Of a DNA stretch of 64,000 bases, positions 1 to 64,000 are shown piece after piece (positions within the stretch are counted from its first letter, which is position 1; the number at the start of each line of letters is the position of its first letter). The notes under the pieces were generated by a model. The model did no database searches and was not told the DNA's origin. It saw nothing but the letters and a program-made list of their open reading frames with translations. Source of the DNA: Natronohydrobacter thiooxidans. GTDB taxonomy: Bacteria > Pseudomonadota > Alphaproteobacteria > Rhodobacterales > Rhodobacteraceae. Location of the stretch: the NCBI RefSeq assembly GCF_001884735.1, contig NZ_MJAP01000034.1:558001-622000 (forward strand), given 5' to 3'. The position numbers were made by a program, and so were the translations under genes.

Positions 1-1
1 G

Positions 2-1540
2 AGCCTCTTGCAGATGCTGCTCAAGACCGCGATCGGCTTTGTTGTCGCGGGTGCCGCGTTCTACGGGGTGATTGCGGCAATCGGTTTTCTGCGCGATGTC
101 GCGCCTGCGATTTCCGGGCCGGTGATCCTGATCGCGTTGCTGGGTATCTATCTTGCCTGTCTCTGGGTCGCCTCTGGCCGTCCGGAACTGGAACTCGATG
201 ACCCGAATAACAAGAAGATCGTGCTTCCGGTCATGCGCGAGGTCGTGCCCACGGGGCTGCATTTCATCCTGCCCATTGTGGTTCTGGTCTGGTTCCTGAT
301 GGTCGAGCGCCAGTCGCCCGCGAAATCGGCCTATTTCGCTGTGCTGGTGATGCTGTTCATCATCCTGACCCAACGCCCGATCAAGGCGCTGATGCGCGGC
401 GAGGGCAATATCATCGGCGAATTGCGCCGCGGCGTCGGGGATCTGGTTGACGGGATGATCACCGGCGCGCGCAACATGATCGGGATTGCAGTGGCCACTG
501 GTGCGGCAGGTGTGATCGTGGCCACTGTGACGCGCACGCCCATCGGCACCGAACTGGCGGGGCTGGTCGAGCTGCTGGCCTTCGGCAATCTTTTCCTGAT
601 GCTGCTGCTGGTGGGGCTCTTCTCGCTGGTGCTTGGTCTTGGCCTGCCCACAACGGCGAATTACATCGTGGTCTCGTCGCTGATGGCATCGGTGGTGGTC
701 AGCCTTGGTGCGCAGGAAGGGCTGCTGGTGCCGCTGATTGCCGCGCATCTATTCGTGTTCTATTTCGGGCTTATGGCCGATGTGACGCCGCCTGTGGGGC
801 TTGCGAGTTTCGCGGCCTCGGCGGTCTCGGGGGGCGATCCGATCAAGACCGGCTTTCAGGCCTTCTTCTACAGCCTGCGCACCCTCGCGCTGCCCTTCCT
901 GTTCATCTACAATCCGACACTGATCCTCTATGGCGTCGATCTTGGCACCACTGCCGGGGTGTTGCAGGCGGTGCTGATCTTCTTCATCGCCACATTCGCG
1001 ATGCTGCTTTTCGCGGCGGCGACGCAGGGCTATTTCCTCGCGCGCTCGAAACTCCACGAATCCGTGGCGCTGCTGCTGGTGGCTTTCACGCTCTTTGTGC
1101 CGAATTTCTGGCTTGACCGTATCCAGCCTGAATTCGAGCGCATGGCAGGCACCAGTTTCGAGGAGGTGTTGAGTGCGGCCGCGCCGGGCGACCAGTTGCG
1201 TCTGGAGATTCGGGGCCCCGATTTCGCCACGGGCCAGATGCGCAGCACCACGCTGGTGCTGGATGTGGATGACACGCCGGGGGCGCAGCGGCTGGCCGAT
1301 ACTGGGCTGTTCCTGATGCCAGAGGATGACCGGATGGTGCTGGATGAGCCGATGTTCGGCTCGCCCTTCCAGCGGGCGCTTGGCGGGTATGATTTCTATG
1401 GCCGCCAGCAGGTCGAATTGCAGTATGTCCTGCGCCCCGCTGACCGGATGCCGGAACAGTTGTTCTACATTCCGGCATTGCTACTGCTCTTCGGGGTGAT
1501 CTTGCTGCAACGTCGCCGTCAGACGCAACCGGCCTTCTGA
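2..1540 (+). CDS. TRAP transporter fused permease, C-terminal part (5' end outside window)
   Basis: The reading frame is open from the first bases, so the N-terminal part lies upstream of the window. The visible 512 residues hold many hydrophobic helices and the DctM-type permease signature region (GLGLPTTANYI and the stretch FGLMADVTPPVGLA, about residues 210-265). After about residue 370 comes a soluble segment of about 120 residues and then a final membrane helix, matching the DUF3394-type tail found on fused 4TM/12TM TRAP permeases. Such proteins use a periplasmic binding protein and an ion gradient to import carboxylates or related solutes. The substrate cannot be read from the sequence, and the binding-protein gene is presumably upstream. 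Confidence 0.88.
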   Translation, partial: SLLQMLLKTAIGFVVAGAAFYGVIAAIGFLRDVAPAISGPVILIALLGIYLACLWVASGRPELELDDPNNKKIVLPVMREVVPTGLHFILPIVVLVWFLMVERQSPAKSAYFAVLVMLFIILTQRPIKALMRGEGNIIGELRRGVGDLVDGMITGARNMIGIAVATGAAGVIVATVTRTPIGTELAGLVELLAFGNLFLMLLLVGLFSLVLGLGLPTTANYIVVSSLMASVVVSLGAQEGLLVPLIAAHLFVFYFGLMADVTPPVGLASFAASAVSGGDPIKTGFQAFFYSLRTLALPFLFIYNPTLILYGVDLGTTAGVLQAVLIFFIATFAMLLFAAATQGYFLARSKLHESVALLLVAFTLFVPNFWLDRIQPEFERMAGTSFEEVLSAAAPGDQLRLEIRGPDFATGQMRSTTLVLDVDDTPGAQRLADTGLFLMPEDDRMVLDEPMFGSPFQRALGGYDFYGRQQVELQYVLRPADRMPEQLFYIPALLLLFGVILLQRRRQTQPAF

Positions 1541-1567
1541 GGCGGGCTTGCAGGGCTGCGGGGGGGG

Positions 1568-1598
1568 GCGGGCGGCTTCCGCCCCCTCTGGCGGTTTT
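1568..1598. terminator. Weak GC-rich hairpin between convergent genes
   Basis: A short stem (GGGCGG/CCGCCC, 1570-1584) is followed by a T-containing stretch ending in GGTTTT. It lies in the 76-bp gap between the TRAP permease and the oppositely oriented flavin reductase. The stem is short and the T tract modest, so this is only a candidate. Confidence 0.3.
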
Positions 1599-1616
1599 CG
1601 GAGCGTGCGCGCGGCC

Positions 1617-2114
1617 TCAGCCTGCGTCGATGGCGCCATAATGGCCGGAGAAGAAACTCAAGCCCGCGCCCCTGCGCGTGCTGACCCGCGTCACCCGCCC
1701 GACGACGATCACATGATCCCCGCCCGGATAGACCGCGTGGCGCTGGCATTCGAAGCGGGCGAGGCAGTCGGGCAGCAATGGCACGCCGCCCGCGCCCTCG
1801 CAGATCTCGGGCAGGTCGAAATCGCCGCCATTGGCGGCGAAATGCCGCGCAAGTGCCAGTTGATCCTCGGCCAGAACATGAATAGCGAAATGCTCGGCCT
1901 CGGCGAAGGCATCAAAACGGCGCGAGAATTTGCCCGGCGCCCACATCACCAGCGCCGGATCGAGCGAAAGGGCCGCGAAACTGTTCGCCGTGATCCCGAT
2001 GGGCCCGGTCTCGGTGCGTGTCGTGATCACGGTCACGCCGGTGGCGAAGCGCCCCAGAGCATCGCGGAAATCGCGCTTATGGGCCGCGTCCGGGGTGAAA
2101 CTCGTCTCGCTCAT
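1617..2114 (-). CDS. Flavin reductase family protein
   Basis: A 165-residue protein of the FMN-binding split-barrel flavin reductase family (HpaC/DIM6-like). Family hallmarks are the N-terminal RDALGRFATGVTVITT stretch (about residues 14-29), the ITANSFAALSLDPALVMWA segment that contacts flavin, and a late FFSGHYGAI. These enzymes use NAD(P)H to reduce free flavin, often for a partner monooxygenase. No monooxygenase is adjacent, so the partner is unknown. The ATG at 2114 (MSETSF) is preferred to an upstream in-frame ATG at 2129 because family members begin near this point. It is convergent with the TRAP permease. Confidence 0.85.
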   Translation of the reverse strand: MSETSFTPDAAHKRDFRDALGRFATGVTVITTRTETGPIGITANSFAALSLDPALVMWAPGKFSRRFDAFAEAEHFAIHVLAEDQLALARHFAANGGDFDLPEICEGAGGVPLLPDCLARFECQRHAVYPGGDHVIVVGRVTRVSTRRGAGLSFFSGHYGAIDAG

Positions 2115-2191
2115 CCTCGCACCATCCATCTGCCGCCCCCGGTTTCGCGCGTTTGCGGCGGAAGTAACGTTCCGCTTGCGCCGGGCAAGGC

Positions 2192-3292
2192 TCAGTCCTT
2201 GTCTTTCACGGATTGCTTGCCGAAAACGGCCTCTTGCAGGGCCGCGACATGCGCGCTCAGACGCGGCAGGCGGCGCAGCACCTTGCGGATTTCAAGCTGG
2301 GTTTCCAGCTTGGTCGCCGGATCGCCCAGCACAGTGCGGCCCGCAGGCACATTGGTATAGACCCGGCTTGCGCCGCCCACGATCACATCATCGCCGATGA
2401 AGATATTGTCATTCACCGCGACCTTGCCCGCGAGCAGCACGCGATTGCCGATCCGCGCCGACCCTGCGACACCTGCCATGCCGCACATCATGCAATCTTC
2501 GCCCATCTGCACATTATGGCCGATCTGGCAGACCGAATCGATCTTGGTGCCCGAGCCGATCACCGTGTCGCGGATCGTGCCCCGGTCGATGGAGCTGTTT
2601 GCGCCCAGTTCCACATCATCGCCGATCCGCACTGCGCCCAGAGACTGAATGCGGTGCCATTTCTGCGCCCTGAGCAAGCGCTCGCCCGAGAGCGTGGCGC
2701 GCACATCTTCCGCGCCCGAGGGTTCCGGCGTGACGAAGGAAAAACCGCAGCCGCCCACGACCGAATTCGGCTGACCGATATAGCGATCGCCGATGACGCA
2801 GCGCGCCCCGATCCGGGCGCCGGCATGCAAGATCACATCCGCGCCGATCACCACATCCTCGGCCACGGTCACATTCGCCGCGATCCGCGCGCCGGGGCCG
2901 ATCTTCGTGCGCGGGCCGATGCTGGTGAAAGGGCCGATCTGCGCGTCGGCGCCGATTTCGGCGCTGGGGTGGATGAAAGCCTGCGGATGGACGCCGCCAC
3001 CGAAATCATAGCCCGGATCGAGCATCTCGCAGATACCCGCCATTGCCCAGCGCGGGCGCGGCGCGAAAATCGCGGCCTGAAGCCCCATCGCGCGCCAATC
3101 CGCACCCGCCCAGACCATCGCCGCGCGGGCCTGACCCTGCGCCAGCCCGGCGGCATATTTCGGAGTCGTGGCCATGGCCAGCGCGTCGGGCCCGGCACTG
3201 GCGGGCTCGGCGGCATGGGTGATCGTCAGGTCCAGCGCGCCTTCGGCGCTCAGACCCAGCGCGCGGGCAATCTCGGCAATCGTATGGGGCAT
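2192..3292 (-). CDS. lpxD: UDP-3-O-acylglucosamine N-acyltransferase LpxD
   Basis: Transfers a 3-hydroxyacyl chain from acyl carrier protein to the 2-amino group of UDP-3-O-acyl-glucosamine, the third step of lipid A synthesis, in the cytoplasm. The 366-residue length is normal for the family. An N-terminal uridine-binding domain (about 1-100) is followed by many left-handed parallel beta-helix hexapeptide repeats (IGPFTSIGPRTKIGPGARI and similar). The segment QIGHNVQMG, about residue 258, carries the expected catalytic histidine, and a C-terminal helix follows. The gene stands alone instead of in the usual bamA-lpxD-fabZ-lpxA cluster, which may mean it is a second or relocated copy. Confidence 0.93.
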   Translation of the reverse strand: MPHTIAEIARALGLSAEGALDLTITHAAEPASAGPDALAMATTPKYAAGLAQGQARAAMVWAGADWRAMGLQAAIFAPRPRWAMAGICEMLDPGYDFGGGVHPQAFIHPSAEIGADAQIGPFTSIGPRTKIGPGARIAANVTVAEDVVIGADVILHAGARIGARCVIGDRYIGQPNSVVGGCGFSFVTPEPSGAEDVRATLSGERLLRAQKWHRIQSLGAVRIGDDVELGANSSIDRGTIRDTVIGSGTKIDSVCQIGHNVQMGEDCMMCGMAGVAGSARIGNRVLLAGKVAVNDNIFIGDDVIVGGASRVYTNVPAGRTVLGDPATKLETQLEIRKVLRRLPRLSAHVAALQEAVFGKQSVKDKD

Positions 3293-3348
3293 GGCACGCC
3301 TTCCGGTAGGGTTTGGCCGCAGTCATAGCGAAAGGTCGCGTCCGGTGC

Positions 3349-3383
3349 CAGCCCTGCGGGGTGACAGAGGGGATGGCAGGGGC
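3349..3383 (+). repeat. 35-bp direct repeat, left copy
   Basis: Identical to 3707-3741 over 35 bases; both begin CAGCCCTGCGGGGTGACAGA. The two copies start 358 bp apart and bracket repeat copy 1. Bases immediately outside the 35-mer differ between copies, so the boundaries are sharp. Confidence 0.9.
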
Positions 3384-3478
3384 ATTTGAAACGCCCAGAT
3401 CGCGCGCAAGCTTCTTTTGCGCGGGGAGCGCTCCCGCGTTGGTTCTGGTACGCCCTTGCCCGCGAGAGGCTTGCCACG

Positions 3479-3671
3479 ACCTCTGTATAACCCCGCTCCG
3501 CGACAGAGATGAGGGCAGCGCCTGCCTGGGTAGGCGCTTATGCGCTGCGGGGAGGTCTGGAGGGGCGTCAATGAGGTCGCAACGTCGCGCCCGTTCGCAA
3601 CGTTTGAAGCGCCTGCCGGGGGGCAGGCAGGCGCTGCCCGGCGGTGCCGGGCGGGACTCCCGCTGCGGTGG
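3479..3671 (+). repeat. Dispersed REPIN/MITE-like repeat, copy 1
   Basis: The most conserved part is 3514-3638. It starts with GGCAGCGCCTGCCTG (3514-3528) and ends with its reverse complement (3624-3638), and each end can also fold into its own hairpin. Further hairpin sequence (GCCCGGC/GCCGGGC) follows. Inside, 3567-3605 is a 39-nt segment that differs strongly from the equivalent segment in copy 2 although its length is the same. Weaker similarity reaches out to about 3479 and 3671. Copy 2 is at 28805-28998 in the opposite orientation. Confidence 0.85.
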
Positions 3672-3706
3672 GGCGTTGGGCAGCGGTCTCTTGGGGCCAA
3701 ATCCGA

Positions 3707-3741
3707 CAGCCCTGCGGGGTGACAGAGGGGATGGCAGGGGC
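3707..3741 (+). repeat. 35-bp direct repeat, right copy
   Basis: Identical to 3349-3383. This copy ends 12 bases before the esterase start codon at 3754, so it occupies the place where part of that gene's leader and ribosome-binding region would lie. Confidence 0.9.
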
Positions 3742-3753
3742 TATCTCAGGGCC

Positions 3754-4443
3754 ATGCGCCTTGCCGACCTCGCCCTTTCGCCGCTTTATCTTGCGCAGGC
3801 CCTGCGTTTCATCGCGCGCACCGAACGGCTGCCAGAGGCGGCTGGGCCGCGCGAAGGTCAGATCGGGCAGGGGCCGGGGCTGCGGCTGCTGATCCTGGGC
3901 GATTCCTCGGGCGCGGGGGTCGGGGTCGCGCATCAGGATCAGGCGCTGGTGGGGCAGATGCTGCGCCATCTTGCGCCCGTCGTCCCGGTGCAGTGGCAGG
4001 TCATCGCGCGCTCCGGCGCGACCACAGCACGGGCGCGCCGGATGCTGCACGGGGCGGGGGCGTTCGACATCGCCGTGCTGGCGCTTGGCGTGAATGATGT
4101 GCTGCGCCAGACCTCTGCGCATCGTTTCGCGCGGCAACAGGCGGCGCTGATGGCGGATCTGCGCGCGCGGCATGGCGTGCAGCATATCCTTGCCTCTGCC
4201 GTGCCGCCCTTTGGCGGTTTCACGGCCCTGCCCGACCCGCTGCGCGGCTATCTGCACGGGCGCGCGACCCGGCTGGATGCCGTGCTGCGCGGGGTTTGCG
4301 CGCAAGCCGGGGCGTGCCATGTGCCATTCGATCTTGCGCCTGACATGGCGTGGCTCGCGCGGGACGGGCTGCATCCGGGGCCTGCGCTTTATGCCGAATG
4401 GGGGCAGCGGATGGCGGGGCTTGCCTTGGCGCGGCTTTCCTGA
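3754..4443 (+). CDS. SGNH/GDSL hydrolase (lipase or esterase)
   Basis: A 229-residue protein with the SGNH hydrolase blocks in order: block I LLILGDSSGAG (about residues 45-55, nucleophilic serine in GDS), a GVND motif (block III, about 112-115), and DGLHP near the C terminus (block V, catalytic Asp and His). No clear signal peptide is seen; the N terminus has a mildly hydrophobic LALSPLYLAQALRF stretch. The physiological ester is unknown; phospholipid, acyl-carbohydrate or small esters are all possible. The ATG at 3754 fits the family length and lies just downstream of the 35-bp direct repeat. Confidence 0.82.
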   Translation: MRLADLALSPLYLAQALRFIARTERLPEAAGPREGQIGQGPGLRLLILGDSSGAGVGVAHQDQALVGQMLRHLAPVVPVQWQVIARSGATTARARRMLHGAGAFDIAVLALGVNDVLRQTSAHRFARQQAALMADLRARHGVQHILASAVPPFGGFTALPDPLRGYLHGRATRLDAVLRGVCAQAGACHVPFDLAPDMAWLARDGLHPGPALYAEWGQRMAGLALARLS

Positions 4444-4468
4444 CAGGACGGGGCGAAAGGACAGAGCC

Positions 4469-4837
4469 ATGCCCAGATCGCCGAAACCCCCTGAAAACAC
4501 CGCGAAAGCCGAAAAACGCGCGCAGCAGGTCTATACGCTGCTGGTGGAACTGGGCCGCAGCCCGGATGATGGTTTGCCCAAAGGCGCGACCGGGGCGGGG
4601 CTGCTTCTCTATGCGACCGGCGTGGACGAGGCCGAGGCGGTGCGCGAATCCGTGGCGGTGCTGAAAACCGCCGGGCTCGCGCCGCTGGATGTGACGAGCT
4701 ACGGCACGCTGGAGGAACGCCTTGCCGCCGGGGATACGATCCCCGAAGAGGAACGCGAATTGATGGCCCGCGCGCTGGCCGAGAATGCGGTAATCGTGGC
4801 GCAAAAGACATGGTTCAGTGATGATGACAGCGATTGA
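4469..4837 (+). CDS. Conserved-type hypothetical protein upstream of dapE
   Basis: A 122-residue acidic soluble protein that I do not recognise. It begins with a Lys/Pro-rich head ([20 protein letters not shown]), continues as a predicted alpha-helical body with segments such as [12 protein letters not shown] and [16 protein letters not shown], and ends in an aspartate-rich tail (SDDDSD). There is no signal peptide, membrane segment or cysteine motif. Its last codons overlap the start of dapE by 14-20 bases depending on the dapE start, so the two are probably translationally coupled. Codon use and GC look native. Confidence 0.7.
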
Positions 4838-5969
4838 CCCGGTTGCGCTGACCGCCGAACTGATCCGCTGCCCGTCGATCACCCCGGAAGACGGCGGCGC
4901 TCTGGTCCTGCTGGAGCGCGTCCTGTCGGATGCGGGCTTTGCCTGCACGCGGGTGGACCGCAACGGCACGCCCAATCTGTTCGCGCGCTGGGGCGCCAAG
5001 GGCCATGCGCGGACATTCGGCTTCAATGGACATACCGATGTGGTGCCTTTGGGCAACCCGGATGACTGGACACGCGCACCTTTCGGGGCCGAGATCGCCG
5101 AGGGCCGCATCTGGGGGCGCGGGGCCTGTGACATGAAATCGGGCGTGGCGGCTTTTGTCGCGGCGGCGGTGGATTTCGTGCAGGAGACACCGCCCGATGG
5201 CGCGGTGATCCTGACCATCACCGGCGATGAGGAAGGGCCGGGACAGGACGGGACTGTGGCGCTGCTGGACTGGATGGCGGGCGCGGGCGAGGCGATGTCG
5301 GTCTGTCTGGTGGGCGAGCCGACATGCCCCGATGTCATGGGCGAGATGATCAAGATCGGGCGGCGCGGCTCCATGACTGTGACGGTCACCGCGACCGGGG
5401 TGCAGGGCCATGCGGCCTATCCGCATCGCGCGAAGAACCCGCTGCCGGTGCTGGTGGGGTTTCTGAACGCACTGGCGCTGCATGAGCTTGATCAGGGCTC
5501 CGAGCATTTCGACGCCTCGACGCTGGCGCTGACCACGATTGATGTGGGCAATCCGGCCTCGAATGTGATCCCGGCCAGTGCGCGGGCGATGTTCAATATC
5601 CGCTTCAATGATCTGCATTCCGGCGCGTCGCTGACGGAATGGGCGCAGGCATTGGCTGATAAATATAGCAAAAACAGTGGTGTGCGGCTTGATCTTGATG
5701 TGAGCATCTCGGGCGAGAGTTTCCTGACCCCGCCCGGCCCGCTGGTCGATCTGGTGGCGCAGGCGGTCGCGCAGGAGACGGGCGTGACGCCGGTCCTGTC
5801 CACCTCGGGCGGCACATCGGATGCGCGTTTCGTCAAGAACCATTGCCCGGTGGTGGAATTCGGGCTGGTGGGCCGGTCGATGCATCAGGTCGATGAATAT
5901 GCAGAAGTGGCGGATATTCATGCACTTAAGGCAGTATATTCACGCATTCTACGGGGTTATTTCGCATGA
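4821..5969 (+). CDS. dapE: Succinyl-diaminopimelate desuccinylase DapE
   Basis: Zn-dependent M20 peptidase-family enzyme that hydrolyses N-succinyl-LL-diaminopimelate to LL-diaminopimelate and succinate, in the lysine and peptidoglycan precursor pathway. About 382 residues, the normal size. Metal-binding motifs are visible: GHTDVVP (about 70), [10 protein letters not shown] (about 100), GDEEGPG with the catalytic glutamate (about 135), and the late [11 protein letters not shown] segment. GTG 4818 and ATG 4821 or 4824 are all in frame; ATG 4821 is chosen. It overlaps the upstream small gene, and the downstream GNAT gene starts within its stop codon (ATGA). Confidence 0.95.
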
Positions 5970-6391
5970 GCCTTGAGGTTGGTCTGACCGAGGATCTGGC
6001 ACTCTGTCATGCGCTGCGGCGGCGCGTGTTCATCGAGGAACAGCAGGTGCCCGAGGTCGAGGAAGTCGATGGGCGCGACGGTGATGCGCTGCATCTCCTT
6101 GCAAAGAAAGGTGGCGAAGCCATTGGCTGTGCGCGGATTTTGCTGGCGGGAGATCTTGGCAAGATCGGTCGTGTCTGCGTGCTGGATGCCTATCGCGGCC
6201 AGGGTGTCGGGGTGGCGCTGATCGAGGCGGCCTTGCAGGTCTTGCGCGACCAGCCGGGCGTGACGCAGGCGAAGCTGGGTGCGCAGACCCATGCCATCGG
6301 GTTTTACGAGAAGCTCGGCTTTCGGGCCATCGGGCCGGAATATCTGGATGCCGGGATTGCGCATCGCGACATGCTGCGGGATTTGCCGTGA
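5966..6391 (+). CDS. GNAT family N-acetyltransferase (ElaA-like)
   Basis: A 141-residue single-domain GNAT protein. The acetyl-CoA binding motif A appears as [21 protein letters not shown] (about residues 70-90), followed by [27 protein letters not shown], which is typical of the ElaA/YjcF branch. The acceptor molecule is unknown. The start overlaps the dapE stop by four bases (ATGA), so it is co-translated with dapE, but this alone does not prove a link to diaminopimelate metabolism. Confidence 0.88.
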
Positions 6392-6490
6392 CGATATGTC
6401 CTTGGCGTGCTAGGGGCCGGGCATGATGAGCATTCTTTCCGGCCCGCCCCTGTCACGCCTCCTCCACCAAGCCCCGTCAGGATTTCGGCG

Positions 6491-8722
6491 ATGAAACAGC
6501 TTCCCTCGCTGGATCAGTTGCGCGACTGGATCGCGGAAAACCCCGGTGCGACGCGGCGCGAGATCGCGCAGGCTTTCGGGATCAAGGGCAGCCTGAAGAT
6601 CGACCTGAAAGCGATGCTGCGCGAGTTGGAGGTCGATGGTACGCTCAAGCCCCGGCGCAGCAGCGCGGGTGGGAAGCTGCCGCCGGTGACGGTGCTGGAT
6701 GTGCTGGCCCCCGATGCCGAGGGCGATCTTTTCGCGCGCCCGGTGGAATGGCGCGGCGATGGCGCGGCGCCGGTCGTGCTGATCGTCAGCCAGGCGGGCG
6801 ATCCGGCGCTGGGGCAAGGCGACCGGATTCTGGCGAAACTCGATGCCATTCGCGGCCCGGATTACGACTATCAGGCGCGGATCATCCGCAAGCTCGGGGC
6901 CAATCCCTCGCGCATTCTGGGGATTTTCCGCAAGGAAGCGCAGGGCGGGCGGATCGTGCCCATCGACAAGGGAGCGGACAAGATCTGGCAGGTCGCTGAG
7001 ACTGGCGATGCGGTGGATGGCGAATTGGTCCATGCCGAACCGGTCGGCAAGTCGCGTTTCGGCCCCTTGCGCGCCAAGGTCATCGAACGGCTGGGCGATC
7101 CGACCGCGCCCAAGGCGGTGTCGCTGATTGCGATTCATCAGCATGGGATCCGCGACGAATTCCCGGATGTGGTGATCGCCGAGGCCGACAAGGCGGGGCC
7201 GGTGTCCGAGAAAGGCCGTCGTGATCTGCGCGCGCTGCCCCTGATGACGATTGACCCCTGGGACGCGCGCGACCACGACGACGCGATCTATGCCGAGGCC
7301 GATACCGACCCTGAAAACCCCGGTGGCTTTATCCTCTGGGTCGCGATTGCCGATGTGGCGGCTTATGTACGCCCGAATTCCGAACTGGACCGTGAAGCGC
7401 GCCGGCGCGGCAATTCCACTTATTTCCCGGACCGCGTGGTGCCGATGCTGCCCGATATCCTGTCGGGGGATCTGTGTTCGCTGCATGAAGGGGTTGACCG
7501 GCCCTGCATCGCCTTGCGCATGGTCATTGCGGAAGATGGCAGCAAGCGCAGCCATGAGTTTTGCCGGGCGATGATGACTTCCAAAGCCTCGCTGACCTAT
7601 GAACAGGCGCAGGCGGCGGATGCGGGCAGGCTGGATGAGGTGACCGCGCCTTTCGCGCAGGTGCTGGCGGATCTGTTCGCGGCCTACCGCGCGCTGAGCA
7701 AGGCGCGCGCGCGCCGCCAACCCTTGGATCTGGACCTGCCGGAGCGGCAGATCGTGCTGTCGGATGAGGGGCGCGTGACCTCGGTCGCCTTCAAGGAACG
7801 GTTTGACGCGCATCGGCTGGTCGAGGAATTCATGGTGCTCGCGAATGTCGCCGCTGCCGAGACGCTGCGCGAGAAGGGTTCTGCTCTGCTCTACCGCGTG
7901 CACGAGGAGCCCAGCCCCGAAAAGATGGACGCGCTGCGCGAGCTGGCGCGGGAATCGGGTTTCGCGCTGGCCAAGGGGCAGGTGCTGATGACGCGGCATT
8001 TCAACCAGTTGTTGAAGCAGGCCGAAGGCACCGAGTTTGACGAGCTGATCAATATGGCCACGCTACGTTCGATGACACAGGCCTATTACGCGCCGCAGAA
8101 TTTCGGCCATTTTGGTCTGGCCTTGGGCGAATATGCGCATTTTACCTCGCCGATCCGGCGCTATGCCGATCTGATCGTGCATCGCGGGCTGATTTCGGCG
8201 CATCGCTGGGGCGATGACGGGCTTTCGCCTTGGGATATCGAGCATCTGGAGGACACCGCCAAGGCGATTTCCGAGGCCGAGCGCCGCTCGATGGCCGCCG
8301 AGCGCGACACGGCGGATCGCTATCTGGCGGCCTATCTGGCCGACCGGGTGGGGGCAGAATTTACCGGCCGCGTGTCCGGCGTGGCGCGGTTCGGGGTGTT
8401 CGTGAAGCTCGATGAGACCGGCGCGGATGGTCTGGTGCCGATCCGCGCGATTGGCGATGAGTATTTCCGCCATGACCCCGAGGCGCAGGTGCTGGAGGGG
8501 GAAAAGACCGGCTTTCGCATCGGGCTGGGGCAGCGGGTCAAGGTGAAACTCGCCGAGGCGGAACCGGTCACAGGCGGGATCGCGCTGGAACTGCTGGAAG
8601 TCGAGGGCGAAGCGCCTGCGCGTAGCCATGGGCGCAGACGCAAGGGGCCGGTGCGCCGCGCGGTCGGGAAATCGCGGGCCGGAACGGCCAAGGCGAAGAA
8701 GAAGCTGAAACGCAAGCGCTAG
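6491..8722 (+). CDS. rnr: Ribonuclease R
   Basis: Processive 3'-5' exoribonuclease of the RNB family that degrades structured RNA. 743 residues with the expected order: N-terminal winged-helix/cold-shock domains, the RNB catalytic domain with TIDPWDARDHDDAIYAEAD (about residues 255-273, metal-binding aspartates), the HFTSPIRRYADLIVHR motif (about 550), an S1 domain beginning near GAEFTGRVSGVARFGVFVKL, and a strongly basic Lys/Arg-rich tail. The ATG at 6491 (MKQLPSLDQLRDW) is preferred over an in-frame upstream start at 6407 because the extra 28 residues do not resemble the family N terminus. Confidence 0.95.
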   Translation: MKQLPSLDQLRDWIAENPGATRREIAQAFGIKGSLKIDLKAMLRELEVDGTLKPRRSSAGGKLPPVTVLDVLAPDAEGDLFARPVEWRGDGAAPVVLIVSQAGDPALGQGDRILAKLDAIRGPDYDYQARIIRKLGANPSRILGIFRKEAQGGRIVPIDKGADKIWQVAETGDAVDGELVHAEPVGKSRFGPLRAKVIERLGDPTAPKAVSLIAIHQHGIRDEFPDVVIAEADKAGPVSEKGRRDLRALPLMTIDPWDARDHDDAIYAEADTDPENPGGFILWVAIADVAAYVRPNSELDREARRRGNSTYFPDRVVPMLPDILSGDLCSLHEGVDRPCIALRMVIAEDGSKRSHEFCRAMMTSKASLTYEQAQAADAGRLDEVTAPFAQVLADLFAAYRALSKARARRQPLDLDLPERQIVLSDEGRVTSVAFKERFDAHRLVEEFMVLANVAAAETLREKGSALLYRVHEEPSPEKMDALRELARESGFALAKGQVLMTRHFNQLLKQAEGTEFDELINMATLRSMTQAYYAPQNFGHFGLALGEYAHFTSPIRRYADLIVHRGLISAHRWGDDGLSPWDIEHLEDTAKAISEAERRSMAAERDTADRYLAAYLADRVGAEFTGRVSGVARFGVFVKLDETGADGLVPIRAIGDEYFRHDPEAQVLEGEKTGFRIGLGQRVKVKLAEAEPVTGGIALELLEVEGEAPARSHGRRRKGPVRRAVGKSRAGTAKAKKKLKRKR

Positions 8723-9022
8723 GGTGTATTTCGACCAGCTTGGGTAGGCTGCGCCGCTCGCGCTGTTGACGGGGGGAAGGGCCTTGCGGCCCGTGGCCAC
8801 TCAGTGAGAGTATTTCGGGCAAGATGACGTCCGGGATCGCGAATGCGGGCTGGGGCGCAGGCTGATCGGGAAGGGCGCCAGCGCGGCGCGCGGATCGGCA
8901 AACTGCGCTGGCGGTGTTCTCTGCCCATTGTGACCGGCAGTGCCCTTTGGCGACGCTGCGTTTTGCTGGATCGGCCCTGCGGGCTTGCCTAGACTGGTCT
9001 CAGCTAGGCAGAGGGGGCTTTC
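8723..9022. other. 300-bp intergenic region between rnr and thiolase
   Basis: No gene was seen. The region contains a small hairpin (GGGCC-TTGC-GGCCC, 8779-8792) and the 21-nt motif at 8808-8828 that recurs inverted at 19002-19022. The thiolase promoter is presumably in the right half, but no clear -35/-10 pair could be assigned. Confidence 0.6.
8808..8828 (-). repeat. 21-nt intergenic motif, copy 1
   Basis: GAGTATTTCGGGCAAGATGA plus one further C on the + strand; the exact reverse complement is at 19002-19022. Both copies sit shortly downstream of the 3' end of a forward-strand gene. From memory, motifs of this type recur between genes in Rhodobacterales; their function is not established here. 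Confidence 0.7.
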
Positions 9023-10198
9023 ATGGAAGATATCGTGATCCTGGGCGGTGCGCGCACCGCGATTGGCGGATTTGGCGGATCGCTGGCGGGGATCCCGCCC
9101 ATCGATCTGGGGCGGATCGTGTCCGAGGCGGCGCTGGCGCGCGCGGGGGTGGCACCGGAGCAGATCGGAACAGTGGTCTTTGGCACGGTGCTGGCGACGG
9201 AGCCTGCGGATATGTATCTGTCGCGCCGCGCGGCGATGGGGGCGGGCGTGCCCGAGACGGTGCCCGCGATGAATGTGAACCGGCTCTGCGGCTCGGGCGT
9301 GCAGGCGATTGTCTCTGGCGTGCAGGCTCTGGCGCTGGGGGATGCGGATTTCGCGCTGGTGGGGGGCGCCGAAAGCATGAGCCGCGCGCCCTATATCCTG
9401 CCTGCCGCGCGCTTCGGGCAGAAGATGGGCGATGCGGGCGCGGTTGATATGATGCTGGGGGCGCTGACCTGTCCATTCGGCACCGGGCATATGGGGATCA
9501 CCGCCGAGAATGTCGCGGGTGAGCATGGGATCACGCGCGAAGCGCAGGACGCTTTCGCGCTGGAAAGCCAGAACCGCGCGGCGCGGGCGATCGCCGAGGG
9601 GCGTTTCAAGGATCAGATCGTGCCGGTTCCGGTGAAAACCCGCAAGGGCGAGGTGATCTTCGAGGTGGATGAGCACCCGAAAGCCACGAGCCTTGAGGTG
9701 CTGGCAGGGCTGCGCCCCGCCTTTCGCAAGGACGGCTCGGTCACGGCGGGCAATGCGAGCGGCATCAATGACGGGGCGGCGGCGCTGGTGCTGGCACGCG
9801 CAAGCGTGGCGGAGAAAGCAGGGCTGACGCCGCTGGCGCGGGTCACGGGCTATGCGCATGCCGGGGTGCGGCCCGAGGTGATGGGGATCGGCCCGGTGCC
9901 GGCGGTGCAGGCGCTCTGCGCGCGTGGGGGGCTGTCGGTCGGGGAGTTCGATGTGATCGAATCGAACGAGGCTTTCGCGGCGCAGGCGCTGGCTGTGAGC
10001 CAGGAACTGGGTCTCGATCCGGCCCGCGTGAACCCCAATGGCGGCGCGATTGCGCTGGGGCATCCGGTGGGGGCCACCGGGGCGATCATCACCGTCAAGG
10101 CGCTTTATGAGCTTGCGCGCACGGGCGGCAGGCGCGCGCTGGTGACGATGTGCATTGGTGGCGGGCAGGGGATCGCGCTCTCGCTGGAAAGGCTCTGA
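9023..10198 (+). CDS. Acetyl-CoA C-acyltransferase (thiolase)
   Basis: A 391-residue biosynthetic/degradative thiolase that condenses two acyl-CoA molecules or cleaves 3-ketoacyl-CoA. The nucleophilic cysteine is C89 in [11 protein letters not shown]. The second active-site block, [15 protein letters not shown], contains the catalytic histidine, and the C-terminal CIGGGQG contains the second catalytic cysteine. The length matches PhaA/AtoB-type enzymes. It stands alone; no phaB or beta-oxidation partner is adjacent. Together with ccr at 51.6 kb it would fit acetoacetyl-CoA formation for polyhydroxybutyrate or the ethylmalonyl-CoA pathway, but that role is inference. Confidence 0.9.
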
Positions 10199-10208
10199 GC
10201 GGCGATAA

Positions 10209-10238
10209 GTAGGGTGCGTGCTGCAGCACGCACCCTAC
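10209..10238. repeat. Perfect 30-nt GTAGGGTGCGTG palindrome (possible bidirectional terminator)
   Basis: The left arm GTAGGGTGCGTGCTG is followed directly by its exact reverse complement. It lies between the convergent thiolase and sodB genes, where it could stop transcription from both sides, although no T tract is attached. A close relative, with arm GTAAGGTGCGTGGT and one central base, is at 31877-31905. Confidence 0.8.
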
Positions 10239-10247
10239 GGGCCGTCC

Positions 10248-10847
10248 TCACATGCGCGAGGCGACATTTTCCCAATTGACCAGCTTCTCAAGGAAGTTGC
10301 TGAGATAGGCCGGGCGCTTGTTGCGGAAGTCGATATAATAGCTGTGCTCCCAGACATCGCAGCCCAGAAGGGCGGTCTGGCCAAAGCAGAGCGGATTCAC
10401 GCCATTTTCGGTCTTGGTCACTTTCAGCGAGCCGTCCTTGTCCTTGACAAGCCAGCACCAGCCCGAGCCGAACTGGCCCGCGCCTGCGGCCGAGAACTCT
10501 TCCTTGAACTTGTCCACCGAGCCGAAGCTTTCGGTCAGCGCGCGCTCCAGCTCACCCGGCATGCCGCCCGTCCCCGGACCCATCATTTCCCAGAACTGAT
10601 TGTGGTTCCAGTGCTGGCTTGCATTGTTGAAAATCCCCGACTGCGCCACTGCGCCCGCCTGATAGGTGCCGGTGATGATGTCTTCCAGCGATTTGCCTTC
10701 CCATTCGGTCCCGGCAATCAGCTTGTTGCCATTGTCGACATAGGCCTTGTGGTGAATGTCATGGTGGAATTCGAGTGTCTCGCGGCTCATGCCGAGATCG
10801 GCCAGAGCATCATGCGAATAGGGCAGGTCAGGAAGGGTAAAAGCCAT
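10248..10847 (-). CDS. sodB: Iron superoxide dismutase
   Basis: Dismutates superoxide to oxygen and hydrogen peroxide in the cytoplasm. The 199-residue protein shows the four metal ligands in context: EFHHDIHHKAYVDN (about 25-40), SQHWNHNQFW (about 75), and CDVWEHSYYID (about 158-168). The AAGAGQFGSGWCWL segment, with Gln before FGSGW, is characteristic of Fe-type enzymes. The open frame extends upstream, but the ATG at 10847 (MAFTLPDLPY) matches the family N terminus and has GAGGAA just ahead of it. It is the next gene after soxG on the same strand. Confidence 0.96.
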   Translation of the reverse strand: MAFTLPDLPYSHDALADLGMSRETLEFHHDIHHKAYVDNGNKLIAGTEWEGKSLEDIITGTYQAGAVAQSGIFNNASQHWNHNQFWEMMGPGTGGMPGELERALTESFGSVDKFKEEFSAAGAGQFGSGWCWLVKDKDGSLKVTKTENGVNPLCFGQTALLGCDVWEHSYYIDFRNKRPAYLSNFLEKLVNWENVASRM

Positions 10848-10882
10848 GTTTTCCTCGTCTGTCGTTATGGTTTGACTGCCCT

Positions 10883-10912
10883 GAATAAGAGACCCCGCCC
10901 GCCAAAGGTCAA
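10883..10912 (-). promoter_or_regulatory. Candidate sigma-70 promoter of sodB
   Basis: On the minus strand TTGACC (10912-10907) is followed after 18 bases by TTATTC (10888-10883), about 36 bases before the sodB start. The -35 hexamer lies in the loop of the inverted repeat at 10893-10921. Confidence 0.45.
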
Positions 10913-10921
10913 GGGGCGGGG
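10893..10921 (-). terminator. Candidate soxG terminator overlapping sodB promoter
   Basis: CCCCGCCC (10893-10900) pairs with GGGCGGGG (10914-10921), with 13 bases between them. On the minus strand the stem comes 10 bases after the soxG stop and is followed by TCTCTTATT, only a partial U tract. The loop contains the proposed sodB -35 element. Confidence 0.45.
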
Positions 10922-10930
10922 TGAAATTAC

Positions 10931-11497
10931 TTAGACGTAGAGCGCAGGCTCGGACCCGGCTGACGCGGCCGCTGACAGGATGTCGAACATATATTGCGCG
11001 ACCGAGCGGAAGCAGATCAGATCCACCTCTTCCGGCCCGGTGACAAGGATGGCTGCCGCCACCTGTGCCGCGCGCGTGCGGCGGATATCGCCTGTGCCAA
11101 GCGTGCTGAAATCGACCGGGCAGAGTTTGGCCAGCGCGTCGCGCCATGCGGTGCCGGACAGGCTGAACACGGCGCGGGCGTCCGAGACATTGGCGACGGT
11201 CGCGAATTCCCCCGCGAGTGCCGCGCGCAGCGCCGCTTCCATGCCAGGGGCCTGATCATGCGGGCAGAGGATCAGGAGCTCATCGGGCGACATCCAGACG
11301 ACCGCGTTCTCGCCCGCCTGCACGATCCGGCGCATGGGCGGCAGGGCGGCGCCTGTGATCTCCTGCACGGCTTTGGCGATCGCTGCCGAGGCCAGATCGC
11401 CGCGCAGGGTGATCATCCCGCGCAATCCGGCCTCTGTCACGCGCACGAAGCCTTCGGATTGCGCAGCGGGCAAGGCACTTACACTGATTTCAGACAT
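10931..11497 (-). CDS. soxG: Sarcosine oxidase gamma subunit
   Basis: Smallest-but-one subunit of heterotetrameric sarcosine oxidase; 188 residues, the usual length. The segments SDARAVFSLSGTAWRDALAKLCPVD (about 105-130) and RTRAAQVAAAILVTGPEEVDLICFRSVAQYMFDIL near the C terminus are characteristic of SoxG and related aminomethyltransferase-like folds. The ATG at 11497 is chosen because it overlaps the soxA 3' end by 8 bases, as expected for coupled genes; the open frame runs further upstream through soxA. SoxG helps hold the complex together; no catalytic residues are known for it. Confidence 0.9.
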   Translation of the reverse strand: MSEISVSALPAAQSEGFVRVTEAGLRGMITLRGDLASAAIAKAVQEITGAALPPMRRIVQAGENAVVWMSPDELLILCPHDQAPGMEAALRAALAGEFATVANVSDARAVFSLSGTAWRDALAKLCPVDFSTLGTGDIRRTRAAQVAAAILVTGPEEVDLICFRSVAQYMFDILSAAASAGSEPALYV

Positions 11498-14492
11498 TCT
11501 GCTTTGCCCCTTCCTTGTCATAAAACACCGGGTCCACGATCCGCGCCTTGATGCGCGTCTCGCCCTGACCCGCGAAGCTGATTTCCTCGCCCATCCGGTC
11601 GGTTCCGCGTTCCACGAGCCCCATTGCAATCCCGCGCCCCAGCGTGGCCGAGTAATAGGTCGAGGTCACGCGCCCCTCGGTGCGGGCCTGTTTGTTGGCG
11701 TTCAGCCCCGGCACCACAGCCAGCGCAGCATGCGGCAGGACCGAGCCATCCAGCGTTTCCAGCCCCACGAGTTTCCAGCGTTTGGGGTCGATCATGGCTT
11801 CGCGTTCCATGCCGCGCTTGCCAAGGAAATCGTCCTTCTTCTTGCTGATCGCCCAGTTCAGGTTCAGATCCTGCGGGATCACCGTGCCATCGGTTTCATC
11901 GCCGATCATGATGAAGCCCTTTTCGGCGCGCAGGATATGCAGCGCCTCGGTCCCGTAGGGCATGATGCCCATATCCGCCCCCTCGGCCATCAGCCGTTCC
12001 CAGAAAGCGCGGCCCTGCGAGGCGGGCACGGCAATCTCGAAGCTGAGTTCGCCCGAGAAGCTGATCCGGAACACCCGCGCGTCAAAGCCGCCGAGCCTGC
12101 CCTCGGCCCATTCCATGAAGGGCAGGGTGTCGCGCGACAGATCCATGCCGCCCAAACGTTCCAGCAACTGGCGTGCTTTCGGGCCGACCACGGCGATCTG
12201 GGCGAACTGCTCGGTCAGATTGACGGTATGGACTTTCCAGTCCCACCATTCGCATTGCAGCCAGTCTTCCATCCAGGCATGGATGCGATCCGCGCCGCCC
12301 GAGGTGGTGTGGACAAGGAAAGACTGCGCGTCGATCCGCGCGACAACCCCGTCATCCATCAGGAAGCCGTTTTCATTGCACATCAGGCCGTAGCGGCATT
12401 TGCCGGGTTTCAGCGTGCTCATCATATTGGTGTAGAGCATGTCGAGGAAACGCCCGGCATCCGGCCCCGAGACAAGGATCTTGCCCAGCGTCGAGGCGTC
12501 GAGCAGCGCCACATTCTCGCGCGCGTTCTTCACCTCGCGATTCACCGCGTCGTGGCGTTTCTCGCCTGCGCGCAGATAGGTATAGGGTCTGCGCCATTGG
12601 CCGACCGGTTCCCAATCCGCGCCATTGGCGTCATGCCAGTCATGGATGGGCGATTTGCGCAGCGGCTGGAAGGTGGAACCGCGCGCCTCGCCCGCGATGG
12701 CGCCGATGGAGATCGGCGTATAGGGCGGGCGGAAGGTGGTGGTGCCGGTGGCCGGGATCGGTTGACCCAATGCATCAGAAAGCACCGCCAGACCGTTGAT
12801 ATTGCTCAGTTTGCCCTGATCGGTCGCCATGCCGAGCGTGGTATAGCGCTTGGTGTGTTCGACCGATTGATAGCCTTCGCGTGCCGCAAGCTGCACATCC
12901 GAGACTTTCACATCATTCTGGAAATCGAGCCACATTTTCATGCGCAGATCATAGTCCGCCGCGCGGGGCATGATCCAGACGGGTTCCAGCGGGGCCTCAT
13001 CGGGCAGGCTGTCGGTCGCGGGCGCGTCGGTTGCGGTCAGGCCGGCGGCGCTCTGGCCTGCGGCATGGGCACCGGCCAGCACGGCGCCAAGATCGCCATG
13101 GGCAGAGCCGCAGGTCAGCACGAAGCCCGCGCCATCCGCGCCGAGCGGCGGGCGTGCAGGGTCAGGGCGGAAGAAATGGCCGGTCTCGTCCCAGGTCAGT
13201 TTGCCGCCGCAATGCGACCACAGATGCACGACCGGCGACCAGCCGCCGGACATGGCGATGGCGTCGCAATCGAGCGCTTCGCTCTGGGTCTTGCCATCGC
13301 TGTCGATCGGGCAGAGTTCGACGCCGGTGACGCGCTTGCCGCCCTTGACCTTGCGCACGCCCTGACCGGTCAGCACCCGGATGCCCAGCGCGCGGGCCTG
13401 TCCGGGCAGCGCGCCATTGGCCTCGCTGCGCGCGTCAATCACGGCAGCGACCTTGATCCCGGCTTCATGCGCGGTGATCGCGCTGCGATAGGCGTCGTCA
13501 TTATTGGTGACGACCACGATGACCTTGCCGGGGCTGACAGCGTAATTCACGATATAGTCGCGCATGGCCGATGCCAGCATCACGCCCGGCACATCATTTC
13601 CGGCGAAAGACAGCGGGCGTTCGATCGCGCCGGTGGCGGTGATGATCTTGCCCGCGCGCATCCGCCATAGCCGGTGGCGCGGCGCATCGGTGCGGGGGGC
13701 GTGATCGGTGATCCGCTCATAGCCCAGAACATAGCCGTGATCATGCACGCCCGCGCCCATGCAGCGGGTGCGGATCTGGACATTCGGCAGGCTTTCAAGG
13801 GTTTGCAGTGTGGATTTGATCCAGTCATCGGCGGGTTTGCCGTCGATCTCGACCCCATCGACCGGGGCGCGGCCGCCCCAATGCGCGGTCTGTTCCCAGA
13901 GCACCACTTTCGCCCCCGCCTGCGCGGCAGAGAGCGCGGCCTGCAGCCCGGCGATGCCGCCGCCGATCACCAGCACATCGCAGAAGCCATAGATCTGCTC
14001 ATAGCGGTCAGTGTCGCGCGCATTTGTGGCCGGGGCTCTGCCCAGACCTGCTGAGCGGCGGATGATCGGCTCGTAGACATGTTTCCAGAAGGCGCGCGGG
14101 CGCAGGAAGGTCTTGTAATAGAAGCCCGCTGTCAGGAATTGCGGCACCAGATTATTGACCGCGAGGACGTCGAAATCGAGCGAGGGCCAGTGGTTCTGGC
14201 TGGCTGCGGTCAGCCCGTCGAACAATTCGGTCGTGGTGGCGCGCTGGTTCGGCTCGAACCGGTCGCCGGTGCCAAGCTCCATCAGCGCATTCGGCTCTTC
14301 CGCGCCCGAGGCGACAACCCCGCGCGGGCGGTGGTATTTGAAGGAGCGGCCGAGCAGTATCTGGTCATTGGCCAGGAGCGCTGCGGCCAGCGTGTCGCCT
14401 GCAAAACCGCTCATGGATTTGCCGTTGAAGGTGAAGTTCCGGGGCGTGCCGCGCGCGATCAGGCGGCCGCCATTCGGCAGACGGTGGCTCAT
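11490..14492 (-). CDS. soxA: Sarcosine oxidase alpha subunit
   Basis: Large subunit (1000 residues) of heterotetrameric sarcosine oxidase, which converts sarcosine, tetrahydrofolate and O2 to glycine, methylene-THF and H2O2. The N terminus resembles the 2Fe-2S/ferredoxin-like fold of this family (LIARGTPRNFTFNGKSMSGFAGDTLAAAL). The NAD-binding Rossmann motif DVLVIGGGIAGLQAALSAAQAGAKVVLWEQ (about 175) follows. From about 590 comes the folate-binding aminomethyltransferase-like half (LLDASTLGKILVSGPDAGRFLD...) with a GCV_T C-terminal barrel. ATG 14492 gives a four-base ATGA overlap with soxD and the family N terminus MSHRLPNGGRLI. Confidence 0.96.
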   Translation of the reverse strand: MSHRLPNGGRLIARGTPRNFTFNGKSMSGFAGDTLAAALLANDQILLGRSFKYHRPRGVVASGAEEPNALMELGTGDRFEPNQRATTTELFDGLTAASQNHWPSLDFDVLAVNNLVPQFLTAGFYYKTFLRPRAFWKHVYEPIIRRSAGLGRAPATNARDTDRYEQIYGFCDVLVIGGGIAGLQAALSAAQAGAKVVLWEQTAHWGGRAPVDGVEIDGKPADDWIKSTLQTLESLPNVQIRTRCMGAGVHDHGYVLGYERITDHAPRTDAPRHRLWRMRAGKIITATGAIERPLSFAGNDVPGVMLASAMRDYIVNYAVSPGKVIVVVTNNDDAYRSAITAHEAGIKVAAVIDARSEANGALPGQARALGIRVLTGQGVRKVKGGKRVTGVELCPIDSDGKTQSEALDCDAIAMSGGWSPVVHLWSHCGGKLTWDETGHFFRPDPARPPLGADGAGFVLTCGSAHGDLGAVLAGAHAAGQSAAGLTATDAPATDSLPDEAPLEPVWIMPRAADYDLRMKMWLDFQNDVKVSDVQLAAREGYQSVEHTKRYTTLGMATDQGKLSNINGLAVLSDALGQPIPATGTTTFRPPYTPISIGAIAGEARGSTFQPLRKSPIHDWHDANGADWEPVGQWRRPYTYLRAGEKRHDAVNREVKNARENVALLDASTLGKILVSGPDAGRFLDMLYTNMMSTLKPGKCRYGLMCNENGFLMDDGVVARIDAQSFLVHTTSGGADRIHAWMEDWLQCEWWDWKVHTVNLTEQFAQIAVVGPKARQLLERLGGMDLSRDTLPFMEWAEGRLGGFDARVFRISFSGELSFEIAVPASQGRAFWERLMAEGADMGIMPYGTEALHILRAEKGFIMIGDETDGTVIPQDLNLNWAISKKKDDFLGKRGMEREAMIDPKRWKLVGLETLDGSVLPHAALAVVPGLNANKQARTEGRVTSTYYSATLGRGIAMGLVERGTDRMGEEISFAGQGETRIKARIVDPVFYDKEGAKQNV

Positions 14493-14812
14493 ACGAAGCC
14501 CTCCCATTCCGGGCGTTTCGACTTGATGGCGGTGATGACATCGGCGGGCGGCTCCAGCGTCTGGGCCGGATAGGTCGCGAACACCTCCAGCGTCATGGTG
14601 CAGCGCGCGGCGAGAAACCACTTGCCGCAGCCATAGACATGGCGCCAGCGCTCGAAATGCACCCCGCGCGGGTTCTTGCGGCTGAACATGTAGGATTCGT
14701 AATCCGCGTCATCCGAGCCGGGGCCGAAGCGCTTGAGATGCGCCTCGCCACCACCATGGAATTCGGTTTCTTCGGCAGTCACGCCGCAGCAGGGACAGGT
14801 GAGGATCAGCAT
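14489..14812 (-). CDS. soxD: Sarcosine oxidase delta subunit
   Basis: 107-residue zinc-binding subunit of sarcosine oxidase. It begins MLILTCPCCG, with the cysteines of the zinc site, followed by EETEFHGGGEAHLKRFGP and RKNPRGVHFERWRHVYGCGKWF, all highly typical of SoxD. The ATG at 14812 lies inside the last codons of the inserted HEPN-like gene, so the two overlap by 7 bases. A GGAG about nine bases upstream, which would serve as the soxD ribosome-binding site, is therefore contained in the inserted gene's coding sequence. Confidence 0.95.
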   Translation of the reverse strand: MLILTCPCCGVTAEETEFHGGGEAHLKRFGPGSDDADYESYMFSRKNPRGVHFERWRHVYGCGKWFLAARCTMTLEVFATYPAQTLEPPADVITAIKSKRPEWEGFV

Positions 14813-15465
14813 TGCGATAGCTCCAACTCGAAGCAATGGTTTAGTTGGCGGAGGTAGCGAATAAAGCAGCCAAAGCTTTCATCTACGAAATTGCGGCCGA
14901 TGAACAATGTCGTTGCCGCCCCCGTGCTGTTGTCTAAAGCCACCCTTCCGGTGTTTCTTTCGATCACTTTCTCAATTTTGGCTAGAGAGCTGTTGTCTAA
15001 GAAGCCATGATTGTGAGCTATGACGTTTCGGATCGTTCGGTAATCGAGTACCTTCTCCCATTCTTGCCCAGATACTGGCAGACGAGTACTTGTAAGCTTG
15101 CTGATGATCTTAATCTTCTCGACCCCTTGCCCGCTCAAGTCTCGCAACCCGAGGCCGAACCCCTTTTCGACCAAGAAATGGCGACACATCTCTAGTGCGC
15201 CGAATTCAAAAAGCGAATAGGTAGACAGCAGTATGCTGCCAATAAACGCTTGGGTGACTTGAGAATCTTCTTCAGCTTTTAGATGGTGCAATAACTCTTC
15301 GAGTTCTTTCACGTCATCATCAGAATAGTTCTCTGAAAGCTCAGCAGACGACGAGGTGAAATAGTCATCGTTCATGATTGCATCGAAAGACCGATCAAAG
15401 ATGCGTTTGAACTGATGAAACCTGTTTTCTGCATCCCAGAGATCAAAGCGTGTTTGCTGGTTCAT
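14806..15465 (-). CDS. HEPN-like protein inserted in the sarcosine oxidase operon
   Basis: A 219-residue protein, not a sarcosine oxidase subunit. It is alpha-helical by composition, with an acidic N-terminal third (ENYSDDDVKELEELLHHLKAEEDS), a hydrophobic helix ILLSTYSLFEFGALEMCRHFLVE cut here as ILLSTYSLFEFG at about 78-89, and the motif R146-N-V-I-A-H151 in YRTIRNVIAHNHG. The Rx4H motif in such a helix is the hallmark of HEPN domains, many of which are RNA-cleaving toxins or defence effectors. Local GC is about 45%, against about 65% around it. Its ATG overlaps the soxB stop by one base (TGATG) and its stop overlaps soxD. No antitoxin-like neighbour is visible. The HEPN assignment is inferred from the motif alone. 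Confidence 0.72.
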   Translation of the reverse strand: MNQQTRFDLWDAENRFHQFKRIFDRSFDAIMNDDYFTSSSAELSENYSDDDVKELEELLHHLKAEEDSQVTQAFIGSILLSTYSLFEFGALEMCRHFLVEKGFGLGLRDLSGQGVEKIKIISKLTSTRLPVSGQEWEKVLDYRTIRNVIAHNHGFLDNSSLAKIEKVIERNTGRVALDNSTGAATTLFIGRNFVDESFGCFIRYLRQLNHCFELELSQC

Positions 15466-16712
15466 CAATGCGCCACCCCCGCCGCCACGCTTTCGTCGAT
15501 GAAACGCCCCTCGCGGAAGCGGGACATCGAGAATTCTTCGGCCAGCGGCCCCGGTTCGCCCTTGGCGATCAGCTCTGCCATCGCCCAGCCTGAGCCCGGA
15601 ATCGACTTGAACCCGCCGGTGCCCCAGCCGCAATTAATGAAACAGTTGCCCAGCGGCGTTTTCGAGATGATCGGCGAGCGGTCGCCGGTCATGTCGACGA
15701 TCCCGCCCCATTGGCGCAGCATCTTGAGGCGCGAGATCATCGGGAAGGTCTCGACCAGCGCGCGCACGGTTTCCTCGATATGATGCCAGGATCCGCGCTG
15801 GGTGTAGTTGTTGAACTGGTCCGCGCCGCCGCCGATGACCATTTCGCCCTTGTCGGATTGCGACATATAGCCATGCACGGTGTTGGCCATGACGACGACA
15901 TCCATGCAGGGTTTGATCGGCTCCGACACCAGCGCCTGCAGCGCCACCGATTCGACCGGCAGCCGGAAGCCCGCCATATCCGCGAGCGCCCCGGAATGGC
16001 CCGCGACGACGATCCCGAGTTTCTTGCAGCTGATCGTCCCCTTGGTCGTGTTGACCGCAGTGACCTGCCCGCCTGCGGATTCGACACCCGTCACCGCGCA
16101 TTGCTCGATCACATGCATGCCCATGTCGGAACAGGCCCGCGCATAGCCCCAGGCGACCGCATCATGGCGCGCGGTGCCGCCGCGCGGCTGCCAGAGCGCG
16201 CCAAGGACCGGATAGCGCGGCCCGTCGATATTGATGATCGGCACCAGTTTCTTCACTTCGGCGGGCTGGATGAAGCGCGTCTCCACCCCTTGCAGCGCAT
16301 TGGCGCGCTCGGTGCGCAGATAGCCGCGCTTTTCGTGTTCGGTCTGGGCCAGCATCATCACGCCGCGCGGGCTGAACATGATATTGTAGTTCAGATCCTG
16401 CGAGAGCGTCTCATAGAGGCTGCGCGCTTTCTCGTAGATCGCCGCAGAGGGATCCTGCAGATAGTTCGAGCGGATGATGGTCGTGTTGCGCCCGGTATTG
16501 CCGCCGCCCAGCCAGCCCTTTTCGATGATCGCGACATTGGTGATGCCATAGCGCTTGCCCAGATAATACGCCGTGGCCAGCCCGTGCCCGCCTGCGCCCA
16601 CGATCACCACGTCATAAGCGGCGCGCGGCTCGGGGCTGCTCCAGGCCTCGTCCCAGCCCTTGTGCTGGCGGAAGGCTTCGCGCGCGATGGCAAAGGCGGA
16701 ATAGCGTTTCAT
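15465..16712 (-). CDS. soxB: Sarcosine oxidase beta subunit
   Basis: 415-residue flavoprotein subunit carrying the site of sarcosine oxidation. A DAO-type FAD-binding motif YDVVIVGAGGHGLATAYYLG lies at about residues 33-52. HisArg-type flavin attachment and substrate-pocket segments such as GNTGRNTTIIRSNYLQ follow, and the C-terminal NCGWGTGGFKSIPGSGWAMAELIA is the usual FAD-contact region. The N terminus MKRYSAFAIAREAF is typical of SoxB. It is the first gene of the operon soxB-insert-soxD-soxA-soxG. The operon promoter would be in 16713-16942, which it shares with divergent ccmI. Confidence 0.96.
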   Translation of the reverse strand: MKRYSAFAIAREAFRQHKGWDEAWSSPEPRAAYDVVIVGAGGHGLATAYYLGKRYGITNVAIIEKGWLGGGNTGRNTTIIRSNYLQDPSAAIYEKARSLYETLSQDLNYNIMFSPRGVMMLAQTEHEKRGYLRTERANALQGVETRFIQPAEVKKLVPIINIDGPRYPVLGALWQPRGGTARHDAVAWGYARACSDMGMHVIEQCAVTGVESAGGQVTAVNTTKGTISCKKLGIVVAGHSGALADMAGFRLPVESVALQALVSEPIKPCMDVVVMANTVHGYMSQSDKGEMVIGGGADQFNNYTQRGSWHHIEETVRALVETFPMISRLKMLRQWGGIVDMTGDRSPIISKTPLGNCFINCGWGTGGFKSIPGSGWAMAELIAKGEPGPLAEEFSMSRFREGRFIDESVAAGVAH

Positions 16713-16942
16713 CGGCAGACGACTCCTTGGCTACGGCATGATTGCTGTCTCGCTTACCCCGAACCGCGCGGGTTTGCCAGAAACGGCATATGCGCGCTAA
16801 AAACCGAAATCGGCTCTGGGTGTGACAGGCTCCTGGTGTGACAGGCCGTCGCGGTTTGCGGGATTGTGACGGGTAGTCCGGGTTTTACGCTTTTTGTCGG
16901 GCCTCATTCACGCTAGAGCATGGCGCGACAGATGGAGGCGCC

Positions 16943-18211
16943 ATGTCAGGCTGGATCGATATCGCCGGTTTTTTCCTCATCGCCTTGATGGTTGCGGCAG
17001 TGCTGGTGCGGGCGCTCTTGCGCGCCCGGCGCGTGGCGGCGGCGGATGGGGCGGAACGCGCCATGTCGGTCTATCGCGACCAGCTGGCCGAGGTCGAGCG
17101 CGATCTGGCGCGCGGCACGCTGGGCACGGACGAGGCCGAACGGCTGCGGCTGGAAATCTCGCGCCGGATCCTTGATCTGGATCGCGGGGCAGGGGCGCGG
17201 CGCGTGGGCGGGCCTGCCCCGGACGCGATGCGCTGGGTGGCGCTCGGGGTCTTGCTTGCGGCGATCCTGGGCAGCGGGGCGCTTTATCTCAGTTTCGGGG
17301 CGCCGGGCTATCCCGATATGCCGCTGGTCGAGCGCCATGCGCAGGCGGTCGAGGCGCGCGCGAACCGTCCGCGTCAGGCCGAGATGGAGGCCGAATTCGC
17401 CGCGCGCTTCCCCGAGGGGGAAGAGTTCGATGGCCGGGCCGAACTGGAGAGCATGGTCGCGCAGTTGCGCGCCGCGATGGCGGATCGCCCGCTGGATATC
17501 ACCGGCTTCACGCTTCTGGCGCAGAATGAGGCAAGGCTGGGCCATTACCGCGCCGCGATCGAGGCGCAGATCCGGGTGATCGAGCTGCGGGGCGGGGAAG
17601 AGGCCCCGGTCTCGGATCTTGCCTATCTGCTTGATCTGATGGTGATTGCGACAGGCGGGTTCGTGTCGCCCGAAGCGGAATCGGTGATCGAGCAGATCCT
17701 GCGCCGCGACACGCAGGATCCGGTGGCGCTGTATTATTCCGGCAGGCTCTATGCCCAGACCGGGCGGCCCGATCTGACCTTCCGCATCTGGCGCAGGCTG
17801 CATGATCTGAGCGCGGGGGATGATCCCTGGATGGACGAGATCCGCGGCGCATTGCCGGAACTGTCGCGCATCTCGGGCGAGCCGCGCTATACTCTGCCGC
17901 CCCGCCCGGCCCCTGCGGGTGCGCGCGAGCCCAGTGCGGAAGATATCGAGGCCGCTGAGGATATGTCGCCCGAGGAGCGCGCCGCGATGATCGAGGGCAT
18001 GGTGGACGGGATGCTTGCGCGGCTGGCCAATGATGGTGGTTCTGCGCAGGACTGGGCGCAGCTTCTGCGCGCGCTGGCGGTGCTGGAGCGGCGCGATCAG
18101 GCGCTGGATATCCTGCAGGAAGCGCGCACAGTCTTTGCCGCGCGGCCCGAGGATCTGGCACTGATCAATGACGCGGCCGCCGAGGCGGGCCTGAGCACGC
18201 CCGCACCCTGA
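16943..18211 (+). CDS. ccmI: Cytochrome c biogenesis protein CcmI
   Basis: 422-residue membrane protein of the c-type cytochrome maturation system, where CcmI brings apocytochrome c to the haem ligation machinery. The first membrane helix is at about residues 5-25 and the second at about 94-115. Between them is a helical, Arg-rich cytoplasmic loop ([38 protein letters not shown]) that is diagnostic of CcmI. A periplasmic TPR-like domain follows from about 120. It is separated from other ccm genes, at least in this window, and its stop overlaps the ruvX start (TGATG). Confidence 0.92.
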
Positions 18212-18693
18212 TGGCGGTTTTTGAGGATATCGCGGATTTCGCCACCTCCCTGCCGCGCGCGCGGGCGCTTGCAGGGCTGGATCTGGGCACGAAAACCATC
18301 GGGGTTGCAGTGTCGGACCGGCTTCTGTCGGTGGCCTCGCCCTTGCAGACCATCAAGCGGGTGAAATTCGGGCAGGATGCGGCGGCGCTTCTGGAGATCG
18401 CCTCGGCGCGCGAGATCGGTGGTCTGGTGCTGGGCCTGCCGCGCAATATGGATGGCAGCGAGGGGCCGCGCTGCCAGTCCACGCGGGCATTCGCGCGCAA
18501 TCTTGCAGCGCTGACCGATCTGCCGATCACCTTCTGGGATGAGCGCCTGTCGACGGTCGCGGCAGAGCGCGCGCTTCTGGAGGCCGATACCTCGCGACGC
18601 AAGCGTGCCGAAGTGATCGACCATGTGGCGGCAGGGGTGATCTTGCAGGGCGCGCTGGACCGTTTGGCGGTCTTGCGGCGCGAAAACCCCTGA
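18211..18693 (+). CDS. ruvX: Putative pre-16S rRNA nuclease / Holliday junction resolvase RuvX (YqgF)
   Basis: 160-residue RNase H-fold protein of the YqgF family, which processes the 5' end of pre-16S rRNA and was earlier described as a Holliday junction resolvase. The motifs are clear: [17 protein letters not shown] (about 21-37, first acidic residue), [15 protein letters not shown] (about 70-84), [12 protein letters not shown] (about 108-119) and [10 protein letters not shown] (about 137-146). It starts within the ccmI stop codon, a one-base overlap. Confidence 0.93.
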
Positions 18694-18766
18694 CTGTGTC
18701 GCTTTGAGCACTGGTCAGGCGGGTGAGGGATGCTTAACTGGGCCCGAGGACAAGCGAGCAGGCCCG

Positions 18767-19000
18767 ATGATGGACACACTCTGGACGCGCGACGAGATCG
18801 AAAGCCCCTGCGTGAAGATCTGCGTTATCCACCCCGAGTCGAAGCTCTGCGCCGGCTGTCTGCGCAGCCTTGACGAGATTGCCGATTGGTCGCGCATGAG
18901 TGCCGAGGCACGGCGCGAGATCATGGCGGAATTGCCTGCGCGTGCGCCGCAACTCACCCAGCGCCGGGGTGGACGTGCCGGGCGTCTGAACCGGTCCTGA
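18767..19000 (+). CDS. DUF1289 domain-containing protein
   Basis: A 77-residue protein with the DUF1289 cysteine pattern ESPCVKICVIHPESKLCAGC (about 12-31), probably a small metal-binding unit, followed by LRSLDEIADWSRMSAEARREIMAELPAR. The function of this family is not known. ATG 18767 is chosen over an in-frame upstream start at 18704 because family members start close to the first cysteine. It is 73 bases after ruvX and may be co-transcribed with it. Confidence 0.85.
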   Translation: MMDTLWTRDEIESPCVKICVIHPESKLCAGCLRSLDEIADWSRMSAEARREIMAELPARAPQLTQRRGGRAGRLNRS

Positions 19001-19001
19001 T

Positions 19002-19022
19002 GTCATCTTGCCCGAAATACTC
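19002..19022 (+). repeat. 21-nt intergenic motif, copy 2
   Basis: GTCATCTTGCCCGAAATACT plus C, the exact reverse complement of 8808-8828. It starts two bases after the DUF1289 stop codon. Confidence 0.7.
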
Positions 19023-19066
19023 ACGGGGGTTTTCAGGGGGCGCGTGCGCCCCTTGAAGCGGGTGGT

Positions 19067-19088
19067 TTGGAGGGCAGCCGCCCTCCAA
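19067..19088. terminator. Hairpin between convergent genes
   Basis: TTGGAGGGC (19067-19075) pairs perfectly with GCCCTCCAA (19080-19088) around a four-base loop. It lies seven bases after the EVE protein stop on the minus strand, in the gap between the convergent DUF1289 and EVE genes. There is no strong T tract. Confidence 0.5.
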
Positions 19089-19095
19089 GCCCCCC

Positions 19096-19515
19096 TCACA
19101 GATCAACCCCGCCCATCTGGCAGATGATCCGCCATTCCGTCTCACGCACCGGCTGCACCGACAGGCGCGAGGTGCGCACCAGCGCCATCTCGCTCAGGCG
19201 CGGATCGTCCTTGCATTGGGCCAGTGTCACGGGGCGGGGCAGGGGCGCGATGGCCTTCACATCCACGCATTCCCAGCGGGCGTCATCTGTGGTGCTGTCC
19301 GGGTGCGCGGTCGCGATCACTTCGCAGATGCCGACAACCGCCTTGTCGGACTGGCTGTGATAGAAAAACGCCCGGTCGCCGAGTGCCATCTCGCGCATGT
19401 TGTTGCGCGCCTGATAATTGCGCACCCCGTCCCATTCCTCGCCCGCCTCACCCTTGGCCACAAGGTCATCCCAGGAGAAGGTGTCGGGCTCGGATTTCAT
19501 CAGCCAGTAGCGCAT
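19096..19515 (-). CDS. EVE domain-containing protein
   Basis: 139-residue EVE-domain protein of the PUA-like fold, a class thought to bind modified nucleic-acid bases. Typical segments are RYWLMKSEPDTFSWDDLVAK (about 2-21), WDGVRNYQARNNMREMALGD (about 30-49), FFYHSQSDKAVVGICEV (about 52-68) and the C-terminal ALVRTSRLSVQPV. The ATG at 19515 gives the canonical MRYWLMKSEP start and a one-base overlap with the preceding YciI gene; an upstream in-frame start at 19536 is less likely. Confidence 0.92.
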   Translation of the reverse strand: MRYWLMKSEPDTFSWDDLVAKGEAGEEWDGVRNYQARNNMREMALGDRAFFYHSQSDKAVVGICEVIATAHPDSTTDDARWECVDVKAIAPLPRPVTLAQCKDDPRLSEMALVRTSRLSVQPVRETEWRIICQMGGVDL

Positions 19516-19790
19516 CAGCCGATGACCTTCTTCCATTCCTGCAGCCGCACGCTTTCGAAAAGCCCAGCTTGGGCGTAAGGGTCCTGCTCGCCCCAGGCTT
19601 TCGCGGCCTCCAGATCGGGCAGATCCAGCACGATCAGCGAACCTGCCATCTCCCCCGCCTCATCCAGCAGCGGCCCGGCCTGCGCCACGCAGCCGGTCTG
19701 GGCGATATAGGCCAGATGCGCCTCGCGGGTGGATTTGCGCAGGTAGAGCGCGCCGGGCTTGTCGGTGCAGACCATCATATAGAGCGGCAT
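19515..19790 (-). CDS. YciI family protein
   Basis: 91-residue ferredoxin-like alpha/beta protein of the YciI family. It begins MPLYMMVCTDKPGALYLRKSTR and contains the conserved histidine-bearing HLAYIAQTG and the GSLIVLDLPDLEAAKAWGEQDPYAQAGLFE segment. The function in this family is poorly defined; some members bind small ligands or act in degradation pathways. It is coupled to the downstream EVE gene (TGATG) and follows gpsA on the same strand after 12 bases, so tsaD-gpsA-yciI-EVE probably form one transcript. Confidence 0.9.
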   Translation of the reverse strand: MPLYMMVCTDKPGALYLRKSTREAHLAYIAQTGCVAQAGPLLDEAGEMAGSLIVLDLPDLEAAKAWGEQDPYAQAGLFESVRLQEWKKVIG

Positions 19791-19802
19791 GGGGATATCC
19801 TT

Positions 19803-20753
19803 TCATTCCTCGGTCAGGGGCCGGGCCAGAAGGGCCTCGCGCGCATCCTGCAATGTGATGGCGCCTGCGGCAAGGGCCGCGACCATCCGCGTGATCGGCA
19901 TGTCGAGGCCGCGCGCCTGTGCCAGCCGCGCCACCGCGCGGGCGGTGGCCGCACCCTCGACGGTGGTGCTGGTATCAAATGCCTCGCCGCGCCCCAGCGC
20001 CAGCCCGTAGCGGAAATTGCGCGATTTCTCCGATCCGCAGGTCAGGATCAGATCGCCCAGCCCCGAGAGCCCCGCCAGCGTTTCGGCCTGCGCGCCCATG
20101 CGGAGCGCCAGCCGTTGCATTTCCGCATAGCCCCGCGCCATCAGCGCAGCGCGCGCCGATTCGCCCAGACCTGCGCCAATCGTCACGCCGGCCGCGATCG
20201 CGATCACATTCTTCAGCGCGCCGCCCAGTTCCGCGCCGATCACATCGGCATTGCGGTAGAGCCGCAGATTGGGGGTGGAAAGCTGGTCCTGAAGCGCGCG
20301 CCCCAGCCCCGCATCCGCGCAGGCGAGTGTCAGCGCCGTGGGCAGGCCGCGCGCGATATCCTCGGCGAAGCTGGGGCCGGTCAGAAGGGCGGCGCGCGTT
20401 TCGGGCAGGGCGGCGCGGATCACACCCACCGGGCCGATCATCAGATCAAGATCGACCCCTTTCGAGCAGGCCACCAGCACGCGCCCGGCCAGCCAGTCGC
20501 GATTCTCTGCCACGAAACCGCGGGTCTGCTGCATGGGAATGGCCAGCAGGATCGTTTCGGCGCGCACTCCAGACAGATCGGATGTCACCTGCACGCCCTC
20601 GGGCAGGGGGATACCGGGCAGGCGGGTGGTATTCTCGCGCGCCGCCCGCATCGCCTGCGCCTGTGCCGGATCGCGACACCAGAGCACTGCGTCCCCCAAT
20701 GCGCAGGCCAGCGCCGTGCCGAATGCGCCCGCCCCCAGAACCGCTATACTCAT
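19803..20753 (-). CDS. gpsA: Glycerol-3-phosphate dehydrogenase [NAD(P)+]
   Basis: 316-residue cytoplasmic enzyme that reduces dihydroxyacetone phosphate to sn-glycerol 3-phosphate for phospholipid synthesis. The nucleotide-binding motif [19 protein letters not shown] is at residues 2-20. The catalytic-lysine block [16 protein letters not shown] (about 183-198) and the substrate-binding [18 protein letters not shown] region (about 240) are present. Its start overlaps the tsaD stop by four bases (ATGA), an arrangement common in alphaproteobacteria. Confidence 0.95.
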
Positions 20754-21859
20754 GCTTTTGCCCCTTTCTTGCCCGATCCGATCAGTGGCGCGGCGGAGGG
20801 GTCGAGCGGCCAGCGCGGACGGGCCACGAAATCCGCCGTGCTTTTTCCCGCGCGCATCTGCTCGATCCCGGCCCAGGCGATCATCGCCGCATTGTCGGTG
20901 CAGAGCGCCAGCGGCGGGGCGATGAACTGCGCGCCTGCAGCCGCCGCCGCCTGCGTCAGCGCCGCGCGCAGCGACTGGTTCGCCGCGACGCCCCCTGCCA
21001 CGGCGAAAACGGGCGTGGCCGGGGCAAGCTCCAGATAGGCCGCGAGAGCCCGGCGCGATTTCTCGGCCAGAACGTCACTCACCGCCGCCTGAAACCCGGC
21101 GCAGAGATCCGCGCGGTCCTGCACCCGCAACCCGCCATGCTCTGTCACCGCCGCATCGCGGGCGCGCAGCACAGCGGTTTTCAACCCCGAGAAGGACAGA
21201 TCGCAGCCCGGACGGTCCAGAAGCGGGCGCGGCAGGGGGAAGCGGCTCGGATCGCCCGCCTGCGCCGCGCGCTCGACCGCGGGCCCGCCCGGTTGCGGCA
21301 GGCCCAGAATCTTCGCCACCTTGTCAAAAGCCTCGCCCGGTGCGTCATCAATCGTGCCGCCCAGCCGCGTGAAGCGCTCGGGGCCATGCGTGATCAGGAA
21401 CTGGCAATGCCCGCCCGAGACCAGCAGCATCAGATAGGGAAAGTCGACGCCATCGGTCAGGCGCGGGGTCAGGGCATGGCCTGCCAGATGGTTCACGCCC
21501 AGAAGCGGCAGGCCCGTCGCCGCAGCCATGCCGCGCGCCAGCATCACGCCCGAGAGCACGCCGCCGATCAGCCCCGGCCCGGCAGTGACCGCAATCGCGT
21601 CGATCTGCTGCAGCGTCATTCCCGCCTGAGCGAGTGCTGCTTCAACCGCGAGATCAAGCTTCTCGGCATGCGCGCGGGCCGCGAGTTCGGGCACGACGCC
21701 GCCGAAATCCGCGTGCAACTCGGTCTGGCCCCAGACGACCGAGGACAGGATCACCGGATCGGACCCCGGCGCATCCTGGATCACGGCGCTGGCCGTGTCG
21801 TCGCAACTGCTTTCGATGCCAAGCACGGTCAGGGGGCGGGTCTGGAAAAGGGGGTGCAT
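20750..21859 (-). CDS. tsaD: tRNA N6-adenosine threonylcarbamoyltransferase TsaD
   Basis: Catalyses the last step of t6A formation at position 37 of ANN-decoding tRNAs, working with TsaB and TsaE. 369 residues of the Kae1/Qri7 ASKHA fold. N-terminal [16 protein letters not shown] (about 11-26), the metal-binding [13 protein letters not shown] (HxxxH, about 120), GGHCQF and [17 protein letters not shown], and the late [14 protein letters not shown] are all family signatures. ATG 21859 gives the normal N terminus; the open frame continues far upstream but through hemD antisense. TsaB is at 41.8 kb in the same window. Confidence 0.95.
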
Positions 21860-21949
21860 GCGGGCTCCGGTTGCCAAGGCGGGCGCTTTCCAGCTACCAC
21901 CGGGGGCAGGGCGGCACAATCCCGCGCGGCCCCAATCTGCGGAGTGACC

Positions 21950-22687
21950 ATGCGCCCCTGCCTGTTGCTGACCCGGCCAGAACCTGCGGCGCGCGCCTTT
22001 GGCGAGGCCATGCGCGAGGCGGGCTGGCGGGGCGAGGTGCTGATCGCGCCCCTGATGCGCATCGAGATGCTGCCGCTGGAGGCGCGCGTGCTGGAGGGGG
22101 TTGCGACAGTGATCGCGACCTCGATGCATGGGGTAAGGGCGCTGGCGCAGGCCACTGCGCGGCGGGACATGCGGCTCTGGACGGTTGGTCCCGGCACGGC
22201 GGCGGCGGCCCGCGCCGAGGGGTTTCGCGATATCCATGTCGCGGGCGGGGATGCGCAGGCGCTGTTGCGCGACATGGCCCGCGCCGGGGCCGAGGGGCCG
22301 TTTCTGCATCTGCGCGGCGAGCATGTCGCGGTGGATATCGGGGCGGCCCTGCGCGCGGCGGGTCACGCGGCACGCGCGGAAATCGCCTATCGGCAAGCGG
22401 CCTTGCCGCTTGATCCAGCGGCAAAAGCGCGCATCATGGCGGGTGGGGATCTGGTCTGTCCGATCTTTTCGCCGCGCTCGGGGCGGCTCTTGGTTGCGGC
22501 GATTTCCGGGCTCGATCTGCAGCATACGCGCCTGCATATGGTGGCGATTTCGCAAAATGCCGCCGCACCTTTCGCGGCGCTGCCCTGCGCCTCGCGCGGG
22601 ATTGCGCCGCAGCCGGATAATCCGGGAATGATGCAGGAGATTATGGCGCTACAGCCGAAGCTTGAGCCTTGGGAAAAGCCAAGCTAA
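21950..22687 (+). CDS. hemD: Uroporphyrinogen-III synthase
   Basis: Cyclises hydroxymethylbilane to uroporphyrinogen III in tetrapyrrole synthesis. 245 residues with a typically divergent HemD sequence: [17 protein letters not shown] at the start, TSMHGVRAL (about 55-63), a [16 protein letters not shown] segment (about 76-91), [14 protein letters not shown] (about 118-131) and [10 protein letters not shown] (about 177-186). Context strengthens the call: it is divergent from tsaD and followed by the Mic60-like and hemY genes, the standard alphaproteobacterial order. ATG 21950 fits the family N terminus. Confidence 0.92.
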
Positions 22688-22745
22688 GGTGTGTCCGGAG
22701 TTCATGCTGCTGCACTGCGGCAGATCGGTTTTTGGGGGAAAAGGT

Positions 22746-24227
22746 TTGGCGCGAAAGACAACAGGCAGGAATTCCAAGGCCGGGTCTGGCCCGGCAACCG
22801 ATGAGAGCAATGTTGCTGCGAAGGCCGGGACAGAACCTCCCCTGACGCCGCCGGGCACGGAGGACGCGTCGCGCCAGACGCCCGAGACATTCGACCCTGA
22901 CGGAGACGGAACCTCTGCCCCTGAAAGCGCGGGGCGCGACGCTGCCGCCCAAACCCCGGATGCGCCTGTCCCCGCTGCCGATACCGACACGCAAAACCCG
23001 GTGCCCCCGGAAGCGATATCTGACGCAGAGCCCGGCGCGCCGCAAATCCCCGGCATAGGCGTAGACAGCATTGAGGGCCGGTCTGACAGCGCGACGATCC
23101 TTTCTGACCCTTCTGGTCAGCCCGCCGATAGTGATTCCGAACCTGGCACTGCGCCGATTGTCGGCCCGGATCAGGACAGCCCGGCCAGCACGACCCCGCC
23201 CCTCACAGCACCGCCATCGCCACCCGCCTCGGGCAAAGGCGGGTTCTTGCCGATGCTTCTGGGAGGTGTCGTTGCAGGTGGCATCGGGTTCGGCGCGCAT
23301 TACCTGCTGTCGCAGGACGCGGGCGGGCAAGCGCCCGAGATTGCCGCCTTGCAGGCTGAAATCACCGAATTGCGCGCGGAACTGGCCGCAGCGCCCGACC
23401 TGACCGCTCTGGAAGCGGAACTCGCGGAGTTGCGCGCTGCTTTGGGTGACCCGGACGCGGCAACCGACTCGCTTGACGTCGCAGGGCAGATCGCGGCGGA
23501 AATCGATGCGCTGCGGGCGGAATTCGCGCAGGATGAGGCCGGAGCGGTCGATCCTGCAGTTCTGGACCGGCTTGACGGGCTGAGATCGGACCTGTCGGAG
23601 ACAGCGGCGCGTCTTGACGGTTTCGAGGCCGATCTGGCGGCGCGCGATACCCGCATCAGCGCCTTGCAGGACGAGCTTGCCGAGCTGCGCGATCTGGCCG
23701 AGAACCGCCTGACTGCCGCCGAGACAGCGCTTGATACGGCATTGGCGCGCGCCGGGCTGGACATGCTGCGCGCGGCGCTGAACAGCGGGGGCGCCTATCC
23801 CGACGCGCTGTCGCTGCTGCGCGAGGCCGGGGTCACGGTGCCTGATACGCTTGCAACCCATGCGCCCGGCGGTGTGCCGACGCTTGAGGCGCTGCAGGAC
23901 AGCTTCCCGGAAGCGGCCCGCGCGGGGCTGCGTGCGGCACTGCAGGACATGCCCGCCGAGACTGCGGGCGAGAGGATCACGAATTTCCTGCGCGCACAGG
24001 TGGGCGCGCGTTCGACCACCCCGCGCGAGGGCGATGATCCCGATGCGGTGCTCTCGCGCGCTGCGGCTGCGCTGGAGGCGGGCGCGCTTGATACGGCCCT
24101 GATGGAACTGGATGCGCTGCCGGAACCGGCCCTTGTGGCGATGCAGGACTGGCGCCGCGCCGCGCAGGCCCGTCATGATGCCGAGGCGGAGTTCGAGACT
24201 TTCGCCACCACGCTTTCGACTCAGTAA
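22746..24227 (+). CDS. Mitofilin/Mic60-like inner membrane protein
   Basis: About 493 residues. A long acidic, Pro/Ala/Thr-rich cytoplasmic region of about 165 residues is followed by one membrane helix (GFLPMLLGGVVAGGIGFGAH, about 166-186), a coiled coil of about 150 residues (repeated ELRAELAAAPDLTALEAELAEL-type heptads) and a C-terminal mitofilin-like domain. Alphaproteobacterial Mic60 has this layout and this position between hemD and hemY; such proteins shape the inner membrane and contact the outer membrane. The start is uncertain: TTG 22746 after GGGGGA is used, with ATG 22704 (GGAG three bases upstream) and 22662 as alternatives. Confidence 0.85.
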   Translation: MARKTTGRNSKAGSGPATDESNVAAKAGTEPPLTPPGTEDASRQTPETFDPDGDGTSAPESAGRDAAAQTPDAPVPAADTDTQNPVPPEAISDAEPGAPQIPGIGVDSIEGRSDSATILSDPSGQPADSDSEPGTAPIVGPDQDSPASTTPPLTAPPSPPASGKGGFLPMLLGGVVAGGIGFGAHYLLSQDAGGQAPEIAALQAEITELRAELAAAPDLTALEAELAELRAALGDPDAATDSLDVAGQIAAEIDALRAEFAQDEAGAVDPAVLDRLDGLRSDLSETAARLDGFEADLAARDTRISALQDELAELRDLAENRLTAAETALDTALARAGLDMLRAALNSGGAYPDALSLLREAGVTVPDTLATHAPGGVPTLEALQDSFPEAARAGLRAALQDMPAETAGERITNFLRAQVGARSTTPREGDDPDAVLSRAAAALEAGALDTALMELDALPEPALVAMQDWRRAAQARHDAEAEFETFATTLSTQ

Positions 24228-24238
24228 GGATATCCCTG

Positions 24239-25708
24239 ATGCTTTGGACTTTGATCAAGATCCTTCTGTTTGTCGCAATCGTGATCGCGCTGGCCTTTGG
24301 CCTGGGGCAGTTGATGGACAGCCGCCAGACCATCGAACTGCGCGTCTTCGACATGGAATATGTGCTCAGCCCGTTGATGGCGCTGGGGGTGCTGGCCGCG
24401 CTTCTGGTTGCGGTCTGGCTGGTGCTGAAACTGCTTGGGCTGCTTGTCGCGCTATTGCGCTTCATGAATGGCGATGAAACCGCCGTGCGGCGCTATTTCA
24501 GCCGTAATCGCGAGAAACGCGGGCTGGATGCGCTGTTGCTGTCGATGATCGCGCAGGCCGAGGGTGACGGCAAGATGGCCATCGCCAAGGCCGAGAAGGC
24601 CGACAAGCTGCTGAACCGGCCCATCATGACCAATCTTCTGGTGGCGCAGGCTGCGGAAATGAAGGGCAATCAGACGCTTGCCATCGAACGCTACAAGCTT
24701 CTGCTGGAGGATAACCGCAGCCGTTTCGTCGCCGTGCAGGGGTTGATCCGCGCCAAGATTGCACAGGGCGAGATGGAGAAGGCGCGCGCGCTTGCGCAAA
24801 AGGCGCTGGACATGCAGCCCGCCCATGAAGAGACGCAGAACACGTTGTTGCAGATGCAGACCGAGGCCGAGGACTGGGCAGGGGCGCGCAAGACGCTGAT
24901 GCTCAAGAAAGCCTCGGGCACGTTGCCGCGCGATGTCTGGCGCAGGCGCGATGCGATTCTGGCGCTGCAGGATGCCGATGCGCTGGCGGCGGCGGGCGAT
25001 CTGAACCGCGCGCGCGAAGTGGCCATCGAGGCCAACCGCCTCTCGCCCGATCTGATCCCGGCTGCTGTCGCCGCCGCGCAGGCGCTGGTGGCGCAGAACA
25101 AGGGCAGCTATGCGGCAGGGGTGATCAAGAAGGCGTGGAAATCGCAGCCGCATCCTGAACTGGCGGCAGCATTCGCCGCGATCGAACCCGACGAGACCCC
25201 GCGCCAGCGGATCGCGCGTTTCGAGAAGCTGCTGCGACAGGCGCCCGATGCTGATGAAAGCAAGCTCCTGCGCGCGGAAATGCTGATCGCCGCCGAGGAT
25301 TTCCCCGCTGCGCGCCGCGCGCTGGGGGATCTCTATGAGCGCGCGCCTACGGTCCGGTCGCTGACGATCATGGCCGCGATCGAGCGCGGCGAAGGGGCGG
25401 ATGACGCAGTGGTGCGCGGCTGGCTGGCCAAGGCGCTGACGGCCAATCGCGGCCCGCAATGGGTCTGCTCGAAATGCCAGCATGTGCATGCCACATGGCA
25501 GGCGATCTGCGATCAATGCGGGGCCTTCGACACGCTGGAATGGCGCGATGCGCCGGACAGTTCCGGCCCTTCCGCCACCCAGACCGAGCTTCTGCCGATC
25601 ATCGTGGGCAAGCTCTCGGCGCCTGTTGCGCCCGAGGCGGATGTGGTCGAGGCCAGCGTCGAGGCAGAGGATGACATTGCGCAGGAGGAAGCGAAAAAAT
25701 CCGCCTGA
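24239..25708 (+). CDS. hemY: HemY-like TPR membrane protein with C-terminal zinc ribbon
   Basis: 489-residue protein with two N-terminal membrane helices (about 4-24 and 42-65), a conserved NGDETAVRRYFSRNREKRGLDAL segment, a TPR array through about residue 400, and a C-terminal metal-binding module WVCSKCQHVHATW...CDQCGAF (about 406-430, two CxxC pairs). The tail recalls the rubredoxin-like module of LapB. HemY of this type is linked to haem biosynthesis by gene context; its biochemical role is not settled. It follows the Mic60-like gene after 11 bases. Confidence 0.88.
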   Translation: MLWTLIKILLFVAIVIALAFGLGQLMDSRQTIELRVFDMEYVLSPLMALGVLAALLVAVWLVLKLLGLLVALLRFMNGDETAVRRYFSRNREKRGLDALLLSMIAQAEGDGKMAIAKAEKADKLLNRPIMTNLLVAQAAEMKGNQTLAIERYKLLLEDNRSRFVAVQGLIRAKIAQGEMEKARALAQKALDMQPAHEETQNTLLQMQTEAEDWAGARKTLMLKKASGTLPRDVWRRRDAILALQDADALAAAGDLNRAREVAIEANRLSPDLIPAAVAAAQALVAQNKGSYAAGVIKKAWKSQPHPELAAAFAAIEPDETPRQRIARFEKLLRQAPDADESKLLRAEMLIAAEDFPAARRALGDLYERAPTVRSLTIMAAIERGEGADDAVVRGWLAKALTANRGPQWVCSKCQHVHATWQAICDQCGAFDTLEWRDAPDSSGPSATQTELLPIIVGKLSAPVAPEADVVEASVEAEDDIAQEEAKKSA

Positions 25709-25755
25709 AAGGGCTGGTAGCCCTTGAGAACCGGTGCTAAAGAGCGCCGCAGGTG

Positions 25756-25831
25756 GCCGCTGTAGCTCAGCTGGTAGAGCACGTCATTCGTAATGATGGG
25801 GTCGGGGGTTCGAGTCCCTTCAGCGGCACCA
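25756..25831 (+). tRNA. tRNA-Thr (anticodon CGU)
   Basis: Cloverleaf fits by eye: acceptor GCCGCTG/CAGCGGC, D arm GCTC...GAGC, anticodon stem CGTCA/TGATG around the loop TTCGTAA (anticodon CGT, reading ACG), five-base variable loop, T arm with TTCGAGT loop, discriminator A, and an encoded CCA. An inverted repeat (AAGGGCT/AGCCCTT, 25709-25725) lies just upstream of it, right after hemY. Confidence 0.95.
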
Positions 25832-25990
25832 GTTCCAATCTGTCCGACCGGGATAATGCCATAGCTGTCGCCCCGTGGCGGGTTATTGCGCGTGCCTTGC
25901 GCGGTTTGCTCTTGTCAGCGCCGGTTTTCTGCCGCAACGATGCGCGGCACGGAAATGCTGCGGTTGCAGCATCAACTTCGGGGGCTGTTG

Positions 25991-26977
25991 ATGAACATTC
26001 TTGAGCTTGCGGCGCAGAATCTGATTTCTCCGGCCATCCTGTTTTTCGTCCTCGGTCTGTCAGCGGCTTTCGCGCGCTCTGATCTGAGCGTGCCCGAAGC
26101 GGTTGCGAAGGGGCTGTCGCTCTATCTTCTGCTGGCGATCGGCTTCAAGGGCGGGGTCAGTGTCTCGGCGCATGGGGTCGATGCCGGGCTGATTCTGACG
26201 ATCATCGCGGGCGTGGTGCTGTCATTCCTGTTGCCGCTGATCGCTTTCGCGCTGCTGCGGGTGATGAGCACGCTTTCGGTTATCGATGCCGCAGCAGTTG
26301 CCGCGCATTACGGGTCGATCTCGATTGTCACATTCGTCGCGGCAAGTTCCGTTCTCACCACCGCCGGGATTGCTTTCGAGGGCTATATGGTGGCGGTCGC
26401 CGCTGCCATGGAGGCGCCTGCGATCCTGTCCGCGCTCTGGCTGGTCGCGCGCGCGGGTGGCGGCAGAAGCGATGAGGCGGTCGATTCCGGGCTGATGCGT
26501 GAGATCTTGCTGAATGGCTCTATCGTGCTTCTGGTCGGCGCCTTTGCCATCGGGGTGATCACCGGCGAGCAGGGCATGGCCAAGATCGAAGCCTTTATCG
26601 TTGCACCGTTTCTGGGCATTCTGTGTCTGTTTCTGCTGGATATGGGGCTGGTTGCGGGGCGTGGACTGCGCCAGACGCGGGGGCTGTTGCGCCCCGGCCT
26701 GATCCTGTTTGGAGTCGTGATGCCGCTTTCGGGCGCGACATTGGGCATGGCGGCAGCGCTGCTGATCGGGCTGTCAACCGGAGGCGTGATGCTGATGATG
26801 GTGCTCGCGGCCTCGGCCTCGTATATCGCGGTTCCGGCGGCGATGCGGGTGGCGCTGCCCGAAGCCAATCCGGCGGTCTATCTGACCCTTGCGCTTGGCG
26901 TCACCTTCCCCTTCAATCTGGTTCTGGGGATCCCCATTTATCTGGCCCTCGCGCAGACTGTCACCGGAGGAAGCTGA
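25991..26977 (+). CDS. sbtA: SbtA-like sodium-dependent bicarbonate transporter
   Basis: 328-residue integral membrane protein of the SbtA (DUF897) family, which imports bicarbonate with sodium in cyanobacteria. About ten hydrophobic helices in two inverted halves; family segments include LISPAILFFVLGLSAAFARSDL (N terminus), GFKGGVSVSAHG (about 52-63), AAVAAHYGSISIVTF (about 98-112) and the second-half AASASYIAVPAAMR. The following gene encodes a PII-like protein, as in sbtAB operons. The ATG at 25991 is chosen; the upstream extension shows no similarity to the family. Actual transport of bicarbonate is inferred from homology. Confidence 0.85.
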   Translation: MNILELAAQNLISPAILFFVLGLSAAFARSDLSVPEAVAKGLSLYLLLAIGFKGGVSVSAHGVDAGLILTIIAGVVLSFLLPLIAFALLRVMSTLSVIDAAAVAAHYGSISIVTFVAASSVLTTAGIAFEGYMVAVAAAMEAPAILSALWLVARAGGGRSDEAVDSGLMREILLNGSIVLLVGAFAIGVITGEQGMAKIEAFIVAPFLGILCLFLLDMGLVAGRGLRQTRGLLRPGLILFGVVMPLSGATLGMAAALLIGLSTGGVMLMMVLAASASYIAVPAAMRVALPEANPAVYLTLALGVTFPFNLVLGIPIYLALAQTVTGGS

Positions 26978-26981
26978 ACAG

Positions 26982-27293
26982 ATGCAGACGCATAAGGCAA
27001 AGCGGGTGGAAATCACCATCGAGGCGGTCATGGAGCAGCGGCTGACGGCTGCGCTGGAGCGCGCCGAAGTGACGGGGTTTACCGTGCTGCCGGTCATGGG
27101 CGGCTCTGGCCGGTCCGGGCGCTGGAGCCGTGAGGGGCAGGTCACACGCGCCGCCGGGATGGTGGTCGTGGTCTGTATCATCCGCCCCGAACGGCTGGAT
27201 GCGCTGCTTGAAGCGGCCTTTGGCCTGCTGGAGCGCCATATCGGCGTGGTCTGTGTGACCGATTGCGAAGTGCTGCGCGCGAACAGGTTCTGA
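26982..27293 (+). CDS. sbtB: PII-like signalling protein SbtB
   Basis: 103-residue PII-fold protein. KRVEITIEAVMEQRLTAALERAEVTGFTVLPVMGG matches the first beta-alpha-beta of PII proteins, GSGRSGRWSREGQVTRAAG would be the T-loop, and MVVVVCIIRPERLDALLEAAF is the second strand and helix. The C terminus (VVCVTDCEVLRANRF) lacks the CGPxGC redox extension of some cyanobacterial SbtB proteins. It starts four bases after the sbtA stop, with GGAGGAAGC ahead of the start. It probably binds adenine nucleotides and gates SbtA; this is by analogy. Confidence 0.82.
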   Translation: MQTHKAKRVEITIEAVMEQRLTAALERAEVTGFTVLPVMGGSGRSGRWSREGQVTRAAGMVVVVCIIRPERLDALLEAAFGLLERHIGVVCVTDCEVLRANRF

Positions 27294-27310
27294 TCGCGCG
27301 CAGGGCTTGT

Positions 27311-28564
27311 TCAGGCCCGGCTGCGCAGCATGTCCAGAAGCGCGCGCGAGGGCTGGCCGGTGACGGGCAGGCCGCGCGCTTGCTGATAGGCGCGGATCGC
27401 GGATTCGGAATTGGGGCCGATCACGCCATCTGCGCCCTGGGTGTCAAAGCCCGCGCGCGTCAGCAGGCGCTGAAGCTCTTGCCGGTCGCCCACGCGCAGC
27501 CCATGGCGGTCGGGCTGGAAATTGCCCCGGATCGGCCCGCGCCCGGCGATGCGGTCCGAGAGATGGCCAATGCCGATGGCGTAGAATTCCGAGTTGTTGT
27601 AGCGCAGGATGGTGCGGAAATTCTGGAACACCAGAAAAGCCGGACCGCGCGGCCCGTCCGGCAGGATCAGCGAGGCGGCGCCGTGATCGGGCGGGTTGCG
27701 CCCGTCCATGTCGCGGAGGCCCAGCCCCGCCCATTCGCCCACAGAGCGCGTGCTGCCGCGTCCGGCCAGCCCGGTGTTGAACCCTTCGGGCAGGCGCACT
27801 TCCACGCCCCAGGGCGCACCACGCCGCCAGCCCATGCGCGACAGGTAATTCGCCGCAGAGGCCAGACCATCGGCGGGATCGTCGGACCAGATATCGCGAC
27901 GGCCATTGCCGGTGAAATCGACCGCGTAATCCTGATAGGTGGTCGGGATGAACTGGGTATGGCCCATCGCACCCGCCCATGACCCGCGCAGATTGGCGAG
28001 GCTGGTATCTCCGCGTTGCAGGATGCGCAGGGCGGCGAGAAGCTGGGATTCGAAAAACGCGCCGCGCCGTCCGTCAAAAGCCAGAGTCGCGGTGGCAGAG
28101 ATGACCGGGATATCGCCGCGTTCCGTGCCGTAGCGCGATTCCAGCCCCCAGACGGCGGTGACGACTTCGGCCTCGACCCCGTAGCGTGCCTCGATGGCGC
28201 GCAGGGTTGCATTGTGGCGCGAGAGGGCGGCGCGGCCCGCTGCGATGCGCTCATCCGAGGCGACGATGCCCTGAATGTAATCCTCGAATGTGCGGGTGAA
28301 TTCGGTCTGGCGGCGGTCGCGGGCGATCACATCAGGCAGGAATCCCGCCGCGTTCAGCGCCGGATCGACGACATTTGCCGGGATGCCTGCGGAAATCGCG
28401 CGGCCCCGGAACTGGGATTTCCACGCATCAAAGGCGGGATTGCGCTCTGCCCGCATCGGTGCGGCGCGCGCGGTGGGTGTGCTCATCGGCACGCCTCCGC
28501 CCATGCAGGCCGAAAGCGACAGGGCGGATAGCCCGAGGATTGTGGAACGTCTGGACAGATACAT
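27311..28564 (-). CDS. MltB-like lytic murein transglycosylase (paralog 1)
   Basis: 417-residue lipoprotein-type murein transglycosylase. The N terminus MYLSRRSTILGLSALSLSACMG has a lipobox (LSAC). The catalytic domain contains VVTAVWGLESRYGTERG (catalytic Glu, about residue 140), GAMGHTQFIPTTY and GNGRRDIWSDDPADGLASAANYL, and a C-terminal peptidoglycan-binding_1 domain begins near DRQELQRLLTRAGFDTQGADGVIGPN. It cleaves glycan strands to 1,6-anhydro products. ATG 28564 is chosen because AGGGG lies about 11 bases upstream; GTG 28576 has no space for a ribosome-binding site. It is divergent from a close paralog. Confidence 0.92.
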   Translation of the reverse strand: MYLSRRSTILGLSALSLSACMGGGVPMSTPTARAAPMRAERNPAFDAWKSQFRGRAISAGIPANVVDPALNAAGFLPDVIARDRRQTEFTRTFEDYIQGIVASDERIAAGRAALSRHNATLRAIEARYGVEAEVVTAVWGLESRYGTERGDIPVISATATLAFDGRRGAFFESQLLAALRILQRGDTSLANLRGSWAGAMGHTQFIPTTYQDYAVDFTGNGRRDIWSDDPADGLASAANYLSRMGWRRGAPWGVEVRLPEGFNTGLAGRGSTRSVGEWAGLGLRDMDGRNPPDHGAASLILPDGPRGPAFLVFQNFRTILRYNNSEFYAIGIGHLSDRIAGRGPIRGNFQPDRHGLRVGDRQELQRLLTRAGFDTQGADGVIGPNSESAIRAYQQARGLPVTGQPSRALLDMLRSRA

Positions 28565-28641
28565 GGCACTGCTCACCCCTGATTATTCTGGTGTTTTGCC
28601 CGATAGTAGCCGAGGGACAGGCCAGTGTTAAGGACTGCGTT

Positions 28642-28656
28642 TCATATTCGGCAACA
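28642..28656 (+). repeat. 15-bp direct repeat, left copy
   Basis: TCATATTCGGCAACA, identical to 28998-29012. The starts are 356 bp apart and bracket repeat copy 2. Confidence 0.85.
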
Positions 28657-28804
28657 GCTCTGCATAATTTGGCTCACCAAACAGAAATGAGGATGGCGAC
28701 TGCGCTGGCGGGCGCGAATGCATGAGGATGCCATCGGCGCGGCACTCTATTTATTTCAAATGTTACAACAGGTTGCGACGTATATGCGACTTCTGCATAG
28801 TGCA

Positions 28805-28998
28805 CCACCGCAGCCATAATGCCCGCCCGGCACCGCCGGGCAGCGCCTGCCTGCCCCCCGGCAGGCGCTTCAGACGTCACAAAGTAGCGCAGTGTTGCGG
28901 GCTAATAGATGCCCCTCCAGACCTCCCCGCAGCGCAAAAGCGCCTACCCAGGCAGGCGCTGCCCTCTTTTCTGTCCGTGGACAGGGCATGCAGAGGTC
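28805..28998 (-). repeat. Dispersed REPIN/MITE-like repeat, copy 2
   Basis: Inverted relative to copy 1 (3479-3671). The inverted ends GGCAGCGCCTGCCTG (28839-28853) and its reverse complement (28949-28963) span exactly 125 bp, as in copy 1. Flanking blocks of about 50 nt are nearly identical to copy 1, while the 39-nt core at 28872-28910 matches at only about 60% of positions. One outer end abuts the 15-bp direct repeat at 28998. Confidence 0.85.
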
Positions 28999-29012
28999 AT
29001 ATTCGGCAACAA
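28998..29012 (+). repeat. 15-bp direct repeat, right copy
   Basis: Second copy of TCATATTCGGCAACA; see 28642-28656. Confidence 0.85.
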
Positions 29013-29098
29013 TCCCGCCGGCGGGGGGGGGCAGTATTGGGGGCTTGGTTCGGGACGGGGGTGCGGCTAGCATGGCGCGCATGAAACGAGGGGATCTG

Positions 29099-30325
29099 AT
29101 GCGCCGTTCTGTTGTCGTGTTTTTCTGTCTGTTGCTGCCGGGCTGTGTGGCGGCGAATGTCGAGACCTCGCCGCGCCCCGAGCCACGGGCCGAGGCCGGG
29201 GTGACTGCGCGGGCGACGGGCAGTTTTGATACATGGATGTCGGGCTTTGCCACACGCGCCCGCAATGCCGGTGTGAGCGAGGCGACGCTGGCGCGGGCGC
29301 GTCCGCATATGCAGCACCTGCCCGCGACGGTTGCGCTGGACGGGCGGCAGAGCGAGTTCGGCGCGCGGGTCTGGGAATATATGGACAGTTCGGTCACGCC
29401 CGCGCGGATTTCGCAGGGGCAGGCCGCCCTGCGCGCGCGGGAAGGGGTGCTATCGCGGATCGAGGGGCGCTATGGTGTGCCGCCCGAAGTGGTGGTTGCG
29501 ATCTGGGGGATCGAGACCTCTTACGGGGCGGATCGGGGCCGGGTTTCGACACTTTCGACACTGGCGACGCTGGCCAAGGACGGGCGGCGCGGCGCGTTTT
29601 TCGAGGGGCAGCTGATCGATGCGCTGAAGATCGTGCAGGCGGGCGATATCGCGCCGGGTGCGATGATCGGCTCATGGGCCGGGGCTTTCGGGCATACGCA
29701 ATTCATGCCGTCGAGCTATCTGGCCTATGCGGTGGATTTCACTGGCAACGGGCGGCGCGATCTGTGGTCGGATGACCCGGCGGATGCGCTGGCCTCGGCG
29801 GCGAATTATCTTGCGCGGCGCGGTTGGGTGCGTGGCCAGCCCTGGGCGGTCGAGGTGGTGCTGCCTGCGGGGTTTGACCTGAACCTGACCGGCCAGCGCC
29901 AATCGGCAGAGGCTTGGGGCCGGGCGGGGCTGCGCGCGGCCTCCGGCTCCATCGCTCCGGGTGCGTCGCGGCTGATCCTGCCGGGCGGGGCGCGGGGACC
30001 GGCGTTTCTGGCCTATGGCAATTACGATGTGCTGAAGGAATATAATATCTCGGATGCCTATGTGCTGGCGCTGGGGCATCTGTCGGACCGGCTGCGCGGG
30101 GCAGGGCCATTGCGGGGGCAATGGCCGCGCGGCGACCGGGCGCTAAGCCTGTCCGAGCGCACGGAATTGCAGCGCCGTCTGAACGCGCTGGGATATGACA
30201 CGGCGGGGATCGACGGGCGGCTGGGGCCTGCCACGGTTGCGGCTGTGCAGGCATGGCAGCGCGCCAATGGCCTGCCGCCGGATGGTTATGTCAATGCGGA
30301 TCTGCTGGCGCGACTCAGGCGCTGA
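29099..30325 (+). CDS. MltB-like lytic murein transglycosylase (paralog 2)
   Basis: 408-residue paralog of the divergent neighbour, with the same plan: a lipoprotein-like signal MRRSVVVFFCLLLPGC (proline at -2 makes the lipobox imperfect), catalytic VVVAIWGIETSYGADRG, GAFGHTQFMPSSY and GNGRRDLWSDDPADALASAANYL, then a peptidoglycan-binding domain (RTELQRRLNALGYDTAGIDGRLGP). ATG 29099 is preferred because GAGGGGAT lies about seven bases upstream; ATG 29072 and 29081 are in frame but give a longer, less hydrophobic leader. Confidence 0.92.
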   Translation: MRRSVVVFFCLLLPGCVAANVETSPRPEPRAEAGVTARATGSFDTWMSGFATRARNAGVSEATLARARPHMQHLPATVALDGRQSEFGARVWEYMDSSVTPARISQGQAALRAREGVLSRIEGRYGVPPEVVVAIWGIETSYGADRGRVSTLSTLATLAKDGRRGAFFEGQLIDALKIVQAGDIAPGAMIGSWAGAFGHTQFMPSSYLAYAVDFTGNGRRDLWSDDPADALASAANYLARRGWVRGQPWAVEVVLPAGFDLNLTGQRQSAEAWGRAGLRAASGSIAPGASRLILPGGARGPAFLAYGNYDVLKEYNISDAYVLALGHLSDRLRGAGPLRGQWPRGDRALSLSERTELQRRLNALGYDTAGIDGRLGPATVAAVQAWQRANGLPPDGYVNADLLARLRR

Positions 30326-30590
30326 GTGCGGCGGGATGGCCCGCGCCCCAGACCTGTGCCGCATCGCGGGCGATCAGCCGCGCTTCGATCCGGCTCAGGA
30401 TCGCCTGGGCTGCGCGCGTATCGCCCCGCGCCTCGCGCAGGGCGCGTTGCCAGAGCTTGAGGGCGGATTGCGCGCTCCAGGGTAGCGCCGCCTGCGCGAG
30501 CCACAGGCGCAGCTCGCGCGGCAGGCGGTCATGCCGCGCCATGGGGCTGGCGCGGCGGTGTTTCAGGCTGGTCGAGAGGTTGCGGCGCAT
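30315..30590 (-). CDS. DUF6525 family protein
   Basis: 91-residue basic protein beginning MRRNLSTSLKHRRASPMARHDRLPRELRLWLAQAALPWSAQS (positions 1-42), the layout of the DUF6525 family seen in Rhodobacterales. It is Arg/Ala-rich, likely helical, with no membrane segment. Its function is unknown. It starts five bases after the stop of the COG0523 GTPase gene on the same strand and is probably in its transcript, so it may share its proposed zinc control. Confidence 0.72.
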   Translation of the reverse strand: MRRNLSTSLKHRRASPMARHDRLPRELRLWLAQAALPWSAQSALKLWQRALREARGDTRAAQAILSRIEARLIARDAAQVWGAGHPAALSA

Positions 30591-30595
30591 GGGGC

Positions 30596-31807
30596 TTATG
30601 CGGCCTTGCGCTGGCCCCAGCGCGGGAAGGGGTCGGCAAGACCCGCCCAAGCTTCGGGCGTGAAACTGTCAGCCGTGATCAGGCAGGCATCCAGCGCTGC
30701 TGTCAGCGCATCACGGTCCATGCCCGCACCGATGAAGACCAGTTCCTGCCGCCGGTCGCCCCAGGGCTCGACCCAGTTCTCGCGCATCTTCGCCTGCGCC
30801 TCGGGGTGATCGGGCCAGCGTTCCTGCGGGATCGCGGCCCACCAGCCGCCCAGAGGGGCCACACTGGAAATCGCGCCAGCCAGCGAAAACTCGGCCACCC
30901 AATTGGGGCGTGTGGCGAGCCAGAAATGTCCCTTGGCGCGGATCACGCCGGGCAGGGGGCCGTTGAGCAGATCATGCACCTTGGCCGGGTGGAAGGGACG
31001 GCGCGCGCGATAGACGAAGCTGGAGACGCCATATTCCTCGGTCTCGGGTACATGATCGGCGAAACCGTAAAGTTCCTTGGCCCAGAGCGGGTGTTCATGC
31101 GCAGTGTCGAAATCAAAAAGGCCGGTGTCGAAAATCTCGTCCGCGGGCACGCGGGACTGGTCGGCCTCGATCAGTTTTGCATCGGGGTTCAGCGCCTTGA
31201 TGATCTTGCGCGCGGCATCCACGCGCTCGGGGCCCGCATCCGAGACCTTGTTAAGCACGATCACATCGGCAAATTCGATCTGATCGGTCAGAAGATTGAC
31301 CAGCGTGCGCTCATCTTCCGCGCCCAGAGTCTCGCCCCGATCCGCCAGAAAATCATGGCTGGAAAAATCCTGCAGCAGATTGACCGCATCGACCACTGTC
31401 ACCATCGTGTCGAGGCGGGCGACATCCATCAGGCTCTCGCCCGCCTCGTCACGGAATTCAAAGGTCGCGGCAACCGGCAGGGGTTCGGAAATGCCGGTGG
31501 ATTCGATCAGCAGGTAATCAAAGCGGCCCTCGGCGGCCAGGTGCCGGACTTCGGCCAGCAGATCGTCGCGCAGGGTGCAGCAGATGCAGCCATTGGACAT
31601 CTCGACCAGCTTTTCCTCGCCGCGCTTGAAATCCACACCGGCGGCGATCAGATCGGCGTCGATATTCACTTCGGACATATCATTCACGATCACCGCGACG
31701 CGCCGCCCCTCGCGATTGTTCAGCACATGATTAAGGAGCGTGGTCTTGCCCGCGCCAAGAAAGCCGGAGAGGACGGTGACAGGCAGGCGGGCGTCGTGGT
31801 GCGACAT
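30596..31807 (-). CDS. COG0523 (CobW-like) GTPase, probable zinc metallochaperone
   Basis: 403-residue G3E GTPase. P-loop [15 protein letters not shown] (about 14-28), metal-binding CICC in [14 protein letters not shown] (about 71-84), ESTGISEP, and NKVSD (guanine specificity) are all present, followed by a CobW C-terminal domain. Members of this family deliver zinc to client enzymes under zinc shortage. The Zur-box-like palindrome at the promoter points to the same role here. ATG 31807 is chosen: it has GGAG seven bases upstream, while the in-frame 31840 start would lie inside the operator. Confidence 0.9.
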
Positions 31808-31818
31808 CTGGCGACTCC

Positions 31819-31842
31819 ATGTTATGTGATAATATAACATTT
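31819..31842 (-). promoter_or_regulatory. Zur-box-like operator
   Basis: On the minus strand AAATGTTATATTATCACATA runs into ACAT, i.e. arms ATGTTAT and ATAACAT around eight bases. This closely resembles the zinc uptake regulator site known from proteobacteria (AATGTTATANTATAACATT-type). It is 12 bases upstream of the GTPase start, so bound Zur would block transcription when zinc is plentiful. The zur gene itself is not in the window. Confidence 0.72.
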
Positions 31843-31876
31843 AGAGGCCAGAAGAGAGAAGCGCAAGGGGGGTGGG

Positions 31877-31905
31877 GTAAGGTGCGTGGTGACCACGCAC
31901 CTTAC
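31877..31905. repeat. GTAAGGTGCGTG palindrome
   Basis: Arms GTAAGGTGCGTGGT and ACCACGCACCTTAC around a single G. It lies just after the stop of the aldolase gene on the minus strand and before the Zur-box-like site of the next gene; it could terminate aldolase transcription. Related to 10209-10238. Confidence 0.75.
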
Positions 31906-31913
31906 GGGTCAGC

Positions 31914-32843
31914 TTATGCCTTGCCCTTATAGATATCGACCAGTTTGGCCAGCATCGCCAGCGCCTCGTCGCGGTCACGCTGGAAGCTGTTGCGCCCGAT
32001 GATCGAGCCATTGCCGCCGCCGTCGCGGATCGCGCGGGCATCGTCATAGACCGAATCCGCGCCTTTCTTGGCCCCGCCCGAGAAGACAACGATCCGGCGC
32101 CCGTTGAAGCTCGACTGCATGCAATGTTTCACCCGCGCGGCCTGGCTGGCGATATCGATCTGCTGATCCTCATAGACCTTTTTCGCCTCGGGCAGCATCA
32201 GGTGATCGGTCGAGAGTTTGATCTTGATGATATGCGCCCCCAGAAGGGCCGCGATCTGCGCGGCATAGGCGGCTACATCGATGCCGGTCTCGCCATCCTT
32301 GGTGATCGCCTCGCCGCGCGGATAGGACCAGATCACGGTGGCCACGCCCTTGGCGGCGGCTTCTTCGCGCATGGCCGAGATTTCCTCGAACATGTCCAGC
32401 GCACAGTCCGAGCCGGGATAGATGGTGAAGCCGATGGCCGAACAGCCGAGCCGCAGCGCATCATCCACTGAGCCCGTGATCGCCTGATTCTTGCCAGCCG
32501 TTTCCGACATCAGCGAATTGGCGGAGTTCACTTTCAGGATGGTGGGGATCTGGCCTGCGAATGTATCGGCGCCTGCCTCGATCATGCCCAGAGGCGCAGC
32601 ATAGGCGTTCAGCCCGGCATCAATGGCAAGCTGGAAATGATAATGCGGGTCATAGGCGGCGGGGTTGGGCGCAAAAGTGCGCGCGGGGCCATGCTCGAAC
32701 CCCTGATCGACCGGCAGGATGATCATCTTGCCGGTGCCGCCCAGCTTGCCCTGCATCAGCATGCGGCACAGATTGGCCTTCACGCCGGGAGTGTCGGATT
32801 CGTAGTGGCTGAGGATTTTCTGAACGATGCGGGTTGCGCGCAT
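31914..32843 (-). CDS. Class I fructose-bisphosphate aldolase (DhnA/FbaB type)
   Basis: 309-residue Schiff-base aldolase of the archaeal-type/DhnA family that splits fructose 1,6-bisphosphate to dihydroxyacetone phosphate and glyceraldehyde 3-phosphate. Typical segments: MIILPVDQGFEHGPARTF (about 40-57), AYAAPLGMIEAGAD, GFTIYPGSDCALDMFEEI, VIWSYPRGE, the lysine-bearing HIIKIKLSTDH (about 205-215), and IVVFSGGAKKG plus GGNGSIIGRNSFQR at the phosphate site. The usual start MRATRIVQKILSHYE is kept. The gene is probably monocistronic. Confidence 0.93.
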   Translation of the reverse strand: MRATRIVQKILSHYESDTPGVKANLCRMLMQGKLGGTGKMIILPVDQGFEHGPARTFAPNPAAYDPHYHFQLAIDAGLNAYAAPLGMIEAGADTFAGQIPTILKVNSANSLMSETAGKNQAITGSVDDALRLGCSAIGFTIYPGSDCALDMFEEISAMREEAAAKGVATVIWSYPRGEAITKDGETGIDVAAYAAQIAALLGAHIIKIKLSTDHLMLPEAKKVYEDQQIDIASQAARVKHCMQSSFNGRRIVVFSGGAKKGADSVYDDARAIRDGGGNGSIIGRNSFQRDRDEALAMLAKLVDIYKGKA

Positions 32844-32994
32844 GGGCTGCTCCTGTCCGGTTGGTGTTTTCGGGCAGGGTTAATCCGCGCAACGGGGCAA
32901 AACAATGGAGATAGCGCAAGCGGGGCGCAATGATTGCGCAAACAGGTGCCATCAAAGCTGATTTCACGCCGGTATCTGCAAGTTTCAGCGGGAT

Positions 32995-33068
32995 TGGAGC
33001 GGGTGAAGGGAATCGAACCCTCGTATTCAGCTTGGGAAGCTGCTGCTCTACCATTGAGCTACACCCGC
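32995..33068 (-). tRNA. tRNA-Gly (anticodon CCC)
   Basis: On the minus strand, acceptor GCGGGTG/CACCCGC, D arm GCTC...GAGC with AATGGTA loop, anticodon loop TTCCCAA (CCC, reading GGG), T loop TTCGATT, discriminator T and an encoded CCA. The first anticodon-stem pair is a G/A mismatch, the remaining four pairs are good. Confidence 0.93.
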
Positions 33069-33071
33069 ATC

Positions 33072-33097
33072 GGCGCGACCTTTAGCGCGGTCGCGCC
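33072..33097. terminator. Hairpin between ssb and tRNA-Gly
   Basis: GGCGCGACC (33072-33080) pairs with GGTCGCGCC (33089-33097) around an eight-base loop. It lies just after the ssb stop on the minus strand and four bases upstream of the tRNA-Gly 5' end. No T run follows, so it may be a processing or Rho-assisted end. Confidence 0.4.
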
Positions 33098-33115
33098 ATG
33101 CCGTCAAGCATCGGC

Positions 33116-33604
33116 TCAGAACGGGATTTCGTCATCCATATCAGCACGGCCTGCGGGGGCGGAGCCGCCATAGCTGGAGGAATAGCCCTGATCGCGGTCA
33201 TAGCCACCGCCACTGCCGCCGGAGCCGCCGCCGGAACCGCCGCCGCCCTCGCCGCGCCCGTCAAGCATGGTCAGCGTGCTGCCCATGCCCGCGACGACCA
33301 CATCGGTCGAATAGCGGTCCTGACCGCTCTGGTCCTGCCATTTGCGGGTCTGCAGCGTGCCCTCGACATAGACTTTCGAGCCCTTTTTCAGATATTGCTC
33401 GGCCACGCGCACAAGCCCCTCGCCGCGCAGAACGACATTGTGCCATTCGGTGCGTTCCTTGCGCTCGCCCGTGGCGCGGTCGCGCCATTGCTCGGATGTG
33501 GCGATGCGCAGATTGCAGATCTTGCCGCCATCGGGAAATGTGCGCACTTCCGGGTCACGCCCCAGATTGCCGATGAGAATGACCTTGTTTACCGATCCTG
33601 CCAT
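33116..33604 (-). CDS. ssb: Single-stranded DNA-binding protein
   Basis: 162-residue SSB that coats single-stranded DNA in replication, recombination and repair. The OB-fold begins [23 protein letters not shown] and contains [31 protein letters not shown] (positions about 52-82). A Gly/Ser-rich linker (about 115-150) leads to the conserved acidic tip DDEIPF that binds partner proteins. Length and layout are normal. Confidence 0.97.
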
Positions 33605-33828
33605 AGGGCCCCCTGTGAAACTTGTGGCGCATCCTGCGAATCCGCAGGCTGTCGCGCGCCCTTGCTGTCACATCAGCATATCAGGGTAAAGAAGTGGTTG
33701 AGAAGGGCCAAGCGCGCGTGCTTTCCCGGGGCACCATCCGAGGAGGGCGCAAACCTGTCGCGGGGACTGGAAAAATCTCTCATCTGCGCGTATAAGCATC
33801 CGGTCAAAAAGGGACAGGTCACATCATC

Positions 33829-34440
33829 ATGCGCAAAGGCCGGGCTATCTGCTCTGTTCTCGCCCTGTGCCTCTCGGCGCAGAGCAGCGTTGCGCAGGGG
33901 CTGAGCCTGTCGAGCAGTGGCACGACCTCGCGGCTGGACAGTATGCGCGCGGCCAGCCGGGTGATTGACGGGCGGATGTCCGAGCAATATTCCGCCTCGG
34001 CGCGGCTCTTGCCCAATGCGGAAGCGCGAACTGCCGCCGCGCAGGCGGCCATTCCGCGCTATTCCGGCAATTATCGCGGCGCCTATATCGAGGTGGCGCG
34101 GGCGGCGGCGCGCAAGCACAATATCCCCGAGGATCTGTTCCTGCGGCTGGTGCATCAGGAAAGCCGCTGGAACCCGTCTGCGGTGTCGCATAAGGGCGCG
34201 ATCGGGCTGGCGCAGCTGATGCCGGGCACGGCGGAATTGCTGCGTGTCGATCCCAGCGACCCGCAGCAGAATCTCGAAGGTGGCGCGCGCTATCTGCGCA
34301 TGATGTTTGACAAATTCGGCGACTGGAGGCTGGCGCTGGCGGCCTATAATGCCGGTCCCGCCGCGGTCGAGCGGCACAACGGCATTCCGCCTTTCCGCGA
34401 GACGCAGGATTACGTCCGCATCATTCTGGGCACAAGCTGA
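33829..34440 (+). CDS. Lytic transglycosylase, SLT domain
   Basis: 203-residue secreted protein. A signal peptide ([24 protein letters not shown]) is followed by a linker and an SLT/goose-lysozyme-like domain: [20 protein letters not shown] (catalytic Glu, about residue 108), [49 protein letters not shown]. Unlike the two MltB-like enzymes nearby it lacks a peptidoglycan-binding_1 domain. ATG 33829 immediately precedes the signal sequence. Confidence 0.92.
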
Positions 34441-34506
34441 CATTTGGGCCTTGCACCCGCGGGCGGGCTTTCGCACTCTGACGCGACAACAGCCCCCGGA
34501 GATGAC

Positions 34507-35736
34507 ATGCCCAAGCTGGACCTTGATTTCGTCCGCGCCCAATTCCCCGCCTTTGCTGAACCCAGCCTGCAAGGACAGGCGTTTTTCGAAAATGCAGGCG
34601 GATCCTATACCTGCAAGCCGGTGATTGACCGGCTGATGCGCTATTACCACCAGCGCAAGGTCCAGCCCTATGCGCCTTATGAAGCGTCGCGTCTGGCCGG
34701 GGCAGAGATGGACGAGGCGCGCCTGCGTCTGGCGGCGATGATGGGGGTCGAGACGGATGAGCTGAGTTTCGGCCCCTCGACCACGGCCAATACCTATGTG
34801 CTGGCGCAGGCTTTCGGGGACTGGCTGAAACCGGGGGATGCGATCATCGTCACCGATCAGGACCATGAGGCCAATTCCGGGCCATGGCGGCGTCTGGCCG
34901 CGCGCGGGATCGAGATTCGCGAATGGACCATCGACCCGCTGACCGGGCATCTGGACCCTGAAAGCCTGTGGGGGCTGGTGGATGAGCGGGTGCGGCTGGT
35001 GTGTTTTCCGCATTGCTCGAATGTGGTGGGCGAGATCAATCCGGTGGCCGAGATCTGCACGCGGCTGCGCGGGGCGGGGATCTATTCCTGCGTGGACGGG
35101 GTGTCCTATGCGCCGCATGGGCTGCCGGATGTGGGCGCGCTGGGGGCGGATATCTATCTGTTTTCGGCCTACAAGACCTATGGGCCGCATCAGGGGCTGA
35201 TGGTGATCCGGCGTGCGCTTGGCGAGGCGCTGCCCAATCAGGCGCATTATTTCAACGCCGATGTGCTGTATAAACGCTTCACGCCCGCAGGCCCGGATCA
35301 TGCGCAGATCGCGGCCTGTGCGGGGATGGCGGATTATATCGATGCGCTGCATGGTCATCATTTTCCGCAGGACAAGGCCGATCCGAAAACCCGCGCCGCG
35401 CGGGTGCATGATCTGATGCGGGGCCATGAAACCGCGCTGTTGCAGCCGCTGCTGGATCATCTGGGCGGGCGCAATGATCTGCGGTTGCTGGGACCAACGC
35501 AGGCGGCGGCGCGGGCGCCGACCGTGGCGCTGTCGCATGCGCGCCCGGGTCATGATCTGGCGGCAGCGCTGGCGCCGCTGGGCATCATGGCGGGGGGTGG
35601 CAGTTTCTACGCCAATCGCGCGCTGCAGGGGCAGGGGGTGGACCCGGCGCATGGGGTGCTGCGGGTGTCTTTTGTGCATTACACCCGCCGCGAAGATCTT
35701 GACCAGCTGATATCGGCACTAGATCGCGTCTTGTAA
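34507..35736 (+). CDS. Class V aminotransferase, cysteine desulfurase-like
   Basis: 409-residue PLP enzyme. The pattern FFENAGGSYTCKPVID at the N terminus, FGPSTTANTYVLAQAF, VTDQDHEANSGPWRRLA, CVDGVSYAPHGLPDVGALGAD and the lysine-bearing FSAYKTYGPHQG (about 220-231) places it in the class V/cysteine desulfurase-like group often annotated CsdA-like. A catalytic cysteine loop is not evident at the usual C-terminal site, so desulfurase activity is doubtful; lyase or isomerase roles are possible. ATG 34507 is used. It is 21 bases upstream of the photolyase and probably co-transcribed with it. Confidence 0.85.
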   Translation: MPKLDLDFVRAQFPAFAEPSLQGQAFFENAGGSYTCKPVIDRLMRYYHQRKVQPYAPYEASRLAGAEMDEARLRLAAMMGVETDELSFGPSTTANTYVLAQAFGDWLKPGDAIIVTDQDHEANSGPWRRLAARGIEIREWTIDPLTGHLDPESLWGLVDERVRLVCFPHCSNVVGEINPVAEICTRLRGAGIYSCVDGVSYAPHGLPDVGALGADIYLFSAYKTYGPHQGLMVIRRALGEALPNQAHYFNADVLYKRFTPAGPDHAQIAACAGMADYIDALHGHHFPQDKADPKTRAARVHDLMRGHETALLQPLLDHLGGRNDLRLLGPTQAAARAPTVALSHARPGHDLAAALAPLGIMAGGGSFYANRALQGQGVDPAHGVLRVSFVHYTRREDLDQLISALDRVL

Positions 35737-35757
35737 CAGCAAGCAAGGCGCCGGAAT

Positions 35758-37167
35758 TTGTCTGACACTGCCCCGATCCTGCTCTGGTTCCGGCGCGATC
35801 TGCGCCTGAGCGATCATCCTGCATTCACTGCGGCCGCGGCCTCTGGTCGTCCGGTGATCCCGGTGTTTCTTTGTGATCAGGTTGTCGAGGGGCTGGGGGC
35901 GGCGCCGAAATGGCGGCTGGGCTTGGGGGTCGAGGCATTTGCGCAGCGGCTGGAGGGGATCGGCGCGCGGCTGATCCTGCGGCGCGGCGATGCTCTGGCG
36001 GCGTTGCAGGCGCTGATCGCCGAGACGGGTGCGACGGCGGTCTGGTGGGGGCGGCAATATGACCCCGTGCAGATCGCGCGTGACAAGGCGGTAAAAGCTG
36101 CGCTGACGGCGCAGGGCATTGAGGCGCGCAGCTTTCCCGGTCATCTGCTGTTCGAGCCCTGGGAGGTCGCGACCGGGCAGGGCGGGTTCTATCAGGTCTA
36201 TACGCCCTTCTGGAAGGCGGTGCGCGGGCGCGATGTGGCGGCGCGGCTGCCTGCGCCGGAGGATTTGCGCGTGCCGGAGGCATGGCCGGAAAGCGATGAT
36301 CTGGCCAACTGGGGACTGGGCCGCGCGATGGGTCGGGGGGCGGATGTAGTCGCGCGCTATCTGCATCTCGGGGAAGAGGCCGCGCAGGCGCGGCTGGCGG
36401 GCTTCATGCGCCACGGGATCGAGGGCTATGGGCGCGACCGTGACCGGATGGATCTGGACGCGACTTCGGGCCTGTCGGAGAACCTGACCTATGGCGAGAT
36501 CAGCCCGCTTGCGCTCTGGGAGGCAGGCCAGCGGGCGCTGCAGGGCGGCAAGGCGGGGGCCGAGACCTTCCTCAAGGAGCTGGTCTGGCGCGAATTTGCC
36601 TATCATCTGATCTGGCACACGCCCCATATCACCACGCGGAACTGGCGCGAGGGGTGGGAGGGTTTCCCGTGGCAAAAGGATAACCCCGACAGCCTGCGCT
36701 GGAAACAGGGGCGCACGGGGATCGCGCTGGTGGATGCGGCCATGCGCGAGATCTATGTGACGGGGCGGATGCATAACCGCGCGCGGATGCTGGTGGGCAG
36801 CTACCTGACGAAACATATGCTGACCGACTGGCGCGTGGGGCTGGAGTGGTTTGCGGAATGTCTGGTGGACTGGGATCCGGCGGCCAATGCGATGGGCTGG
36901 CAATGGGTGGCGGGCTGTGGCCCCGATGCGAGCCCCTATTTCCGCATCTTCAACCCCGACACACAGGCTGCGAAATTCGATCCCGAATCCCGCTACCGGC
37001 GGCGCTGGCTGGCGGAACTGTCGGAAGCGCCGCCCGAGAGCGCCTTGCAGTTTTTTGACGCCTGCCCGCGGAAATGGGGTATGAAAAGGGATCAGACCTA
37101 TCCCGCCCCGCTGGTCGATCTGGCCGAGGGTCGAAAGCGGGCGCTGGAGGCTTATCATACCAGATAG
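35758..37167 (+). CDS. phrB: Deoxyribodipyrimidine photolyase
   Basis: 469-residue cryptochrome/photolyase-family enzyme that repairs UV-induced cyclobutane pyrimidine dimers with light. N-terminal antenna domain: ILLWFRRDLRLSDHPAF (about 7-23). FAD-binding domain: LKELVWREFAYHLIWHTP, GRTGIALVDAAMREIYVTGRMHNRARMLV cut here to GRTGIALVDAAMRE (about 320), and NAMGWQWVAGCGPDASPYFRIFNP near the C terminus. The TTG at 35758 gives the normal N terminus MSDTAPILLW. It is followed by cfa after 37 bases. Confidence 0.95.
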   Translation: MSDTAPILLWFRRDLRLSDHPAFTAAAASGRPVIPVFLCDQVVEGLGAAPKWRLGLGVEAFAQRLEGIGARLILRRGDALAALQALIAETGATAVWWGRQYDPVQIARDKAVKAALTAQGIEARSFPGHLLFEPWEVATGQGGFYQVYTPFWKAVRGRDVAARLPAPEDLRVPEAWPESDDLANWGLGRAMGRGADVVARYLHLGEEAAQARLAGFMRHGIEGYGRDRDRMDLDATSGLSENLTYGEISPLALWEAGQRALQGGKAGAETFLKELVWREFAYHLIWHTPHITTRNWREGWEGFPWQKDNPDSLRWKQGRTGIALVDAAMREIYVTGRMHNRARMLVGSYLTKHMLTDWRVGLEWFAECLVDWDPAANAMGWQWVAGCGPDASPYFRIFNPDTQAAKFDPESRYRRRWLAELSEAPPESALQFFDACPRKWGMKRDQTYPAPLVDLAEGRKRALEAYHTR

Positions 37168-37204
37168 TCAGGCCCGAAAGGGTCGCAACAGGGACCAGAG
37201 ACTG

Positions 37205-38455
37205 ATGACAGACACAGCGCAGCCGCCACAGATGATGGCAGGGATCCTGACCTCGCTGAGTGGTCAGCAGGCGCTGCCGCGCTATTTCACGCAAGCTTTC
37301 GCGCGGGCGGAACGGCTGAACCGGGGGCGGCTGGATATCGTGCTGCCCGATGGGCGGCGCTTCCGGGCGGAAGGGGCCGCAGCGGGGCATGCGGCGGAAT
37401 TGCATGTGCATGACCCCGACCTCTTCGCGCGGCTGATCCGCGAGGGGGATGTGGGTTTTGCCGAATCCTATATGGAGGGCGGCTGGTCCACGCCCGATCT
37501 GCAAGCCTTCATGGATCTGGTCACTGACGACAACCCGTCGGTCTATGACGCGGCGGTGGGCATGCGGATCATGCGCGCGCTGGAGCGGCTGCGCCACGCA
37601 TGGCGCGCGAATTCAAGGGCGCAGGCGCGCAGGAATATCAGCTATCATTATGATCTGGGGAATGATTTCTACGGGTTATGGCTGGATGAGAGCATGACCT
37701 ATTCCTCGGGCATCTTCACCACCGGCAACGAGACGCTGGAGGCCGCGCAAGCGGCGAAATATGCCGCGATGGTGGACCGGATGGGAGTGAGGCCGGGCGA
37801 TCATGTGTTGGAAATCGGCTGCGGCTGGGGGGGATTTGCGGAATATGCCGCCGCCCGGCGCGGCCTGCGAGTGACGGGGCTGACCATCAGCCGGGCGCAG
37901 CACGATTACGCAGTTGCCCGCATGGCGCGGCTGGGGCTGTCGGATCGGGTTGAAATCCGCCTGCAGGATTACCGCGACACCGAAGGGCAGTTCGACGGGA
38001 TCGCCTCGATCGAGATGTTCGAGGCGGTGGGCGAAAAATACTGGCCGCGCTATTTCCGGGCGGTCCGGGAGCGGCTGAAACCCGGCGCGAAAGCGGTGAT
38101 CCAGATCATCATGGTGCCGGATGCGCGCTTCAGCTTCTACCGAAAGCATGTTGATTTCATACAGAAATACATCTTCCCCGGTGGCATGCTGGGCGCGCCC
38201 GGCCCGGTGCGCCGCGTGGCCGAGGCGCAGGGGTTGCGCTATGTCTGCACCCATGATTTCGGGGCAAGTTACAGCGAGACCCTGCGCCGCTGGAATGCGA
38301 GATTTCAGGCCCGCTGGCCAGAGATCGCAGCACTTGGTTATGATCTGCGCTTCAAGCGGATGTGGGAGTTTTACCTGACCTCTTGCGCCGGGGCTTTTGC
38401 GAGCGGCAGTTGTGATGTCACGCAACTGGTGTTGCAACATCCCGACACTGCGTGA
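37205..38455 (+). CDS. cfa: Cyclopropane-fatty-acyl-phospholipid synthase
   Basis: 416-residue methyltransferase that adds a methylene group from SAM across double bonds of membrane phospholipid acyl chains. Features: FAESYMEGGWSTPDLQAFMD (about 81-100), ISYHYDLGNDFYGLWLDESMTYSSG cut here to YHYDLGNDFYGLWL (about 143), SAM motif VLEIGCGWGGFAEYAA (about 200-215), and IEMFEAVGEKYWPRYF. A photolyase-cfa pair also belongs to the singlet-oxygen sigma-E response of Rhodobacter sphaeroides; I did not find a convincing sigma-E promoter here. Confidence 0.95.
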   Translation: MTDTAQPPQMMAGILTSLSGQQALPRYFTQAFARAERLNRGRLDIVLPDGRRFRAEGAAAGHAAELHVHDPDLFARLIREGDVGFAESYMEGGWSTPDLQAFMDLVTDDNPSVYDAAVGMRIMRALERLRHAWRANSRAQARRNISYHYDLGNDFYGLWLDESMTYSSGIFTTGNETLEAAQAAKYAAMVDRMGVRPGDHVLEIGCGWGGFAEYAAARRGLRVTGLTISRAQHDYAVARMARLGLSDRVEIRLQDYRDTEGQFDGIASIEMFEAVGEKYWPRYFRAVRERLKPGAKAVIQIIMVPDARFSFYRKHVDFIQKYIFPGGMLGAPGPVRRVAEAQGLRYVCTHDFGASYSETLRRWNARFQARWPEIAALGYDLRFKRMWEFYLTSCAGAFASGSCDVTQLVLQHPDTA

Positions 38456-38545
38456 GCCCCGACGCCGCTTGCGGGTCTGGTGAATTGCGCAAAGCCCGGC
38501 GCGGGGCTATCCTCTGGCCAGAGCAGACAAGAACAAAGGCCAGAC

Positions 38546-39007
38546 ATGCCCACCCTGACCCGCCTCGCCGCCATGGTGCTTTTCGGCGCGCTGACCTATT
38601 TTCTTGGCCTGCGCTACCAGCTTCTGTTTGACGATCCGCCCCGATCGCTGATGGCGGGCAGCCTGTTTCTGGCCGTGGTCGCGGGGTTTGTGGGCTGGTC
38701 CTTTGTCGGGCCGCGCATTGGCCGCTCTTATCTCCGTGCCTTCACCGTGGTCATTCAGGGCTATCTGGCGACGCTGCTTCTGGCGCTGTTTCTCTATGGG
38801 TTCTACGACGCGTTCACCCAAGGTTATGCCATGCGCTACAAGGATTTCGGTGATGCGTTTCAGGGGGTGATAGGGGTCGCCATCGCGCATGTGACGCGGA
38901 TGCTGGATCGAGATTTCATGGTGCTTCTGGGGGGGATTTCCGTGATCATCACGCTGGTCGTGACCACAGTCTTTCGCGTCGCAGAAGCACGGCGGACCGA
39001 ATATTGA
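38546..39007 (+). CDS. trgA: TrgA family membrane protein (tellurite resistance)
   Basis: 153-residue membrane protein with about four hydrophobic helices (about 5-22, 32-52, 66-88, 123-143). Sequence and pairing with a NUDIX gene match TrgA of Rhodobacter sphaeroides, where trgAB contributes to tellurite resistance; the mechanism is not established. Its stop overlaps the trgB TTG start by four bases (TTGA). Confidence 0.82.
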   Translation: MPTLTRLAAMVLFGALTYFLGLRYQLLFDDPPRSLMAGSLFLAVVAGFVGWSFVGPRIGRSYLRAFTVVIQGYLATLLLALFLYGFYDAFTQGYAMRYKDFGDAFQGVIGVAIAHVTRMLDRDFMVLLGGISVIITLVVTTVFRVAEARRTEY

Positions 39008-40128
39008 GCAACGCGGTCTTTCTGTCCGGCCCTTGGGTTGCGCCGCAGATGCTGGCGCTATTGGGGATGTCCGGTGCGCCCGCTCGCATGGTCGATTTGC
39101 CCGATCACCGGCTATGCGCGCCGGTTGCGGGGATGCCGGTGCTGGTTTCCGCGCCCGCTGCGGCTGTTTCCGGCGCGGTTTACCGGCTGGACGCCCGAGG
39201 AGCCGCGCGGCTCGCCGCATTGCAGGCGCTGTTCGGGGCCGAGCCTGTGCCTTGCGCTCTGGGGGATTGCGATACGGTTACGATTTTTCGCCGCGAGGCT
39301 TTGGGGTGCTTGAAACCTGACTGGCCCGGTCCTGACTGGCCCGATGCTGACTGGTCAGAGGCGCGCGCAGAGATCCTGATGGCGGCCTGCGCGGAAATGG
39401 TGCTGCTCTCGGAAACCCATCCGCCAGAGGCATTGCAGGCCCGCTGGCCCATGGCGCTGTCGCATGCGGCCTCTGTCCGGCGCGGCGGGGCCGAGGACGC
39501 CCCGGCCACCCTGCGCCGCGACTGGACGCGCGCGGATGTGACGCTGGAGACGCCGCGCCAGCCCTATGCCTGGTATTTCGGCGTGCGCGAGGATGATCTG
39601 CGCTTCCGGCGTTTCGATGACAGCCTGTCGGATGTGGTCAAGCGCGCGGGGTTCGTGATGAGCGATGCTGTGACCGTGCTGCCCTATGATCCGCAACGCG
39701 ACCGGGTGATGCTGGTCGAGCAGTTCCGTTTCGGCCCCTGGCTGCGCGGGGTGCAGAACCCGTGGTCACTGGAGCCGATTGCCGGGCGTGTGGACCCGTT
39801 CGAGACCCCCGATGCGGCGGCATTGCGCGAGGCGCAGGAAGAGACCGGGCTCGCGCTGGAGACGGATCGGCTGGTCGCAGTGGGCCGGGCCTATCCCTCG
39901 CCCGGAGCGATCACCGAATATCTGTATCACTATGTCGCGCTCTGCGACCTGCCGGACGGGTCCGAGGGCGTTTCGGGGCTGGAGACCGAGGCCGAGGATA
40001 TCCGCAGCCATGTGATCAGTTTCGACCGGCTGATGGATCTGGTCAGAAACGGCGAGGCGCAGAACGGCCCCTTGGTGCTGACGGCATGGTGGCTGGCCGC
40101 GCATCGCGAAGGGCTGCGGGCGGGGTGA
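39004..40128 (+). CDS. trgB: NUDIX hydrolase TrgB (tellurite resistance)
   Basis: 374-residue protein with two parts: an N-terminal gamma-glutamyl-cyclotransferase-like half (VFLSGPWVAPQMLALLGM..., about 1-100) and a C-terminal NUDIX domain with the Nudix box GRVDPFETPDAAALREAQEETGL (about 260-282; only key residues G, E, REAQEE matter). It resembles ADP-ribose/nucleoside-diphosphate-sugar pyrophosphatases, and the layout is that of TrgB. The TTG start at 39004 gives coupling to trgA. It is convergent with the threonine aldolase gene, 16 bases apart. Confidence 0.85.
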   Translation: MSNAVFLSGPWVAPQMLALLGMSGAPARMVDLPDHRLCAPVAGMPVLVSAPAAAVSGAVYRLDARGAARLAALQALFGAEPVPCALGDCDTVTIFRREALGCLKPDWPGPDWPDADWSEARAEILMAACAEMVLLSETHPPEALQARWPMALSHAASVRRGGAEDAPATLRRDWTRADVTLETPRQPYAWYFGVREDDLRFRRFDDSLSDVVKRAGFVMSDAVTVLPYDPQRDRVMLVEQFRFGPWLRGVQNPWSLEPIAGRVDPFETPDAAALREAQEETGLALETDRLVAVGRAYPSPGAITEYLYHYVALCDLPDGSEGVSGLETEAEDIRSHVISFDRLMDLVRNGEAQNGPLVLTAWWLAAHREGLRAG

Positions 40129-40144
40129 GGGGCTGCGAGTGCGG

Positions 40145-41194
40145 TCATTCCAGCAGGCTCAGGAACTGGTCCACATCTTCGGCGCGGGTGGACCAGCTCG
40201 TGACCAGCCGGGCCGAGACCGTCTCGGGGTCATTCTGGTGATCCGGCCAGAGGAAATATTGCGCGCCAGCCGCTTGCAGCCGTGCATGAGTGTCGCGCGG
40301 AAGCGTGGCAAAGAGCATATTGCCCCCGCGCGGGAACATCAGCCGCCCCGCCAGACCTGCCTCCAGCCGCGCGGCCATTTCATTGGCGTGATGTGCGAGG
40401 TCGCGCCACAATCCGGCTTCGATCCATGCCAGCATCTGCGCCGACAGGAAGCGGTGCTTCGACCACAGATGCCCCGCGCGTTTGCGGCGCAGCTGCGCTT
40501 CCCAGTAGCGGGCGGGGTCGAAGAAGATCACCGCCTCGACCCCCATCAGCCCGTTTTTCGTGCCGCCCAGCACCAGAACATCGACGCCCGCGCGCCATGA
40601 CATCTCGGCAGGCGTGCAGCCCTCGGCGACCAGCGCATTGACAAAACGCGCGCCGTCCAGATGCACGGGCAGGCCGTGGTCATGGGCGATCTGCGCCAGT
40701 TCGGTGATCTCTGCCACGGAATAGCGCGTGCCGCATTCGGTCAGGTTGGTCAGGCTGAGGGCGGCGGGCTGCACCGCATGCACGACCCCATGCCCGGAGC
40801 GTGTGAGCGTGTCGCGCAAGGCCTGCGCGTCGATCTTGCCATCGGGGCCGGTGACATGCACCAGCTTCGCGCCGCCAGTGTAGAATTCGGGCGCGCCGCA
40901 TTCATCGACCTCGATATGGGCCAGATCCTGACAATAGATCGCCCCCCAGGGCGGGCAGAGCGTGGCCAGCGCCAGCGCATTCGCCGCCGTGCCGGTCGTG
41001 ACCAGCATGACCTCGGCCTGAGGCGCCTCGAACAGATCGCGGATGCGCGCGCGCAGGGTGTCCATCAGCGGGTCGGTGCCATAGCCCGAGGCATAGCCTT
41101 CATTGGCGCGGGTGATCGCGTCGAGGATGGGGCCGGGCAGGCCGGAGGTGTTGTCAGAGGCAAAATACATGCGCGGCACGCTGTCGCGAGCCAT
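40145..41194 (-). CDS. Low-specificity L-threonine aldolase
   Basis: 349-residue PLP enzyme cleaving threonine or allo-threonine to glycine and acetaldehyde. Features: MYFASDNTSGLPGPILDAI near the N terminus, VTTGTAANALALATL (about 66-80), HIEVDECGAPEFYTGGAKL, LPVHLDGARFVNALVA and the PLP-lysine block VLVLGGTKNGLMGVEAV (about 222-238). ATG 41194 is used; ATG 41170 (MYFASDNT) is an equally reasonable start. The open frame further upstream is antisense to nearby genes. Confidence 0.9.
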   Translation of the reverse strand: MARDSVPRMYFASDNTSGLPGPILDAITRANEGYASGYGTDPLMDTLRARIRDLFEAPQAEVMLVTTGTAANALALATLCPPWGAIYCQDLAHIEVDECGAPEFYTGGAKLVHVTGPDGKIDAQALRDTLTRSGHGVVHAVQPAALSLTNLTECGTRYSVAEITELAQIAHDHGLPVHLDGARFVNALVAEGCTPAEMSWRAGVDVLVLGGTKNGLMGVEAVIFFDPARYWEAQLRRKRAGHLWSKHRFLSAQMLAWIEAGLWRDLAHHANEMAARLEAGLAGRLMFPRGGNMLFATLPRDTHARLQAAGAQYFLWPDHQNDPETVSARLVTSWSTRAEDVDQFLSLLE

Positions 41195-41269
41195 GATTGA
41201 TGTCAAGGGGGGCGGCTTGACAGGACAGGGGGCAGAGCGCATATCCCAAGCAACACAGGAGATAGGCCC

Positions 41270-41827
41270 ATGTTCATCCAGACGGAATCGACCCCCAACC
41301 CGGCCACGCTGAAATTCCTGCCCGGTCAGGATGTGCTGGGGCTTGGCACGGCGGATTTCCCGAATGCGGATGCGGCAGCCGCGTCGCCGCTGGCGCGTAG
41401 GCTGTTTCAGGTCGCGGGTGTGACCGGCGTGTTTCTGGGCAGCGATTTCATCACTGTCACCAAAAGCGATGATGCGGAATGGCAGCATCTGAAGCCCGAG
41501 ATCCTTGGCGCGATCATGGAGCATTTCCAGTCCGGCGCGCGCGCCATCGAGGGTGAGGCCGAGGCGGGACATGCCACCCATGACGGACCGGATGCCGAGA
41601 TCGTGAGCCAGATCAAGGAACTGCTGGACAGTCGCGTGCGCCCGGCTGTGGCGCAGGATGGCGGCGATATCACCTTCCACGGGTTCGAGCGTGGCGTGGT
41701 CTATCTGCATATGAAAGGCGCCTGCGCGGGCTGTCCTTCCTCGACCATGACGCTGAAAATGGGGATCGAGAATCTGCTGCGCCATTATATCCCCGAAGTG
41801 ACCGAGGTGCGGCCGGTTGCCGTCTGA
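41270..41827 (+). CDS. NFU-type Fe-S cluster carrier protein
   Basis: 185-residue protein with an N-terminal Nfu_N domain (MFIQTESTPNPATLKFLPGQ, about 1-20) and a C-terminal NifU-like domain with the cluster-binding CAGC motif in MKGACAGCPSSTMTLKMGIENLL (about 147-169). It acts as a late-stage Fe-S carrier that passes clusters to apoproteins. Its 3' end overlaps tsaB by 11 bases, so nfu-tsaB-rimI are likely one operon. Confidence 0.92.
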   Translation: MFIQTESTPNPATLKFLPGQDVLGLGTADFPNADAAAASPLARRLFQVAGVTGVFLGSDFITVTKSDDAEWQHLKPEILGAIMEHFQSGARAIEGEAEAGHATHDGPDAEIVSQIKELLDSRVRPAVAQDGGDITFHGFERGVVYLHMKGACAGCPSSTMTLKMGIENLLRHYIPEVTEVRPVAV

Positions 41828-42464
41828 TCGCCTGATCCTTGGCTTTGACACATCGGCCGCGCATTGCGCGGCCGCTCTTCTGTCGGGCGATACGGTGCTG
41901 GCCTGCGCGCATGACGAGATGGCGCGGGGACAGGCGGAGGCATTGGTGCCGATGCTGGAGCAGGTCTTGCGCGCGAGCGGCGTGGCATGGGGCGATCTGG
42001 ACGCGCTGGCCGTGGGCGTCGGGCCGGGCAATTTCACCGGCATCCGCATTTCGGTGGCGACCGCGCGCGGGCTGGCGCTGGCGCTCGGCATCCCGGCGGT
42101 TGGCGTGTCGGTTTTCGAGGCGCGCGCCTGCGGGCTGCCGCGCCCGCTGGTCGTGGTTGAGGATGCCCGGCGCGGGGAGGTCTATCTACAAGGGTTTGGT
42201 GCCGGGCCGGAGGCGCCCTGTCTGCGCCCGCTTGCCGGGATCGCGCTGGCCCCCGGAACCCCCGTCACCGGCAGCGGCGTGCAGGCCATTGCCATGACGG
42301 GCGAGGTTTCGATCCTGCCGCCGCGCTATCCGCTGGCCGAAGCCATCGCCCGCGCCGGGGCGCAGAAGCTGGGTTCAGACCCGCTGCCGCGCCCGGCGCC
42401 GCTCTATATCCGCGCGGCGGATGCGGCCCCCTCTCCGGAGCAGCCGCCCGCGTTGCTGCCATGA
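41817..42464 (+). CDS. tsaB: tRNA threonylcarbamoyladenosine biosynthesis protein TsaB
   Basis: 215-residue partner of TsaD in t6A synthesis. ILGFDTSAAHCAAALL (about 7-22), ALAVGVGPGNFTGIRISVATARGLALAL cut here to VGPGNFTGIRISVATARG (about 67-84) and ARRGEVYLQGFG are family signatures. The TTG start at 41817 gives MPSDRLILGFDTS and an overlap with the NFU gene; its end overlaps rimI by four bases (ATGA). The tsaB-rimI pairing is common in bacteria. Confidence 0.92.
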   Translation: MPSDRLILGFDTSAAHCAAALLSGDTVLACAHDEMARGQAEALVPMLEQVLRASGVAWGDLDALAVGVGPGNFTGIRISVATARGLALALGIPAVGVSVFEARACGLPRPLVVVEDARRGEVYLQGFGAGPEAPCLRPLAGIALAPGTPVTGSGVQAIAMTGEVSILPPRYPLAEAIARAGAQKLGSDPLPRPAPLYIRAADAAPSPEQPPALLP

Positions 42465-42898
42465 GCCCGGCGCAACTGGCAGAGCTGCACCGGCGCTGCT
42501 TTGCCATGCCGCCGCCCTGGTCCGAGGCGGATTTCGCAGGCTTTCTGACCGATCCGCAATGCCGCCTGATTATGCGCGGGGATGGGTCCGTCATTCAGGC
42601 ATTCGCGCTGTTTCGAATCGTGCTGGACGAGGCGGAATTGCTGACCCTTGCCACCCAGCCCGAGGCGCGCCGCAAGGGGCTTGCCCGCGCGGTTCTGCAA
42701 GAGGGGCTGGCCCTTGCATATGCCGCCGGTGCGCGGATCTGCTATCTGGAGGTGGCGGAGAGTAATCTGCCTGCGATTGCGCTCTACACAGGCGCGGGTT
42801 TTGTACGGGCGGGGCTGCGGCGCGGCTATTACCATGCGCCGGGGCGGCCGCCCATGGATGCGCTGGTTTTTCGGGCAGTGCTGGACGCGGCGGAATGA
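42461..42898 (+). CDS. rimI: Ribosomal-protein-alanine N-acetyltransferase RimI
   Basis: 145-residue GNAT enzyme that acetylates the N-terminal alanine of ribosomal protein S18. LAELHRRCFAMPPPWSEADFAGFL (about 5-28) and the acetyl-CoA motif LLTLATQPEARRKGLARAVL (about 60-79), followed by ICYLEVAESNLPAIALYTGAGF and RRGYYHAPG, are characteristic. Coupled to tsaB by ATGA. Confidence 0.92.
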   Translation: MSPAQLAELHRRCFAMPPPWSEADFAGFLTDPQCRLIMRGDGSVIQAFALFRIVLDEAELLTLATQPEARRKGLARAVLQEGLALAYAAGARICYLEVAESNLPAIALYTGAGFVRAGLRRGYYHAPGRPPMDALVFRAVLDAAE

Positions 42899-42937
42899 GC
42901 TTGTCTCAGAACCCGGACAATACACGCGAATTTGCTG

Positions 42938-42953
42938 TTGACCACTTGATCAA
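42938..42953. promoter_or_regulatory. Candidate operator TTGACCACTTGATCAA upstream of BMP operon
   Basis: TTGA and TCAA arms flank eight bases, and the right half is itself the palindrome TTGATCAA. It lies about 100 bases upstream of the nucleoside-type binding protein gene, in an AT-richer stretch. It could be a regulator site or contain the -35 element (TTGACC). The binding protein is not known. Confidence 0.4.
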
Positions 42954-43051
42954 ATGCAGGGTTAATCGGGGCAATCGCGCGCTGTGGAACAGTGCCGAAA
43001 CCCGCCTCTGGCACCAGATTCGTGCCATAGGCCCAACAGGAGTAAACCCGC

Positions 43052-44041
43052 ATGACTTCTTTCAAGACGATGCTTGGCGCGGCCTCGACCCTTGCGCTGA
43101 TGGCCAGCATGGCGCAGGCCGATCCGGCGCTGATGTATGACCTTGGCGGCAAGTTCGACAAATCCTTCAATGAGGCGGCCCATAACGGGGCAGAGCGCTG
43201 GAAGGCGGAATCGGGCGGCAATTACCGCGATATCGAGGTGACCGCGGAAGCGCAGCGCGTGCAATTCGCCCGCCGTCTGGCCGAAGCGGGCGCCGATCCG
43301 GTTGTGGTGCTGGGCTTTGCCAATGCGCCCACGCTGGAAGAAGTCGCACCTGATTTTCCCGACACTTCTTTCGTGCTGATCGACATGGTGGTGGATCTGC
43401 CGAATGTGCGCTCGGTGGTGTTCTCGGAACATGAGGGCAGCTATCTGGTGGGGATGCTGGCTGCGATGGCGTCCGAGACCGGCACGATCAGCTTCGTGGG
43501 CGGGATGGAGATCCCCCTGATCGCTAATTTTGCCTGTGGCTATGCACAGGGCGCGAAAGCGGTGAATCCCGATATCAATGTGATCGTCAACTATACGGGT
43601 TCCACGCCTGCGGCCTGGAATGACCCGGTGCGCGGGGGCGAGATTGCGCAGGCGCAGTTCAGCCAGGGGTCTGACATCGTGTTTGCCGCCGCTGGCGGTA
43701 CGGGTCTGGGCGTGTTGCAGGCCGCAGCCGATGCCGGTCTGAAATCCATCGGCGTGGACAGCAACCAGAATTATCTGCATCCGGGCTCGGTGCTGACCTC
43801 GATGCTGAAACTGGTCGATCAGGCGGTCTATGATGCGTTCAATGACGGGGCTGGTCTGGAAACCGGAATCGTGGTGATGGATCTGGCTGCAGGCGGTGTG
43901 GGTTATGCGCTGGACGAGCATAATGCCGATCTGATTTCCGACCAGATGCAGGAAGCCGTCGAGGCCGCCAAGGCTGCGATCATCGCTGGCGAAGTTACGG
44001 TGCATGACTACCGCACGGACAGCACCTGCCCGGCCTTCTGA
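43052..44041 (+). CDS. BMP family ABC transporter substrate-binding protein
   Basis: 329-residue periplasmic binding protein of the Med/PnrA basic membrane protein family, which usually binds nucleosides. A signal peptide ends near SMAQA|DP (about residue 23). Typical BMP segments follow: DLGGKFDKSFNEAAHNGAER (about 30-49), VVLGFANAPTLEEVA, FSEHEGSYLVGMLAAMASET (about 125-144), GYAQGAKAVNPDINV and IGVDSNQNYL. It heads the four-gene operon with one ATPase and two permeases. Confidence 0.92.
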   Translation: MTSFKTMLGAASTLALMASMAQADPALMYDLGGKFDKSFNEAAHNGAERWKAESGGNYRDIEVTAEAQRVQFARRLAEAGADPVVVLGFANAPTLEEVAPDFPDTSFVLIDMVVDLPNVRSVVFSEHEGSYLVGMLAAMASETGTISFVGGMEIPLIANFACGYAQGAKAVNPDINVIVNYTGSTPAAWNDPVRGGEIAQAQFSQGSDIVFAAAGGTGLGVLQAAADAGLKSIGVDSNQNYLHPGSVLTSMLKLVDQAVYDAFNDGAGLETGIVVMDLAAGGVGYALDEHNADLISDQMQEAVEAAKAAIIAGEVTVHDYRTDSTCPAF

Positions 44042-44047
44042 TCGGAT

Positions 44048-45613
44048 ATGACCGACAGTACGACACATGCGATGCGGCAGGGGTCTGCCGCATCTGTCCC
44101 GCTGGCCATCGAGTTGCGCGGGATTTCCAAGGCATTCGGGCCGGTTCAGGCCAATAAGGACATTTCGATCCGCGTCCGGCGCGGCACGATTCACGGCATT
44201 GTCGGCGAGAATGGCGCGGGCAAATCCACGCTGATGTCGATCCTCTACGGCTTCTACCGCGCGGATTCGGGTGAGATTTTCATCAACGGGCAGAAGACCG
44301 ACATCACCTCCAGCCCGGATGCGATCCGCGCGGGCATCGGCATGGTGTTCCAGCATTTCAAGCTGGTTGAGAATTTTACCGTGCTGGAGAATGTGATCCT
44401 TGGTGCGGAAGGGTCGCGGCTCTTGCGCCCCTCGCTTGCCCGCGCGCGCGGGCTCTTGAAGGATCTGGCGCGCGAGTTCGAATTGCATGTGGACCCGGAT
44501 GCGCTGATCGAGAATCTGTCGGTGGGCCATCAGCAGCGGGTCGAGATCCTGAAAGCGCTGTATCGCGAAGCCGATATTCTGATTCTGGACGAGCCGACCG
44601 GCGTGTTGACGCCATCCGAGGCGGACCATCTGTTCCGTATCCTGCGCGGGCTGAAGGAGCAGGGCAAGACGATCATCCTGATCACGCATAAATTGCGTGA
44701 AATCATGGATGTAACCGACGAAGTTAGTGTGATGCGGCGCGGCGAGATGGTGGCCACGCGCACCACGTCAGAGACCAGCCCGACGGAGCTTGCTGAATTA
44801 ATGGTGGGCCGCAAGGTCTTGTTGCGGGTGGAAAAAACACCTGCCAGGCCCACAGATGAAGTGCTGCGCGTCGAAGCGCTGCGACTGGTCGACAGTCAGG
44901 GCGTGGAGCGTCTGCGGGGGCTGGATTTCAACATCCGCGCGGGCGAGATTCTGGGCATTGCCGGGGTGGCCGGAAACGGGCAGTCGGAATTGCTGGAAGC
45001 GCTGGCCGGGCTGCGCCCCGCCGAAGGGCGCGTCTGGCTGCGCGGCGAGCCCCTGCCACTTGCGGGCACGGGCTGCGACGGGCAATCGCGGCGCGCGCGG
45101 CGTATTGCCCATGTGCCCGAAGACCGCCACCGGCGCGGGCTGGTGCTGAATTTCCATGCCTGGGAGAATGTGGCGCTCGGCTATCACAATGACCCGGCCT
45201 ATAACCCGACCGGCTGGAAGATGAATAATGACGCGATCCGCGAGGATGCGCGCGCGAAGATCGAGAGCTTCGATGTGCGCCCGCCCGATTGCTGGCTGAA
45301 GGCGAGCGGTTTTTCCGGCGGTAACCAGCAAAAGATCGTGCTGGCGCGTGAAATCGAGCATACGCCGGATCTGCTGCTGATCGGCCAGCCCACGCGCGGG
45401 GTGGATATCGGCGCGATCGAATTCATCCACCAGCGCCTGATCCGGCTGCGCGATGCGGGCGCTGCGATCCTGCTGGTCTCGGTCGAGCTGGACGAGATCA
45501 TGGCGCTGTCGGACCGGATTCTGGTCATGTTTGACGGGCGCATCATGGGCGAGCGCATGCCCGAGGCGACGAATGCGCAGGAACTGGGGCTGATGATGGC
45601 GGGCATGGCATGA
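44048..45613 (+). CDS. Nucleoside-type ABC transporter ATPase (two NBDs)
   Basis: 521-residue double ATP-binding protein of the YufO/sugar-type family. The first domain has an intact Walker A GENGAGKSTLMS (about 55-66), signature LSVGHQQRVEIL and Walker B ILILDEPTGVL. The second has a degenerate Walker A (GVAGNGQSELLEAL, lacking the GKS/T lysine) and signature FSGGNQQKIVLARE; an imperfect second half is normal for this family. It starts six bases after the binding-protein stop, and its stop overlaps the first permease start by four bases. Confidence 0.93.
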   Translation: MTDSTTHAMRQGSAASVPLAIELRGISKAFGPVQANKDISIRVRRGTIHGIVGENGAGKSTLMSILYGFYRADSGEIFINGQKTDITSSPDAIRAGIGMVFQHFKLVENFTVLENVILGAEGSRLLRPSLARARGLLKDLAREFELHVDPDALIENLSVGHQQRVEILKALYREADILILDEPTGVLTPSEADHLFRILRGLKEQGKTIILITHKLREIMDVTDEVSVMRRGEMVATRTTSETSPTELAELMVGRKVLLRVEKTPARPTDEVLRVEALRLVDSQGVERLRGLDFNIRAGEILGIAGVAGNGQSELLEALAGLRPAEGRVWLRGEPLPLAGTGCDGQSRRARRIAHVPEDRHRRGLVLNFHAWENVALGYHNDPAYNPTGWKMNNDAIREDARAKIESFDVRPPDCWLKASGFSGGNQQKIVLAREIEHTPDLLLIGQPTRGVDIGAIEFIHQRLIRLRDAGAAILLVSVELDEIMALSDRILVMFDGRIMGERMPEATNAQELGLMMAGMA

Positions 45614-46707
45614 GCAAACCGGGCAAACTGCCCCATTGGGCCGATGTGACATTGGTGCCGCTGGCCTCGGTTGCGCTGGCTTTCGTCATTTCCGGCATTC
45701 TGATCTGGGCCATTGGCGAAAACCCCTGGGCGGCGGTGAAACTGATGGTCGATGGGGCTTTCGGCTCCAGCTATGGCTGGGGCTATACGCTCTATTACGC
45801 TACGAATTTCATCTTCACCGGATTGGCGGTTTCCGTGGCCTTTCAGGCGCGGCTGTTCAATATCGGGGGCGAGGGGCAGGCGGCGCTGGCGGGTCTGGGC
45901 GTGGCGCTGGTCTGCCTTTATATCCCCTGGCCGCATTGGTCGCTGGCGCTGCTGGGCGCAACGCTCGGCGCCGCGATCTTTGGCGCCGCATGGGCGTTCA
46001 TCCCGGCCTATCTGCAGGCCAAACGTGGCAGCCATATCGTGATCACCACGATCATGTTCAATTTCATCGCCGCCTCGGTGCTGGGCTATTTTCTGGTCAA
46101 TGTGCTGCGCCCGCAAGGCTCTATGGACCCGGCCTCGGCGCGGTTTCCTTCGGTGACTGTCTTGCCGAAACTGCATGAGATGCTGCGTCCGCTGGGCATT
46201 CCCTTCTCGACCGTGCCGCCGGTGAATATCGCGCTCTTTCTGGCGATTGCGATGTGTTTCGCGATCTGGTTCATGCTCTGGCGCACGCGGCTGGGCTATC
46301 AGATCCGCGCCTTTGGCGAATCCGAGCCTGCGGCGGAATATGCCGGTATCAGCCCGGTGAAGATCACGATCTATACCATGCTGATCTCGGGCGGGCTGGC
46401 AGGGATGATGGCGGTCAACGCGGTGATGGGCGAGCAGCAAAGGCTGGTGCTGAACGCGGTCGAGGGCGCGGGTTTCATCGGCATCGCGGTCGCGCTGATG
46501 GGGCGCAACCATCCGTTCGGCGTGTTTCTGGCCGCGATCCTGTTCGGCTTTCTCTACCAGGGCGGCGCGGAACTTGCGCTCTGGACCGGGATCCCGCGTG
46601 AGTTGATCGTGGTCATTCAGGCGCTGGTGATCCTGTTCACCGGGGCGCTGGACAATATGGTGCGGATGCCGCTGACGCGGCTCTTTGCAGTGCGGAGGGC
46701 GCGGTGA
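45610..46707 (+). CDS. Nucleoside-type ABC transporter permease 1
   Basis: 365-residue membrane protein of the BPD_transp_2 family, corresponding to YufP. Eight to ten hydrophobic helices; conserved FNIGGEGQAALAGLGVALV (about 90-108), a KRGSHIVITTIMFNFIAA region (about 139-156), and FGESEPAAEYAGISPVKITIY near the late cytoplasmic loop that couples to the ATPase. It forms the channel with the next gene's product. ATGA overlap with the ATPase gene. Confidence 0.92.
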   Translation: MSKPGKLPHWADVTLVPLASVALAFVISGILIWAIGENPWAAVKLMVDGAFGSSYGWGYTLYYATNFIFTGLAVSVAFQARLFNIGGEGQAALAGLGVALVCLYIPWPHWSLALLGATLGAAIFGAAWAFIPAYLQAKRGSHIVITTIMFNFIAASVLGYFLVNVLRPQGSMDPASARFPSVTVLPKLHEMLRPLGIPFSTVPPVNIALFLAIAMCFAIWFMLWRTRLGYQIRAFGESEPAAEYAGISPVKITIYTMLISGGLAGMMAVNAVMGEQQRLVLNAVEGAGFIGIAVALMGRNHPFGVFLAAILFGFLYQGGAELALWTGIPRELIVVIQALVILFTGALDNMVRMPLTRLFAVRRAR

Positions 46708-47672
46708 TGGATATTGTAGTCATCGTCCAGATTCTGGATTCGACCCTGCGTCTGGCCACACCGCTGCTGTTCGCCTGTCTGGCCGGGCTGATATCCGAGC
46801 GCGCGGGCGTGTTCGATATCGGGCTGGAAGGCAAGATGCTGGTCGCGGCCTTCATGGCCGCTGCGATTTCCTTTGTCTCGGGGAATGTCTGGATCGGGGT
46901 GGCGGGGGCGGTTACGGCCTCGGTGATGCTGTCGCTGGTGCATGGGCTGGCCGCGATCACCTTCCGGGGCAATCAGCTGATTTCCGGGGTGGCGATCAAC
47001 TTCCTTGCCGCCGGGATCACGGTCGTTGTGGCGCAGAACTGGTTCCGGCAGGGCGGGCGCACGCCGTCCTTGTCGGGGGACGCGCGCATGCCGCGCCTGA
47101 CGCTGCCCTTTGCCGATGCGCTGCGCGATGTGCCACTGATCGGGCCGCTTTACTCGGGGATCCTCTCGGGCCATGCGCTGCTGGTCTATGTGGCGTTTCT
47201 CTGCGTGCCGCTGACCTGGTATATGCTGTTCCGCACCCGCTTCGGGCTGCGCCTGCGCGCGGTGGGCGAGAATCCGGCAGCGGTGGACACTTCGGGCGTG
47301 TCGGTCACAGCCTTGCGCTACGGCGCAGTGGCGATCTGCGGGGTTCTGTGCGGATTGGCGGGGGCGTATCTCTCGACCGGGCTGTCCGCAGGATTCGTCA
47401 AGGACATGACCGCCGGGCGCGGATTCATCGCGCTGGCGGCGATGATCTTCGCGAAATGGCGACCCTGGCCTGCGCTTTGGGCGGTTCTGCTCTTTGGCCT
47501 GCTCGAAGCTGTGGCAAACAGGTTTCAGAATATTGAGATTCTTGGTCTCACTTTGCCTGTTCAGGCGATGCAGGCCTTGCCCTATATCCTGACCGTTGTC
47601 ATTCTGGCGGGGTTCGTCGGCAAAGCCATTCCACCGCGTGCGGGCGGGCAAGCCTATGTCAAGGAACACTAA
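46707..47672 (+). CDS. Nucleoside-type ABC transporter permease 2
   Basis: About 321-residue second permease (YufQ-like). Family segments: TPLLFACLAGLISERAGVFDIGLEGKML (about 21-48, written here only as LISERAGVFDIGLEGKML), FRGNQLISGVAINFLAAGI (about 90), and LRAVGENPAAVDTSGVSV in the coupling loop (about 183-200). GTG 46704 and ATG 46707 are both possible; either overlaps or abuts the stop of permease 1. Last gene of the BMP operon. Confidence 0.92.
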   Translation: MDIVVIVQILDSTLRLATPLLFACLAGLISERAGVFDIGLEGKMLVAAFMAAAISFVSGNVWIGVAGAVTASVMLSLVHGLAAITFRGNQLISGVAINFLAAGITVVVAQNWFRQGGRTPSLSGDARMPRLTLPFADALRDVPLIGPLYSGILSGHALLVYVAFLCVPLTWYMLFRTRFGLRLRAVGENPAAVDTSGVSVTALRYGAVAICGVLCGLAGAYLSTGLSAGFVKDMTAGRGFIALAAMIFAKWRPWPALWAVLLFGLLEAVANRFQNIEILGLTLPVQAMQALPYILTVVILAGFVGKAIPPRAGGQAYVKEH

Positions 47673-47699
47673 CTGGCCCTGAGTGGCCGCGAGCAGGTC

Positions 47700-48620
47700 A
47701 TGCAGGTCTATCTGCCCATCGCCGAGACATCGGTCAATGCCTTCACTCTGCTGGGCGTTGGCGGCGGGGTCGGCATGCTCTCGGGCATGTTTGGCGTCGG
47801 CGGCGGCTTTCTGATCACGCCGCTTCTGTTCTTCATCGGAGTGCCGCCGACCGTGGCGGTGGCCACCGGGGTCAATCAGGTCGTGGCCTCGTCGATTTCG
47901 GGCGTGCTGGCGCATCTCAAGCGCAAGACGGTCGATCTGCAGATGGGCACGGTGCTTCTGATCGGCGGTCTGATCGGCTCGCTGATCGGGATCTGGTTTT
48001 TCAACCTGATGAGCCGTCTGGGCCAGATCGATCTGATCGTGCAGCTTTCCTATGTGCTCTTTCTGGGCATTATCGGCGGGCTGATGTTGCAGGAAAGCCT
48101 GCGCGCGCTGATCCGGTCAAAGAATCCCTCGGCCCCGAAACGCAAGCTGCACAAGCATTACTGGCTGCATAATCTGCCCTTCAAGATGAAGTTCCGCACC
48201 TCGGGGCTGTATATCTCGGTCTTTCCGCCGCTTTTGGTGGGCATGGGCGTGGGGGTGCTGGCCGCGATCATGGGCGTGGGCGGCGGTTTCATCATGGTGC
48301 CCGCGATGATCTATCTGCTGGGCATGCCCACCAAGGTCGTGATCGGCACGTCGCTGTTTCAGATCACCTTTGTCGCAGCTTTCACCACGATGATGCATGC
48401 GGTCACGAATCACAGCGTCGATGTGATGCTGGCGATTTTCCTGATCCTCGGCGGTGTGGTGGGGGCGCAGATCGGCACGCGGGTCGGGCTGAAGCTGAAG
48501 GCGGAACAATTGCGCATCGCGCTGGCGCTGCTGGTGCTGGCGGTTTGCGGCAAGATCGCCTTTGATCTGCTGTGGCCGCCGGCGGAGCTCTATTCTGTCA
48601 CCGTGCTGGGGCGGTTCTGA
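47700..48620 (+). CDS. TauE/SafE family sulfite exporter-like membrane protein
   Basis: 306-residue membrane protein with two internal repeats, each marked by a glycine motif: GMFGVGGGFLITPLLFFIGV (about 28-47) and AIMGVGGGFIMVPAMIYLLG (about 187-206). The TauE/SafE family exports sulfite, sulfoacetate or other small anions. Its stop overlaps the next gene by one base (TGATG), and this pairing with a TIGR02186-type protein is a recurring Rhodobacterales arrangement. The substrate is unknown. Confidence 0.9.
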   Translation: MQVYLPIAETSVNAFTLLGVGGGVGMLSGMFGVGGGFLITPLLFFIGVPPTVAVATGVNQVVASSISGVLAHLKRKTVDLQMGTVLLIGGLIGSLIGIWFFNLMSRLGQIDLIVQLSYVLFLGIIGGLMLQESLRALIRSKNPSAPKRKLHKHYWLHNLPFKMKFRTSGLYISVFPPLLVGMGVGVLAAIMGVGGGFIMVPAMIYLLGMPTKVVIGTSLFQITFVAAFTTMMHAVTNHSVDVMLAIFLILGGVVGAQIGTRVGLKLKAEQLRIALALLVLAVCGKIAFDLLWPPAELYSVTVLGRF

Positions 48621-49378
48621 TGCGGGTGCTGCTGATCCTCTGGCTTGGTCTGCTCGCATTGCCCCTGCGCGCGGAAGAGGTAATCGCGGGGCTGAGCCAG
48701 CGCAGTGTCGCGCTGACGGTGAATTTCGAAGGCTCGGAAATCCTGATCTATGGCGCGGTGCGGCGCGAGGAGCCGCTGCCGGACGACTCGGATCTGAATG
48801 TGATCATCACCATTGAGGGGCCACCGCAGACGACAGTGGTCTGGCGCAAGGCGCGGCGGCTGGGGATCTGGGTCAATACCGACCGGCAGGATATCCGCGC
48901 CGCCCCCAGTTTCTACGCTGTGGCCACGACCGGGCCCTTGCGTGAAATCCTGTCGCAGGATGCCGATCTGACGCATCGCATTTCGACCCGGCTCGCGATT
49001 TTCGAGGCGCGGGGGGCGGCCGATCCGATGGAGCGCGCGAGTTTCACCGAGGCGCTGATCCGGGTGCGCGAGGGGCAGGGGCTGTATCAGCAGCATGATG
49101 GCGGGATCGATCTGGAGCGCGAGACGCTGTTCAGCACAAGGCTGACCCTGCCCAAGACGATTGTCGAGGGGCGCTATGCGGCACGGATCCTGTTGTTGCG
49201 CGATGGCGAGGTGATCGATGAGGTCGAGACCTTCATCGATGTGCGCAAGGCGTTTCTGGAACACTGGCTGACCAATCTCGCCTATGAGCAACCCTTTCTC
49301 TACGGGTCGCTGGCGCTGTTTCTGGCCGTGTTCTTCGGCTGGGGGGCCTCGGCCCTGTTCCGGCTGATGCGGAACTGA
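48620..49378 (+). CDS. TIGR02186 family periplasmic/membrane protein
   Basis: 252-residue protein with a signal peptide (MRVLLILWLGLLALPLRAEE), a large beta-rich extracytoplasmic domain (GLSQRSVALTVNFEGSEILIYGAVRR cut here as NFEGSEILIYGAVRR at about 33-47) and a C-terminal membrane helix (about 224-245). It resembles TIGR02186, a family of unknown function next to TauE/SafE genes, and may assist the exporter. ATG 48620 gives a one-base overlap with the exporter gene and a good signal peptide. Confidence 0.85.
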   Translation: MRVLLILWLGLLALPLRAEEVIAGLSQRSVALTVNFEGSEILIYGAVRREEPLPDDSDLNVIITIEGPPQTTVVWRKARRLGIWVNTDRQDIRAAPSFYAVATTGPLREILSQDADLTHRISTRLAIFEARGAADPMERASFTEALIRVREGQGLYQQHDGGIDLERETLFSTRLTLPKTIVEGRYAARILLLRDGEVIDEVETFIDVRKAFLEHWLTNLAYEQPFLYGSLALFLAVFFGWGASALFRLMRN

Positions 49379-49384
49379 CGCGGC

Positions 49385-49621
49385 TCAGAAGGCGCGGAAG
49401 GTCATGGTCGTCAGCGTGCGGTTGATGCCGGGAATATCGAACAGTTTCTCGGTCAGGAAATGGCCGACATCCTCGCTTTCGGGAATGTAGAGCTTGGCGA
49501 TCAGATCGTAATCGCCCGAGGTGGAGTAAAGCTCCGACACGACTTCGCGGTCATAGATCGCATCGGCGACCTCGTAGGTCTTGCCGGGCTGGCAACGGAA
49601 CTGGACGAAAACACAGCGCAT
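49385..49621 (-). CDS. Lrp/AsnC ligand-binding domain protein (stand-alone)
   Basis: 78-residue RAM domain without a DNA-binding helix-turn-helix: MRCVFVQFRCQPGKTYEVAD at the start, TSGDYDLIAKLYIPESEDVGHFL (about 34-56) and PGINRTLTTMTFRAF at the end. Such stand-alone domains bind small ligands, often amino acids, and may modulate partners. ATG 49621 fits the domain exactly; the longer open frame upstream is unlikely to be translated. It is convergent with the TIGR02186 gene. Confidence 0.88.
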   Translation of the reverse strand: MRCVFVQFRCQPGKTYEVADAIYDREVVSELYSTSGDYDLIAKLYIPESEDVGHFLTEKLFDIPGINRTLTTMTFRAF

Positions 49622-49713
49622 GGCGCACTCCTGATCTGACGGCGGCACGGGGCTTGCTCCTGCGGCCCATTCCACCAAGGATATTGGGACAGGGCGGAAA
49701 CAGGAAGAGGAAA

Positions 49714-51240
49714 TCAGGATGTTTCCTGCGCAAGGCTGAGGGGCGCGGGCCCAGTATCCAGATCCTGCGTGGTCAGGGGCAGGCGCGGGCGGGCAAGCCG
49801 GTTGCGGATCACCCAATGCAGCCGGTGTTCGGCGCGGGTGATGGCGACATAGGCCAGCCGTTTCCAGAGCGCGATCCCGCCCTCATGGCGCCCTGCACGC
49901 GCCGCCGCATAGAGATCGGGGGCGAAAACCTGCACATCGGGCCATTGCGAGCCCTGCGCCTTGTGGATGGTGACGGCCGCGCCATGCACGAAGGCCGCGC
50001 CCATGGTGGCGGCATAGGGGATGAAAGGTTCTTCCTCGGCCTCGCGTTCGATCTTGATGATCGAGGCCACCGAGATCTGCGGCTCCTCGGCGCCGAAAAT
50101 ATGCAGCCGCGAGAAGCCCGGCTTGCGCCCCGGCCCCAGATAGACCACCTGCGCGCCTTTGATCAGCCCGCGGGCTTCGAGGTCGATGCGTTTCTTGCGA
50201 TGTTTCAGCGGCAGTTCCAGCCCGTCGCAGATCAGCGGCTCGCCGGGCGAGAGTTCGGTTTCCGGGGCCTGATGCGCGTTGCGAAAGGCGTTGATCAGGC
50301 GCAGGCGGGTGGCGTTGCGCCAGACAAGCACTGGCGAGCGCGCCATCAGGTCGCTGTCCACGCGCTCGGCCAGGTGCACGCGCGGGTCGCGCCGCGCGGC
50401 ATCTGCCACGAGGGACTCGAAACTTTCGAAATCCAGCGCCGGATCGGCCAGCGCATGCGCCAGATCAAGGATCGGATTATCCTCGGCCTGACGATGGATG
50501 CGGCTGAGGCGCAGTTGCGCGGGCGCGGGCAGGCTGTCGAAGACCATGCCGCCGGACTGGTTCACCGGCGCAAGCTGGGCGGGATCGCCAAACAGGATCA
50601 GGGTCGAGAAAAGCTCTTGCAGATCCTCAAGCTGGCGCGCGTCCAGCATCGAGCTTTCATCGACAAAGCCGATATCAAGCGGATCATCGCGCCGTTTCCA
50701 GCCGGTGATGAAATCCGAGCCGCGCAAACCTGCGGCGGCCAGCGCGCCGGGGATCGATTTGACCTGCGCATAGAAGGCATGCGCGCGGTCCAGCGCTGTT
50801 TCGGACAGCCCCTCGATCGAGGGCCGGGGCAGATTGCCGGTCAGCCATTCGGCGATGCGCTCATATTCCGGGTCATAGACGGGGGTATAGAGGATGCGGT
50901 GAATCGTCGTCGCCGCCACCCCGCGCCCGCGCAGCACCGAGGCCGCCTTGTTCGTGGGCGCGAGTACCGCGAGCGTGCGCGTCTCGCGCCGCCTGCGCCC
51001 TTCATAATCGCCCGAAACCAGTTCCACCCCGGCCTCAAGCAGGTTGCGCGTCAGTTCGGCCAGCAGCAACGTCTTGCCCGACCCGGCCTTGCCCATCACC
51101 GCAAGCGTCCTGCGCTGATCCTCGGGGGCGGGCTGGCAGCTGCCCTCAAGCAGATCCACCCCGGCGGCGGAGAGGGCCGTGGCGATCTGGTCCCAGGCTT
51201 CGGCCTGATCTTCGGAAAATGCAACAGGGGTCTCGGTCAT
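49714..51240 (-). CDS. RecD-like ATP-dependent DNA helicase (SF1B)
   Basis: 508-residue superfamily 1B helicase. Motif I (Walker A) VMGKAGSGKTLLLAEL (about 48-63), Ia LAVLAPTNKAASVLRG, motif II FVDESSML (about 194-201), motif III FGDPAQLAPVNQSGG (about 216-230), motif V VTIHKAQGSQW (about 436-446) and motif VI AYVAITRAEHRL (about 475-486) are all present. It is shorter than RecD and lacks its N-terminal RecBC-contact domain, so it is more likely a stand-alone RecD2/Dda-like helicase in repair or replication. Confidence 0.9.
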   Translation of the reverse strand: MTETPVAFSEDQAEAWDQIATALSAAGVDLLEGSCQPAPEDQRRTLAVMGKAGSGKTLLLAELTRNLLEAGVELVSGDYEGRRRRETRTLAVLAPTNKAASVLRGRGVAATTIHRILYTPVYDPEYERIAEWLTGNLPRPSIEGLSETALDRAHAFYAQVKSIPGALAAAGLRGSDFITGWKRRDDPLDIGFVDESSMLDARQLEDLQELFSTLILFGDPAQLAPVNQSGGMVFDSLPAPAQLRLSRIHRQAEDNPILDLAHALADPALDFESFESLVADAARRDPRVHLAERVDSDLMARSPVLVWRNATRLRLINAFRNAHQAPETELSPGEPLICDGLELPLKHRKKRIDLEARGLIKGAQVVYLGPGRKPGFSRLHIFGAEEPQISVASIIKIEREAEEEPFIPYAATMGAAFVHGAAVTIHKAQGSQWPDVQVFAPDLYAAARAGRHEGGIALWKRLAYVAITRAEHRLHWVIRNRLARPRLPLTTQDLDTGPAPLSLAQETS

Positions 51241-51305
51241 GGCGGCACCCTAGCGCAAGCCAGAGCCAAGCGGCAGGGGCATTTCACCGGTTGGGGCGGG
51301 AATTT

Positions 51306-51506
51306 TCAGCCCTTGCCCGCACCGGGCCGGGGGGTGTGTCCCGATGGGCTGGTCTGCGCGATTTCCAGATGCGCAAGTTGAATAGCCTGTTCGAGATGCG
51401 CGCTGAGTGCGAGCAGATCCTGTTCACGGGCATAGCGGAGCGCTTCGTTCAGTGTTTCGATCAACCAGTCATGTGACACAGGCGCAGGCTCCTTCCCCCC
51501 GCTCAA
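51306..51506 (-). CDS. Small hypothetical protein between helicase and ccr
   Basis: 66-residue protein, VSHDWLIETLNEALRYAREQ (about 10-29) then DLLALSAHLEQAIQLAHLEIA, a clear amphipathic two-helix hairpin followed by a Pro/Gly-rich tail. No named family was recognised. Heptad spacing of Leu/Ala suggests a dimerising helical module. It lies 65 bases upstream of the helicase on the same strand, after the ccr terminator, so it would need its own promoter in 51507-51566. Support is moderate: codon use is native and no better frame overlaps. Confidence 0.6.
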   Translation of the reverse strand: MSGGKEPAPVSHDWLIETLNEALRYAREQDLLALSAHLEQAIQLAHLEIAQTSPSGHTPRPGAGKG

Positions 51507-51566
51507 CCCTTGCGGGATTTGCGACAGGATAGAGCAGGGAGGCTGTGCAAATGGTTTACGCGCCGC

Positions 51567-51602
51567 AAAAAAAACGCCGCGCAGGCGGAAAGCTGCGCGG
51601 CG
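51567..51602 (-). terminator. Rho-independent terminator of ccr
   Basis: CGCCGCGCAG (51575-51584) pairs perfectly with CTGCGCGGCG (51593-51602). On the minus strand the stem is followed by eight T (51574-51567). It lies 22 bases after the ccr stop. Confidence 0.93.
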
Positions 51603-51623
51603 TGACCGTGTTTTCAGCAGCGC

Positions 51624-52916
51624 TCAGCGCTTCGGTGCTGCGGCGAGGGCGTCCTCGAAAGTGCGCAGACCGGTGCGCGGGGCCTGCACCAGCACCGCCA
51701 TATTGCCGGGCTTGTGCTCGTTGCGCAGCATTTTCACATGCGCATCGGGGATCTGGTCCCAGGGGAAGACCTCGGACATGCAGGGATCCAGACGGCGCTC
51801 GATCATCAACTGATTGGCGGCAGAAGCCTGTTTGAGATGCGCGAAATGGCTGCCTTGCAGGCGCTTCTGATGCATCCACATATAACGCACATCAAAGGTG
51901 CAGTTGAAGCCCGAGGTGCCGGCGCAGATCACGACCATGCCACCTTTCTTGACGACCAGCGTCGAGACGGGGAAGGTCGCCTCGCCCGGATGTTCAAACA
52001 CCATATCGACATTCACGCCCTTGCCGGTGATGTCCCAGATCGCCTTGCCGAATTTGCGGGCTTCTTTCAGCCAGTCATTGTATTCGGGCGTATTGACCTT
52101 GGGCAATTGGCCCCAGCAGTTGAAATCCTTGCGGTTGATCACGCCTTTGGCGCCCTGATCCAGCACGAATTGCCGCTTGCTTTCATCCGAGATGACGCCA
52201 ATGGCATTGGCGCCTGCCGTATTGGCAAGCTGGATCGCGTAAGAACCAAGCCCGCCGGAGGCGCCCCAGACCAGCACATTCTGGCCGGGCTTCAGGTCAT
52301 GGGGTTCATGGCCGAAGAGCATCCGGTAGGCGGTGGCCAGCGTCAGCGTGTAGCAAGCGGCTTCTTCCCATGTCAGATGCTTCGGGCGCGGCATGAGCTG
52401 CTGCGCCTGAACGCGGGTGAATTGCGCGAAAGAGCCGTCATGCGTCTCGTAGCCCCAGATGCGCTGCGTGGGCGAATACATCGGGTCGCCGCCATTGCAA
52501 TGCTCGTCATCGCCATCATCCTGATTGCAATGGATCACGACCTCATCGCCGACTTTCCAGCGCTTCACCGCAGATCCTACGGCCCAGACGATGCCCGAGG
52601 CATCCGAGCCTGCGATATGATAGGGCTGCTTATGGCCGTCAAAAGGGCTGATCGGCACGCCAAGCCCGGCCCAGACGCCGTTATAGTTGACGCCTGCGGC
52701 CATCACGAGGACGAGCACTTCGTGGCTGTCGATGGCCCATGTGTCCACGACCTCGACCTGAAAACTCTTGTCGGGTTCGCCATGCCGCTCGCGGCGGATG
52801 GCCCATGCATACATTTTCTTCGGCACATAGCCCAGAGGGGGCATTTCGCCGATCTCGTAGAGATCCTTTTCGGGCGCATCATAGGTTGCGATGCCGTCTT
52901 GCGTGTCCAGAGCCAT
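51624..52916 (-). CDS. ccr: Crotonyl-CoA carboxylase/reductase
   Basis: 430-residue medium-chain dehydrogenase/reductase that carboxylates crotonyl-CoA to ethylmalonyl-CoA with NADPH and CO2, the key step of the ethylmalonyl-CoA pathway for C2 assimilation. N-terminal DLYEIGEMPPLGYVPKKMYA (about 18-37), VMAAGVNYNGVWAGLG, the NADPH motif VLVWGASGGLGSYAIQLANT (about 215-234), and VDMVFEHPGEATFPVST are characteristic. The start is fixed at ATG 52916 by GGAGG five bases upstream; the in-frame ATG at 52928 would lie on that site. Confidence 0.96.
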   Translation of the reverse strand: MALDTQDGIATYDAPEKDLYEIGEMPPLGYVPKKMYAWAIRRERHGEPDKSFQVEVVDTWAIDSHEVLVLVMAAGVNYNGVWAGLGVPISPFDGHKQPYHIAGSDASGIVWAVGSAVKRWKVGDEVVIHCNQDDGDDEHCNGGDPMYSPTQRIWGYETHDGSFAQFTRVQAQQLMPRPKHLTWEEAACYTLTLATAYRMLFGHEPHDLKPGQNVLVWGASGGLGSYAIQLANTAGANAIGVISDESKRQFVLDQGAKGVINRKDFNCWGQLPKVNTPEYNDWLKEARKFGKAIWDITGKGVNVDMVFEHPGEATFPVSTLVVKKGGMVVICAGTSGFNCTFDVRYMWMHQKRLQGSHFAHLKQASAANQLMIERRLDPCMSEVFPWDQIPDAHVKMLRNEHKPGNMAVLVQAPRTGLRTFEDALAAAPKR

Positions 52917-52977
52917 ATCTGCCTCCATTATCCAGAGCCACTGCTGCGCCGCAGAAATTCATGCGGCGCTTGCAGCA

Positions 52978-53006
52978 TGGATAGAATTGGTCGCGCAATA
53001 ATGCAA
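52978..53006 (-). promoter_or_regulatory. Candidate sigma-70 promoter of ccr
   Basis: On the minus strand TTGCAT (53006-53001) and TATCCA (52983-52978) are separated by 17 bases, about 60 bases before the ccr start, in the most AT-rich part of the gap to the acyltransferase gene. Confidence 0.4.
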
Positions 53007-53049
53007 CCCTAATCTGACACGATTTGTAATTTTATGTCTTGGGGCGCAT

Positions 53050-54471
53050 TCAGCTTTCAGGGTCGTCAAGGCGTGTGGTTTCGGCAGGCGCGATCCCCGG
53101 CGGCGCATCACAGCGCTGCAGCACAGAGGCGGCGTAAAAGCCCAGAAGGTCTTCCTGACCGGGGGATATGTTGATCTTCTGGGGCCTGCGCTGGATCAGC
53201 CCGCGCTGTTCCAGCGCGGCAAGGCCGTCGGTTAAAACATTGTTATCCTGTCCATTCTCCAGATGCAGCCAAGCGTGCCGCGCGATGAGATCGGCTTTGA
53301 GCGCGGCGCAGGCGGTCTCCAGTTCCGCAGTGCTGGCGGTCCCGCCGGAGCGTACCAGCGCGGCAGCAACGAATGGCACCGGCAGGACCGGTACTGCGGC
53401 GCGGATGCGCTCCATCAGGGTTTCGGCTAAAGTTTCGGTGCTGGCATCGGGTTGTTGCGTCAGAAAGTCGCGCAGCGAGAGCGGCGCGCCGTAGCAGACC
53501 GCCGCGTAACCGAAAGGGATGAAACGGCGGCGGAATTTCTGCCACAGGATGCGCAGGCCATTGCCGATCACCACCCGGACACGGACGGGAAAACGGCGGA
53601 TTCCCTTCATCCCGGCCTCGATCAGGATGCGGTCTTCAAGAATCCGGTCGTAATTCAGCGCGACCGGGACAAAGACCACATCGGCACTGTCCGAAATATT
53701 GTAGCCGCGCACGATATAATGCAGCAACCCGCGCTTGGCCGGGCCGACCATGCCATTGAGGCTGAGCCCGCCTTCGGGGAAAATTGCCTGTGTGGTGCCT
53801 TGCTGGATCGACATCTGCACATAACGCGCCAGAATCGCGCGATAGAGCGGGTTCGAATAGCGCCGCCGGATGAAATAGGCTCCCATCGCCCGGATCAGCG
53901 CCTTGAGCGGCCAGACCCGCGCCCATTCGCCCACCGCGTAGCTGAGGGCCGAATGGCTGGAGGCGAGCCAGGTGATCAGTACATAATCCATATTCGAGCG
54001 GTGATTCATCACGAAGACCACTGCCGCGCGGCTGTCGATCTGTGCCAGCGCAGGCGTGTCCGCGCCGCCGATTCGCACCTTGTAGAGCCCCTGGCTGACT
54101 CTCTGCGCCAGTTTGATCGCAAAACCGAAATAGGTCGCGGTCGAAAACCCCGGCACGATCTCGCGCGCATAGGAGCGGGCTTTCTCGAAGGCGACATTCG
54201 GCGGCACGCTTTCGGCGCTGGCATATTCGCGCACCGCTTCCATCACCTGCGGGTCGTAGATCAGGCGCGTGACCTGATCCTGCCTGCGCATGATCTTGAA
54301 GGGCTCGATGGGGCGTTGCAGCCTTGTGTTCAGCCGCTCGACCGCCCGTTCCATCCGCCGCCGGAAGAACCAGCGCACCGAGGGGAACAGGAAATGCGAC
54401 GCGAAGGTGACTGTCGCAAAACCAAGGATCAGGACAAGTGCCCAATAGGGCAGTTCAACGGTCTGGAACAT
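53050..54471 (-). CDS. PlsC/PlsB-like glycerolipid acyltransferase
   Basis: 473-residue acyltransferase. An N-terminal membrane helix (about 8-30) precedes the acyltransferase domain: motif I VMNHRSNMDYVLITWL (HxxxxD, about 152-167), the FIRRRYSNPLYRAILARYVQ region (about 196), motif III IFPEGGLSLNG (about 225-235) and motif IV VVFVPVALNYDRILED (about 257-272). The conserved Arg-rich central part resembles glycerol-3-phosphate acyltransferases of the PlsB/DHAPAT type more than short PlsC proteins. The C-terminal 120 residues are a helical extension. It is involved in phospholipid assembly; substrate not certain. Confidence 0.85.
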   Translation of the reverse strand: MFQTVELPYWALVLILGFATVTFASHFLFPSVRWFFRRRMERAVERLNTRLQRPIEPFKIMRRQDQVTRLIYDPQVMEAVREYASAESVPPNVAFEKARSYAREIVPGFSTATYFGFAIKLAQRVSQGLYKVRIGGADTPALAQIDSRAAVVFVMNHRSNMDYVLITWLASSHSALSYAVGEWARVWPLKALIRAMGAYFIRRRYSNPLYRAILARYVQMSIQQGTTQAIFPEGGLSLNGMVGPAKRGLLHYIVRGYNISDSADVVFVPVALNYDRILEDRILIEAGMKGIRRFPVRVRVVIGNGLRILWQKFRRRFIPFGYAAVCYGAPLSLRDFLTQQPDASTETLAETLMERIRAAVPVLPVPFVAAALVRSGGTASTAELETACAALKADLIARHAWLHLENGQDNNVLTDGLAALEQRGLIQRRPQKINISPGQEDLLGFYAASVLQRCDAPPGIAPAETTRLDDPES

Positions 54472-54604
54472 AAGGCTAATCTTGCAGGAAACTGACGCGG
54501 GGTAAATGGCTCATCAGCATCTCTGTGCCCGGATAGGGATGCACGAGGCGCGGTGCAAGCCGTTGAAATAGCGCAAGGCTTTCGCGGAGAGCGCCGGACA
54601 TGAA

Positions 54605-54633
54605 AAAGCCCCGGACGCGCGGTCCGGGGCTTT
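54605..54633 (-). terminator. Rho-independent terminator of ndk
   Basis: AAAGCCCCGGAC (54605-54616) pairs with GTCCGGGGCTTT (54622-54633). On the minus strand the hairpin is followed by TTTTTCA, 30 bases after the ndk stop. Confidence 0.9.
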
Positions 54634-54662
54634 CTCCTCATTCCCTCCAGAGGGTGCGCAGG

Positions 54663-55085
54663 TCAGCCGACCAGTTCCAGCCCGGAGAAGAAATATGCGA
54701 TTTCCTGTGCAGCCGTTTCCGGTGCGTCCGATCCATGGACCGAGTTTTCGCCGACCGATTGCGCGAATTCGGCGCGGATCGTGCCGGGGGCCGCATCGGC
54801 GGGGTTGGTCGCGCCCATCACTTCGCGGTTCTTGGCGATTGCGCCTTCACCTTCGAGAACCTGCACGACAACCGGCGCGGAGGCCATGAATTCGCACAAT
54901 TCGTCATAGAAGGGGCGCTCGGCATGAACCTCGTAGAACTTGCCCGCTTGTGCCTTGCTCAGGTGGATGCGCTTTTGCGCGACGATGCGCAGGCCCGCTT
55001 CCTCGAATTTGGCATTGATCTTGCCGGTCAGGTTGCGGTTGGTTGCATCGGGTTTGATGATAGACAGCGTGCGCTCGACGGCCAT
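54663..55085 (-). CDS. ndk: Nucleoside diphosphate kinase
   Basis: 140-residue enzyme that transfers the terminal phosphate between nucleoside tri- and diphosphates through a phosphohistidine. [21 protein letters not shown] (nucleotide/phosphate contacts), [20 protein letters not shown] (about 83-102), and the active-site histidine in [17 protein letters not shown] (about H117) are all canonical. ATG 55085 is the family start. It is followed by a strong terminator. Confidence 0.98.
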
Positions 55086-55169
55086 GTGATATTCTCCAGA
55101 AATACTGTCAGGGCAGGACTTGCCCAAGCCGCGCAGCCCTTAGCATGGCGGCGGGTCGGTGAAAAGACG

Positions 55170-56549
55170 TCACGCGACGACGATCTGCCCCCAGAGATCA
55201 TATTCGCCCGCCTCATCGACCGTGACATTGACGATATCGCCCGGTGCCAGCCCCTCGGTCCCCTCGTCGATGAAGAGATTTCCGTCAATCTCGGGCGCAT
55301 CGGCTTTGGTGCGGCAGGTGGCGATGCCATCAGTGTCGATCTCATCCACGATGACCTGCAGGGTTTGCCCCACTTTCGCGGCGAGTTTGGCCTCGGAAAT
55401 CGCTTGCGCCTTTTCCATGAAGCGCGCCCAGCGCTCGGCCTTCACCTCATCGGGCACATGGTCGGGCAGGGCGTTCGAGCGCGCGCCTGCGACGTTTTCA
55501 TATTGAAAACAGCCCACACGGTCGAGTTGCGCTTCATTCATCCAGTCCAGAAGGTGCTGGAATTCGGCCTCTGTCTCGCCGGGGAAGCCCACGATGAAGG
55601 TCGAGCGCAGGGTGATATCGGGGCAGATCGCGCGCCATTCCGCGATCCGCTCCAGCGTTTTTTCACCCGCTGCCGGACGGGCCATGCGGCGCAGGACATC
55701 GGGGTGGGAATGCTGGAAGGGGATGTCGAGATAGGGCAGCACCAGCCCGTCCGCCATCAGCGGGATCAGATCGCGCACATGGGGGTAGGGGTAGATGTAA
55801 TGCAGCCGCACCCATGCGCCCAAGCTCCCCAGATCGCGCGTGAGATCGGTGATATGGGCGCGGTGGCCCCTGGCCTCGGCATGTTTGATATCGACGCCGT
55901 AAGCCGATGTGTCCTGAGAGATGACCAGCAATTCCTTCACCCCGGCACCGACCAGCTTTTCGGCCTCGCGCAGCACCGCATGGGCGGGGCGCGAGACCAG
56001 CCGCCCGCGCATATCGGGGATGATGCAGAATTTGCATTTGTGGTTACAGCCCTCGGAGATCTTGAGATAGCTGTAATGGCGCGGCGTCAGGCTGACCGAT
56101 TGCGCGGGCATCAGGTCGATGAACGGGTCCGGGCTTGGCGGCACGGCCCCATGCACCGCATCCAGCACCTGCTCGTATTGATGCGGGCCCGTGACGGCCA
56201 GCACTTTGGGGTGCGCGCCGGTGATATAGTCGGGCTCTGCCCCCAGACAGCCGGTGACGATCACACGCCCATTCTCGGCCAGCGCCTCGCCAATCGCCTC
56301 AAGGCTTTCGGCCTTGGCGCTGTCGAGAAAGCCGCAGGTGTTGACGATCACCGCATCGGCGCCTGCGTAATCGGCGCTGATGCCGTAGCCTTCGGCGCGC
56401 AGGCGGGTCAGGATGCGTTCGCTATCCACCAGTGCCTTGGGGCAGCCAAGGCTGACCATGCCGATGGTCGGCTGGCCCGCGCGGGGGGTGTCGGACAGGC
56501 GCGCGCGGGGCGCAAGGTCGGGGCGGAGATCGGGCGGGTTTGTGCTCAT
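55170..56549 (-). CDS. rimO: Ribosomal protein S12 methylthiotransferase RimO
   Basis: 459-residue radical SAM enzyme that methylthiolates Asp89 of ribosomal protein S12. The N-terminal domain binds a second cluster through cysteines in [26 protein letters not shown] and [13 protein letters not shown]. The radical SAM motif is CNHKCKFC (CxxxCxxC, about residue 150), and a TRAM domain closes the protein ([20 protein letters not shown]...). ATG 56549 ([10 protein letters not shown]) is preferred; the open frame to 56600 has no family similarity. Confidence 0.95.
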
Positions 56550-56600
56550 GGGCGGCATATAGGCGTGTCGGGCGGTGCGGGAAACCCTATCTTTCGCCAA

Positions 56601-57590
56601 TCAGGCGGGTTTCTCGGCAAGGATGAGATTGTAGGTGATGCTGGCCTCTGACCTGCCCGTGTTTGGCGTCGTCCCCTCTATGGCAAAGGGACCGGTCAGA
56701 CCGGCTATCGCGTTGCCAAGCAGATATTTCGGCATCAGATAGCGCAGGGCAGCGTATTTCGGCGTGGTCAGGAGTTTGACTGCCCGCGCCTGATATTTGC
56801 GCATGCAGGCGATGCTGTCGCGGGTCAGGTCTTGACTGCGCAGCACCCGCAGGCCCGCGCGTTCAAGCGCAGCTTCCCAGTCGGCGCAGCGCCAGAACCC
56901 GCTGGTGACGGCCATGCTCACTTCGAACAGGCGCGAGGCGGTGATCACATCCTCGGGGGCGGCATCGAAATCCGGACGCCGGAAACCGTCATACATGACG
57001 AAGCGCCCACCGGGGACAAGTGCTGCAGCAATATGTCTTGCGGCCCTGTCGGGATCGCTCGCGTAGCACAATGTCTCGATCGCAAAAACGAGATCGACTC
57101 CATAAAGCGACTCGGGCACATCTTCATAGCTTGCCTGAGTGAAGCTGACATTGCTGCGCGCGCGGGCAGCTTTGCGGGCGGTTTTGACATGCTGCGGCAG
57201 CAGATCGAGGCCGGTAATTCGGACGTCCTGATGCATATCCGCCAAGCTCAGCGCATTGAAACCCATCCCGCTGCCCAGTTCGAGGATATTGCGTGCGCCG
57301 ATCTGGCGGATCTGGTCGCTGACTTCGCGTATCTGGGTGAAATGGCCGTCAGGGTCGAAATGACCGTCGGGGTTGAGGGAGATATGCATACATCCGCGAT
57401 GCGAATTCAGCCGCAGATATCCGTGTTTCGACTGCGCGTAATAGGGTTTGAGGATATCTCTGCCGGTATCTCGCAGGATGCGGTCGATGCCGAAATGCGT
57501 ATCAATCAGCCGCAGCGCATGCGGCATCTCGATGCTGAATGGCGTTGTTTCAGCATGCGGGCGGGTCTGGTCCTGCTGTAGATGAGTCAT
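56601..57590 (-). CDS. Class I SAM-dependent methyltransferase
   Basis: 329-residue Rossmann-fold methyltransferase. Motif I NILELGSGMGFNALSLAD (about 95-112), motif II ITGLDLLPQHVKTARKAA (about 119-136), and a motif IV-like VDLVFAIETLCYA (about 159-171) suggest relatives such as tocopherol/cycloartenol-type methyltransferases; the exact substrate is unclear. ATG 57590 is used. The 255-bp gap upstream (57591-57845) holds no clear gene, only a promoter-sized space before the convergent-strand nucleotidyltransferase. Confidence 0.82.
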   Translation of the reverse strand: MTHLQQDQTRPHAETTPFSIEMPHALRLIDTHFGIDRILRDTGRDILKPYYAQSKHGYLRLNSHRGCMHISLNPDGHFDPDGHFTQIREVSDQIRQIGARNILELGSGMGFNALSLADMHQDVRITGLDLLPQHVKTARKAARARSNVSFTQASYEDVPESLYGVDLVFAIETLCYASDPDRAARHIAAALVPGGRFVMYDGFRRPDFDAAPEDVITASRLFEVSMAVTSGFWRCADWEAALERAGLRVLRSQDLTRDSIACMRKYQARAVKLLTTPKYAALRYLMPKYLLGNAIAGLTGPFAIEGTTPNTGRSEASITYNLILAEKPA

Positions 57591-57845
57591 AATTCGTCCT
57601 GTGAAACACAGGTCAGTAACAGGGTTTTCTGGTTGCTGCAATCTTGCTGCCCGGCGCTGGCGACAAGACCTGCAGTATTGCGCTGATCGGTGACAGTCTG
57701 CTCTGCCCCGTGCCACCCAAAGATGCCTTGCCACAAGCAGAGCATCCATGCTCGCAACTCGCGGGGCTACGTCCGCGGAAAGCCCCTGTCTGCACGATAT
57801 CGCAGCCAAGTCATTCTGCCGTGTCAGACCAGTTGCAACACATGA

Positions 57846-58436
57846 TCACCGCAGTCTTGCGCGCCAGTTTGCCCAATCTTCGGGCGTATCCAGATCATCA
57901 AGCGCGCGCGATCCCGGTAGTGGATGCCAGCGCGGTGGATGCGCCCGCAGCAAATTGCGCGCCCCGGTATCGCCCGACAGCCGCATTATTTCAGGAAACA
58001 GTGCACGGGGCAGAATGGTCGGATGGCCGGGGGTCAGGTGCGGATCACAGGCGCGCAGGGGCTGGTCGGGGTGGCGGGCCTGATCGGTGATCAGCGCGCG
58101 CATGTCCTGGGCGGTGATATCGGGCATATCGGGCAGGGCGATCATCAGGGCCGTGACAGTCAGCCCTGTCGCCCATCGCGCGCCTGTGCGCAACGAGGCG
58201 GCCATGCCCTCGGCCGCGTCGGTGACGGTCAGGCAGGTCAGGGGCAGCCCTGCCACCGCCTCTGCCCGTGCGCGATCGCCGGGGCGCAGGGTAACGGCAA
58301 CATGCGGGCTGGCCACCAGCGCACGCTGCGCTATCACCCGCAAGACAGCCTCGCCCCCGACCGTTTCAAGCAGCTTGTCACCGCCGCGCATGCGGCGCGA
58401 TGCTCCTGCAGAGGGCAGAAGGATCGCGCAGCTCAT
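57846..58436 (-). CDS. Nucleotidyltransferase, MobA/MocA-like
   Basis: 196-residue NTP-transferase-like protein. The N-terminal nucleotide-binding loop ILLPSAGASRRMRGGDKLLE (about 5-24) and the LMIALPDMPDITAQDM segment (about 97-112) match MobA-like molybdenum cofactor cytidylyl- or guanylyltransferases; the usual metal-binding DMP aspartate is present. GHPTILPRALFPEI and RALDDLDTPEDW near the end are also typical. It lies three bases downstream of livM on the same strand, so it may be the last gene of that transcript. Cofactor specificity cannot be told. Confidence 0.85.
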   Translation of the reverse strand: MSCAILLPSAGASRRMRGGDKLLETVGGEAVLRVIAQRALVASPHVAVTLRPGDRARAEAVAGLPLTCLTVTDAAEGMAASLRTGARWATGLTVTALMIALPDMPDITAQDMRALITDQARHPDQPLRACDPHLTPGHPTILPRALFPEIMRLSGDTGARNLLRAHPPRWHPLPGSRALDDLDTPEDWANWRARLR

Positions 58437-58439
58437 GGC

Positions 58440-59744
58440 TCAGCGCTCCGGGATCAGCCCGCGCGGCGCGAAGCGCAGCATCAACAGAAGTGCCACCCCC
58501 ATGGTCAGCAGCCGCATATAGGCCGCCGAATCCAGCAAGTGCCGACGCAGGGCCGAGCTGTCCGCCATGCCTGATGTGATCAGATCCATGAACCAGCGTC
58601 CCGCCGGTTCGACCTGCACCCAGAGGAACCAGATGACAAAGGCACCCAGCACCGAGCCCCAGTTATTGCCCGACCCGCCCACGATCACCATCACCCAGAT
58701 CAGGAAGGTGAAGCGCAGGGGTTCATAGCTGCCCGGCGTCAACTGGCCATCCATCGACACCATCATCGCGCCCGCCAAGCCGCAGACCGCCGAGCCCAGA
58801 ACGAAGATCATCAGATGGCGGCGGGTGACATCCTTGCCCATGGCGCGGGCCGAGATTTCATTGTCGCGGATGGCGCGCATCATCCGGCCCCAGGGCGAGT
58901 TCAGGGCGCGTTCGGCCAGCCAGATCAGCAGGCCCAGAACCAGCGTGAAGAGGGCCGCATAGCCAAGGCCGGACAGGACCGAGGCGGTTTGTGACACGCT
59001 CCAGCCCAAGCTTTCGGCCAGCGACTGCACCCAGGGCAGGGGCTGCAATTCGATGGGCCGGGCGACCGGGCGTTCAATGCCGGTGACGTTATTGACGCCC
59101 CGCGCCAGCCAGCGTTCATGTTTCAGCACGGCGATCACGATCTCGGAAATCCCCAGCGTCGCGATGGCCAGATAATCCGAGCGCAGGCCCAGGCTGACCT
59201 TGCCCACCAGCCAGGCGACCCCGGCGGCGAAGACGGCCCCCACGGGCCAGGCCAGAATCACCGGCAGTCCTGCGCCACCCAGATACCCCTCGGAGGCCGG
59301 GTTCACCGCCTGCACCGCCTGTTTGGCCGGCGCAAAGACCTGACTGGTGATGAGCCAGCCCACGACCAGCACGGCGAAGATCGCGAGCCCGCGCAATTTG
59401 CTGGGGGCCATGCGTTTGTAGACCGCGACCGCGGCCAGGATCGTCGCGACGCCCAGCATCAGCCCCAGCAGGATACCAAGACCGCCTGCGGCCCATGCCT
59501 CGGGCACCGGCGGCTGCGCGATCAGCACCACGGCCAGGCCACCCACGGCGGTGAAACCCATGATCCCCACATTGAACAGGCCCGCATAGCCCCATTGCAT
59601 GTTCACGCCCAGAGCCATGATGGCCGAAATCAGGCTCATGTTCAGGATCGTCACTGCAAGCTGCGGGCTCTGGAACATGGCGACCATCGCCAGCACCACC
59701 AGCATACCGGCGAAAAGACCCAGATCGCGCGCGGTCAGGCTCAT
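58440..59744 (-). CDS. livM: Branched-chain amino acid ABC transporter permease LivM
   Basis: 434-residue inner-membrane permease with about nine to ten helices. Signature segments: LGVNMQWGYAGLFNVGIMGF (about 44-63), SDYLAIATLGISEIVIAVLK (about 189-208), and the ATPase-contact loop MMRAIRDNEISARAMGKDVTRRHLM. A long insertion (about 80-150) makes it larger than Escherichia coli LivM. ATG 59744 overlaps the livH stop by four bases (ATGA). Confidence 0.93.
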   Translation of the reverse strand: MSLTARDLGLFAGMLVVLAMVAMFQSPQLAVTILNMSLISAIMALGVNMQWGYAGLFNVGIMGFTAVGGLAVVLIAQPPVPEAWAAGGLGILLGLMLGVATILAAVAVYKRMAPSKLRGLAIFAVLVVGWLITSQVFAPAKQAVQAVNPASEGYLGGAGLPVILAWPVGAVFAAGVAWLVGKVSLGLRSDYLAIATLGISEIVIAVLKHERWLARGVNNVTGIERPVARPIELQPLPWVQSLAESLGWSVSQTASVLSGLGYAALFTLVLGLLIWLAERALNSPWGRMMRAIRDNEISARAMGKDVTRRHLMIFVLGSAVCGLAGAMMVSMDGQLTPGSYEPLRFTFLIWVMVIVGGSGNNWGSVLGAFVIWFLWVQVEPAGRWFMDLITSGMADSSALRRHLLDSAAYMRLLTMGVALLLMLRFAPRGLIPER

Positions 59745-60751
59745 AGCACTTTCCCCTTGAAGATACCGGTCGGGCGGAACAGGAGCACGATCACGAGGAT
59801 CGCGAAGGTCACGGCGAATTTGTAATCCACCGGCAGAAGCTGCATCATCGCGCTTGGTTCCATCCCCTCGGGCGCGAGATAGGAGAAGACCCGCCGCCAG
59901 GCAAAGGTGATACCCATCTCCGCGAAAGCGACGACATAGGCCCCCACAATCGCCCCGATCGGCGAGCCGAGCCCGCCAAGGATGGCGGCGGCAAACATCG
60001 GCAGCAGAAGCTGGAAATAGTTGAAGGGGCGGAAGCCCTTGTCCAACCCGTAAAGCGTGCCCGCCAGCACCAAGAGGATCGCGGTGATCACCCATGTGAT
60101 GCGCACCACACGTTCGGGATTGATGCCCGACAGCAGCGCCAAGTCCTCGTTATCGGAATAGGCGCGCATCGATTTGCCCGCGCGGGTACGGTTCAGGAAC
60201 CAGAACAGCACCACCATGACCACAAGTGCGGTGACAATGGTGACCGCCTGCGCCGAGCGCAGCGCCATGCCCTCAGTCAGCCCGGTCCAGTCGCGGAACT
60301 CGCGCACCGTGAACAGGAAGCGCCCGCCATCTTCAAACCGCGTCTCGCCCACGCCCATGAACAGCCGCGTGATCCCGTTGGTCACGAACATCACGCCAAG
60401 GCTGGCCATCACGAAGATCATGGGCTTCGCTTTCACCTTGCGATAATAGCGATAGACCAGCCGGTCTGCGGCCAGCAGATAGGCGGCCAGAACCAGAATC
60501 CCGAAAGGAATCGCCAGAAGCGCGGTCGGCAACGGGTCTATGCTGATGCCCCGCGCCTGCAGGAACCATGTGCCGCCAATGACCGCGGCGGTCCCCAGCG
60601 CCATCGTGTCGCCATGGGCGAAATGGGCAAAACGCAGGATCGAGAAGATGAGCGTGATCCCCAGCGCGCCCAGCGCCAACTGGCTGCCATAGGCGAGCGC
60701 GGGGATGAGCATGAAATTCGAGACGCTGACCAGCGCGTTGAGCGGTTCCAT
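59741..60751 (-). CDS. livH: Branched-chain amino acid ABC transporter permease LivH
   Basis: 336-residue permease, partner of LivM. GALGITLIFSILRFAHFAHGDTMALG (about 27-52; key residues FSILRFAHFAHGD) and MRAYSDNEDLALLSGINPERV (ATPase-contact loop, about 195-215), with GGLGSPIGAIVGAYVVAFAE near the C terminus, are typical. Eight to nine helices. Five bases separate it from livF upstream. Confidence 0.94.
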   Translation of the reverse strand: MEPLNALVSVSNFMLIPALAYGSQLALGALGITLIFSILRFAHFAHGDTMALGTAAVIGGTWFLQARGISIDPLPTALLAIPFGILVLAAYLLAADRLVYRYYRKVKAKPMIFVMASLGVMFVTNGITRLFMGVGETRFEDGGRFLFTVREFRDWTGLTEGMALRSAQAVTIVTALVVMVVLFWFLNRTRAGKSMRAYSDNEDLALLSGINPERVVRITWVITAILLVLAGTLYGLDKGFRPFNYFQLLLPMFAAAILGGLGSPIGAIVGAYVVAFAEMGITFAWRRVFSYLAPEGMEPSAMMQLLPVDYKFAVTFAILVIVLLFRPTGIFKGKVL

Positions 60752-60756
60752 CAGCC

Positions 60757-61467
60757 TTATCCCCCCAGAAACGATTTGCGCACATCCGGGTCGGCCAGAA
60801 GTGCCTGCCCGGTATCGGTGTAGCGATTGGCGCCTTGCACCAGCACATAGCCTTTGTCAGCGATTTCAAGGGCTTGCCTGGCGTTCTGTTCCACCATCAG
60901 GATGGAGATACCGGTGCGCGCGATCTCGATGATGCGGTCGAACAGCTCATCCATGACAATCGGGCTGACGCCTGCGGTCGGCTCGTCCAGCATCAGCACC
61001 GAGGGTTTGGTCATCAGCGCGCGGCCCACAGCGACCTGCTGGCGCTGCCCGCCCGACAACTCGCCCGCCGCCTGCTTGCGCTTGTCGCGCAGGATCGGGA
61101 ACAGCTCGTAAATCTGCTCCATCGTCTCGCGGATATCATCGGTGCGGATAAAGGCCCCCATTTCGAGGTTCTCTTCCACGCTCATCGAGGGAAAGATATT
61201 GTTCGTCTGCGGGACAAACCCCATGCCCTTGGACACACGCGCCTGCGGAGTGAGCGCCGTGATATCCTCGCCATTGAGTCGCACCTGACCTTCGCGGATT
61301 TTCAGCATTCCGAAAACCGCTTTCATCGCCGTGGATTTGCCCGCGCCATTCGGCCCGACGATCACGGCGATCTGGCCCTTTTCGACGGCGATGGTGCAGC
61401 TATGCAGGATATCCGCGCCGCCATAGCCGCCGGTCATCATGTCGCCTATCAGGAAAGGCTCTGCCAT
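60757..61467 (-). CDS. livF: Branched-chain amino acid ABC transporter ATPase LivF
   Basis: 236-residue ATP-binding protein. Walker A VGPNGAGKSTAMKAVF (about 38-53), Q-loop FVPQTNNIFPSM, signature GELSGGQRQQVAVGRALM (about 137-154), Walker B LMLDEPTAGVSP and the H-loop position ILMVEQNARQAL (the usual LivF Q variant). A three-base gap separates it from the upstream secreted-protein gene. Confidence 0.94.
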   Translation of the reverse strand: MAEPFLIGDMMTGGYGGADILHSCTIAVEKGQIAVIVGPNGAGKSTAMKAVFGMLKIREGQVRLNGEDITALTPQARVSKGMGFVPQTNNIFPSMSVEENLEMGAFIRTDDIRETMEQIYELFPILRDKRKQAAGELSGGQRQQVAVGRALMTKPSVLMLDEPTAGVSPIVMDELFDRIIEIARTGISILMVEQNARQALEIADKGYVLVQGANRYTDTGQALLADPDVRKSFLGG

Positions 61468-61470
61468 CGC

Positions 61471-62004
61471 TTATTCCTCTATCAGGCTGAACAGACCCGC
61501 GATGCGGCGCAATTCCTGCGCCACATCCGCCGCGTCCTCGTTTTCGTCATCAAGCGAGACGAAAAGCCGCGCATCGCCCTGACCGGCGATCATGGAGACA
61601 AAGATCATCGGATCATCTTCGGGCAGGTCGATGCGGGTGGTCAGGGTCACGGCCTCCAGCGCGCCCGCAGTGAACGCGCCGCGATCCATGATCTCGGGCG
61701 CCTCAAGCCCCTCGTTGCGGGCCTGTTCCGCGACCAGTTCTGCCAGCGCTTCAAGTGCTGCATCGAGGGACGGGGCGGCGGCGATCTCCGCAGGGGGTTC
61801 CATCACCTCCAGCCAGTAGGGGGGCAGGTCGAAGGCCACGCCATTGCTGAAGGGAATCACTTCGGCATCGGCCCAGGCTGTATCCTCGGGGCAGAACTGA
61901 AAGCCACCAGGCAGGGGCGTGCAGGCCTCCGACGCGGCGAGCGCGGCGCTGCCCGACAGCGCGACAGCCAGTGCTGCAACGGACTGAAAAAAGCGTTCAG
62001 ACAT
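61471..62004 (-). CDS. Secreted protein of unknown function between livG and livF
   Basis: 177-residue protein with a clear signal peptide (MSERFFQSVAALAVALSGSAALAASE, cut near residue 24). The mature part is acidic with two early cysteines (ACTPLPGGFQFCPEDTAW) and helical repeats of Ala/Glu (LDAALEALAELVAEQARNEG). It resembles no transporter component I know. Its start overlaps livG by eight bases and its stop lies three bases from livF, so it is a true member of the transcript. A periplasmic accessory or unrelated passenger are both possible. Confidence 0.8.
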   Translation of the reverse strand: MSERFFQSVAALAVALSGSAALAASEACTPLPGGFQFCPEDTAWADAEVIPFSNGVAFDLPPYWLEVMEPPAEIAAAPSLDAALEALAELVAEQARNEGLEAPEIMDRGAFTAGALEAVTLTTRIDLPEDDPMIFVSMIAGQGDARLFVSLDDENEDAADVAQELRRIAGLFSLIEE

Positions 62005-62794
62005 GGCCTTCCTCCTGCACAATCTTGTTCTTCAGCCCGGTTCCCAGATAGGCCTCGATCACCTGTTCATTGGCCTTGATCTCATCGAGCGTGCCTTCGG
62101 CCAGCACCTTGCCCTCGGCCATACAGATGACGGGGTTGCAGATACGGCCGATGAAATCCATGTCATGTTCGATCACGACGAATGTATATCCCTGTTCCTT
62201 GTTCAGCCGCACGATGGCATCGGCAATCGTATTCAGAAGCGTGCGGTTCACCCCCGCGCCGACCTCATCGAGGAACACGACCTTGGCATCGGTCATCATG
62301 GTGCGGCCAAGTTCCAGCAGTTTCTTCTGCCCGCCAGAGATCTGGCCTGCCTTCTCATCGGCGATATGGCTGATGGTCAGAAAATCCAGCACCTCATCGG
62401 CGCGGGCACGGATGCGGGCTTCTTCCTCGCGCACGCGCGCGCCATGGAACCAGGCCGACCACAGGTTTTCACCCGACTGGCCCGGCGGCACCATCATCAG
62501 GTTTTCGCGCACGGTCATGGAATGAAATTCATGCGCGATCTGAAAGGTGCGCAGCAGGCCTTTGGAGAACAACACATGCGGGGCCAGGCCGGTGATATCT
62601 TCGCCCTGCATCAGCACCCGGCCCGAGGTCGGTGGAAGAACGCCTGCGATCACATTGAAAAGTGTGGTTTTTCCGGCGCCGTTGGGGCCGATCAACCCGG
62701 TGATGGAGCCTTCCGCGATTTCAAGTGTCGCGCCATCCACCGCATGAAACCCGCCGAAATGCTTGTGCAGGTTCTCGACCCGGATCATCGCCAT
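61997..62794 (-). CDS. livG: Branched-chain amino acid ABC transporter ATPase LivG
   Basis: 265-residue ATP-binding protein. Walker A LIGPNGAGKTTLFNVIAG (about 33-50), a LivG-specific insertion after about residue 95, signature GQISGGQKKLLELGRTMM (about 154-171), Walker B VVFLDEVGAGVNRTL, and FVVIEHDMDFIGRICNPVICM with the H-loop histidine. The Walker B region reads DEVGAG, a normal LivG-type variation of DEPxAG. Confidence 0.94.
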   Translation of the reverse strand: MAMIRVENLHKHFGGFHAVDGATLEIAEGSITGLIGPNGAGKTTLFNVIAGVLPPTSGRVLMQGEDITGLAPHVLFSKGLLRTFQIAHEFHSMTVRENLMMVPPGQSGENLWSAWFHGARVREEEARIRARADEVLDFLTISHIADEKAGQISGGQKKLLELGRTMMTDAKVVFLDEVGAGVNRTLLNTIADAIVRLNKEQGYTFVVIEHDMDFIGRICNPVICMAEGKVLAEGTLDEIKANEQVIEAYLGTGLKNKIVQEEGHV

Positions 62795-62826
62795 CTCTGC
62801 CCCTCGCCTGTGTGATATTCGAAAAC

Positions 62827-62851
62827 GGCCCGGGGAAGTGCTCCCCGGGCC
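62827..62851 (-). terminator. Attenuator-like hairpin between binding protein gene and livG
   Basis: GGCCCGGGGA (62827-62836) pairs with TCCCCGGGCC (62842-62851). On the minus strand the stem is followed by GTTTTCG. It lies 28 bases after the binding-protein stop. It would reduce read-through, so that the binding protein is made in excess over the membrane parts. Confidence 0.75.
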
Positions 62852-62878
62852 GGATGGACCCTTTCGGACCCGGAACGA

Positions 62879-64000
62879 TCAGTGGAACTGCACCGTCACA
62901 TATTCGCCGCCTTCGACGACATATTCACGGTAGCTGCCAGCCGCTTCGCCGGGGCCGACCAGTTCAACATTTGTCGCGCCGACATAGTTGACTTCGCCGC
63001 CATTGGCGAGAATCTCCAGACCGCGTGCCAGTTCGCCGGGCAGGATTTCCTCACCCGGAGCATTGGCCACATTCAGGATATTGGCCGCGATACCTGCGGG
63101 CGTTGCCTCGCCTGCGGCTTGTGCGGCCAGTGCCAGAAGGGCAGCGGCATCATAGCTTTCGCGCGTATAGCTGGACTGGCCCTGAACACCGGCTTCTTGT
63201 GCCATTTCGTGGAAGCGGTCAGCACCTTCGCCTTCGGCCCAGGGGATCGTGCCGATGGTGCCTTCAAGGGCTTCACCCACAGCCGAGATCATCTCATCGC
63301 CATACATGCCGTCGCCGATGAAGAAATTCTCGAAGGCGCCGAGTTCATAGGCAGTGCGCAGCATCGAGCCGCCACCATCAACATAGCCCAGAATCACCAG
63401 CGCATCGCCGCCTGCCGAAGCAAGCTGACCGACTTCGGCGGAGTAGTCGCCGCGCGCTTCTTCATGCGCCACTTTCGAGGTGATCGTGCCGCCCATGCCA
63501 AGGAAGGATTCCTCGAACGCATTGGCGAAGCCTGCACCATAGTCGTTATTGGTATAGGTCAGCGCAACCTCGCTGAAACCGCGCTCCATCACGATTCCTG
63601 CGAGAATCTCGCCCTGACGCGCATCAGAAGGCGAGGTGCGGAAGAACAGCCCGTTCGATTCTGTGGTAGTGAAGGCCGGCGAGGTCGCGGAGGGCGAGAT
63701 CATCGGAATGCCCGCCGACATCGCCACGTTCTGCAGCACGGCCATGGTCACGCCCGAACAGTCTGCGCCCATGATCGCCACGACGCCATCGGAGGAGATC
63801 ATCCGCTCTGCTGCAGCCTGAGCCGCGGAGGAATCGACGCAGGTCGAATCCGCGCGCACAGGCGTGATGGTGCTGCCGCCAAGGAACAGGCCGCTCTCGC
63901 TGACTTCGCGGAACGCCATTTCAGCGCCATCGGCCATATGCGGTGTGATCGATTCAATCGGGCCGGTGAAGCCCAGCAGAACCCCCATCTTCACCTCATC
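62879..64000 (-). CDS. Branched-chain amino acid ABC transporter substrate-binding protein (N-terminus outside window)
   Basis: Type I periplasmic binding protein of the LivK/HAAT family; 373 codons are visible and the frame stays open to the right edge, so the signal peptide and true start lie outside. MGVLLGFTGPIESITPHMAD is the usual start of the mature domain, followed by EMAFREVSESG, ISSDGVVAIMGADCSGVTMAVL (key residues AIMGADCSGVT), FFRTSPSDARQGEILAGIV, YTNNDYGAGFANAFEESF and YDAAALLALA. It lies upstream of livG-livF-livH-livM and belongs to the same operon. Confidence 0.93.
   Translation of the reverse strand, partial: DEVKMGVLLGFTGPIESITPHMADGAEMAFREVSESGLFLGGSTITPVRADSTCVDSSAAQAAAERMISSDGVVAIMGADCSGVTMAVLQNVAMSAGIPMISPSATSPAFTTTESNGLFFRTSPSDARQGEILAGIVMERGFSEVALTYTNNDYGAGFANAFEESFLGMGGTITSKVAHEEARGDYSAEVGQLASAGGDALVILGYVDGGGSMLRTAYELGAFENFFIGDGMYGDEMISAVGEALEGTIGTIPWAEGEGADRFHEMAQEAGVQGQSSYTRESYDAAALLALAAQAAGEATPAGIAANILNVANAPGEEILPGELARGLEILANGGEVNYVGATNVELVGPGEAAGSYREYVVEGGEYVTVQFH

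Follow-up and report, generated by a model that had tools for sequence, protein, structure and literature searches.

A candidate translational bridge between soxB and soxD in Rhodobacteraceae, with a HEPN-like gene as a rare passenger

The sarcosine oxidase operon of Natronohydrobacter thiooxidans contains, between soxB and soxD, an AT-rich open reading frame (ORF) that encodes a HEPN-like protein and overlaps both of its neighbours. How can a gene of foreign appearance come to lie in a catabolic operon without any visible break in it, and is this fit a property of the gene or of the place where it was found? The analysis presented here covers a window of 64,000 nucleotides (nt) of contig NZ_MJAP01000034.1 and the corresponding loci of related genomes. 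All coordinates are positions in the window, and the whole operon lies on the minus strand.

The ORF between soxB and soxD and its protein

A first-pass annotation of the window had described the ORF at 14806..15465, and this description was borne out in its details. The ORF is encoded on the minus strand, which had not been given, starts with ATG and specifies 219 amino acids (aa), with the sequence RNVIAH at residues 146-151 of the translation (codons at 15013..15030). Its G+C content is 46.8% (about 45% in the annotation), against 64.3% for the window, 64.1% for soxB and 63.2% for soxD, and its GC3 is 55%. The junctions are also as reported. The soxB stop codon TGA (15465-15467) and the ATG of the ORF share one base in TGATG (15463..15467), and the TGA of the ORF lies inside the soxD start ATGCTGA (14806..14812), an overlap of seven bases. 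The likely soxD Shine-Dalgarno sequence, GGAG (14821..14824), is located 8 bases 5' of the soxD ATG, within the final codons of the ORF. The gene order soxB-soxD-soxA-soxG was recovered by profiles: soxB, beta subunit of 415 aa (15465..16712; TIGR01373, 626 bits, cut-off 529); soxD, delta subunit (14489..14812; PF04267, 95 bits, cut-off 27); soxA, alpha subunit (11490..14492; TIGR01372, 1285 bits, cut-off 1164); and soxG, gamma subunit (10931..11497; PF04268, 59.5 bits, cut-off 21). Both soxD and soxG pass the Pfam cut-offs and fall below the NCBIfam ones (TIGR01374, 87 bits, cut-off 116.5, and TIGR01375, respectively). As soxA overlaps soxD by four bases (ATGA) and soxG overlaps soxA by eight, the operon is a chain of overlaps: the stop/start distances are -1 and -7 at the two ends of the spacer and then -4 and -8 to soxA and soxG, all of them within -8 to +10 nt. 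The ORF goes beyond chance, with invariant residues common to six relatives (17-25% identity) and a junction geometry that is repeated across the family.

The Rx4-6H motif is the catalytic signature of the HEPN superfamily. The window protein has no match in Pfam or NCBIfam even at E 5, and its matches in PHROGs (two, at 0.007 and at 0.22, the latter annotated as abortive infection resistance protein) and PADLOC give no confident family in any of the four collections. Searching solved structures with its sequence and by profile yielded nothing relevant, including no HEPN structure for the profile of the seven related proteins against the PDB, and a single-sequence structure model, composed of helices only, was too poor to use (mean pLDDT 40.3). 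No relative was found in the phage records and viral contigs searched. Three plasmid records do carry one, from Priestia (26%, 2e-5), Halomonas (24%, 1e-4) and Legionella sainthelensi (24%, 8e-3); the Halomonas copy, used as query, matched 82 plasmid records including its own. A further three relatives came from 299 genomes of the phylum, one of them beside an HNH-like gene and one beside a transposase-like gene, both named from translations. In an alignment of seven proteins (window, L002, Priestia, Halomonas and L177-L179), E87, L107, R146, H151 and G154 are invariant. RiboL-PSP-HEPN was matched by two of the seven (best 1.7e-5, 25.3 bits, below the cut-off of 28.4), Swt1-like HEPN by one (0.0042) and pEK499 p136 HEPN by one (0.036). 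RTasHEPN of PADLOC, against which four proteins were scanned, was matched by L178 (3.6e-7), L177 (2.1e-5) and the window protein (0.0066). The L002 homologue matched no HEPN model, and neither the window protein nor its relatives reached a curated cut-off of a HEPN profile. The motif together with the relatives' matches supports the assignment of the protein as HEPN-like, and the alignment places its gene in a sparse family with invariant E87, R146, H151 and G154. Judging from Rx4H and the weak profile matches of the relatives, the protein's own action is probably RNA cleavage or a defence-type role. An adjacent nucleotidyltransferase antitoxin, as in HEPN-MNT pairs, is absent; the immediate neighbours are soxB and soxD.

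The gene is rare. It was found in one of 37 genomes of the genus and in two of 394 genomes of the family, the own genome being included in both counts, and the family figure was obtained with the protein as query and also with a four-row profile. The second carrier (G350) belongs to another genus and its protein is 25% identical; in that genome the gene again occupies the whole soxB-soxD spacer and has TGATG and ATGCTGA at its junctions, so that both family carriers have it in this slot. The ORF is single-copy in its genome, and a search of plasmid records gave no soxD at 1e-20. Among the matches listed, the closest named soxD sequences include Natronohydrobacter, Roseibaca and Roseinatronobacter. 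The spacers of 16 other loci of the genus are 316 to 1045 nt long, none of them having the window's 652 nt, and many same-genus spacers hold a small membrane-protein gene (for example L010, L014 and L027). A search of the window's genome with one member of this small gene family gave nothing convincing (best E 0.6), and the HEPN-like gene therefore appears to stand in its place.

Openness and phase of the spacer frame across the family

Loci were sampled as the closest soxD matches among 370 positive genomes of the family, 140 regions being taken from part of the best matches listed. The first set of 171 loci was reduced to 156 by dropping five without soxB on the contig and ten with soxB identity below 70%, which are paralogous or outgroup operons. 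A second, named set had 80 loci, five of them unusable; of the other 75, 20 were identical to first-set spacers, leaving 55, and one more was dropped when the sets were pooled. The pool thus holds 156 + 54 = 210 distinct loci, with 161 spacers of at least 150 nt (long spacers). Frames were numbered from soxB, frame -1 being the one that starts on the soxB stop codon. In the window this is the frame of the HEPN-like ORF, which occupies the entire spacer.

Spacer length ranges from 10 to 2648 nt in the 210 loci and the contents are mostly unrelated, while TGATG is present in 136 of them. Frame -1 runs without a stop across the full spacer in 109 of the 161 long spacers, against 0 and 2 for the other two frames. 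For spacers of at least 1 kb the count is 23/42 (other frames 0 and 1), and for the long spacers of the second set alone 34/44 (0 and 1). The longest open spacer, L190 of Pararhodobacter zhoushanensis, has 1852 nt. The 68 first-set open spacers without recognised cargo contain 12374 frame -1 codons and no stop, where 333 are expected from their own base composition, and their other two frames have 320 and 252 stops; as these 68 were chosen as open, it is the unconditional open-frame counts that serve as the test. The phase is equally regular. All 109 open spacers are 1 mod 3 in length; their frame terminates at soxD +7, the place seen in the window, in 88 loci, at +13 in 19 and at +1 in two. 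The 52 closed spacers have lengths of 0 mod 3 (29), 2 mod 3 (18) and 1 mod 3 (5); in 13 of them a frame -1 ORF extends from soxB to within 45 nt of soxD, and others are relays of ORFs. As a result that would count against its reading, the first-pass annotation had named a gene of native base composition shared at this position by most relatives. This does not hold for the HEPN-like gene, but an open frame at the locus is indeed found in most of the sampled relatives.

According to the cited text of PMC10666635, reinitiation drops almost completely at a distance of about 20 nt, coupling needs an overlap or a very short distance, and gene pairs at -8 to +10 are enriched for subunits of complexes. 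When each ORF was required to start -10 to +6 nt from the preceding stop, a single bridging ORF or a relay was identified in 149 of the 161 long spacers, made of one ORF (121), two (23), three (2) or four (3); L233 of Cereibacter changlensis JA139 is an example of a spacer crossed by a single open ORF, and L187 of Roseibaca ekhonensis of a relay in three steps. Under the same search, ten dinucleotide shuffles gave 13-34, the reverse complement 40, a one-base rotation 18 and a mid-gap frameshift 33. Imposing the published distance of -8 to +10 at every junction left 124/161 (20 shuffles, 14-28), and allowing -13 at the last junction gave 150/161 (shuffles, 20-37). Deletion of one, two or three bases at mid-gap changed the relay count to 84, 48 and 149, respectively. 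The relay junctions are mostly overlaps of -1, -4, -7 or -8, with single cases of 0, +3 and +4. Spacers without a relay number 12 of 161 in the main search, 11 in the loosest test and 37 in the strictest. In most loci the frame that begins at the soxB stop can be followed open to the soxD start, as one ORF or as two to four touching or overlapping ORFs. A Shine-Dalgarno-like 4-mer is found 5' of soxD in 146 of the 161 long-spacer loci, with a background of 7-12 at control places, which makes an independent start of soxD possible too.

Control gaps were taken from the window and from 20 genomes of the family, sampled as 20 stretches of 20 kb, with genes predicted by a simple, rough caller (350 genes). 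Of the 60 co-directional gaps obtained (150-2700 nt), three had a relay to the predicted start, including the window's own sox gap, and four had one to any start within 60 nt. The three frames, taken singly, were open throughout in 7, 8 and 11 of these gaps. The control gap lengths are themselves skewed, with 30/60 at 2 mod 3, for which we offer no explanation. Two other co-directional gaps have ORF relays, in L263 near 13743 and in L275 near 16325 (556 and 293 nt); these may be chance or further bridged junctions.

Two simple accounts of the spacer were rejected. The frame and shuffle tests speak against decayed or ordinary intergenic DNA, and the family survey against a one-off insertion.

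Contents of the slot and what its frame encodes

What occupies the slot varies widely: it may be a small membrane-protein gene in either orientation, a foreign gene that is AT-rich, or sequence without a recognised gene. Nineteen of the 161 spacers are at least 10 G+C points below soxB, the window's spacer being the seventh lowest. A membrane family marked by a WG(F/Y)GD-like motif at the C terminus, named from translation and often AT-rich, occurs at 11 loci (for example L115, L063 and L172); its L115 member has no Pfam match at E 0.1 and an NCBIfam match far below the cut-off. Other recurrent cargo comprises a family of 230-246 aa (four loci) and, named from translation with no profile match, glycosyltransferase-like proteins (three loci) and a TfoX-like family (four loci). 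Trypco2 is a domain type known from predicted conflict systems, and a Trypco2-like pair is present in spacers L137 and L126, with PF19631 at E 0.0015, below the cut-off, for L137 and no match for L126. None of ten spacer proteins compared with Pfam reached a curated cut-off. The small membrane-protein genes belong to several families, for example in L097, L067 and L156 (minus strand) and in L024 and L025 (plus strand). They are under purifying selection in the compared pairs and mostly keep one phase relative to soxB (24/30, 21/22 and 17/18 members in three clusters).

Some spacers also contain pieces of the flanking genes. Remnants of a soxD start and a second soxB end, fused, lie inside the spacers of L028, L047 and L094; the L028 remnant, at 322..475 after the soxB stop, forms part of a three-step relay. 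A soxB-end remnant is found in the L070 spacer and a soxD-start remnant in that of L060. The remnants give the impression that cassettes bordered by ends of soxB and soxD were joined on one after another, and they suggest recombination through the flanking genes as the cargo's route of entry.

Of 22 alignable pairs among the 161 spacers, 11 independent pairs with at least 70% identity were used to measure divergence; in two of the 11 the spacer frame stops three bases short of soxD. Outside the small genes, the substitution rates at the three codon positions of the bridge frame are 0.209/0.211/0.185, with no sign of protein-level selection. The corresponding values are 0.067/0.258/0.090 inside plus-strand small genes and 0.306/0.028/0.056 inside minus-strand ones. 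Because the rates peak at the third positions of the small genes themselves (0.258 and 0.306 versus 0.03-0.09), these genes are real, in another frame or on the other strand. A multiple of three was seen in 20 of 26 indels, and all 11 pairs have a net length difference of 0 mod 3. Across 66 plus-strand small genes of open loci, the bridge frame has no stop in 5842 codons, where 179 are predicted from the soxB rate, a rough yardstick, given that for the third frame of plus-strand small genes it predicts 90 stops and 140 are seen. For 24 minus-strand small genes, 6.2 stops are predicted and none is found. In the 68 open loci without recognised cargo, the frame's base composition does not show the usual coding periodicity. 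The flat codon-position divergence makes it unlikely that every locus hides a protein gene in its bridge frame. In the comparable pairs, the frame carries no amino-acid constraint outside embedded genes, while stops and out-of-phase lengths are excluded from it.

A bridge model, its rivals and known systems

We consider it likely that the spacer is a sequence-independent translational bridge, by which soxD is coupled to soxB, and that foreign ORFs, the HEPN-like gene among them, have been captured in it. Ribosomes finishing soxB would re-initiate at once, traverse the spacer and be handed over to soxD by termination-reinitiation, so that SoxB, SoxD, SoxA and SoxG would be made in step. Foreign DNA would persist in the slot mainly when open and in phase, and a captured gene would for this reason look seamlessly inserted. 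The HEPN-like ORF would then be a horizontally acquired gene in a variable slot, one passenger where relatives of the genus have a small membrane-protein gene, and its protein would be made whenever the sox operon is translated. In a more general form, which we hold to be probable, the junction is selected only for continuous translatability: any DNA, coding or not and in either orientation, would be tolerated provided that an open path reaches the next start. Such a junction would act as a filter and a trap for foreign ORFs (HEPN-like, Trypco2-like, membrane-protein), which would arrive seamless and already expressed.

Polarity is known to result from long untranslated spacers, and an open frame would protect the RNA. 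Translation of the spacer might serve only to prevent Rho-dependent termination of the soxBDAG transcript, with no re-initiation at soxD needed. Shielding of this kind does not require the bridge to end near the soxD start, yet it does so within a few bases and in the right phase in 109/109 open loci, and the relay junctions are mostly overlaps of -1, -4, -7 or -8. Embedded plus-strand genes, moreover, would provide shielding by their own translation, and still the bridge frame is open across them as well (0 stops against 179 expected). We regard shielding alone as unlikely. A different possibility, favoured by the first-pass annotation, is that a HEPN ribonuclease or defence gene was captured for its own sake under catabolic control, its seamless junction being a one-off. 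Much of that reading stands: the gene is AT-rich, sporadic and HEPN-like, Rx4H is invariant in its relatives, no antitoxin is an immediate neighbour, both carriers among the 394 family genomes have it in this slot, and AT-rich cargo recurs there (19/161 spacers). What does not stand is seamlessness as a peculiarity of this gene, since the same junction type frames unrelated content in most of the sampled relatives, even DNA without protein-level constraint; capture for its own sake is quite unlikely as the full explanation.

The long frame might also be a real, very fast-evolving orphan protein of the operon, present in every genome, with the window copy as one version of it. A long ORF with start and stop at conserved places does occur in most loci, and in some, the window included, it encodes a recognisable protein. 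We judge this very improbable, however, given the flat codon-position rates of the 11 pairs outside the small genes, the missing periodicity in 68 loci, and contents that for the most part cannot be aligned and that often run antisense to conserved small genes or in a different frame from them.

The lasting finding, on the bridge reading and at the level of sequence, is a family-wide translational bridge in which the HEPN-like gene is a rare passenger; translation of the bridge and its effect on SoxD are what we infer from it. If true, selection would act to keep a frame open and in phase for hundreds of codons, independently of the encoded protein, and termination-reinitiation coupling would be extended from abutting genes to genes more than 1 kb apart. 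It would also account for the entry of foreign genes into housekeeping operons that stay intact, and it warns against taking every long ORF with a fixed position in an operon for a protein gene. The 161 long natural spacers lend themselves to testing coupling over distance. Among the literature matches listed there was no report of a soxB-soxD bridge, of HEPN with sarcosine oxidase or of insertions into coupled genes.

Several known systems resemble parts of this locus. The window protein shares Rx4H, sporadic occurrence and relatives on plasmids with the RiboL-PSP, pEK499 p136 and RTasHEPN types of HEPN, but unlike them it has no Pfam HEPN match, no partner gene beside it and a place in a metabolic operon. 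In TGATG/ATGA termination-reinitiation pairs, as far as described in the cited text of PMC6728339 and PMC10666635, the same stop/start overlaps, with distances of -1 and -4, join genes for subunits of one complex. In the sox operon, in contrast, the coupled genes are not adjacent, and the coupling would span up to about 1.9 kb by way of an unconserved frame. Short upstream ORFs from which ribosomes pass on to a coupled gene (PMC12548453, in the portion cited) are similar in that translation matters and not the product, as would be the case in the sox bridge; they are short and precede one gene, whereas the sox frame links two genes over hundreds of codons. A related principle is that of the Mycobacterial interspersed repetitive units (MIRUs), in which, according to PMC12548453, the inserted DNA brings an ORF that is coupled to the gene after it; an ORF overlapping both neighbours would restore coupling across an insertion. 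MIRUs are short repeats at many places, while the sox spacer is one place that holds unrelated DNA up to whole foreign genes, and no MIRU-like repeat was found in it, the ORF being single-copy in its genome and only the 22 pairs among the 161 spacers being alignable. By analogy, the sox spacer looks like the MIRU coupling principle without a conserved element.
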